Positions 1-33,835 of a stretch of DNA of 33,835 nt are shown in pieces; the first letter of the stretch is position 1, and each line of letters opens with the position of its first letter. The notes under the pieces were generated by a model. That model was not told the DNA's origin. It made no database searches and saw nothing but the letters and a program-made list of their open reading frames with translations. The translations under genes and the position numbers were made by a program. The stretch lies in assembly GCA_016872495.1 (NCBI GenBank), contig VGZT01000025.1, positions 1-33,835 on the forward strand. The letters are read 5' to 3'. The stretch comes from SAR202 cluster bacterium. GTDB taxonomy: Bacteria > Chloroflexota > Dehalococcoidia > Lucifugimonadales > Lucifugimonadaceae.

Positions 1-176
1 CTCAGCAGGCGAGCGACGACAATGCCGATTCCCACCACCGCGGCGCCATTCGCCGCCACGAACACCACGCCCAACCAACCGCCGATTGAGGCTCCCACAC
101 CGTACAGGACGAACGCAGCAAGGAACACCGTAGCCCGCGTCGATCCTCGGACCGACTGCCTCAACGTACGGCTCAC
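1..176 (-). CDS. Membrane protein, N-terminal part (runs off left edge)
   Basis: Read leftwards from a GTG at 174-176 the frame is open to the window edge. It codes for a short basic N-terminus (SRTLRQSVRGSTRA) followed by long hydrophobic stretches such as VFLAAFVLYGVGASIGGWLG and a second glycine/valine-rich segment, typical of transmembrane helices. Third codon positions are mostly G or C, as in the real genes nearby. No good ribosome binding site is visible; the frame also extends upstream to a TTG near 232, so the start is uncertain. The family cannot be named from about 58 residues; a transporter or other polytopic membrane protein is likely. It is divergent from the kinase relic to the right. 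Confidence 0.45.
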   Translation of the reverse strand, partial: MSRTLRQSVRGSTRATVFLAAFVLYGVGASIGGWLGVVFVAANGAAVVGIGIVVARLL

Positions 177-229
177 GACCGGAATGCCGCTGCAGGACCA
201 GCCACCCCAGGGTCCTGGTTTCAATATGG

Positions 230-1526
230 AATCCCGGGAGGGGATCAAGAACGAACTGGCCCTGATGATGTGGGACTCCGACTGGGAGCGTGCCTGCGGC
301 ACCTGTCTTTCTGAGAGGGGCCCCGATTGCGGCTATGGTGCTGCCCTCCAGGACGCCGGCCGCTCATGGCGAACCGGACATGGCCCTGATGGAGGCGATC
401 TCCGACCAGGTTGCCGTCCACGTGACCAACGCCGAAATCCACGCCGACCTCCAGCGTGAGGTCCGAATAAGGTCTGGCCTCCCCGAAATAGCCAGGGCAA
501 TCACCGGATCACTGGACCCGGTGGCAGTCATGAATGCGTGCGCTGAAACTGCCAGGCCGCTCATACCGTTCGAACGACTGGTCGTTACAGGCTACGATCC
601 GAACAGGCGGGCACTGAATTACGCCTTCGTCTGTGGGACGACCGTTCCTGGCCTGGAACAGGGCCAGGAGTTTCCGATCGATGACTCGACCCCAAAGTCC
701 GTCTGGAAGGCCGTACCGGTCTTGTCCTGTCCCAGGATTCCGAGACCGATGGCCCCCGGCAGCCGGGGCGAATAGCAAGCGCACGGGCAGGCCTGTTTTC
801 GTTTCTCGCCGTCCCGCTCATCTCGCTCGGCGAGGTCCGGGGCACGCTCAATTTTGAGTCGGCGCAGGCCAATACCTACACCAGCGAACATCTCGACCTG
901 GCAACGCAGGTCGCAGCGCGCACTGCTGGCGCCACGGCCAGTGCACGGGCGCACGCAGCGCTGTGAAGCGAGGCCGAACGACAGGCAAGACAGCTCCGTG
1001 GGCTGGAAGAACTCAGGGTCCAGTTCCTGGGAATGGTCTCGCACGAACTCAAGACACCTTTGGCCACGATCCGCGTCGCGCGCGACCTTCTCGGCCACAT
1101 GTCACCAGCCGAGTCGGGGTCGGTGTACTACCCGAAGACGGTCATAGCATGGCCAATGGTGTCGAGCGGCTCGAGCCGCTGATTGCGCATGTCCTCGACT
1201 TGACCGCACATGGGTGCCGGTGAGGCCGTTGATCGACCAGGCGGTCGAGCTCGTGTCGCGTCTCTTAGAGCAGATGCCGCAGGCGGTGAGCATTCACTGC
1301 CCGAACGTGGCCCATCGACCTGCGTGGACCAAGAAGGGTCGAACAGGTCCTGTGGAACCTGCTAAACAACGCTCACGGGTATTCGCACGCCGGCTCCGCG
1401 GTCACGATCGAGGCCCGCATCAACACCGACCAGGTCGAGGTACGCGTGTCAGCTTCCGGCAATCGCATCCCGGAGGCCGACCTGCCGCACCTCTTTCAGC
1501 CTTCGGAATCCCCTACTTCTTCCTGA
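230..1526 (+). pseudogene. Decayed GAF-HisKA sensor histidine kinase
   Basis: Homology to a GAF/histidine kinase can be followed only by changing frame. Frame 2 (about 290-715) gives the end of one GAF domain (DMALMEAISDQVAVHVTNAE) and the start of another. Frame 1 (about 720-1140) continues with GLFSFLAVPLISLGEVRGTL, then the HisKA H-box QFLGMVSHELKTPLATI with the phospho-acceptor His codon at 1042-1044. An in-frame TGA at 964-966 sits where Arg would be expected. Frames 3 and 2 carry the dimerisation helix (MANGVERLEPLIAHVLDLT), and frame 3 (about 1330-1526) carries the N-box (VEQVLWNLLNNAHGYS). The ATP-binding domain stops after LPHLFQP, so its G boxes are missing. With several frameshifts, one stop and a truncated end it cannot make a working kinase. 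Its 3' end overlaps the convergent aldolase gene by 14 nt. Confidence 0.82.
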
Positions 1527-2283
1527 GATCCCGCACGATCGAGCGACAGGCCTGCATGTAGATCACCGCGTCGACGTTGATCGACAGGTACTGCACGCCG
1601 ATGCTCAGCAGCCAGCGGCCCATCTCGACGTCCTTGGCGTACGATCCGACCGCCTTCCCCGCCGCGCGCGCCTTCGCGGCGGCCGTCTTCAGCGCCGTCG
1701 CCACCTTCTCGTGGGTGACCTGGCCGGGTATCCCGAGCGACTGCGAGATGTCGTACGGGCCGAGGAAGTAAACGTCAATACCAGGGACGGTCATGATCTG
1801 GTCCAGGTTGTCGAGCCCTCGTTTCCCTTCGATGTGGACGACAACCGTCGTCTCGGCGTTCTGCCGGTCCGTGTGCCCCTTGCCGTCGGCCGCAAAGTAG
1901 TCGCCTGCGCGGGTGAAGATCGACAGTCCCCGCTCCCCCATCGGCGCGTACTTGGCGCCGTGCACCGCGTGCTTCGCGTCGTCAATCGTGTTGATCTGTG
2001 GGATCTGCACGCCGTGGGAGCCGATGTCCAGGGCTCTGAGGATCAGGCGCTCGTCGTTCTCGCCGACCCGTACGATCGGGGCGACACCTCCGCTGTCGGC
2101 CGCGATGCACATGTCCTGGGCCGACTCCATGCCGATCGGACCGTGCTCGCTGTCGATGATCAGGAAGTCCATTCCTGCGTGACCGAGCGCTTCGACCATC
2201 GGCATCGAAGGAACGATACAGAAGGGCCCGACGACCGTTTCGCCCGCCTTCAGTCGTTCCTTGAGCTTGCCTCGGTTTGCCAT
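1513..2283 (-). CDS. HpcH/HpaI-family class II aldolase
   Basis: 256 residues, the usual length for HpcH/HpaI aldolases (2,4-dihydroxyhept-2-ene-1,7-dioate, 2-keto-3-deoxyglucarate and related aldolases). These cleave 2-keto-3-deoxy or 4-hydroxy-2-oxo acids to pyruvate and an aldehyde using a divalent metal. Visible motifs are the catalytic-His segment DSEHGP near residue 47, the arginine in IVRVGEND near 73, the metal-binding Glu in VVVHIEGKRG, and the metal-binding Asp in YFLGPYDIS, which stands where GPSDLS is usual. The ATG at 2283 has a GGAGGG about 11 nt upstream. It is divergent from the metallo-hydrolase gene. The family is secure; the substrate is not determinable. Members of this fold in environmental Chloroflexota are heavily expanded, so a nonstandard substrate is possible. 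Confidence 0.88.
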   Translation of the reverse strand: MANRGKLKERLKAGETVVGPFCIVPSMPMVEALGHAGMDFLIIDSEHGPIGMESAQDMCIAADSGGVAPIVRVGENDERLILRALDIGSHGVQIPQINTIDDAKHAVHGAKYAPMGERGLSIFTRAGDYFAADGKGHTDRQNAETTVVVHIEGKRGLDNLDQIMTVPGIDVYFLGPYDISQSLGIPGQVTHEKVATALKTAAAKARAAGKAVGSYAKDVEMGRWLLSIGVQYLSINVDAVIYMQACRSIVRDLRKK

Positions 2284-2387
2284 CTGGTGAAATGCCCTCC
2301 GGATTTCTTGCCTCGCAGACGCCAGAGTTTACCTTGCGACGCCGCGGCTCGACGGCCTCGCGCGCCGGGCTGCGAGAATGGACGCCC

Positions 2388-3263
2388 ATGAACATGAATC
2401 ATAAGAGCAGCCTGATCTTCCTCGGCACCGGCACGTCGGAAGGCGTGCCTCGTGTCAGTTGCCTCACGCGTGACCCGGTGACCTGCGAAAACTGCGCCTC
2501 TGCGGTTGTTCCGGGATCACGAAATCGAAGGCGTAACACATCGTTGCTGCTGCGCTACGCGCACCCCGACGGTCGCACCCGCAACATCGTGATCGATACG
2601 GGCAAGTTCTTCTGGCACTCGGCGATCGAATGGTTCCCGAAGTTCAAGGTGCCCACGATCGATGCCGTGGTCCTGACGCACGCCCACGTGGACGCGTCGG
2701 GCGGGCTGGATGATCTGCGCGACTGGACCAATAACGTGCAGCGAAGCATCCCGATCTTCGTGCGCCGGCTCGACATGGACGCGCTGAGCAAGATCTTCTT
2801 TTACCTGGTCGACACCAGCAAGGCGACAGGGGGAGGCGGGGTTTCCAGGCTTGCGTTCACCTACATCGGCGACGAGCCGTTCGAGGTCGAAGGCCTGAAG
2901 TTCACGCCACTTCCTGTCTGGCACGGCCGGCCGAACACGGCTTTCGGTTACCGGTTCGGGGACGTCGCGTACCTTTCCGACGTCTCCGAAATCCCGGAGA
3001 CGACCGCAAAGCTGATCGAGGGGACGAAGCTCCTGATTCTCGACGCCCTTCGCCCGAACCGGCCGCACCGCTCACACTTCACGCTTGAGCAGGCGATCGA
3101 TCAGATCCGAATCTTCCGGCCGGAACGGACGCTGCTGGTCGATATGACCCACGACTACAACCACGAACGGACCAACGTGGAGTTATCGAAGCTGAAGGCT
3201 TCCGACGGTATCGACGTCCAGCTCGCCTACGACGGGCAACTCGTGGAGGCGCTTGACCTCTAG
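2388..3263 (+). CDS. PhnP-like metallo-beta-lactamase-fold hydrolase
   Basis: 291 residues from the ATG at 2388; another ATG lies two codons later. The protein opens with SSLIFLGTGTSEGVPRVSC, typical of the PhnP/RNase Z-like branch of the MBL fold. The metal-binding motif reads LTHAHVDASGGLDDLRDW, so the usual HxHxDH is HAHVDA with the last His replaced by Ala. Further ligands are in PVWHGRP, AYLSDVSE (Asp) and the late His of RSHFT. PhnP is a cyclic phosphodiesterase, but the HxHxDA variant resembles plant, fungal and bacterial relatives of unknown function, so only hydrolase or phosphodiesterase is proposed. It is the only rightward gene in this catabolic island, divergent from the aldolase and ending 10 nt from the convergent RraA-like gene. 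Confidence 0.8.
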   Translation: MNMNHKSSLIFLGTGTSEGVPRVSCLTRDPVTCENCASAVVPGSRNRRRNTSLLLRYAHPDGRTRNIVIDTGKFFWHSAIEWFPKFKVPTIDAVVLTHAHVDASGGLDDLRDWTNNVQRSIPIFVRRLDMDALSKIFFYLVDTSKATGGGGVSRLAFTYIGDEPFEVEGLKFTPLPVWHGRPNTAFGYRFGDVAYLSDVSEIPETTAKLIEGTKLLILDALRPNRPHRSHFTLEQAIDQIRIFRPERTLLVDMTHDYNHERTNVELSKLKASDGIDVQLAYDGQLVEALDL

Positions 3264-3273
3264 CACCCTCGGC

Positions 3274-4011
3274 CTATTGCCTGGCCTTCCATGCCCGGTA
3301 CAGCTTGAACGTCTCCTCGTCCGGCGGGTAGTACTTCCCTGGTGACAGGTTCTCGGAGTCGAGGCGTTGCCTGATCCACTCCTCGAGGTCGTCGTACTCG
3401 ATCGCCTTGGTGGCGATGTCCCGGGCGGCGGCGCGTGGGATAACGACGACGCCGTCGTTGTCGCCGACCAGGTAATCGCCGGGGCGTACAAGGATGCCAT
3501 CGACGGTGACTGCCCCGTTGGTCTCATAGGGCACACCAACGGTGGTTCCCAGATTCGAGGTCATATCCAGGCCGAAGATTTTCAGTCCGTAGTTCCCGAC
3601 GACGTGCATGTCACGCACGCCACCGTCGCACACCAGGCCCTCAACCTTCTTCTGCTTCAGGCGCAGGAACTTGATATCGCCGCCGATCGACATCAGCTTT
3701 GACTGCATCGACTCCATGACGATCACGTCGTCCGGGCCGGCCAGTTCAAACGCGGCGTACTCAGGAGACGCCTCGCGGGCCGGCTTCTCGGCCACCGCGT
3801 CCGGGCGGGCGGGTACGAACCTCACGGTGATGGCCCTGCCGACAAGCCGCTGCCCGGGCGTCAGGTTCTTGACCCGCGGCATGTACACGTAGCCGGGCGC
3901 GAAACCGTTGCGCGCCAGCGTGTCAACGACCGCGGTCGAGTTGACCTTGCGCAGCTTTGCGAGCGTCCCCGCATCTAGGACATGATCGGGTGTCTTCAGT
4001 ACTGGCGGCAT
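3274..4011 (-). CDS. RraA-family protein (HMG/CHA aldolase-like), copy 1
   Basis: 245 residues. The RraA fold includes the RNase E inhibitor RraA and class II 4-hydroxy-4-methyl-2-oxoglutarate/4-carboxy-4-hydroxy-2-oxoadipate aldolases. The diagnostic motif is GLVCDGGVRD, carrying the Arg and Asp of the metal and substrate site, followed by VGDNDGVVVIP. A C-terminal extension (SPGKYYPPDEETFKLYRAWK) is shared with the second RraA-like protein at 23533-24300 and goes beyond minimal RraA. The ATG has AGGAAG just upstream. It follows the M20 peptidase gene on the same strand with a 74 nt gap, suggesting co-transcription with SDR2-SDR1-M20. An aldolase or decarboxylase role in catabolism is more plausible than RNase inhibition, but this is inference. 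Such proteins are often mislabelled as demethylmenaquinone methyltransferase. Confidence 0.85.
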   Translation of the reverse strand: MPPVLKTPDHVLDAGTLAKLRKVNSTAVVDTLARNGFAPGYVYMPRVKNLTPGQRLVGRAITVRFVPARPDAVAEKPAREASPEYAAFELAGPDDVIVMESMQSKLMSIGGDIKFLRLKQKKVEGLVCDGGVRDMHVVGNYGLKIFGLDMTSNLGTTVGVPYETNGAVTVDGILVRPGDYLVGDNDGVVVIPRAAARDIATKAIEYDDLEEWIRQRLDSENLSPGKYYPPDEETFKLYRAWKARQ

Positions 4012-4085
4012 GATCTTCCTGTCTGGCCAGAGCCCGTGGGTCCGAGCGCCGGATTATACGAGGGCGAGGCTACGTACTCGAAAGG

Positions 4086-5465
4086 CTATCCCGGCCCCTG
4101 CTCGCCAAAGCGCTCCATGATCAGGGCGGCCTGCTTCGCGCCCAGCAAGAAATCCTCAACCGTTATGTTCTCGTTCGGGGCGTGGATCTTGTGCGACGGG
4201 TGATCGACGCCCGACGTAGCGATCGGCATCCCAAGCGTAACCGCGAAGTCGTACATCGGCCCCGTGCCCGCCATGCTGGGTTGAATAACCGGCTTGCGGC
4301 CGTAGATCTCGGTGGCCGTATCCGCCACCAGCTTCACCCAGGGCGATTCGATCGGCGTCCTGGCGGGAATGACACCGGTCGCGCCCTCGATCTCGATGTC
4401 CTTGAACCCGTTCTTGTCCAGGTGAGCGCGCAGCTTGCGGAGAATGTCGTCGGGCCGCTGCTCAGGCACCAGCCTGAAGTCCATCCCGGCCGATGCCTCG
4501 GCCGGCAGCACGGTCTTCATGCCTGCCCCGTTGTAGCCGCTGATGATGCCATTGATAGTTGCGGTCGGATCAAACAGGTGCCGCTTTCGCAACGGCAGCC
4601 CCTTGCCACCCATGAGTTCCTTCGTCCCGAAGGTCTTCTTCCACTCCTCGGTCTCATCCGGCAGCGCTGCCAGCGCGTCGTCTTCAGCCTTCGTGGCCGG
4701 GCGAATGGCGTCGTAGAACCCATCGATCAGCACACGGCCGTCATCTCCCCGTATCGTGCTCAGGGCGTGCACCAGCCGCCACGTCGCAGACGGCAGGATG
4801 GTGCCGTACGACGAGTGAGCGTCGCCTGTGAGGCGCCTCACGCGCAGCTTGAGCGTCAGGATGCCCTTGAGTCCGAGATACATGACCGGGTCCCCGGAGA
4901 GGTTCCGGCCACCGCCCTCCCAGATACAGACATCGGCCTTGAAGTCGCGTCCACGCTGCTTCACGAGCGCGGGGAGGTTCGGGCTCCCGATCTCTTCTTC
5001 GCCTTCCACGAAGAACTTGATATTCGAGGGCAGCCCACCTCTGACCTCCTGGAACGCCCGCATGGCGGCAAGGCGAGCCGCGACGTTCCCCTTGTCGTCC
5101 GACATCCCGCGCCCGAAGATCCGGTCGCCCTTCCGAACCGGCTCGAACGGCGGCGTCTCCCACAGCTCGAGCGGCTCCGGCGGCTGGACATCGTAGTGCG
5201 TGTACCAGAGCAGGGTGTGCTGCTTGCCCCGCGCGCTGGCACGGGGCCCGGCCGTCGCCGTCCCGAATACGGTCGGCTTACCGCCATTCGGTACCTGGAC
5301 GATCTCGACCTTCATGCCGACGCCCTCGAGCGCCGACTTGACCAGGCCCGGGGCTTTGTCAAAGCCCAGGTTCTGCGCGGAGACGCTCGGCTGGCGCACG
5401 AGCTTCATCAGCATTTCCAGGCTCTCGTCGAGGTGCCGCTCGATATGGGCGTAGATGTCTTTCAT
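4086..5465 (-). CDS. M20-family metallodipeptidase
   Basis: 459 residues from the ATG at 5465, which has AAGGAAC close upstream; the frame stays open further upstream but without homology. The layout is that of dinuclear zinc M20 dipeptidases (CNDP/DapE-like): H90 and D92 in WYTHYDVQP, the bridging Asp in GRGMSDDKGN near 123, the general-base and metal Glu pair in EGEEEIGS near 157-158, a central dimerisation domain, and the C-terminal metal His region GVDHPSHKIHAPNEN. HYDVQPPEPLELW is characteristic of the carnosinase/DUG1-like branch. It probably hydrolyses dipeptides or N-acyl amino acids in the cytoplasm, as no signal peptide is visible. It lies 82 nt after SDR1 and before RraA copy 1 on the same strand. 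Confidence 0.9.
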   Translation of the reverse strand: MKDIYAHIERHLDESLEMLMKLVRQPSVSAQNLGFDKAPGLVKSALEGVGMKVEIVQVPNGGKPTVFGTATAGPRASARGKQHTLLWYTHYDVQPPEPLELWETPPFEPVRKGDRIFGRGMSDDKGNVAARLAAMRAFQEVRGGLPSNIKFFVEGEEEIGSPNLPALVKQRGRDFKADVCIWEGGGRNLSGDPVMYLGLKGILTLKLRVRRLTGDAHSSYGTILPSATWRLVHALSTIRGDDGRVLIDGFYDAIRPATKAEDDALAALPDETEEWKKTFGTKELMGGKGLPLRKRHLFDPTATINGIISGYNGAGMKTVLPAEASAGMDFRLVPEQRPDDILRKLRAHLDKNGFKDIEIEGATGVIPARTPIESPWVKLVADTATEIYGRKPVIQPSMAGTGPMYDFAVTLGMPIATSGVDHPSHKIHAPNENITVEDFLLGAKQAALIMERFGEQGPG

Positions 5466-5547
5466 GTTGTTCCTTGCTCGTCTCGGCTGGTGAAAGGACT
5501 CGGGCCGAAACGTTCGGCCGGCATGATGGCATCGCCGGTCGGTGATG

Positions 5548-6399
5548 TCAGTCCGGTGTGCCGCCGGCCTGCAGGCCGCCGTCGACGAGGATCGTTTCGC
5601 CATTCACGTACGACGAAAGGTCAGATGCCAGGAACAGTGCCATGTTCGCGATGTCGCGCGGTAGTCCGCCACGCCTGGCCGGGATCAGCGGAATCGCGTG
5701 GTCGGCATAGCCCTTGCCCCCGCGATTCGGCTCCTGGTCTGCCGTGAGAACGCGACTATCGATGTATCCCGGCGCGATGCAGTTGGCCGTGATGCCGGTA
5801 CCAGCAAGATCGACCGCCATACTGAGCACGAGCCGGTTCAAGCCGGCCTTGACGATACCGTAGATAGTGTCTTTCGGCCAGGCGCGGAAGCTGTGGACGC
5901 TCGAGATGCTGATGATCCTTCCACCGCCGCCTTGCTTCACCATCTCGTTGGCCGCTCGCTTGGCGCAGAAAACATAGCCCTTCAACGCGTGACCGATCTG
6001 GTGGTCCCAGTCGGCCTCCTCGAGCTCGGAAAACGGGGTCATTTGCGCCCGCACGGCGTTGTTGACCAGGATGTCGATCCGCCCGTGTTCCTTCAGGAAT
6101 TCGTCGAACATGCGCTCGCGCTGGGCGGAGGCTCCGATGTCGGCCTGGTGCCAGGTGGCCTTCCGGCCCAGCTTCTTCACCGCGGCGAGCGTCTTCTCTG
6201 CCTCGCCGTCCCGTTCGATGTCGTTCACGCCGACGTCCGCCCCGTTCTCCGCAAAAACCCGCGCGATCTCACCACCGATGCCTCGCCGCGCCCCGGTGAC
6301 CAGCGCCTTTTTGCCGGTCAACAAGTTCATGCCGCCGCCGAACAGCCCCTTGCCTGCCGGACGTATCTCGGCCCCGCCAGATTTGCCGCCAAGTACCAT
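5548..6399 (-). CDS. Short-chain dehydrogenase/reductase, copy 1
   Basis: Classical SDR. The NAD(P)-binding glycine motif is ALVTGARRGIGGE, the NNAG-like motif is LVNNAV, and the active site has Ser in ISISSVHS and YGIVK (Tyr and Lys of YxxxK). The C-terminus reads YVNGETILVDGG. The conserved core begins at an ATG at 6330, but the ATG at 6399 has GGGAGG 5 nt upstream and is preferred, giving 283 residues with a 23-residue glycine-rich leader; starting at 6330 would give 260. The cofactor-specifying Asp of VGVNDIERD hints at NAD. It is a tandem paralogue of the next upstream gene with a 43 nt gap. Substrate unknown; 3-oxoacyl-ACP reductase or sugar/polyol dehydrogenase would be default annotations without real support. 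Confidence 0.88.
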   Translation of the reverse strand: MVLGGKSGGAEIRPAGKGLFGGGMNLLTGKKALVTGARRGIGGEIARVFAENGADVGVNDIERDGEAEKTLAAVKKLGRKATWHQADIGASAQRERMFDEFLKEHGRIDILVNNAVRAQMTPFSELEEADWDHQIGHALKGYVFCAKRAANEMVKQGGGGRIISISSVHSFRAWPKDTIYGIVKAGLNRLVLSMAVDLAGTGITANCIAPGYIDSRVLTADQEPNRGGKGYADHAIPLIPARRGGLPRDIANMALFLASDLSSYVNGETILVDGGLQAGGTPD

Positions 6400-6442
6400 C
6401 AGGTCCTCCCGGGTCGCACCGCGGCGACCGCCCAGATCATCC

Positions 6443-7231
6443 CTAGCGCATCTCACCACCGAAGGCGATCATCCCACCGTCGACCAGGATCGTCTCCCCG
6501 TTCACGTAGTCGCCCATGTTCGAGCAGAGGAACAGCATCGCGTTCGCGATATCGCTGGGCAGGCCCCCACGCTGTGATGGCACCCGCGCCTTCAGTTCCG
6601 GCCTCTCGTCGAGGTTGTAGGGAGGCGGGTCAACCTCACCAGCCTTGCTCAGCTGGTTATTGATGGCGCCCGGTGCAATGCAGTTCACGGTGATCCCCGT
6701 CCCCGCCAGGTCGACCGCCAGGCCCATTGCCATGCGCTTCAGGCCCGCCTTCGCGATGCCATATGGAGTCCAGTCCTTCCAGGCCCGGTACGCATGCACG
6801 CTCGCCAGGCTGACGATGCGACCCCCGCCTCCCTGTTTGACCATCTCTCGCGCCGACCGTTGTGCAGCAAAGAAATAGCCCTTGAGCGACAGGTTCATCA
6901 TCCGGTCCCAGTAGGCCTCGTCGGTCTCGAACAGCGGGCGGCTCTGGTCAGGGAATATCGCGTTATTGATCAGGATGTCGATCCGGCCGTGCTGCTTCAC
7001 GAAATCGTCGATCATGCGATCGATCTCAGATACCTTCGAAACGTCGGCTACGTGGACAGTGCCCTTGCGACCCGCCTTCCCGACCATCGACGCAGTCCGG
7101 CGCGTCTCGGCGTCGTCGACGATGTCATTGACGCCGACGTCGGCACCCTCGCGCGCAAACATGACCGCGATCCCCCGGCCGATCCCCTTGCGGGCGCCCG
7201 TAACCAGCGCCTTCTTACCCTCGAGCAACAT
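6443..7231 (-). CDS. Short-chain dehydrogenase/reductase, copy 2
   Basis: 262 residues from an ATG with AGGAGG about 5 nt upstream, a strong start. Motifs: ALVTGARKGIGRG (cofactor glycine loop), ILINNAI, VSLASVHA (catalytic Ser) and YGIAK (catalytic Tyr and Lys), ending YVNGETILVDGG. It is close to copy 1 over its whole length (shared SVHxxRAW, RGGLPxDIANA and LVDGG blocks), so the pair arose by tandem duplication. As the first gene of the leftward run SDR2-SDR1-M20-RraA it is probably next to the promoter. It faces the HIT-family frame across a short interval. Oxidoreductase function is secure; substrate is unknown. Confidence 0.9.
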   Translation of the reverse strand: MLLEGKKALVTGARKGIGRGIAVMFAREGADVGVNDIVDDAETRRTASMVGKAGRKGTVHVADVSKVSEIDRMIDDFVKQHGRIDILINNAIFPDQSRPLFETDEAYWDRMMNLSLKGYFFAAQRSAREMVKQGGGGRIVSLASVHAYRAWKDWTPYGIAKAGLKRMAMGLAVDLAGTGITVNCIAPGAINNQLSKAGEVDPPPYNLDERPELKARVPSQRGGLPSDIANAMLFLCSNMGDYVNGETILVDGGMIAFGGEMR

Positions 7232-7340
7232 GAAAGCCTCCTGAATGTTTGATTGCGTCCGTGAGCCGTGCAATGCTACCGCCAGTCCGATCCCGGACAC
7301 CATCGCTCCAGGCCGTAGAGCCCTCAGGATCGACGCCGCG

Positions 7341-8192
7341 TTGAGCGACCCGTGCCGCTCCCTTGCAATGGTCGCCCGGACCGTTCCGGCAACCATGAAT
7401 CTCCAGGGCGAGGTGTCCCTCGCCTTCCCCGATCACCGCCCGGTCTTCCTCGGGCACGTGCTGCTGATTCCACGCGAGCAGGTACCCACCCTCGCTGATC
7501 TCCCGGAGAACCTGGCTGGACCCCTCCTGTCCAACACACGGCTGCTTGCGCGTGCAGTACAGGCTGCGCTCCCGGCCGATCGGTACTTTGTGACGACCGA
7601 TACGCGCGTCAGCCAGAGTGTTACTCACCTCCACATGCATGTCACGCCCCGCAACAGGGGTGACGGCCTGCGAGGTTTCTTCTGGCCCCGCACGAACTAC
7701 CGCGACCACGGGCACATGACTGAAGTAGGCCAGGCGCTTCGAGCTGCGGCCGTCCGCCTACTCCGCAGCTGGTGCGGTGAGCTTCATGGCGGCCCGAACA
7801 GCCGCGACCGCAAGCTCATCTATTGCTGGAATCCGGTACGCACTCTCCTGGCCGTCGGCCGCGCGCCGCGCGAACACCACCCATGCCTCGGCGACCGTCC
7901 GGCCAGTGGAGCACCGCACGGCGGCCGCGTATGCGCCCATCTGCAGCAGGTGGCGCTCGGCGGCGGCGTGCAGACTCTGGCCCTTGCCGACCGCGTCGGT
8001 CTTGTAGTCGACGATGCAGAGGCTCCCATCCTCGAGCTCGTAGATGAGGTCAATGAAGCCTTCGAGAATCACCGACGCGCCGTCCATTTCGAGGGTGCCA
8101 CTGACGTAGACCTCCCGCCAGGCGCGCCTCGTAGCCGACCTCTTCACGATCTCGTCGCGGGCCACGGCAACGGCCAGTCGCTCGATCTCTGA
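7341..8192 (+). CDS. HIT-family (histidine triad) hydrolase with aberrant C-terminal read-through
   Basis: The frame carries a complete HIT domain: VPATMNLQGEVSLAFPDHRP, GHVLLIPREQVPTLADLP, and the triad VTHLHMHVTPR followed by GDGLRGFFWPR. HIT proteins hydrolyse nucleoside phosphoramidates or transfer nucleotidyl groups. A TTG at 7341 gives the start SDPCRSLAMVART, resembling the usual MSDPCxFCxIV opening but without the second cysteine; ATGs at 7245, 7368 and 7395 are alternatives. No clear ribosome binding site is seen. The domain is finished near 7770, yet the frame stays open to 8192, running antisense through about 430 nt of the addA 3' end. The tail (for example RKLIYCWNPVRTLLAVG) is not HIT-like. 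Either the original stop was lost or this is a decaying gene. Confidence 0.6.
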   Translation: MSDPCRSLAMVARTVPATMNLQGEVSLAFPDHRPVFLGHVLLIPREQVPTLADLPENLAGPLLSNTRLLARAVQAALPADRYFVTTDTRVSQSVTHLHMHVTPRNRGDGLRGFFWPRTNYRDHGHMTEVGQALRAAAVRLLRSWCGELHGGPNSRDRKLIYCWNPVRTLLAVGRAPREHHPCLGDRPASGAPHGGRVCAHLQQVALGGGVQTLALADRVGLVVDDAEAPILELVDEVNEAFENHRRAVHFEGATDVDLPPGAPRSRPLHDLVAGHGNGQSLDL

Positions 8193-11102
8193 AGTCAGAT
8201 CAGGAATGCCCTCGAGTACCGCCACCTCACGGGCCAGTGGCCCTGCCGCGGCGGGATCGTCAAAGTCCAGGCGTTGCAGAACCGCATGCACCGCACGGCC
8301 GATCGAAGTGCCACCGCGCATCCTGACCGACGCGGTCGCAACGGTCATTGGCCCCGGCTCCGCATCGTCGCGGTCGACCAGGTCACTCAACGACGTGGCG
8401 GTGACCGTCGCCCGCCTTGATGCCCTGCTGAGACGCGCCCGGCGCTCTTCCTGCCACCGGCTCCACGATTCCTCTGTCGCTCCACTCCGCTGCTCGGCCT
8501 CCTGGTCGGACCGGCCGGGCAGGGCCGAACCTGCCCCCACCTTCAGTTCTGACCAGAGAGGACTGCCAGGCGGCATCCGCCTGGCGATCTCCGAAGCCGC
8601 GTTCTCCCGCATGGCCTCAGGCCGGTAGAGGCTGACGATGAGGTGGTCCTGGGCGCGCGTCGACGCCACGTAGAGGACTCGCACGCCCTCACTGGCTTCC
8701 GCAGCCCGTTCGTCCTCGGCGACCGCCTCGAAGTCGCCGAACTCAAAACCCGTCTGGGCACGCACCGCGATCGGCCCCGCCGTCCCGTCGGGATTCCGTG
8801 CGAAGACCACGCGGGAACTCTTCTTTGGCGCGCCGGCGTTGAGCGCGGAAAGCAGCACGATCGGAAACTCGAGACCCTTGGCGTAATGGATGGTCATGAT
8901 CCGAACCGCATCCAGGTCGACATCCGAGGCGGCACCGCCCGTTGTCCTTTCCGACCGTGCGCGGCGCTCGATTGCCCACTCCACGAGGTCGCGTAGCGAT
9001 GGCCTGCCAGCTCTGGCGAGCGCCCGTGCCTGCTCGATCACGGCCTGCAGCAACCGCCAGCGTTCACGCGGGCGGGAACCGTCGAGCGCAACCTCACGCA
9101 GACGCCGGGCGCGTATGAACTTCTCGACCAGGTGCGCCACCGAAAGGACCAGCCGCTGGTCATGAAATGCCCGCAGTGACTTCAGCCCCGCGCCAACCGG
9201 ACCCTCTTCCGACGGCAGCTTCAGGTACTCGAAGCGGCCGCCCTGCGACACCCACCGGTGCAGATCGGGATCGGAGCACCCGAATGCGGGGGAGCGGAGC
9301 GCGGCCACGATCGCAACTTCGTTCGACGGGTCGTCAATGGCGTTGAGGCACGCGACCAGGTCGCGCACTTCCTGGGTGTTGAACACCAGCGACTGCCCTT
9401 CCAGCACATAGGGCACGCCTGCGTCCTCTAGCCCTCGTTCTAGTTCGGACAGCGAGGTACGAGTTGGTACCAGGATGCACAGATCGCCCGGTTTCGATTT
9501 CCGGGTCGCGTCGGACTCGCCACGCCCGTCGCGGCACATTACCCGCCATTCTCCTGCGGCGACGCCCAGCGCGACGTCAACGATCCTCCGCACCTCGTGC
9601 TGCCGCGCTTCTCCGACGCGGCCCTTCACCGGCCCGCCAAAGAAGTGGACGCCCAGCGCCGGACCCGGCACGTCTACCCGCTTACGCTCGGCCACCAGGT
9701 CGACGAACGCCGGTTGGCTCGCTCGTTCCTCCCGTCCCATCCAGTCCCCGAAAAGGGCGTTGATCCAGTCGACCACCCCGTCATGGGTGCGCCGGGTCTT
9801 GGTGAGGTATACGGGATCGCCGCCGACCTGCCACCTGACTTTCCGGAGGGCCGAGAGGTCGGCATGCCTGAACCGGTAGATCGACTGCTTGGGGTCGCCC
9901 ACAACAAAAAGCGCCCCTGGCCTGACCCGGCCGCCCGCGTCAGACGCCAGGCGCAACGCCAGCTCGGTCTGAAGCGGGTCCGTGTCCTGGAACTCGTCGA
10001 TCAGGATGAACCGGAACCGCTTCTGGAACTCCGCACGTACGTGGTCAATCCCGACCAGCTCGGATGCCCAGACCAGCAGGTCCTGGAACTCCGGCGTCCC
10101 GCCTCGACGGCGCTCCTCCGCGTACGCCAGCACGAACCCCGCTACCGCTTCCAGCAACGGAGCGACGGCCCGTGCTCGAGCCTGCTTGAGCTCGGAGTCG
10201 ATCTCCCCCTGCAGCCCGGAGAGCAACTCTTTGGCCCGCTTGACCACCGGAACGCCATCCGGCAACTTGCCCCAGGCGTCCTGCCGTCCCCGACTCGTCT
10301 TGAGCCGTGGCGCCTCTGCGATGAGATGCAGGCTCGCTTCGGACTCCGGCCCGAGCTCTTTGATGCGGCGGATCAGACCCGCAAGGTAGACCAGTGACGT
10401 CGCCAGCTCCGGCGCGGCGGACTCGTCCGCAAACGACAGCAGCCGGCTCACTTCTCCTTCGCTACGGACCAGTGCCGGGGCCGCCGACCTCTCGACCGCT
10501 CCAGCGTGGGCGAATGACCTGCCCTTGATCAGCGGGTAGTGGCCGTGGAACGCACGCGCGACTTCGAGCAGGTGGGACAGGACGTCCCCGAATCCGAGCC
10601 TGACGGCGTGAGCCAGGGGCTCATCGAGATCTCCCGCGTCGAGGCGCTCGTCGAGCCACGTACGCCAGCGCTCCTCGAAAGCCAGGCCGGCCTCGATCTC
10701 ATCCATTGGCTCGATCAACGGCGGGACGCCCGCCTGGAGGCTACGCTCACGGATCAGAGCAAGCGCGAAGCTGTCGATCGTCTGAATGGCCGCGGTATCG
10801 ATGCCGTTCAGCGCGGCTTCGAGCCGCGCCCGTGAGCTGGCCGTGGTTCCCGCATCACGCGCCCGCGCCTCCAGCCGCCCGCGAACCCGCTCTCGAAGCT
10901 CGGAGGCAGCGGCGCGCGTGAATGTGATGGCGACGATCTCGTTGATGCTCGCCTTGCCGTTCACAAGCAGCGCCTCGATCCGATCGACCAGCGAGTGCGT
11001 CTTGCCTGTCCCGGCGCCAGCCTCCACCACCAGGCTCCGGTCCAGTTCCTCGCGGATGATGCTCCGAGCGGCGGCATCCTGGTCGATCCGCGAGGCCGTC
11101 AT
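7758..11102 (-). CDS. addA: AddA/RecB-like UvrD helicase-nuclease
   Basis: 1114 residues. Superfamily 1A helicase motifs appear in order: Walker A VEAGAGTGKTHS (near 27-38), TFTRAAASELRERV (Ia), Walker B FILIDEFQDTDPLQ, VGDPKQSIYRFRHAD (III), the motif V region IMTIHYAKGLEFPIVLL, and motif VI VLYVASTRAQDHL. A C-terminal PD-(D/E)XK nuclease domain has GRAVHAVLQ, then GFIDLIYELEDG with CIVDYKTDAV, and LQMGAYAAAV. The helicase plus RecB-type nuclease on one chain, beside an AddB-like partner, identifies the AddA subunit of the AddAB enzyme, which resects double-strand breaks for RecA loading. The ATG overlaps the addB stop as ATGA (11099-11102), implying translational coupling. The HIT frame overlaps its last 430 nt on the other strand. 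Confidence 0.92.
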   Translation of the reverse strand: MTASRIDQDAAARSIIREELDRSLVVEAGAGTGKTHSLVDRIEALLVNGKASINEIVAITFTRAAASELRERVRGRLEARARDAGTTASSRARLEAALNGIDTAAIQTIDSFALALIRERSLQAGVPPLIEPMDEIEAGLAFEERWRTWLDERLDAGDLDEPLAHAVRLGFGDVLSHLLEVARAFHGHYPLIKGRSFAHAGAVERSAAPALVRSEGEVSRLLSFADESAAPELATSLVYLAGLIRRIKELGPESEASLHLIAEAPRLKTSRGRQDAWGKLPDGVPVVKRAKELLSGLQGEIDSELKQARARAVAPLLEAVAGFVLAYAEERRRGGTPEFQDLLVWASELVGIDHVRAEFQKRFRFILIDEFQDTDPLQTELALRLASDAGGRVRPGALFVVGDPKQSIYRFRHADLSALRKVRWQVGGDPVYLTKTRRTHDGVVDWINALFGDWMGREERASQPAFVDLVAERKRVDVPGPALGVHFFGGPVKGRVGEARQHEVRRIVDVALGVAAGEWRVMCRDGRGESDATRKSKPGDLCILVPTRTSLSELERGLEDAGVPYVLEGQSLVFNTQEVRDLVACLNAIDDPSNEVAIVAALRSPAFGCSDPDLHRWVSQGGRFEYLKLPSEEGPVGAGLKSLRAFHDQRLVLSVAHLVEKFIRARRLREVALDGSRPRERWRLLQAVIEQARALARAGRPSLRDLVEWAIERRARSERTTGGAASDVDLDAVRIMTIHYAKGLEFPIVLLSALNAGAPKKSSRVVFARNPDGTAGPIAVRAQTGFEFGDFEAVAEDERAAEASEGVRVLYVASTRAQDHLIVSLYRPEAMRENAASEIARRMPPGSPLWSELKVGAGSALPGRSDQEAEQRSGATEESWSRWQEERRARLSRASRRATVTATSLSDLVDRDDAEPGPMTVATASVRMRGGTSIGRAVHAVLQRLDFDDPAAAGPLAREVAVLEGIPDLTSEIERLAVAVARDEIVKRSATRRAWREVYVSGTLEMDGASVILEGFIDLIYELEDGSLCIVDYKTDAVGKGQSLHAAAERHLLQMGAYAAAVRCSTGRTVAEAWVVFARRAADGQESAYRIPAIDELAVAAVRAAMKLTAPAAE

Positions 11103-14100
11103 TCGGACGCCTCAGGCTCTTCACCGGCCAGCGCCCGATAGCTGTCCAACCGGGGGTCCTGGGACTTTTGCTCCCAGTGACGCTCGCGAGCGCTGGGACA
11201 GACCTGGTCGAAGGGGCAGAACTGGCAGTTGGCATACCCGGCCTGGAGGCGCGTCCCGGGGCGCGCGACGAAGACGCCTGCGGAAATCCCACGGGTGATC
11301 GTCGCCACGGCATCGAGCATCTCCGCGCGGGCAGAAACCGGCGGATCAGGAATCAGCCGGTAACCGCCGCGTTCCGACACGAACCAGTACTGGGCGGCGA
11401 CCGACCTGGCCGACGGAAATGCGGCCCGGACCGCCTCTGCGTAGATCGGCAGCTGCAGGCGCATCCCGTGGTCGATCGGATCGTCCTTCAGCGCGGAGTA
11501 GGCGGATGCACTGCCGGTCTTGTAGTCGACCACTACCGCCTCAGATCCGTCGTCATTGGTCTCCACGCGGTCGATGACACCACGGAAACGAACCGTACCG
11601 AGCCCCGGCAATTCGACGCTGACCGGGCCTGGCCCGGTCTGGCCGATTCCGAACCTGAACTCGGCGTGCCGCTGGGCGAGGCCGCGCTGCGCGCAGCGTT
11701 CACTCTCCTGGTCGACAAATGCGAGCAGGTCGCGGGTGATCCGCTCCCGCTCGAGGTGCCACATCACCCTGCGCCCGGTGACATAAACCGCCTCGGCGCG
11801 CTTGAGCCCCTCTTCGATCGCCTCCTGCATCGCCAGTCGGCGGCTCGCAGTCGAATCGCACCGGCTGACACTGGTCCGTTGGAAGTAGGCCTCGAGGATG
11901 CCGTGAATGACCGCGCCGCGATCGAGCGCGGAGATCTCGAACGCCTCCTCGGGCCGCGCGGCAGGCCGGAGACGCAATACGGTCCCGAGAAAGTATCGGA
12001 AAGGACAGGTGGCCCACGCTTCCAGGCTGGTGGGGCTGACCGGCGCAGAGGCGGATGCCAGGCTGCCCGGCGCCGCCGTGAGATCACCATCGAATTCGGT
12101 CCAACTTGCGCTCCGACGCGACCGTTCGAGTCTCACGCCTCGACCCAGCAGTCCGCCCTCCAGACGCGCCAGGAAATGGTCGGACAGGGAACCGGCTGAC
12201 GCCCGCCACCCCAGCAGGATATGGAGGTCGAGCTCATGGGAGTCAGCGCAAGCCGCCTGATCGAGCTTCGCCAGAACCCGATCGGTCTGACCCACGATAA
12301 CCACACCATCAAGGTCCTTGGTAAGGAGCTCGCCGGCCTGCAGCTTCGGACTGGCGGACACCTTCCGCGCAGCCTCGACGAACCAGCGTGATGGCCACGC
12401 GCGGCGGCTTGCTCCGGGCTCCGAACGCGGCCACAGCAGCACCCGTTGCCTGCCCGATGCCAGGGCGGCGGCAAACCGGCGATATTGTGTTTCCTGGCGA
12501 GTCTGCCGCCGTTCGAGGTGGCCTTCGGGGTCGAGCCTTACTCGCAACTCGTCCGGTATGAGGGAGTCGTCCGCGGCAGGCGGCGGGAAGGCGCCCTCGA
12601 CCATCCCGACCAGGTAGACCACGTCGAAATCGGTGCCGGCGGCGTATCGGATCGGCGCGACAAAGACCCCCGTTCCCATCGGCCGCCCGCCGCCCGTGGT
12701 CTGCGTGAGCTCGCGCCGGAGCACCGAGATGAATCGCTCCAGCCCGGGGGGTCGACCGCCCGCCTCATCGAGCAGAGCGAGCTTCCGAATCAGCGTTTCC
12801 AGTCTTTCCACGGCGGCAGGGCCGACCGAGCTCTTATCGAGAAACCGGTCGACGAGGCGGCCGAGCCATTCTGAGAAGGTCGCCCACGACGCAGGAGACC
12901 CGGGTGGGCGGGCCGTTGCCGCCAGGTCCTCCACGAACCTGAGCAGTGCCCTCGCCTCACCGGCTTCGGCGCGCAGCCCGTTGGCGGCCGGCTCGTCGAT
13001 CTCGCCGAGGTCCAAGCGTCTTCGACCGTGGTCCTCCTGGCGGGTCGCGTAGCTCGCCAGGCGGCGCCGCCACTCGTCTAGCCCACGGGTGACGCCCGCA
13101 TTCCTCGATACGCTGTCCCACCTCGATGCGTGGAATTCAGAGGTCCCGTCCGGGGGCCTGACCGGCGAAGTCACGAGCCAGTCGATGACCTGCTTCCTCT
13201 CCAAAGGCAAGTCGCGCCCGGCCAGCGCGCTCGTTGCACGGTCCAGAAAACGGCCTTCCGGCCGTTCGATGAGCGGCGTTGGGTCAGGCCCACTTGCCGG
13301 AATGCCTGCGAGCGCGAATGCCTCGTTCAGTCGCCTGCCGTATGCCTCGTCGACGTAGAAGACCGCCATGCGAGAGAACGGCGTCCCGGCCCCCCGTTCG
13401 ACCACGTCTCGGACGGTCCAGGAGACCTCCGCGGTCGGATCCGGAACGCTGACACAGAGCGTCGATGCGTAGTCCGCCTCGGCCGGCGGGTCCGGAAGCA
13501 TCCGCGCCCCGGGCAGACGGGCGAGAGATGACAGCAGGTCCTGGTAGGCCGGCGACGGCGGCTTGCTCGACATCAGCAGAACGGTCCCGAGTTCGGCGGC
13601 CTTTCCAGGGTCCTGCAGAGCCCTTACGGCCCTTCCCACCAGCTCCGGCCGCCGCTCGAACCCGGAGGCCCTGGCCTCGTACGCCCGGTAGAGAGCGGCG
13701 ATCTCGCGTCTGAGAGGATCGGCCTCCCCGATCGCGTCGACCACCGTACGGGGTGCCGTCTCGAATTCGGTGAACGTCCGGTGGAGCGCTTCATGCAGCG
13801 AGTGATGCGACCGGACCGCTTCGAGCTCCGGGAGGCGCAGCGTAGCCTCCGAAACGACCGCGTGAATCAGCTCCGAAGCCACCATGTGCGAAAGCGGCGT
13901 GTGGCCGCCCGGCCCGGCGATCAGCTCCGCGAGGTCCTCCAGCCTGGTGAACCGGACGTTGAACAGGCCATTGCCAGCCATCGCCCGCCGCAGGTAGAAG
14001 GCGCTGTAGATCGACGGCGTCACGACCGTGATTGGATCGAGGGGCGCCGACCCCCGGATCGAACTCAACAGGCCCGCGAGGGTGACGATTAGCCCGGACG

Positions 14101-14143
14101 GAGACCCGGGGTTGCCACCCGATTCGATTTGGCGGGAGGCCAA
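11099..14143 (-). CDS. addB: AddB-like ATP-dependent nuclease subunit with Fe-S nuclease domain
   Basis: 1014 residues from a TTG at 14141-14143, supported by GGAGG 8 nt upstream. The N-terminal half is a diverged, helicase-like fold without a clear Walker A, as is common for partner subunits. The C-terminal third is a PD-(D/E)XK nuclease: TSLEAWATCPFRYFLG opens it, GVIDRVETNDDGSE then VVVDYKTGSAS holds the metal-binding Asp and Lys, and LQLPIYAEAV follows. Four cysteines match the AddB iron staple: one in ATCPFRYF, then CQFCPFDQVC (C-x2-C-x5-C) near the C-terminus. It is the first gene of the addB-addA operon; tRNA-Arg lies 43 nt upstream on the same strand. Confidence 0.9.
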   Translation of the reverse strand: MASRQIESGGNPGSPSGLIVTLAGLLSSIRGSAPLDPITVVTPSIYSAFYLRRAMAGNGLFNVRFTRLEDLAELIAGPGGHTPLSHMVASELIHAVVSEATLRLPELEAVRSHHSLHEALHRTFTEFETAPRTVVDAIGEADPLRREIAALYRAYEARASGFERRPELVGRAVRALQDPGKAAELGTVLLMSSKPPSPAYQDLLSSLARLPGARMLPDPPAEADYASTLCVSVPDPTAEVSWTVRDVVERGAGTPFSRMAVFYVDEAYGRRLNEAFALAGIPASGPDPTPLIERPEGRFLDRATSALAGRDLPLERKQVIDWLVTSPVRPPDGTSEFHASRWDSVSRNAGVTRGLDEWRRRLASYATRQEDHGRRRLDLGEIDEPAANGLRAEAGEARALLRFVEDLAATARPPGSPASWATFSEWLGRLVDRFLDKSSVGPAAVERLETLIRKLALLDEAGGRPPGLERFISVLRRELTQTTGGGRPMGTGVFVAPIRYAAGTDFDVVYLVGMVEGAFPPPAADDSLIPDELRVRLDPEGHLERRQTRQETQYRRFAAALASGRQRVLLWPRSEPGASRRAWPSRWFVEAARKVSASPKLQAGELLTKDLDGVVIVGQTDRVLAKLDQAACADSHELDLHILLGWRASAGSLSDHFLARLEGGLLGRGVRLERSRRSASWTEFDGDLTAAPGSLASASAPVSPTSLEAWATCPFRYFLGTVLRLRPAARPEEAFEISALDRGAVIHGILEAYFQRTSVSRCDSTASRRLAMQEAIEEGLKRAEAVYVTGRRVMWHLERERITRDLLAFVDQESERCAQRGLAQRHAEFRFGIGQTGPGPVSVELPGLGTVRFRGVIDRVETNDDGSEAVVVDYKTGSASAYSALKDDPIDHGMRLQLPIYAEAVRAAFPSARSVAAQYWFVSERGGYRLIPDPPVSARAEMLDAVATITRGISAGVFVARPGTRLQAGYANCQFCPFDQVCPSARERHWEQKSQDPRLDSYRALAGEEPEASE

Positions 14144-14186
14144 GGTGTCAGCCTCCGTTGACGCTGGAGGGGCGGTAGTGGAATGG

Positions 14187-14258
14187 CGCCCCCGGAGAGA
14201 CTCGAACTCTCGCCACCGGCTTCGGAGGCCGGTACTCTATCCACTGAGCTACAGGGGC
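14187..14258 (-). tRNA. tRNA-Arg (anticodon CCG)
   Basis: The minus strand folds as a full cloverleaf. The acceptor GCCCCTG pairs with CGGGGGC (one G-T pair), the D arm starts TAGCTCAG, the anticodon stem is CCGGC/GCCGG with loop CTCCGAA, and the T arm is GAGAG-TTCGAGT-CTCTC. Anticodon CCG reads CGG (Arg). CCA is not encoded. It lies between addB and the antiporter gene. Confidence 0.95.
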
Positions 14259-14287
14259 GCTATGGCCCAATATATCACCGTAGCCAG

Positions 14288-15601
14288 CTATCTCTGGCCC
14301 GGCGTGGCCGTCCCTTCTACCTGCGGGGCCTCGGGGGCCGGCGGCCTCCGGAGCCCGCTTGCACCGCCCCTGAAACTGGGCACCAGCAAGAGGGGCGCGA
14401 GCACGGTCGATACGATCGTCATCAGGATGACCACGCCGAAGATCTCGCTGTTGATTACGCCGGCGGCCAGCCCGATGCCCCCGATGATCAGGGCGACCTC
14501 GCCGCGCGGGATCATCCCTATGGAGATGCGCAGGCTGCCCCGGGCGTTGAACCCCACCAGCAGGGCTGGCCCGCCCGCCCCGATTACTTTTGTGACCACC
14601 GCCAGAGCCGACACAACGAGGCCGAAGAGCAGCGCTCCGCGCAGGATCGCAGGGACGTCGACCTGCATGCCGACCACCACGAAGAAGATCGGCACCAGGA
14701 ACTGGCTGACCATGAGCATGGGCTCTTCGATGCGATGCTTGAGGTCGGTCTCAGAGAGCGCGAGGCCGATCGAATAGGCGCCGATGATCATGGCCAGGCC
14801 AAAGCTCTCGGCGAGGCCCGCGGCAGCGAACGCGAGCGCCAGGCCAAGCGCAAGGGCCGCGCCTGCGCTCTTGAACTGGCCGACCCCTGACGAGATCAGC
14901 CTGGACGCTACGATCCCGACCACCGTGAGACCGAGCCAGAAGCCAACCGCCTTCAACGCGATCATGCCGATGGAAGCTGCTGAGATGGCGCCCGTCTCCT
15001 CGATACCGATGACGACCGCCAGGATCAGGATGCCGAGCACATCGTCTACCACGGCCGCGCCGAGGATGGTCACGCCCTCTGGCGTGTCGAGCTGGCGCAT
15101 GTCCGCAAGCACACGCGCGGTGATACCGACCGAAGTTGCGGTCATCGCGGCGCCCACGAAGAGCGCCGGGTTCAGCGCCTGGACGCTCTCGGTACCCCCG
15201 AATCCAAAGGCCAGAGTGACCGCGACGCCTGCTGCGAACGGAAGCGCCACGCCGCCCACGGCGACGGCGGTCGCCGGTCCCACGTACTTGAAGAACCGGC
15301 GCCGGTTGGTTTCAAGGCCGGCCTGGAATAACAGCACGACGGCGGCCGCCTGGGCCAGGAAGAAGAGCTCAGGCACTACCGGTATCGTCGAGTCATGTGG
15401 AATCTCAAAGATCGGCCCGATGCTGCCTGCATGGAGGCCGCCGAGCGCGAACGGGCCGATGGCGATGCCGGCGCCCAGCTCGCCAAGCACCGGGGGGACC
15501 TTGAGGAATCTGCCTGCGATCTCCGCGCCGACCTTGGCCGCCACGAGGATGATCGCGAGGCGCACGACGAGTTCAGCTACGTGCTTGAGCGGTTCGTCCA
15601 T
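14288..15601 (-). CDS. Cation:proton antiporter (CPA2/KefB-like membrane domain)
   Basis: 437 residues, mostly hydrophobic, with about 12-13 likely transmembrane helices. The start has AGGAGCCGGAG before the ATG. Typical CPA2 features are VPPVLGELGAGIAIGP near residue 35-50, LLFQAGLETN near 91-99, and the ion-binding double aspartate in GAAVVDDVLGIL (D186-D187). The basic loop IPRGEVALIIGG near the end is also characteristic. No C-terminal TrkA-N/RCK domain is present, so it resembles NapA/GerN-like Na+/H+ antiporters rather than full KefB. The C-terminus is Pro/Ala rich. It would exchange Na+ or K+ for protons across the cytoplasmic membrane. It stands alone, ending 29 nt from tRNA-Arg. Confidence 0.88.
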   Translation of the reverse strand: MDEPLKHVAELVVRLAIILVAAKVGAEIAGRFLKVPPVLGELGAGIAIGPFALGGLHAGSIGPIFEIPHDSTIPVVPELFFLAQAAAVVLLFQAGLETNRRRFFKYVGPATAVAVGGVALPFAAGVAVTLAFGFGGTESVQALNPALFVGAAMTATSVGITARVLADMRQLDTPEGVTILGAAVVDDVLGILILAVVIGIEETGAISAASIGMIALKAVGFWLGLTVVGIVASRLISSGVGQFKSAGAALALGLALAFAAAGLAESFGLAMIIGAYSIGLALSETDLKHRIEEPMLMVSQFLVPIFFVVVGMQVDVPAILRGALLFGLVVSALAVVTKVIGAGGPALLVGFNARGSLRISIGMIPRGEVALIIGGIGLAAGVINSEIFGVVILMTIVSTVLAPLLLVPSFRGGASGLRRPPAPEAPQVEGTATPGQR

Positions 15602-15688
15602 TCACTCCGGCTCCTGAACGGTGGGACAAACGCCTTGCGTCCAAGGCGCGTGGACTAATGGTAAAAAAACACGAACGGAAGCAGGGCC

Positions 15689-15736
15689 GAATCTGATCGC
15701 CAGTCCCGGGCGCGTTCCCGCGCCCGGGGCAGATTC
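15689..15736 (-). terminator. Strong GC-rich hairpin downstream of the zinc-ribbon gene
   Basis: A 10-bp perfect stem CCCGGGCGCG/CGCGCCCGGG (15705-15714 with 15719-15728) closes a TTCC loop. A further 7-bp outer stem, GAATCTG with CAGATTC (15689-15695 with 15730-15736), encloses it. It lies about 60 nt after the stop of the leftward zinc-ribbon gene. On the minus strand a run of seven T follows only after about 20 nt (15663-15669), so it is not a textbook intrinsic terminator, but a transcription stop or mRNA stabiliser is likely. Confidence 0.6.
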
Positions 15737-15794
15737 GGGCCTGCGTCCGTCCGCGATTGCCGGAACGCCCGGTCGCGGGCGGAACGGTCTCTGG

Positions 15795-15941
15795 CTACGC
15801 CTTCCCGATACGGAACACCTTGGTGCCGCACACGGGGCAGGTGCCCTGCGTGGCCGGCCGACCGTTCTTTAGCTTGGTCGCCTTCATATTGGTAATGTTC
15901 CGCTTGGTCCGGCACTTGAAACAGTAAGCTTGCGTTGCCAT
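15795..15941 (-). CDS. Small DUF5679-like zinc-ribbon protein
   Basis: 48 residues starting MATQAYCFKCRTKRNI. It has two CxxC knuckles, CFKC near residues 7-10 and CPVC near 35-38, and ends GTKVFRIGKA, matching my recollection of the DUF5679 family. The ATG has AGGAGGT about 6 nt upstream, and a TTGACA promoter element lies before it, so it is well supported despite its size. Four cysteines in this spacing would bind one zinc ion. The basic central stretch (KATKLKNGR) suggests nucleic-acid or ribosome contact, but the function is not known. It is a single-gene unit between truB and the antiporter, with a strong hairpin behind it. Confidence 0.85.
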   Translation of the reverse strand: MATQAYCFKCRTKRNITNMKATKLKNGRPATQGTCPVCGTKVFRIGKA

Positions 15942-15971
15942 TGACGTACCTCCTAAGGTTGCGTGGGTAGA

Positions 15972-16001
15972 AACGTAGCTACGGCGTCAAGCCGTTGTCA
16001 A
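15972..16001 (-). promoter_or_regulatory. Predicted promoter of the zinc-ribbon gene
   Basis: On the minus strand TTGACA (16001-15996) is followed after 18 nt by TACGTT (15977-15972), about 30 nt before the start codon. The -35 box is perfect; the -10 box is weak and the spacer is 1 nt long. Confidence 0.45.
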
Positions 16002-16109
16002 GCGGATTCAGCTACGCCGGAAGACAGCTGGCGGGCACTGCTGGCCCGGCGCCGGCCCCGATCAGCTCCCCGTACGGGTCCCGGGCGCTTCAGGCGTCAG
16101 GGCTTGCAG

Positions 16110-17060
16110 TCAGGGCTCGGTCGGATGCTCAGGGATCACCTTTTCAGGTCGCCAGGACGGGCCCGCAGGATCGTATCTGGCCAAAGCTAGAAACCGACCC
16201 TCCGTCGAATACAGGCGGACCCGGTCACCGTCGACGGCATCGGTCTCCGTCCAGGCCGCTACCGGGACTGGGCTGCCGTGGCTCACCTTCTCTTCTAGCA
16301 GAGGGTCAAGGACAATCGACCGCAGACCGCCGAGGACGAAGTCGGACGGCAACAGACGCTCGGACCAGTTTCCCAGATTTACCATCCGTTCCAGCTCGGC
16401 AACAGATACGGATTCCTCAATTCGAAACGGGCCGGACCGGGTCCTGACCAGGCCTGCGAGGTGAGCTGCGCTGCCCAGCGCCTCACCGATGTCGTTCGCC
16501 AGCGAACGCGCGTAGAAGCCCCGGCCGCATTCGACGACGAGCTCGACGTCGGGGTTAGCCCAGCGCGCGAGCACCAACTTCGTGATCGATACCGGCCTCG
16601 GCGCACGCTCAACGGTCACGCCCGAGCGCGCGAGTTCGTACAGCGGACGCCCCGCGCGCTTGAGAGCGCTGTACATCGGGGGGACCTGCTGGATCTGGCC
16701 GCGAAATCGCTCCAGCACGGCCTCGAAACTGGCCCGGTCCACCACCGAGGCATCGGCGGTGCGGGTCACCTCGCCCTCGGCGTCATAGGTGCTCGTCGCC
16801 TGGCCGAGGCGCACGGTCATCCGGTACTCCTTGCCCGCGCCGATGACCGCGTCGACGAACCGGCAGGCTTGACCGAGACAGACGGGCAGCACCCCGCTGG
16901 CCTCAGGGTCCAGCGTGCCACCGTGGCCCACCTTGCGCGCCCTGGTCAGGCGCTTGACGACGCGGACGACCTGGGTAGAAGTCATCCCGCGTTCCTTGTT
17001 CAGGTTCAGGAATCCGTGGACGTGGAGCCTTCCGGCCGCGTCCGAGGCTCGGGCGTTCAC
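16110..17060 (-). CDS. truB: tRNA pseudouridine(55) synthase TruB
   Basis: 316 residues from a GTG at 17060. TruB makes pseudouridine 55 in the T loop of most elongator tRNAs. The opening GFLNLNKERGMTSTQVV and the catalytic motif GHGGTLDPEASGVLP, with the nucleophilic Asp near residue 51, are diagnostic. GKEYRMTVRLGQATSTYDAEG and QVPPMYSALKRAGRPLYELAR are further TruB blocks, and CGRGFYARSLANDIGEAL is conserved. A C-terminal PUA-like region follows. It lies 13 nt after rbfA on the same strand, a classic bacterial pairing. The alanine-rich N-terminal 15 residues are probably not part of the fold. Confidence 0.95.
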   Translation of the reverse strand: MNARASDAAGRLHVHGFLNLNKERGMTSTQVVRVVKRLTRARKVGHGGTLDPEASGVLPVCLGQACRFVDAVIGAGKEYRMTVRLGQATSTYDAEGEVTRTADASVVDRASFEAVLERFRGQIQQVPPMYSALKRAGRPLYELARSGVTVERAPRPVSITKLVLARWANPDVELVVECGRGFYARSLANDIGEALGSAAHLAGLVRTRSGPFRIEESVSVAELERMVNLGNWSERLLPSDFVLGGLRSIVLDPLLEEKVSHGSPVPVAAWTETDAVDGDRVRLYSTEGRFLALARYDPAGPSWRPEKVIPEHPTEP

Positions 17061-17073
17061 CGGGCTGCCACTG

Positions 17074-17436
17074 CTAGCTGGATTGCCGGCGATCCTGCTC
17101 GATCACCTCGTCCAGGAACGCGAGCATCTGCGCCGTCTTTTCCATCCGGGTGTCGAGCTTGAACTGAAGCCGCGGGACGTGGCGCATGCGGACCCGGTCC
17201 TGGACGCCGTGCCGTATGTAGCCGGCGGCCGACTCCAGCGCAACCAGAGTCGCCTTTCGTTCCTCGTCCGTTCCCATGACGCTGACCGAAACCGTGGCCA
17301 CCGCCAGGTCCGGACTGGTATCCACCAGGGTCACCGACGTCATGGTGGCGATCCGCGGGTCGGCGAGGGACTCGGTGATGAAAACGCCGATCTCTCGCCT
17401 GAGAGTGGCGTTGACACGTTCCATCTTCCTGTTCAT
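17074..17436 (-). CDS. rbfA: Ribosome-binding factor A
   Basis: 120 residues from the ATG at 17436, with GAGGGA a few nt upstream. RbfA is a KH-like protein that helps mature the 30S subunit and 16S rRNA 5' end, notably in the cold. The sequence MNRKMERVNATLRREIGVFI, SLADPRIATMTSVTLVDTSP, DLAVATVSVSVMG and the closing VPRLQFKLDTRMEKTAQM follow the family closely. Length is normal. It lies between the DtxR-type regulator (91 nt gap upstream) and truB (13 nt downstream) and is probably co-transcribed with truB. Confidence 0.94.
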   Translation of the reverse strand: MNRKMERVNATLRREIGVFITESLADPRIATMTSVTLVDTSPDLAVATVSVSVMGTDEERKATLVALESAAGYIRHGVQDRVRMRHVPRLQFKLDTRMEKTAQMLAFLDEVIEQDRRQSS

Positions 17437-17527
17437 GCAATCCCTCTCGATCGGTGGCCGGTGGCCCCCGAAGCCAGGCGACCGGCTCTCTCGTCCAGTG
17501 TACGGACAGACGCGCGGGCCTGCCGGC

Positions 17528-18322
17528 TCAGGCGCCGTCGTCGGGCGTGACCCACACGCGGCCGGCGACTTCGTACCCAAGCACGACCTGGCGTGTCTCA
17601 AGCGCGAGGGTGACCACTCCGCGATATGCGGCGTTCTCTTCCACCCGGACCTTGACGCCGGGGAGCACGCCCTGTCCGCACAGGTACTCGAGGAGTTGCT
17701 GGTCCTCAAACGGGATTCGATCGATGACGACGTTCTTGCCCGGCACGACCGCGTCGAGGCGCGTCGACCCTCGGCGCGGCGGGCGGTACCCGGTGCCCGG
17801 GATTGGATGCCCGAACGGGCAAGTGGTTGGGTCGCCAAGCTTGGCCCTGATCAGCGGCTCCAGGTCGTCGGAGATCGCATGCTCGAGCCGGTGCGCCTCA
17901 ACGTGCGCCAGGTGAAGCTCCAGGCCGAGGAGGTCCACCACCATCCGTTCCGCGAGGCGGTGCTTTCGCACCATGCGTTCGGCAAGCGTCCGGCCCGTCC
18001 CGGTCAGCTCGATCTCACGATTGTCGCCGAACTGGATCAGACCTTCCCGTTGCATCCGCCGCAGCATGCCCGCTACCGAAGGCAGCGACGTCCCGAGGCC
18101 CTCGCTGACAGGTGTGCGCCTCAGCTGGTCGACCAGGTTGTGATGGGTGACTCGCAGATTTTGTTCCTGGACCCGGAAGATGGACAGCAGGTAGTTCTCG
18201 GCCGCGCGCGTGAGCTGCGCCGAACCATCGGCATGCTCCGGGGCGCTCGCCGCCCGGGCGCCAATGGCCCTCGAAGTTCGACGCGCAGCCCTGCCGCGCG
18301 TGGGTTTGTGGTCGCTTGCCAT
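17528..18322 (-). CDS. DtxR/MntR-family metal-dependent repressor
   Basis: 264 residues. A basic, alanine-rich tail of about 35 residues precedes a winged helix-turn-helix (LTRAAENYLLSIFRVQEQ, then SLPSVAGMLRRMQREGLI). The metal-binding and dimerisation domain follows: VRKHRLAERMVVDLLGLEL, HRLEHAISDDLEPLI and CPFGHPIPG, the His/Glu/Cys-containing sites typical of DtxR/IdeR. The C-terminal 75 residues form an FeoA/SH3-like domain (LEYLCGQGVLPGVKVRVEE), so it is the long DtxR type rather than short MntR. It should repress iron or manganese genes when metal-bound. No metal transporter is adjacent; downstream are rbfA and truB. The ATG at 18322 has no strong ribosome binding site. Confidence 0.9.
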   Translation of the reverse strand: MASDHKPTRGRAARRTSRAIGARAASAPEHADGSAQLTRAAENYLLSIFRVQEQNLRVTHHNLVDQLRRTPVSEGLGTSLPSVAGMLRRMQREGLIQFGDNREIELTGTGRTLAERMVRKHRLAERMVVDLLGLELHLAHVEAHRLEHAISDDLEPLIRAKLGDPTTCPFGHPIPGTGYRPPRRGSTRLDAVVPGKNVVIDRIPFEDQQLLEYLCGQGVLPGVKVRVEENAAYRGVVTLALETRQVVLGYEVAGRVWVTPDDGA

Positions 18323-18467
18323 GTCTGCGGCTGCCTGTCCCCCAAATTTCGTCCGCTTTCGCGTAGTCTGGACTGGTAGCCGAATCTTACCCGACCATCA
18401 TCCGCAAGGGATTCATATTCGCCGGCTCTACGTCGCGCTGCTGCACGGGGTCAAGGTCGGCGGCACT

Positions 18468-18512
18468 TCCACGCTCCCGCGTAGCTCAGCCGGTAGAGCA
18501 GCTGACTGTTAA
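18468..18512 (+). repeat. Truncated 5' half of tRNA-Asn (direct repeat, left copy)
   Basis: These 45 nt are identical to 18934-18978, covering 7 nt upstream of tRNA-Asn, the acceptor 5' strand, the D arm and the anticodon stem-loop as far as GTTAA. Beyond that the sequences diverge completely, so this copy lacks the 3' half and cannot be a tRNA. Such partial duplications arise when a mobile element integrates into, or is deleted from, a tRNA gene. Confidence 0.9.
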
Positions 18513-18933
18513 ATCCGCCCGTCAATCGCTGAGCTGATCCGTATCTGCGCGCGCCCCGAAATCGGCGTAATCAGCAGTTGAACAAGCCGCCGCCCTTGGC
18601 GCTCTGCGCCGACCGGACACACCTGATCTGACAAAGGTCAGGCTGCCGCTTCCCTACTCGGTCCATTCCGCCGCACCCAGCGGTAGGTCGTTCAGCTCCG
18701 CCCTGGCCGCTCGCCAGGCGGGGTAGTAGCTGAAGATAGGCCGTGATGCCGAGGCGGACGCGGCCAAAGAGGACATCGAGAATCTGGTGAGGGCCTGGTG
18801 CGACTGGCGAGACGCCTGGAAGGGATAGCACCCACGGAGCACGCCTGATCACGGGCGGGTACTGGTGTGGTGCCGCGATTGCCAACCGCGCCTGCGGAGG
18901 CGAAGATTAATATGTGCGGTGTCCGGCGCCGCC
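18513..18933. other. Interval between the two tRNA-Asn copies, no recognisable gene
   Basis: About 420 nt bounded by the 45-nt direct repeat. Short frames exist on both strands: a leftward one at 18654-18842 ends in IFSYYPAWRAARAELNDLPL, and rightward codons near 18755-18830 read DAEADAAKEDIENLVRAWCD. They look like pieces of genes but I recognise no family. No promoter or ribosome binding site stands out. It may be the remainder of an integrated element. Confidence 0.4.
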
Positions 18934-18940
18934 TCCACGC

Positions 18941-19016
18941 TCCCGCGTAGCTCAGCCGGTAGAGCAGCTGACTGTTAATCAGCGGGTCGTAGGTTCGAGT
19001 CCTACCGCGGGAGCCA
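18941..19016 (+). tRNA. tRNA-Asn (anticodon GTT)
   Basis: Complete cloverleaf: acceptor TCCCGCG/CGCGGGA, D arm GTAGCTCAGCC, anticodon stem GCTGA/TCAGC with loop CTGTTAA, T arm GTAGG-TTCGAGT-CCTAC, discriminator G, and an encoded CCA at 19014-19016. Anticodon GTT reads AAC/AAT. The 5' half is duplicated at 18468-18512, and a recombinase fragment begins 77 nt downstream. Confidence 0.96.
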
Positions 19017-19092
19017 TATGAACGCCGAGTTGTGGGGACACCACGGGGACACGGAGCTTCAAGAGTCCCCTCCCCCGGACCCATCCGGATGG

Positions 19093-19330
19093 TCAGCTCC
19101 CGGCCTCAAGGCGGGCAGCCCAGCCCCTTTCAAGACCTGTGCCAGTCTCGTCCTTCTGGGCGTTTGGCAGGACGTGTGCATAGGTTCTGAGCATGAATCC
19201 GGGGTCCCAGTGTCCCGGTCTGTCTGACACTACCCGGATTGAAGTCCCGGCGCTCAACATCAAGGTTGCGTGCACTTGTCGCAGGTCATGGAGTCTCGCA
19301 TCGACTCCCGCGCCGACCGCCGAGATGACC
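19093..19330 (-). pseudogene. Tyrosine recombinase (phage integrase) C-terminal fragment
   Basis: The minus strand gives the catalytic C-terminus of a tyrosine recombinase. RLHDLRQVHATLMLSAG corresponds to the usual HDLRHTHATLML block with the catalytic Arg; VVSDRPGHWDP corresponds to VSxRLGHxxP with Leu changed to Pro; RTYAHVLPNAQKDE carries the nucleophilic Tyr. The N-terminal arm-binding and core domains are missing, and the HTH of RHTH is changed to QVH. The upstream edge near 19315-19330 meets the IS3-like fragment on the opposite strand, so the gene was probably cut by that insertion. Its position just after tRNA-Asn is where integrases of tRNA-targeting elements usually lie. Confidence 0.78.
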
Positions 19331-19483
19331 CGCTTCGGCGATGCCCACAGGGAACGTTTTGGGGTCGAGCCGATCTGCAGGGCGCTGCAGGCCGCTCCGT
19401 CGACCTGCTGTCCCGCCAGGACGGGAGCGATGCCGACGCGCCTCGTCCACGACGAGGCTCTGAAGCTGAGGCAGGTGCGATGA
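19313..19483 (+). mobile_element. IS3-family transposase OrfB N-terminal fragment
   Basis: The rightward frame from about 19313 reads MTRFGDAHRERFGVEPICRA then LQAAPSTCCPAR, ending VHDEALKLRQVR at a stop. This matches the start of IS3-group OrfB (typically FVDxHRxRFGVEPICRxLQVAPSTYY), with YY changed to CC. Nothing of the DDE catalytic domain follows, and no terminal inverted repeats could be assigned, so this is a relic of an insertion sequence. Confidence 0.7.
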
Positions 19484-19533
19484 CTTCGGCGGGAAGTCGT
19501 GGCGACTCCTAAGGCAACGCCCTGGCAAAAAAA

Positions 19534-19650
19534 GTGATCGGCGTCTACAAGGCGGAATCAGTGCGCAGGCGCGGGCCATGGCGGGACCACACAGGTCGAA
19601 AGCGAACCCGGCAAAGGCACTCGCGTTTCCGTGACGCTGCCCCGCAAGGC
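19534..19650 (+). pseudogene. Histidine kinase ATPase C-terminal remnant
   Basis: Two frames joined by a frameshift give the end of a HATPase_c domain. GVYKAESVRR recalls GLYIAKSIVEA of the G2 box; then HGGTTQVESEPGKGTRVSVT and LPRK follow, nearly perfect for the usual HGGxIWVESEPGKGTxxxxTLPR ending. The rest of a kinase is absent. It is the piece that the relic at 230-1526 lacks, although the two lie 18 kb apart. Confidence 0.65.
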
Positions 19651-19673
19651 GCCGGTGCCCGGCTTACCTGCGC

Positions 19674-20312
19674 TCAGGGCGCGAGCCGCTCCAGCCGGTA
19701 CCGCCGCCCTTCCCTCGTGTAGAGCAGCCGGTCATGCATTCGGTGCTGCCTTCCCTGCCAGAACTCCGCGGTTTCGAGGACGACCCGGTAGCCGCCCCAG
19801 TGGGGTGGCCTTGGCACCTCGCCCGGAAACCGCCTTTCGGCTTCCTCGAACAATTCGACGAGCCGTTGCCGGTTCGGCAAGGGAGCGCTCTGGGGCGAGG
19901 CCCAGGCCTCTAGCCGGGAGCCACGCTCGCGGGTCGCGAAATACCGGTCCGACTCAGCCGCCGGAATCCTGCTCGCCCTGCCGGTGACTCGTACCTGGCG
20001 GCCCAGGTCCGGCCACAGGAGCAGACACGCTACCTGCGGGTTATCACCGATTTCACGTGCCTTGCGGCTCTCGTAGTTCGTGAAAAACGTCAGCCCGTCG
20101 TCGCCAACGTCCTTCAACAGCACCGCCCGGCTCGAAGGCCTTCCGTCCTTGCCAACGGTCGACACCACCATGGCATTGGGCAAGTAGACGCCCGCTTCAC
20201 GGGCCTCCGAGAGCCACGCTTGCAGAAGTGGGATGGGATCACCTGGAACACCGTCCTCAGAGAGGCCGGTTTCCTGGTTCAGGCGGCGGATAGACGAGAA
20301 GTCGATCGACAT
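19674..20312 (-). CDS. pdxH: Pyridoxamine 5'-phosphate oxidase
   Basis: 212 residues from the ATG at 20312; a GTG at 20345 would add 11 residues of no homology. PdxH oxidises pyridoxine or pyridoxamine 5'-phosphate to pyridoxal 5'-phosphate with FMN. Visible blocks are MVVSTVGKDGRPSSRAVLLK, FFTNYESRKAREIGDNP, RQVRVTGRASRIPAAESDRY, YRVVLETAEFWQGRQHRMHD, and the closing RYRLERLAP, which is the family terminus with Tyr in place of the usual Trp. All FMN- and PLP-contacting segments seem intact. It stands alone, ending next to the kinase remnant. No strong ribosome binding site is seen. Confidence 0.93.
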   Translation of the reverse strand: MSIDFSSIRRLNQETGLSEDGVPGDPIPLLQAWLSEAREAGVYLPNAMVVSTVGKDGRPSSRAVLLKDVGDDGLTFFTNYESRKAREIGDNPQVACLLLWPDLGRQVRVTGRASRIPAAESDRYFATRERGSRLEAWASPQSAPLPNRQRLVELFEEAERRFPGEVPRPPHWGGYRVVLETAEFWQGRQHRMHDRLLYTREGRRYRLERLAP

Positions 20313-20952
20313 GGCGCGGCGAAGGTAACAGCGACGGCGGGGCACGGCAAGGACGGTCGAATTGAAAGGGCCGGGAGAGAACGGTCGGATGGGATTTGGG
20401 GGCGTTCCGCCTCAAGGGTCCGATGGATTATCGACCAGGCAGAGAGGGGATCGAGGTGCCGGCGCTCGGTATTTCGGCCTCTTGCTTTAGGCGGATCGGC
20501 CAGGGCGCGTCTGCAGTACCGGAGAGGCCCATCTCCGGATGTGCTTGCAGCACCGCGGCTTGACCCTGCTGAAGACAATCCTGCACCCTGCGCCTGAGAC
20601 CTGCGTGAGACCCATGTTTGAGTTTCGCTAGACCGTTGTTCGAGCCTGCGCACAAAGCGATTGCGCTTTCCCGCAATGACCGTTTCCAGCCTGCCCCCTA
20701 CCCTCGTATCAACAAAGCTGAGAGGGGACACCAAAGGGCAAGCCGCCCGTGCGCGGTCAGCATTCCAGTCAAGAAGATCAACGCTGGCCGGGCCGTGCTC
20801 GGCGTGGCAATGGCCTGCGCCGCGCTTTCCGTGTGCCTCGGCTGGCGCACGCTGGCCCCTGCGACCCCTCCTTCGCCGGTCGCAGATATCGAAGCCCCAA
20901 GGCGCCTGGACCTCGGCCGCTTCGCCCACAAGCAGCCTCGACGCGGCCGTTC
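20313..20952. other. 640-nt gene-poor interval between pdxH and crcB
   Basis: Several open frames exist on both strands, but none has recognisable homology or a good start. A rightward stretch near 20765-20880 codes for a hydrophobic segment (INAGRAVLGVAMACAALSVC) that could be a relic of a membrane protein. A leftward frame at 20428-20676 (GLAKLKHGSHAGLRRRVQDC) is also unassigned. Adjacent to the mobile-element scar, this is most likely decayed sequence. Confidence 0.4.
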
Positions 20953-21327
20953 TCAACGAAGGCGGCTGAGCGCGAGCCCGGCCAGCACCGCGACCACGCC
21001 CAGGGCGTTGCCGAGCACGATGTTGGCGCCCGCAAGCACATAACGCTCCGCCCTGACCAGGTTCAGGGTGTCGAACGCGAACGTCGAAAAGGTCGTGAAT
21101 GCGCCCAGGAAGCCGATCAGGGCGATCGCCCGGAGTTCCGGCCGCACGATCCCGCGCTCCTCGGCAAGCCCATAGATCAGGCCAAACAGGAGACACCCCA
21201 GCACGTTTACTGACAGGATGCCCCACGGAAACTCGGTGCCGACTGCCCGCTGGACGACGAGCGCGAGGCCGTAGCGAGCAAGCGCGCCGAGCGCTCCCGC
21301 GATTCCAATCAGTGCGAGTTGCGACAT
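20953..21327 (-). CDS. crcB: Fluoride ion channel CrcB/Fluc
   Basis: 124 residues from the ATG at 21327, the standard size for Fluc channels. There are four hydrophobic segments: ALIGIAGALGALARYGLAL, LSVNVLGCLLFGLIYG with the conserved Asn, AIALIGFLGAFTTFSTFAF with the phenylalanine-box and Ser/Thr track, and a C-terminal helix (IVLGNALGVVAVLAGLAL). Fluc proteins form antiparallel dimers that export fluoride. Only one copy is seen here, so it would be a homodimer unless another gene lies elsewhere. No fluoride riboswitch was recognised upstream, where only about 95 nt separate it from the divergent dienelactone hydrolase gene. Confidence 0.92.
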   Translation of the reverse strand: MSQLALIGIAGALGALARYGLALVVQRAVGTEFPWGILSVNVLGCLLFGLIYGLAEERGIVRPELRAIALIGFLGAFTTFSTFAFDTLNLVRAERYVLAGANIVLGNALGVVAVLAGLALSRLR

Positions 21328-21423
21328 GGCAGAGCATTGTAGTGGCGGCGAGTCGACGTCTCGTTGTACCTGCCGCTGGACCGTGCTATTTTCCCGCGAG
21401 GCCAGCCCCAGGAGACATCGCCA

Positions 21424-22092
21424 ATGACCGGGAAGATGGTCGAATTTCAGAGCAACGGACAGCGGGCCAGCGGGTACCTCTCGCTGCCGGAATCTGGCAA
21501 GGGCGCCGGCGTCCTGGTCATCCAGGAGTGGTGGGGGCTCGTGCCGCACATCAAGAGCGTCGCGGATCGGCTGGCCCAGAGCGGCTTCGTCGCACTAGCG
21601 CCAGACCTCTACCACGGGCAAGCAACACAGGAGCCTAACGAAGCGCAGAAGCTCATGCTTGAGCTCGACATCGCGCGGGCGGGCAAGGACATGGCGGGCG
21701 CGATCGCGTTCCTGAAGTCTCACCGCGACGTCGATCCCAAGAAGGTCGGATGCATCGGGTTCTGCATGGGCGGCGGCATGACCCTGCACCTGGCGGCCAC
21801 GGGGAAGATCGACGCCGCGGTACCGTTCTACGGTGGCCTGCACAAGGTGCCCGACTGGCGAGGCGTCCAATGCCCGATCCAGGGGCACTACGCCGAGCAC
21901 GACGGCCCTACCGACGCCCTGCCGGCGGTCAGGGAAGGCCTCCAGAAGGCGGGCAAGCAGGCGACCTTCCACATCTACAAGGGGACCCGGCACGCCTTCT
22001 TCAACGACGCCAGACCCGAGGTCTATGACCCCTCGGCGGCGCAGGCGGCGTGGGATCGCACGCTCGAGTTCCTGAGAAAGACCCTCCGCTAA
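21424..22092 (+). CDS. Dienelactone hydrolase-family protein
   Basis: 222 residues from the ATG at 21424, with AGGAGA about 8 nt upstream. This is an alpha/beta hydrolase of the DLH type: VLVIQEWWGLVPHIKSVADR contains the active-site Glu region, IGFCMGGGM holds the nucleophilic Cys that distinguishes DLH from serine hydrolases, AEHDGPTD carries the Asp, and GTRHAFFND the His. DLH converts dienelactones to maleylacetate in chlorocatechol breakdown, but most family members act on other lactones or esters. No other aromatic-degradation gene is nearby, so the substrate is open. It is divergent from crcB and convergent with the Lrp-like gene. Confidence 0.92.
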   Translation: MTGKMVEFQSNGQRASGYLSLPESGKGAGVLVIQEWWGLVPHIKSVADRLAQSGFVALAPDLYHGQATQEPNEAQKLMLELDIARAGKDMAGAIAFLKSHRDVDPKKVGCIGFCMGGGMTLHLAATGKIDAAVPFYGGLHKVPDWRGVQCPIQGHYAEHDGPTDALPAVREGLQKAGKQATFHIYKGTRHAFFNDARPEVYDPSAAQAAWDRTLEFLRKTLR

Positions 22093-22111
22093 CGGTCCTC
22101 CCGGCTGCGCG

Positions 22112-22345
22112 CTACGGCGAGAACGAAACGCAGCTCATCGTGCGGATGATGCCGTCCACGGTGTGGATCCGGTCCCGCACCAGGTTCCCGAGCTTGTCAA
22201 GGTCGTCCACTTCCATCACGCAGACGACGTCATAGGGCCCGGTCACGCGGTCGGCACGCTTAATCTCTGGGATCTTCCGAAGCGCCTGAAGGATCAAGTT
22301 CCCCTTCCCGACGCTCGCCTCGATCAAAATGTAGGCTCGAATCAT
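22112..22345 (-). CDS. Stand-alone Lrp/AsnC ligand-binding (RAM) domain protein
   Basis: 77 residues from an ATG with AAGGAG 8 nt upstream. The whole protein is one RAM domain: AYILIEASVGKGNLILQALR, IKRADRVTGPYDVVCVMEV and DGIIRTMSCVSFSP follow the C-terminal half of Lrp/AsnC regulators. The DNA-binding helix-turn-helix is absent, and the clean start and ribosome binding site show that this is natural, not a truncation. Such single-domain proteins form ring-like multimers that bind amino acids and may co-assemble with full-length Lrp. It is convergent with the DLH gene and no partner gene is obvious. Confidence 0.88.
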   Translation of the reverse strand: MIRAYILIEASVGKGNLILQALRKIPEIKRADRVTGPYDVVCVMEVDDLDKLGNLVRDRIHTVDGIIRTMSCVSFSP

Positions 22346-22464
22346 CCCAGTGCTCCTTGCAGGTCGCGTTCGACTAGAAAGCGCCGAGCGTTATCCGGGT
22401 AGTGTTGCAGGAAACTGGATGAAACTTCCAGCGCCACAGGAACCGTAATGCGGCCGAAATACCG

Positions 22465-23151
22465 CTAGAGCCCGAGATCCCAGGCGTTGTCCCAGAACCG
22501 CAGCTCTTGCCTACAGCTCTGGTCGAACAGCGCCTGCATCCGCTTTTTCAGGTCCGCGCCAGCGACCCCGCCCAGGTCGTCGACGAACCCAACGAGCCAG
22601 GCGGTAACCGCCTGGTACTCCGCGCTATTGTAGCCGGCCACCCAGCGGCCGTGGAATGAATCCGCTGGCATCCTTCGTTCGGCCGCCAGGTTCCTGCCAA
22701 TCTGGTCGTAGCTCCACTGGCACGGCAAGAGAACGGCCGCGACCTCCTCGATCCCACCTGCGTGCGCAGACGCCAGGAGGAAGTCCGTGTAGGCCGCGGT
22801 GGCCGGGTCAGGCAACGTGCGTTCAAGCTGACGCTCACTTATGCCGAAGTCGGCGCAAAACCCCCGGTGCAGCGCCATCTCCGAGTTGAGCGTCTCATCG
22901 AGCAACTTCGAAAAGCGGCCCATCGACTTCAGGTCGCGGGCCTTCGAGACCGCGATCGCGAGGACCTTTGCGTACTCGACGAGGAAGACATAGTCCTGGC
23001 GCATGAAGTGACGGAACCGCTCGATCGAAAGCGAGCCGTCACCTAGCCCGGAAACGAATGGATGGTCCAGTAGCTGCGTCCAGAGCTCGCCGGCGTTCGT
23101 TCGCAGGTGGTCCGTAAATCCGGCTCCCGCCCGCGCCTTTGCTGCTGGCAC
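22465..23151 (-). CDS. tenA: TenA/thiaminase II-family protein
   Basis: 228 residues from a GTG at 23151, 7 nt after the stop of the cyclophilin-like gene. TenA salvages thiamin by hydrolysing aminopyrimidine breakdown products. The sequence shows HPFVSGLGDGSLSIERFRHF, MRQDYVFLVEYAKVLAIAVS, the active-site Cys in LLPCQWSYDQIG (canonical LPCxWxYxxIG), and the closing QELRFWDNAW. The Cys marks the TenA_C branch associated with thiaminase II activity. It is the last gene of the RraA2-cyclophilin-like-TenA run. No TPP riboswitch or thiamin biosynthesis genes are visible here, so salvage of thiamin fragments, or another role of the fold, are both possible. Confidence 0.88.
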   Translation of the reverse strand: MPAAKARAGAGFTDHLRTNAGELWTQLLDHPFVSGLGDGSLSIERFRHFMRQDYVFLVEYAKVLAIAVSKARDLKSMGRFSKLLDETLNSEMALHRGFCADFGISERQLERTLPDPATAAYTDFLLASAHAGGIEEVAAVLLPCQWSYDQIGRNLAAERRMPADSFHGRWVAGYNSAEYQAVTAWLVGFVDDLGGVAGADLKKRMQALFDQSCRQELRFWDNAWDLGL

Positions 23152-23158
23152 GACCGGG

Positions 23159-23536
23159 CTACGCCTTCGCAACCGCGATCGGCGTCCCGGGTTTGACCTT
23201 CCGCAACCGGTCGAGATCACCCTGGATCCTGCCAACCAGGTTGCCCGGACTGGCCATGCGCGGCTCCTGGCCACTGCTGGCGGGGGTCGGACCAAAGAAG
23301 ATGCAGAGCGCCTTCCCGGGCGGCCAGTACGCCACCGCGCCGAGCTCAAAAACGTCAGTCGAGTCGCTGGCCTCCTGGTCCGACACCGCGGTACGAAAGT
23401 AGATCTCGTCGCCCCAGGTGTTGACCGACCCCTGGATCGGCAGCGCGGCCCAGACCTTGCCCGCCGTGGATGACTCGTTGAGCTCGCCGGTGAAGGTGAC
23501 ATCACCGGCGGTGATTGTGACCTTGCGACCGCTCAT
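23159..23536 (-). CDS. Cyclophilin-like fold protein (TM1367/DUF3830-like)
   Basis: 125 residues from an ATG that overlaps the RraA2 stop as ATGA (23533-23536). The protein is all-beta in character: KVTITAGDVTFTGELNESST, KVWAALPIQGSVNTWGDEIY, FELGAVAYWPPGKALCIFFG with the YWPPG turn, then PTPASS. This matches the small cyclophilin-like proteins typified by TM1367, which lack the peptidyl-prolyl isomerase active site and have no proven function. Tight overlap with RraA2 and a 7-nt gap to tenA indicate one translationally coupled operon, suggesting a shared substrate or ligand. Confidence 0.78.
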   Translation of the reverse strand: MSGRKVTITAGDVTFTGELNESSTAGKVWAALPIQGSVNTWGDEIYFRTAVSDQEASDSTDVFELGAVAYWPPGKALCIFFGPTPASSGQEPRMASPGNLVGRIQGDLDRLRKVKPGTPIAVAKA

Positions 23537-24300
23537 GGCGCTCGCTTCTTGCGTGCGGGTCCCTTGTGTTGCTTCTTCCACCGCTCGTAGAGCTTGCTGG
23601 TCTCTTCGTTGAAGGGATAAAAGCGACTCGGCGACACCTTGTTCTTCAGCACGTGGTCGATGAGGGCTTCTTCCATCTCGTCGTGGTGCACCGCCTCGTC
23701 GATGATCTCCTCCGCAAGCTGAGAGGGAACCACGACGACCCCGTCGTCGTCACCCAGCAGGATGTCACCGGGCCAGACCAGCACCCCGCCGCACTGCACC
23801 GGCTCGTTCACTTCATAGGGGAGGATGTCCGGCTCGCCAATGGTCGGCGTGCTGCCTCCGGCGTACACCGGGAAGCCGTATTTGACTACCTTGTGGCCAT
23901 CCCGCACCGCGCCGTCGGTGACCAGTCCGGCCGCGCCCCGCGCCACGATGGTCGAAAACACCACGTCGCCCCCGGTCGAAACCTGGCTCAAGCCCATGGC
24001 ATCGCCCACGAAGCAGTCGCCCGGACCCAGAGATTCCAGGGCGTGCCAGCGCGGCGTCACGTTGAATCCCTCGCCGTACCTGCCAGTGGCGATGCGCTTG
24101 GCGAGGTCTGGCCGCGACGGCAGGTAGCGCAGCGTAACCGCACGCGCGCTCAGTCGACGTCCCGGGGTAAGACACCGGACGCCTCGCATGTAGACCTTCA
24201 GGTAGCCCCGCCGGCTGAGCATCCCAAGCACGGTGGCGTTGTCGGCCGCCGCCAGCCGGGACAGTACGCGGTCGGAAACCTTCTTGATCGGTTCGGCCAT
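23533..24300 (-). CDS. RraA-family protein (HMG/CHA aldolase-like), copy 2
   Basis: 255 residues from the ATG at 24300, which has GTGGAG upstream; the frame opens further upstream without homology. Diagnostic motifs are GLVTDGAVRDGH (site Arg and Asp) and LGDDDGVVVVP. The tail SPSRFYPFNEETSKLYERWK parallels copy 1, so both belong to the same extended subgroup and are probably paralogues; a very basic end (KGPARKKRAP) is added. The family covers aldolases and decarboxylases of oxo-acids as well as the RNase E regulator. Here it leads an operon with a cyclophilin-like protein and TenA, which points to small-molecule metabolism. It is divergent from the mobA-like gene across 138 nt. Confidence 0.86.
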   Translation of the reverse strand: MAEPIKKVSDRVLSRLAAADNATVLGMLSRRGYLKVYMRGVRCLTPGRRLSARAVTLRYLPSRPDLAKRIATGRYGEGFNVTPRWHALESLGPGDCFVGDAMGLSQVSTGGDVVFSTIVARGAAGLVTDGAVRDGHKVVKYGFPVYAGGSTPTIGEPDILPYEVNEPVQCGGVLVWPGDILLGDDDGVVVVPSQLAEEIIDEAVHHDEMEEALIDHVLKNKVSPSRFYPFNEETSKLYERWKKQHKGPARKKRAP

Positions 24301-24438
24301 TCGTAATCTCCACTTCGTATTTGCGCGAACGGCCGGAGTATAGCAACGGGCCACTCGGACCAGGTTCGGCCTACGGGAGGGTTAGAATGCCGCTACGGTG
24401 CACCACCCCCTCCTGTCACCCTGGAATGAGCGTCAGCC

Positions 24439-25146
24439 GTGCCCGGAAATAAGGAATCACAACGATCCCGCACAGGTCTCACCGGGATCGTCCTGATCGG
24501 CGGCCGATCGTCACGCCTTGGCGGCGAACCCAAGCCGCTGATCGTCGTCGGCAACAAGCTGATCCTGGCCCGCATCGCGGACGCGCTCCGCAGCGTGTGC
24601 GATGAGGTCATCGCCGTCGTCCGCCCCGGCCAGGAGGACGCCAGCCCGGACACAGCCATGGCGCTCGGGATGCATGTCGTCGAGGACACCTGCTCCGATG
24701 CCGGTCCGCTGGCGGGATGCTGCGCCGGCCTCCGTGCGTCCGTGTCCGCCCTGTCGTTTGTCACGGGCGGCGACCATCCGTTCCTTTCCGCCGACCTGAT
24801 CAGGGCGATGGCAAGGACCGCATCCACCAGAGGCGCAGCCGTGGTCCCCCACGTCGACGGCCGACTGCAGCCGCTGCACGCGGTCTATCCGACCCTGACC
24901 TGGCGCACCCACTTCTGCGAGGCCCTGGCGAACGGAGAGCGCTCGCCAACCCGTGTCTTGGCCTCGGCGCTCGCCGCCGGCACCTCCGGGATCGTCGAGT
25001 ACGGGGTCCGCCAGATCGAGGAACACGACCCGCGCCTGATGAGCCTGGTCGACGTCGATACCCCGTCGCAGCTGGCGCGCGCCCGCATCATGTCCGACTG
25101 GCGCACCAACGTAAGGCCGGGGCTGAGACACCCCGGCGGGGCGTGA
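24439..25146 (+). CDS. mobA: MobA-like nucleotidyltransferase (molybdenum cofactor guanylyltransferase)
   Basis: 235 residues from a GTG at 24439; the nearby ATG at 24426 is out of frame. The nucleotide-binding start GIVLIGGRSSRLGGEPKPL is a variant of the family LAGGxSxRMGxDK loop, with Lys in EPKPL. VTGGDHPFLSADLI replaces the usual CDxPFL metal site, with Asp conserved. LVDVDTPSQLARA is the typical NTDxP-like ending. MobA attaches GMP to molybdopterin to form the guanine dinucleotide cofactor for DMSO-reductase-type enzymes. MocA (CMP) or a sugar nucleotidyltransferase cannot be excluded, as no other moco genes are present. It ends 7 nt from the convergent ABC permease gene. Confidence 0.8.
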   Translation: MPGNKESQRSRTGLTGIVLIGGRSSRLGGEPKPLIVVGNKLILARIADALRSVCDEVIAVVRPGQEDASPDTAMALGMHVVEDTCSDAGPLAGCCAGLRASVSALSFVTGGDHPFLSADLIRAMARTASTRGAAVVPHVDGRLQPLHAVYPTLTWRTHFCEALANGERSPTRVLASALAAGTSGIVEYGVRQIEEHDPRLMSLVDVDTPSQLARARIMSDWRTNVRPGLRHPGGA

Positions 25147-25153
25147 CGGTCGC

Positions 25154-28100
25154 CTATTCGTAGCGGAGGGCCTCTGCGGCGTAGATCTTCGACGCCTGCC
25201 TGGCCGGCCAGATGGTCGTCAGGATCGAGAACCCCCACGTGAACGCCACGATCACCCCCACGTCAAGCCATGGAATAGCGAAACGCAGGCCCTCCACCCG
25301 GTCGCCAAGCTCCTGGACGATGTTCCAGGAGATCAGGCTGCCCAGCGCGATCCCCAGCAGTATCCCGAGCACGGCGACCACCGAGGACTCCAGCACGAAG
25401 CCGAGCATGATCATGCCGGGCCGGTAGCCGATCGCCTTCATCATGCCGATCGCCTGGCGTCGTTCGACCACGGCCCGGAACGAGATGACGCCCAGCGCTG
25501 CTACACCGACCACCAGGCCGAGGGCCATGAAGGTCTGAAACAGGCGGTTGAGGGAGGTGTTGACGCTGAGGAATTCGCGCACCTCCCGCTCGGTTATGGT
25601 CGCCTGAAGACCTTTGCGCAGGAACGCCGTCTCCAGGGCGTCGGCGACGTCCTTCGCATCCGCGCCGGCAGTCAACCTGAAGTGATACTGGGCCAGGGGC
25701 ACCGCGCGCCCGACCAGGGCGTCGACAACCCCGGCACGCACCGTAAGTGAGGGAGAGCCGTCGAGCAGGTCCGCAAGCTCGTCCGTCACGCCGATCACGG
25801 TCAGCATCACGGGTGGCCGATTCCCGGCCGAGTCGCGCACCTGGACCGCAAAGGCGGTGATCTGGGCCGGGTCCTCCTTGAGAGGCGCAACCGCGACGAA
25901 CCGGCGGCCTCGTACCTCCAGGCCCTGCTGGAATCGGACGGGGAGCGAGCCCGTGTTGAGGACCGCGAGCGACGGGTCCTTGCTGACCGCGTCCCAGATC
26001 TCCCTCGAATTCGCTCCATAAGCCGGGTCGAAGTGCGACAGCTCGAGCTGGTTGGTCGCAAGGTAGGTTCCGTCCGCAGCTTTGACCGAAATGGGCTGCC
26101 ACGCAGAGCTGTCGGCCCTCAGGTCGCGTGCCAGGCCGCCGATGCGGCCGGTAGCTGCGACAAGCTCAATGTCAGTTCTTTGGAGCCGGGCTACATCGTC
26201 CAGCGCCGCCTCGATCTCCGGAATCGCATGCTCCAATGGGACCGAGGCGGTCACCTGGTAGCCCCCGGTCACCCGCTCCATTTTCTCCAGTGCGGCCTGA
26301 TTGGTGTTGGTCAGGATCGCGATGACGATGAGCGTGAAGATGATCAGCGCAAACATCGCCAGGGTAAGCCCGGTCCGAAAACGGGCAGCCATCGGGTAGG
26401 CAACCGCCGTCTTGAGGACCGGGGTGATGCGGCCGGCCCTCCCGAGGGTCAGACCTGCCACTGTGACGAGTACCTGGGCGTTGAACATGACGAGCATTAC
26501 CGCCGCGCCCACCATCATCACACCGGCTACGACAAACATCTCGATGCCGCCGTTGAGTTCTCCAAAGATGTCGAACAGGAGGCTGAACGGCATCCCCCAG
26601 AAGGCAAGCAGCAGCAACGCGCCCACCGAAACTCCGAGGCGGACTCTCTTCGTGTACGCCACGCCCGCACGCTTGAGTACGTAGGCGACCAGCAGGCCTA
26701 CTCCGATCATGGCCAGCGAACCGCCGACACGCACGCCGAAAGCGCTGTCGCCTGCCATACCTCGGCCAGTCACGATGGCGCCGGTGACAATCAGCGGCCA
26801 GCCCTGCAGAGCAGTCCGGAAGGCAAACCCGAGCCCGCTTGCCATGGCGTCGAAAAGCGCCGCCAGTGAAACACTGGGCACGGCTCTCAGCCAGCCGGCG
26901 CTGCGCCTGCGCGCGTCTACTCCCCGGCGCCTCGCCTGGCGGCCGCGCGTTCGCCGCGCCGACTCGTCGATCCCCCTGATTGCCGCCACCACGTTCATCC
27001 TGCTGACCCGGTACGCCGAGAAGGCAACGGTTGCAATCGTCAGGATCAGGCCGAGCGTGAACGCGACCGTCAGGCTGCGCGGCTCTATGTGCCGCGCGAC
27101 GGTGAACCCGATCTGGTCGCTGGCCGGGATGAACTCGACAAGCAGCATGCTCGCCAGGACGCCCGCGACGGTGCCGACGGCGGCTGCTCCGACCGCATAA
27201 ATGAGCCCTTCATAAACGTAGATCTGCACCAGCTGCCGGCGGCGCGCCCCGATCGCACGGGTTACGCCCATCTCGGTCCGCCGGGCCGCTGCCAGCAGGA
27301 CAAAGATCAGGAATATCAGGAGCAGGCCGACGATGATCGAGAACGAGCCGAACACGAGGAACAGGCGAGTCACGCCATCACTCACTCGCTCGGCGTTCGC
27401 CAGCGCCGTCGTCTTGAGGTCGTCGATGGTGAGAAGCCTCACCCGCACGGCCTGCGCCGAGAACGCAACCGCATCTTCGGGCCGTCCGTCTGACTCCAAC
27501 GCCAGTGCAACGATGCCTGCGATCTCCGGATCCGCGATCAAAGACGTAAACGCCTCAGTAGGAGTGCCCGCGTCCAGCTCGTCAGATAACTGTTTGAGCA
27601 GACTTGCCGGGCGCGCCGACGGTTCGGTCGCTGCGTAGCCGGCGAGGGCCGCCCGGTTCGGGCCGGAGCGCAGCTCGGCGTACAGCGAGGCCGCGGCCAC
27701 CGGGTCGGCCAACACCAGCCGCAGCCGCCGGATGACCTCGGCCGAGTGCCTGACACCCGACCATTCGTCGCCAGTGTTCGAGATGTTGATCCGATTGATC
27801 TGCCCGGGATGCCCGAAGATCAGCTGGGCGGCGTCGAGGGTCATCAGCATGCGAGGCTGCGACCCGGCCAGCGATCCATCTCTGACTACCCCACGCACGG
27901 TAACGCGGTGGGTCAAGCCCCCTGGGACCACGTCGAGCACGTCCCCGGATCTGGCTTCAAGCTCGCGTTGTGCTGACGCGTTGATGTAGACCTCATCCGG
28001 GCCGAGTTCCGCAATCTGGACCGTGCGGCCGTCCGTGGTCCGCAGGCTCCCGAAACCGGCCGTCCGGGCGGGGTCAAGCCCTGAGATCGCCATGCGCGGC

Positions 28101-28543
28101 TCGGTGCGAGTGACACGCCGGTTGACGACGGGCGCCCGCTCGCGAGCCTCAGCGAGCACGCCGTCCACGAGCTGCTTCCCCGCCAGGGCTCTGTCGAGCT
28201 CTTGAACTCTTTCGGCCGGGAAGTAGTCGCTGGCGAGCAACCGGGGATCTCTGGCTCGAACGACGACGTCGGTATGACCCAGAGCCTGAATGGCCGCCCG
28301 CTCGATCGAGTAGTTGACGATGTCGCCCACGCCCAGCGAGGCGGCAATGATCGTGGCGCTGAGCATCAAGCCCAGAGTTATGAGCACGGACTGGGTGGCG
28401 CGCCGCGGGATGTTCCTGACGCCGATCCTGACCAGCACCCCGTTTCGTAGCGCGAATATCACCACGACAAGGCACACGACGCCCAGGATCGAAGCAAAGC
28501 CGATCGCCAGCGCGATCATCGGCGCTCCGAACAGGGTCTCCAC
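25154..28543 (-). CDS. Double-length ABC transporter permease, two FtsX domains
   Basis: 1129 residues, about twice a MacB/LolC-type permease. An N-terminal segment has two hydrophobic stretches followed by a long periplasmic-type region. The first FtsX domain (VFGSFSIIVGLLLIFLIFVL, then RRTEMGVTRAIGARRRQL) ends near residue 520. A very basic linker (RRTRGRQARRRGVDARRRSA) follows, then a central membrane section, a second extracytoplasmic region, and a C-terminal FtsX domain (LGLVVGVAALGVISFRAVVE, then RQAIGMMKAIGYRPGMI). The GTG start at 28543 immediately follows the ATPase stop; an ATG at 28519 with GGAG 5 nt upstream is a good alternative. With the ATPase it forms a type VII-like system that extracts or exports lipids, lipoproteins or peptides. 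No MacA-like adaptor is present. Confidence 0.88.
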   Translation of the reverse strand: METLFGAPMIALAIGFASILGVVCLVVVIFALRNGVLVRIGVRNIPRRATQSVLITLGLMLSATIIAASLGVGDIVNYSIERAAIQALGHTDVVVRARDPRLLASDYFPAERVQELDRALAGKQLVDGVLAEARERAPVVNRRVTRTEPRMAISGLDPARTAGFGSLRTTDGRTVQIAELGPDEVYINASAQRELEARSGDVLDVVPGGLTHRVTVRGVVRDGSLAGSQPRMLMTLDAAQLIFGHPGQINRINISNTGDEWSGVRHSAEVIRRLRLVLADPVAAASLYAELRSGPNRAALAGYAATEPSARPASLLKQLSDELDAGTPTEAFTSLIADPEIAGIVALALESDGRPEDAVAFSAQAVRVRLLTIDDLKTTALANAERVSDGVTRLFLVFGSFSIIVGLLLIFLIFVLLAAARRTEMGVTRAIGARRRQLVQIYVYEGLIYAVGAAAVGTVAGVLASMLLVEFIPASDQIGFTVARHIEPRSLTVAFTLGLILTIATVAFSAYRVSRMNVVAAIRGIDESARRTRGRQARRRGVDARRRSAGWLRAVPSVSLAALFDAMASGLGFAFRTALQGWPLIVTGAIVTGRGMAGDSAFGVRVGGSLAMIGVGLLVAYVLKRAGVAYTKRVRLGVSVGALLLLAFWGMPFSLLFDIFGELNGGIEMFVVAGVMMVGAAVMLVMFNAQVLVTVAGLTLGRAGRITPVLKTAVAYPMAARFRTGLTLAMFALIIFTLIVIAILTNTNQAALEKMERVTGGYQVTASVPLEHAIPEIEAALDDVARLQRTDIELVAATGRIGGLARDLRADSSAWQPISVKAADGTYLATNQLELSHFDPAYGANSREIWDAVSKDPSLAVLNTGSLPVRFQQGLEVRGRRFVAVAPLKEDPAQITAFAVQVRDSAGNRPPVMLTVIGVTDELADLLDGSPSLTVRAGVVDALVGRAVPLAQYHFRLTAGADAKDVADALETAFLRKGLQATITEREVREFLSVNTSLNRLFQTFMALGLVVGVAALGVISFRAVVERRQAIGMMKAIGYRPGMIMLGFVLESSVVAVLGILLGIALGSLISWNIVQELGDRVEGLRFAIPWLDVGVIVAFTWGFSILTTIWPARQASKIYAAEALRYE

Positions 28544-29224
28544 CTATTTCACGATGCCGTCGTCTTCGATCGCGCCGTCGCGCATGCGGATGATCCGGTG
28601 CGCCCTGCCCCCGACCTCCAGCGAGTGCGTGACGATCACGAAAGTCTGCGCACGCTCGCGGTTGAGACGGCTGACCAGCGCCATCACATCACGTTCGTTT
28701 TCCGAGTCCAGGTTGCCGGTGGGCTCGTCGGCCCAGACGATCGCCGGATCGTTGACGAGTGACCTTGCGACCGCCACGCGCTGCCGCTGGCCGACCGACA
28801 GCTCCCCCGGCAAATGCCCTTCGCGGTCGGATAGACCGACCAGCGCCAGGCGGTCGCGCGCCGCAATCCTGGCCTTCCCGCCGGGCGTGCCAGTGAGCAG
28901 GAGGGGAAGTTCAACGTTCTCGACCGCGCTGAGCACGGGCAGCAGGTTGAAGGTCTGGAAGACGAACCCCATTCGCCGCGCACGATAATCGCTCAGTTCG
29001 TTATCGTTCAGCGCGGCGAGGCTCTGCCCCTCGATCACGACGTCGCCCTCATCGATCGAGTCCAGCCCGGACAGACAGTTCAGAAGGGTCGTCTTGCCAC
29101 AGCCGGAAGGCCCCATGACGGCGACGATCTCCCCGGGCTGGACGACAAGGGACACCCTGTTCAGGGCATGTACACGCGCCGCCGAAGAACGGTAGTACTT
29201 ATGTACTCCGCTGGCCACGATCAT
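28544..29224 (-). CDS. ABC transporter ATPase, MacB/LolD type
   Basis: 226 residues from the ATG at 29224 (GGCGGA 5 nt upstream); a GTG at 29281 would add 19 residues. Motifs: Walker [11 protein letters not shown]-loop [10 protein letters not shown], signature [15 protein letters not shown] (LSGGQ with Gly changed to Val), Walker [18 protein letters not shown]-loop VIVTHSLE. The DEPTGNLD sequence and FQxFNLLP are typical of the LolD/MacB group that pairs with FtsX-like permeases. Its stop directly abuts the permease start, so the two are coupled. The Val in the signature is unusual but such variants occur in working transporters. Confidence 0.92.
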
Positions 29225-29350
29225 GGGTTCCGCCAAGGTGATCTGATCCTGCTTCGATGCTGGTGGTTTCGAAGCTCTCACGTCGCTCGTGAAATGTTAC
29301 ACAATCGGTTCTATTCTATGGGTCGCAGCCGGCACAGGACGAGCTGTCCG

Positions 29351-30148
29351 TCAGCGGAGGCGCGGGCCACTGCCGGGCACGACGATCAGTCCGCCGCGGC
29401 CCGGGTGTTCGAGTACGACGGCCTCGACGCCGAACGAGTCGCGTATCGAGTCCCGTGTCAACACCGCAGATGCCGCGCCGGCCGCCCTGATGGACCCGGC
29501 GCTCATGATCGCCAACTCGTCGCAGTACTGCGCCGCGAGCGTGAGGTCATGCATGGCGGCTACCACCGTAAGCGGCCGCTCCCTCATCACCTCAAGCAAA
29601 GTGTTCATCACGGCAACCTGCACCCCGATGTCGAGGTGGGTGGTCGGTTCGTCCAGCAGCAGAACCGACGATCTCTGCGCCAGGGCGCGCGCAATGAAAA
29701 TGCGCTGGCGCTCGCCGCCCGACAGCGACTCGATAGGCCTCCCCGCCAGGTGGCGAGTATTCGTAAGTTCCATCGCCTCGAGCGCGCTGTCGAAGTCCCG
29801 GCGCCCTTCCCATTGCAGCAGGCCGAGGTGTGGATTTCTGCCCATGAGGACGACTTCGCCGGCGGTGAAGCCCTCCGGGACTACCGGCGTCTGAGCGACC
29901 GACGCGATCATCAAGGCCCGCTGCCGGTTGCCCATGTCCCGGACGTCGACTCCCCCCACCAGCACACGGCCCCTCGCCGGCGTCAACGAACCGGCGATTG
30001 CCCGGAGGAGGGTCGTCTTGCCTGCGCCATTCGGGCCTACGAGTCCGAAAATCCGGCCCGGCGCGGCGGTCAGAGAAACGTCGCCGAGGACGCGCACCCC
30101 CCCAACAACCACCGACACTCCCTGCACCTCAACCTGAAGGGCGGTCAC
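29351..30148 (-). CDS. btuD: Vitamin B12 ABC importer, ATPase
   Basis: 265 residues from a GTG at 30148 whose GTGA overlaps the permease stop. Motifs: Walker A GPNGAGKTT, Q-loop ASVAQTPVVPEGF, signature LSGGERQRIFIARALAQ, Walker B VLLLDEPTTHLDIG, H-loop AAMHDLTLAAQYCD. It belongs to the FecE/BtuD/FepC ATPase group that drives uptake of metal chelates and cobalamin. Assignment to B12 comes from the cobalamin riboswitch heading the operon. Together with the lipoprotein and permease it forms a complete type II importer. It is the last gene of the operon. Confidence 0.9.
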   Translation of the reverse strand: MTALQVEVQGVSVVVGGVRVLGDVSLTAAPGRIFGLVGPNGAGKTTLLRAIAGSLTPARGRVLVGGVDVRDMGNRQRALMIASVAQTPVVPEGFTAGEVVLMGRNPHLGLLQWEGRRDFDSALEAMELTNTRHLAGRPIESLSGGERQRIFIARALAQRSSVLLLDEPTTHLDIGVQVAVMNTLLEVMRERPLTVVAAMHDLTLAAQYCDELAIMSAGSIRAAGAASAVLTRDSIRDSFGVEAVVLEHPGRGGLIVVPGSGPRLR

Positions 30149-31251
30149 GAGATAGCCCTCCGCCGCATCAGCAGGTAAATGAAGAATGGCGCGCCACACA
30201 TGGCCGTTATCAGCCCGACAGGGAGCTCGCTCGGGGCCGCGGCGGTCCTGGCAACCAGGTCGGCCAGGATAAGAAACGTCGCGCCAGCGAGCGCGGCCAG
30301 CGGGAGCAGCACCCGGTAGTCGCGACCCCAGACAAGGCGCACCGCGTGCGGCGCGATGAGCCCGACGAACCCGATCAGCCCGCTCACCGACACCGCTGCC
30401 GCGGTAGTGAGGGTCGCCAGAACGATCAGCACGACCTTCGTGCGCTCGACGTTGACACCCAACTGCCTGGCCTCGTCCTCATCGATCTGCATCACGTTCA
30501 GGACGCGCCCGTGGGCGATCATCCCGGCGGCGCCCACGAGGAGGTATGGAATCACGACCCTGACCTCGTCCCAGCCCGCGCCCACGAAACCGCCGAACAA
30601 CCAGCCAAGCAACGGGCGTACGTCGGGACTGGCCCGGATCATCAGCAACCCCGTGAATCCGCCTGCGAGCGAACTGATGGCGACGCCAGCCAGGATCAGC
30701 GTCGTGAGCGAGATCCCGCCCGCTCGCTTCGAGACCAGGTAGGCCGCCGTGACCGCCAACGTCGCCCCGGCGAACGCTGCGATCGGCAGAAGGCTGACGC
30801 CGCCCAGGTTCGACGGCACACTTGTGATCAGCACGATCGTTGCGCCCAGGCCCGCCCCGCCGGCCACGCCAATCAGGTAAGGGTCGGCGAGGGGGTTTCT
30901 AAACAGCCCCTGGTATGTGCCGCCCGACAGTGCAAGCGCCGCCCCCACCAGCGCCGCCAGGACGATACGCGGCAGCCGCAGTTGCCAGACGATCGTGTCC
31001 CACGTTTCTGGATAGGTCAGGTGCAGATCCACGAACGGCAGGTGGTTGACCACGATCGTCGCGGCAGCTGCAGGCGGTACCTGCACGGCGCCGGTCGCGA
31101 CCGCAAGCAGGGCGGCCAGCGCCAGCACACCCAGTCCTGTGCCGATCCGCAGTAGCAGCCGCCCTGGATCAGCAACGCTTCTTGAAAGCCAAACGCGAGC
31201 GTCGCCCGGCGCAACCTTCGTGGGGTCTAGAACCGGTCTGGATACAGACAC
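30145..31251 (-). CDS. btuC: Vitamin B12 ABC importer, FecCD/BtuC-type permease
   Basis: 368 residues with about 10 predicted membrane helices. Family blocks include LRLPRIVLAALVGAALALSG, then GLFRNPLADPYLIGVAGGAG, AISSLAGGFTGLLM, LGWLFGGF, and SGLIGFVGLIAPHAVRLVWG near the end, with the cytoplasmic coupling loop between. A 34-residue N-terminal extension precedes the first helix. The GTG start at 31251 lies inside the last 25 nt of the lipoprotein gene, so translation is coupled. It forms the transmembrane dimer of the importer with BtuD. Confidence 0.92.
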   Translation of the reverse strand: MSVSRPVLDPTKVAPGDARVWLSRSVADPGRLLLRIGTGLGVLALAALLAVATGAVQVPPAAAATIVVNHLPFVDLHLTYPETWDTIVWQLRLPRIVLAALVGAALALSGGTYQGLFRNPLADPYLIGVAGGAGLGATIVLITSVPSNLGGVSLLPIAAFAGATLAVTAAYLVSKRAGGISLTTLILAGVAISSLAGGFTGLLMIRASPDVRPLLGWLFGGFVGAGWDEVRVVIPYLLVGAAGMIAHGRVLNVMQIDEDEARQLGVNVERTKVVLIVLATLTTAAAVSVSGLIGFVGLIAPHAVRLVWGRDYRVLLPLAALAGATFLILADLVARTAAAPSELPVGLITAMCGAPFFIYLLMRRRAIS

Positions 31252-32153
31252 TTCGCGGCCTCAATGATTCCGTCGACCAGGCGAGTGCCCGCGACGCTCA
31301 ACTTGGCCCCGTCAACCTCGCAGACGCGTCCATTTCTCACGGCCGGGACGGCGGCAAAGGCAGGATCGCTCCGCCACGCCGCGGCTCCACCCGGATGGAC
31401 GCTAATGATGACCTCCGGGCCGCGCTCCACGATCTCTTCCGCACTGACCTGCCGGGCGCCTGAGATGTCCGCAAACGTGTTCTTCGCGCCCAGGAGATTG
31501 AAGATCTCGTCGGCCAGCGAGCCCTCCCCAAGGGTCCAGAGCCCGGGGGCTACATCCTGGTAGACCTTCACAGGACCTCCCGCGCCGTTGGCCCTGGCCC
31601 TGATGTCCGCCAGCGAGGCTTCAAAGCCCGCTGCCAGCGCCTCGCCGGACGCAGGATCACCAGTGATCCTGCCCCACATCCGCATCTGCTCTGCAGCCTG
31701 CTCGAACTTCGCCGGCGACTCCAGATACAGGACCGGAACCTGTAGACCGCGCAGCTCGGGCAAGAAACGGTCGAAGAATATGAAGACCAGGTCCGGCTTG
31801 AGCCCGACGATCTGCTCGAGGTTCATATCGAAGGCGTTCCCAACCCGTGGAATCGACGCCGCCTCAGCCGGGTAATCGACAAACGAGTGGGTCGCCGCGA
31901 CGCGCCGCTCTTGCCCCAGCGCGAACAGGATCTCGACCGCCGCCGAGTCCATGGCTACGATCCGTTCAGGCGGGCCCGTGAAAGTGACCGCGACACCGTC
32001 TCCGCCGATCACCTGGATCGGCCACGGGCTCGGGGTCGCAGAGGGTGCCCGGGTCAGCGTCGCTTGGGGGACTGCAGCGGGCTGTGACGACGAACAAGCA
32101 ATCGATAGAAGTAATGCAAGCGCTGGAACAGTGGCGGCGACAAGCTTGAAAAT
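31227..32153 (-). CDS. btuF: Vitamin B12-binding lipoprotein (BtuF-like), probable ATT start
   Basis: A periplasmic-binding domain of the BtuF/FepB type: PPERIVAMDSAAVEILFALG, VGNAFDMNLEQIVGLKPDLV, ISGARQVSAEEIVERGPEVI and RLVDGIIEAAKCLYP. The earliest standard start in frame is GTG at 32012, but that would remove the secretion signal. Upstream the same frame codes for KLVAATVPALALLLSIAC (lipoprotein signal and Cys), then SSSQPAAVPQ and a Thr/Ser/Pro-rich linker. No ATG, GTG or TTG precedes the signal in frame. An ATT at 32151-32153 has GGAG 7 nt upstream and is proposed as start (308 residues). Alternatively the ATG at 32193, one base out of frame, was connected by an indel; the frame after it codes for RGPRKTARRSSSIF, a good basic signal n-region. 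Confidence 0.85.
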   Translation of the reverse strand: MFKLVAATVPALALLLSIACSSSQPAAVPQATLTRAPSATPSPWPIQVIGGDGVAVTFTGPPERIVAMDSAAVEILFALGQERRVAATHSFVDYPAEAASIPRVGNAFDMNLEQIVGLKPDLVFIFFDRFLPELRGLQVPVLYLESPAKFEQAAEQMRMWGRITGDPASGEALAAGFEASLADIRARANGAGGPVKVYQDVAPGLWTLGEGSLADEIFNLLGAKNTFADISGARQVSAEEIVERGPEVIISVHPGGAAAWRSDPAFAAVPAVRNGRVCEVDGAKLSVAGTRLVDGIIEAAKCLYPDRF

Positions 32154-32206
32154 CGAAGAACTCCGGCGCGCGGTCTTGCGCGGACCGCGCCATTCGCCAG
32201 AGTCAA

Positions 32207-32238
32207 CAAAAAACCCTGGCGCTTGCTCTACCAGGGTT
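32207..32238 (-). terminator. Intrinsic terminator of the cobalamin riboswitch
   Basis: On the minus strand an 8-bp stem AACCCTGG/CCAGGGTT (32238-32231 with 32219-32212) closes an 11-nt loop and is followed directly by a T run (32213-32207). It lies between the riboswitch and the lipoprotein gene, where the B12-bound aptamer would favour termination. Confidence 0.85.
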
Positions 32239-32301
32239 CCAGGAGGCCTCGGCTCGAACCGGATCGAGCCGAAAGGGCCGCCCTGTTCTGCGCAGAGCTT
32301 T

Positions 32302-32486
32302 GCCTCGTCCTCCCGGCAGGTCTCCTGACTTCCGGATCAACACCCGCCGGCATACCTTCCCGCCCTGAACTTCAGGACAGTGGTATTGATCGCCTTGGGC
32401 TACCCGGTCACAGTGGCGCGACCGCAGCGGATTCACACCGCTTTCCCGTCTTCGTCCCGACCAGATCGGGACACCAGGGAGGCCGT
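32302..32486 (-). promoter_or_regulatory. Cobalamin (B12) riboswitch
   Basis: Read on the minus strand the segment carries the hallmark elements in order: GGGAAAGCGGTGTGAATCCG, the core box CGCCACTGTGACCGGG, and the closing B12 box GGAAGTCAGGAGACCTGCC. These are conserved in cobalamin riboswitches. About 65 nt further on is an intrinsic terminator, then the lipoprotein, permease and ATPase genes. High B12 would be expected to turn the uptake operon off by attenuation. Confidence 0.95.
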
Positions 32487-32507
32487 ATTCGGTTGTAGAA
32501 CGCTTTC

Positions 32508-32537
32508 ATGTTAATCCGGCGGTAGCAGTCCAGTCCA
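32508..32537 (-). promoter_or_regulatory. Predicted promoter of the B12 uptake operon
   Basis: On the minus strand TGGACT (32537-32532) and TAACAT (32513-32508) are spaced by 18 nt, each matching 4 of 6 consensus bases. Transcription would begin near 32500, just before the riboswitch. It overlaps the 3' end region of the regulator gene upstream. Confidence 0.4.
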
Positions 32538-32547
32538 GACGCGGGCG

Positions 32548-33237
32548 CTAACCGCGTGCGGCGCTCGGCAGTCGCGGCCCGGAAACGTACTGGCAGCAGG
32601 CGTCGCCCCTCGTGATGCAGCTCTCCCGCCTGACTTTCGTGCCAAGTATCCCCTTGAGCAGCGCCGTGTCGTAACTGCACACCGCCTCGGTCGCGAGCGC
32701 CACCGACCTGAACGGGCAGTTGCTAAGGGCGAATCGCAGGCCACCGGGAACCCGCTCAACGGCTGGCTTGAAGTCAAGTTCCCTCAAGGCATTCAACGCG
32801 GCCTCCACGGGGTCGCTCTGGCTCCCGGTGGCAAACGCGCTGGCAGAGCGCGCGCCCAGGCGGCTCAGCGCCAGATCCAGCAACTGCTGCCCGTCCCGAT
32901 CGACCAGGTCCGAACCTGGCATCGCGGCCAGTTCCTTCATCAGCCCGGCCAGCAAGGTGTCGTACGCCTTCGGCTGGGACTCATGGCCACGGTCGGTGAG
33001 GAAGAACGAGTGCTCAGGGCGCCCGGTGCCTTTCCGGATCTCGGTGAAAGCCACCAGGCCGTCCCGTTGCAGGATATCGAGGTGGCGCCTGACCGTGGCC
33101 GGCGCAAGACCAAGCTGGCGCGACAGTCCGCCGACGGTTTCTTGCCGTCGCTGCTGGACGATCTGCAGGATTCGCTCTCTGGTCGATTGCATCTTTGGGT
33201 AGCCCGTTCCGGTCCGCGGTGCCTCGACGGTTTCCAT
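32548..33237 (-). CDS. SufR-like HTH regulator with Fe-S cysteine domain
   Basis: 229 residues from the ATG at 33237; an ATG at 33192 (QSTRERILQIV) is an alternative. The N-terminus is a DeoR/ArsR-like winged helix (TVGGLSRQLGLAPATVRRHL, then DILQRDGLVAFTEIRKGTG and PEHSFFLTDRG). The C-terminal domain has spaced cysteines in SNCPFRSVALATEAVCSYD and RESCITRGDACCQY, as in SufR, which binds a 4Fe-4S cluster and represses suf genes. It therefore probably senses iron-sulfur or redox state. No suf genes are nearby. It is divergent from the histone-like gene; a perfect palindrome overlaps its predicted -10 box, consistent with autorepression. The promoter of the B12 operon abuts its 3' end. Confidence 0.85.
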   Translation of the reverse strand: METVEAPRTGTGYPKMQSTRERILQIVQQRRQETVGGLSRQLGLAPATVRRHLDILQRDGLVAFTEIRKGTGRPEHSFFLTDRGHESQPKAYDTLLAGLMKELAAMPGSDLVDRDGQQLLDLALSRLGARSASAFATGSQSDPVEAALNALRELDFKPAVERVPGGLRFALSNCPFRSVALATEAVCSYDTALLKGILGTKVRRESCITRGDACCQYVSGPRLPSAARG

Positions 33238-33240
33238 CAC

Positions 33241-33272
33241 TTTAGTGCTAAAACAGCATTTTATGCATAAAA
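33241..33272. promoter_or_regulatory. Palindromic operator in the divergent intergenic region
   Basis: TTTTATGCATAAAA (33259-33272) is a perfect 14-bp palindrome, and TTTAGTGCTAAA (33241-33252) is a second inverted repeat (TTTAG/CTAAA) with centre spacing of about 19 nt. The region is much more AT-rich than its surroundings. The 14-mer overlaps the -10 box of the leftward regulator and lies 2 nt from the -35 box of the rightward gene, so a dimer bound here could control both. Confidence 0.65.
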
Positions 33273-33285
33273 CATTGACTGAAAA
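33258..33285 (-). promoter_or_regulatory. Predicted promoter of the Fe-S regulator gene
   Basis: On the minus strand TTTTCA (33285-33280) and TAAAAT (33263-33258) are spaced by 16 nt, giving a transcript start near 33250 and a very short leader. The -10 box is shared with the palindrome. Confidence 0.5.
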
Positions 33286-33303
33286 CGTATTCTCAGCTAT
33301 GAT
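33275..33303 (+). promoter_or_regulatory. Strong sigma70-type promoter of the histone-like gene
   Basis: TTGACT (33275-33280) and TATGAT (33298-33303) are separated by exactly 17 nt; each box matches 5 of 6 consensus bases. It overlaps the -35 box of the divergent regulator promoter by one base. The leader to the start codon at 33363 is about 50 nt. Confidence 0.75.
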
Positions 33304-33362
33304 TCAAAGCTGACGCGACCGCACTACGCGGCCCCGAACGTCTAATCACGAAAAGGTGATAA

Positions 33363-33835
33363 ATGCCTGCTCGCACGAAGAAAATCCAGCGACCTGCGGC
33401 TGATCGAGCCAGGCGATCTCCGGCGCCAGCTGCGCCCGCCAGGTCGGCGACAAAGGCCCGCAAGTCACCGACTCCGCCGAAGCCGGCCGCTCGTGTCGCG
33501 GCGCCCCAGGCGAAACCCGCTGCCATCAAACGACCGGCCGCAAGGCCGAAGGCCGCACCGACCGCCAGGCGTACCGCTGCGAAACCCGCGCCCGCACCGT
33601 CCCGGCGACCCGCGCCCAGGGCCGCCCCGGCCGTCGCAAAACGGCCGGCCAGGAAGGTTGAGCCGGCGACCCCTCGACGCACCACGCCCAGGGCCGCCCC
33701 GGCCGTCGCAAAACGGCCGGCCAGGAAGGTTGAGCCGGCGACCCCTCGACGCACCACGCCCAGAACCGCCCCGGCCGTCGCAAAACGGCCGGCCAGGAAG
33801 GTTGAGCCGGCGACCCCTCGACGCACCACGCCCAG
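33363..33835 (+). CDS. Histone H1-like Lys/Arg/Pro/Ala-rich repeat protein (partial, runs off right edge)
   Basis: The ATG at 33363 has AAGGTGAT upstream and a strong promoter before it; the frame is open to the window end (157 codons). The protein begins MPARTKKIQRPAADRARRSP and is almost wholly Ala, Pro, Lys and Arg, like bacterial histone H1-like proteins, AlgP and the tails of some HU proteins. From 33618 it becomes a 24-residue tandem repeat (AVAKRPARKVEPATPRRTTP is its core). Such proteins bind DNA or RNA non-specifically and compact nucleoids. No folded domain is seen yet; one could follow beyond the edge. The opposite strand is also open because of the repeats but has no start signals. 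Confidence 0.82.
   Translation, partial: MPARTKKIQRPAADRARRSPAPAAPARSATKARKSPTPPKPAARVAAPQAKPAAIKRPAARPKAAPTARRTAAKPAPAPSRRPAPRAAPAVAKRPARKVEPATPRRTTPRAAPAVAKRPARKVEPATPRRTTPRTAPAVAKRPARKVEPATPRRTTP
33618..33833 (+). repeat. 72-bp tandem repeat, three units, in the histone-like gene
   Basis: Units start at 33618, 33690 and 33762, and a fourth begins at 33834 at the edge. The units are nearly identical in DNA; the third unit starts AGAACC where the others have AGGGCC. The 72-bp period keeps the frame (24 codons), and the near identity implies recent expansion or conversion. Confidence 0.95.

Follow-up and report, generated by a model that had tools for sequence, protein, structure and literature searches.

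SufR is known mainly as a regulator of Fe-S assembly. The Synechocystis protein (sll0088) is an autoregulator whose gene is divergent from its target, sufBCDS (PMC7058544). Rv1460 of Mycobacterium tuberculosis requires C203, C216 and C244 for function, and ChIP-seq gave a peak for this protein upstream of lsr2, which encodes a nucleoid protein; overexpression left lsr2 mRNA unchanged (PMC6034842). ArnR of Corynebacterium glutamicum is a [4Fe-4S] regulator with a TRAPPC3-like sensory domain (PMC12343034). Our literature search returned no paper joining SufR and Chloroflexota in the sense of a retargeted regulator. Here we analysed a 33,835-nt stretch of DNA from a SAR202 cluster bacterium (the window), in which a SufR-like regulator gene is divergent from a gene for a putative zinc-ribbon protein (Table 1).

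The regulator ORF (32548-33240, minus strand) is open to a GTG at 33240 in the ORF listing. The ATG at 33192 is the likelier start because the alignment of relatives begins at the corresponding residue, M17, and because residues 1-16 are predicted to be disordered (AlphaFold pLDDT <50); from this start the regulator is probably 214 aa long. The SufR profile TIGR02702 matched the protein with 52.1 bits over profile positions 1-207 of 208, far under the equivalog cut-off of 178.8 bits, which none of the sampled Chloroflexota genomes passed. All 36 members of the regulator group matched this profile. The whole-length homology and the N-terminal winged helix, seen with HTH_5 and in the structural model, are those of a SufR-type protein, and C175, C188 and C216, with the Cx12Cx27C spacing of SufR, were kept in 36/36 aligned regulators. 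The SufR-like regulator proposed in a sequence-only reading is supported, and it has the three cluster-ligand positions. On the basis of this spacing and by analogy with known SufR proteins, the regulator probably binds a [4Fe-4S] cluster via C175, C188 and C216.

Table 1. Features of the divergent locus (positions in the window)
Feature	Position	Strand	Basis or remark
SufR-like regulator	32548..33192	-	TIGR02702, 52 bits; likely start ATG 33192
C-terminal sensory domain with C175, C188, C216	32581..32766	-	Cys invariant in 36/36
Codons of C175; C188; C216	32716..32718; 32677..32679; 32593..32595	-	
Winged-helix DNA-binding domain, residues 19-64	33049..33186	-	Pfam HTH_5 1.2e-9, over cut-off; AlphaFold model
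Operator candidate	33251..33269	.	genus alignment and shared motif
Conserved block AAACAGCATTYTATG	33251..33265		upstream of rightward -35
Dyad GCAT-TTT-ATGC	33256..33266		
Regulator promoter-like site TTTTCA-16-TAAAAT	33258..33285	-	promoter scan
Perfect palindrome TTTTATGCATAAAA	33259..33272	.	covers leftward -10; ends 2 bp before rightward -35
Partner promoter-like site TTGACT-17-TATGAT	33275..33303	+	promoter scan
5' part of zinc-ribbon partner gene, A/P/R/K-rich tail	33363..33835	+	continues on C35 to L002:500
72-bp tandem repeat, 24-aa unit	33613..33835	+	assembly breaks here

The regulator model consists of a winged helix-turn-helix, a long helix and a C-terminal domain that resembled TRAPPC3/V4R-type folds in structure comparison. 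Its fold matches include TRAPPC3, which is zinc-bound in 7YH2/7YH3 (PMC12343034), and the phenol sensor PoxR, while Pfam V4R and ATC_hydrolase matched weakly. Such a domain might bind a small molecule, or Zn2+ via the cysteines, instead of an Fe-S cluster, and zinc control would suit a zinc-ribbon partner. We regard this as unlikely, as the x12/x27 cysteine spacing is exactly that of Rv1460, alignment with the SufR profile spans its full length, and the sensory domain of ArnR, which has the same fold likeness, binds [4Fe-4S] (PMC12343034). Between the regulator and a transport gene set lies a cobalamin riboswitch (RF00174, 113.7 bits, 32298-32494, minus strand). This set encodes a substrate-binding protein (31227-32012), a FecCD-type permease (30145-31251) and an ATPase (29351-30199), and is consistent with B12 uptake.

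The rightward ORF had been described as histone H1-like and leaving the contig, and it is indeed an A/P/R/K-rich ORF that runs off the contig inside the tandem repeat. The contig extension suggested at the time was achieved with contig C35 of the same assembly, which begins with a 127-nt stretch identical to the end of the window and keeps the frame. With the smallest C25/C35 joint the partner has 281 aa, hence at least 281 aa in total. Its C-terminus, completed on C35, consists of CVHQWVIEPPNGPTSQGKCRICGESRSFRNS plus a short tail, a predicted zinc ribbon that could not be seen in the window; cofE lies downstream on C35 in convergent orientation. Pfam and NCBIfam gave no match for either the H1-like part or its continuation on C35.

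Alignment of 28 partners revealed an invariant C-x-H-x-W, G, S, G, C-x2-C-G, F, N and W, including four putative metal ligands (C-x-H ... C-x2-C) in 28/28. The predicted core is a small three-stranded beta ribbon (strands 38-62, pLDDT ~90). Among these 28 members, Pfam DUF5817 matched four weakly and ZnF_RZ matched one. A Foldseek search with the zinc ribbon found no match at E <= 0.001, and weak likeness to the XPA, RNase P and RNA polymerase ribbons was discarded as unusable for function.

The H1-like tail behaved differently from this core. In the window it comprises 218 residues with a net charge of +49 (A26/P21/R16/K11 percent; R > K), and is basic, A/P/K-rich and repetitive like AlgP-type tails. 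Partners in the same genus and in some nearby genera also have strongly basic tails, and tails like that of the window occur in L074, L075, L077 and L085. Most distant-family partners are only 77-105 aa long and usually neutral or acidic, so we consider the tail a lineage-specific embellishment; it is a repeat-expanded, disordered, basic extension of the zinc-ribbon protein and may bind nucleic acid.

These results bear on the proposal that production of a histone H1-like, DNA-compacting protein is under an Fe-S or redox regulator, so that redox state would tune nucleoid packing. AlgP-type tails bind DNA (PMC9239181), and the Rv1460 ChIP-seq peak at lsr2 (PMC6034842) already hints that a SufR protein can act on a nucleoid-protein gene. 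The link, which the sequence-only reading did not know to be described, is thus not wholly new, although lsr2 mRNA did not respond to Rv1460 overexpression. Most of the orthologous partners that keep the regulator have a tail that is absent or acidic, only the zinc ribbon being invariant, and an R/P-rich repeat under repeat expansion is typical of a disordered linker. Given this lack of conservation of the H1-like tail, we find no support for redox-controlled DNA compaction as the conserved function and give this proposal very little credence. The view that the product is essentially DNA-compacting is not supported by the comparison; what is conserved in the partner is a small zinc-ribbon protein.

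The gene pair, which the sequence-only reading had suggested looking for in relatives, is conserved across the order, so the refuting outcome named there for the pair did not occur. The set comprised 55 loci of the Chloroflexota type, the window among them; in 50 the sequence reached 600 bp or more beyond the regulator towards the partner. The zinc-ribbon gene was divergent from the regulator in 39 of these 50 Dehalococcoidia/SAR202-type loci, as well as in the window through C35. In the other 11 the regulator adjoined cofE (six loci), sufC-sufB (L108 and L110) or neither of these (L105, L113 and L154). The zinc-ribbon family occurs in 203/250 genomes of the order and the regulator in 51/250. 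Being far more widespread, the zinc-ribbon gene does not need the regulator.

As cofE was present in 32/50 loci, mostly in the same orientation as the regulator, and directly adjoins it in six loci without the zinc-ribbon gene, the regulator might instead serve mainly F420 or other redox metabolism together with cofE, acting via distant sites, with the zinc-ribbon gene as a bystander. This seems improbable, since the regulator is faced by the 3' end of cofE rather than by its promoter, and the arrangement of divergent promoters speaks for the zinc-ribbon gene. In addition, the zinc-ribbon/cofE pair persists in genomes lacking the regulator, so the cofE linkage may just mirror the history of the zinc ribbon.

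The zinc-ribbon gene was found in at least three settings: by cofE, flanked by genes for citrate synthase and for a MidA-like methyltransferase, and close to a gene for a 355-aa protein; the names citrate synthase, MidA and Rex as used here come from reading the sequences. The citrate synthase setting holds a second paralog, in the row citrate synthase/zinc ribbon/MidA-like methyltransferase (L182-L184, L187, L191-L197, L217-L221 and others), with Rex upstream in several loci (L182, L219, L229, L233). Members of a third group (L199, L200, L206, L207, L212, L214) come after a conserved protein of 353-370 aa that carries the motif W(or Y)EQGWTDGLPVVP. In L188 (G058:C1 ~304887-305078) a Rex-type redox repressor replaces the SufR-like regulator and is divergent from the zinc-ribbon gene by cofE, which weakly favours a redox-linked role of the zinc ribbon over DNA packing. 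A degenerate regulator remnant with four stop codons lies beside an intact zinc-ribbon gene at G022:C96:8020-8322 (minus strand), and the regulator was apparently lost there while its partner was kept.

A promoter scan identified one intergenic site per strand, two in 1.8 kb compared to 0.1 expected from shuffles. Both promoters and the palindrome, on the leftward -10 and beside the rightward -35, were located as the sequence-only reading had described them. An equivalent rightward promoter was present in most relatives, and the position of the window's regulator promoter is not homologous to that of the relatives' regulator promoters. The probability of finding such a palindromic site in the window by chance was ~0.08 with 3 mismatches allowed, and there was no second copy of TTTTATGCATAAAA within 2 mismatches in the 2.34-Mb genome. 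The exact 14-bp palindrome was rejected as a conserved operator because it is absent in both same-genus relatives; its right arm was not conserved in the genus alignment.

Relatives were compared through the spacers between their divergent -35 boxes. Opposed -35 boxes were recognised, and spacers delimited by hand, in 20 loci, the leftward box of the window by alignment only; the boxes are 37-53 bp apart, mostly 43-53. These spacers share an AT-rich motif, GCTTTTTATGCAAA, with a likelihood of 91.6 compared to 43-52 in dinucleotide shuffles. In a leave-one-group-out test the Fisher combined p was ~6e-8 and that of the window 0.01, while several loci failed; we take the motif as moderate evidence because the spacers are hand-delimited and AT-rich. 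Its site in the window, GCATTTTATGCA, lies in the divergent spacer and is the sole perfect site in the genome. The search for exact half-sites across 40 spacers gave none above poly-A/T repeats, and GCAT-N3-ATGC occurred in 3 loci only. As the palindrome overlaps both the conserved block and the shared motif, the earlier suggestion of a shared operator is partly supported, for this region but not for the exact palindrome. The leftward promoter overlaps the motif site in the window and is on the far side of the spacer in relatives, which makes the -10 overlap a local peculiarity. Three loci of one genus (L157, L158, L168) have a longer inverted repeat, GATTTCGTCTT ... AAGACGAAATC, flanking the partner's -35, with the AAGACGAAATC arm in the partner's -35/-10 spacer; this arm by itself is also present in L101, L156 and L159.

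We constructed a quick, midpoint-rooted tree of the regulator group and SufR homologs of other Chloroflexota, with rows picked by likeness to the window regulator. Of 30 homologs from other Chloroflexota, 11 had suf genes within ~1.5 kb. The window's group formed one clade apart from these suf-linked SufRs (SH-aLRT 97), at the base of which were L106 and the suf-linked L108 and L110. The regulators of L108 and L110 are directly upstream of sufC-sufB, a placement like that of Rv1460 in the mycobacterial suf operon, and these two basal members were the only ones with suf linkage among 55 relatives. That they still precede sufCB suggests retargeting, and the clade appears from its phylogeny to have descended from suf-operon SufRs and then been retargeted to the zinc-ribbon gene. 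In the host genome the regulator lacks the suf adjacency of SufR: the operon (sufBCDSU) is on another contig, C34, with no regulator gene of this kind beside it, and linkage of the cyanobacterial type was rejected.

The regulator could nevertheless still govern Suf in this genome by acting on sufBCDSU in trans, its neighbour gene being incidental; it is the sole SufR-like protein above noise in the host genome, and the positions of L108 and L110 before sufCB fit such a role. The spacer motif had no match in the 10-kb suf region, the only perfect genomic site being that in the divergent spacer, and 199/250 genomes of the order were without the regulator at the threshold used. We thus view action in trans as quite improbable.

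The interpretation that we favour, by a modest degree, is a conserved two-gene switch of Dehalococcoidia/SAR202-type Chloroflexota, a group of uncultured bacteria, in which a derived [Fe-S] repressor of the SufR type controls its own gene and the zinc-ribbon gene. It builds on the gene pair and its conservation, the cysteines, the promoters, the tree and the spacer motif. By analogy with known SufR proteins (PMC7058544, PMC6034842) we infer the cluster, the DNA binding, the repression as a dimer, the signal and the autoregulation; any biochemical role of the partner is likewise a proposal. A regulator dimer would probably occupy the AT-rich DNA that separates the divergent -35 boxes, thereby repressing both the partner gene and the regulator's own gene. 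Both promoters would be freed once the cluster is lost, oxidised or nitrosylated. In evolutionary terms, a SufR-type clade would have moved from the suf operon to the zinc-ribbon gene. We doubt the stronger claim that this SufR-descended [Fe-S] sensor was rewired away from cluster assembly to a nucleic-acid-binding zinc ribbon, with an H1-like tail in some lineages, such that the amount of a nucleoid- or transcription-associated protein depends directly on Fe-S status. A clade-wide tie to one zinc-ribbon gene would illustrate the retargeting of an Fe-S sensor, and the pairing with a regulator offers an experimental way into an uncharacterised protein family that occurs in most genomes of the order.

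Comparison with described systems places the locus as follows. The window regulator and Synechocystis SufR have in common the winged helix-turn-helix, the C-terminal domain with three cysteines and the divergent gene layout. The target of the cyanobacterial protein is sufBCDS, whereas in the window the divergent gene encodes the zinc ribbon, suf is elsewhere and the score is under the equivalog cut-off. C203/C216/C244 of Rv1460 and C175/C188/C216 of the window regulator have an identical Cx12Cx27C arrangement; however, Rv1460 is the first gene of a suf operon and has no divergent zinc-ribbon gene beside it. ArnR shares the order of winged helix-turn-helix, dimer helix and TRAPPC3-like domain with three cysteines found in the window model, and its targets are also non-suf. 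It differs in its cysteine positions (179/193/223), in controlling narKGHJI and hmp, and in being restricted to Actinobacteria. On the partner side, the tails of Pseudomonas AlgP/PhaF and of the window protein are repeat-rich, disordered, A/P/K-rich and basic (PMC9239181). The AlgP/PhaF tail comes after an alpha-helical domain, whereas that of the window lies N-terminal to a zinc ribbon, contains more R and lacks conservation in orthologs.
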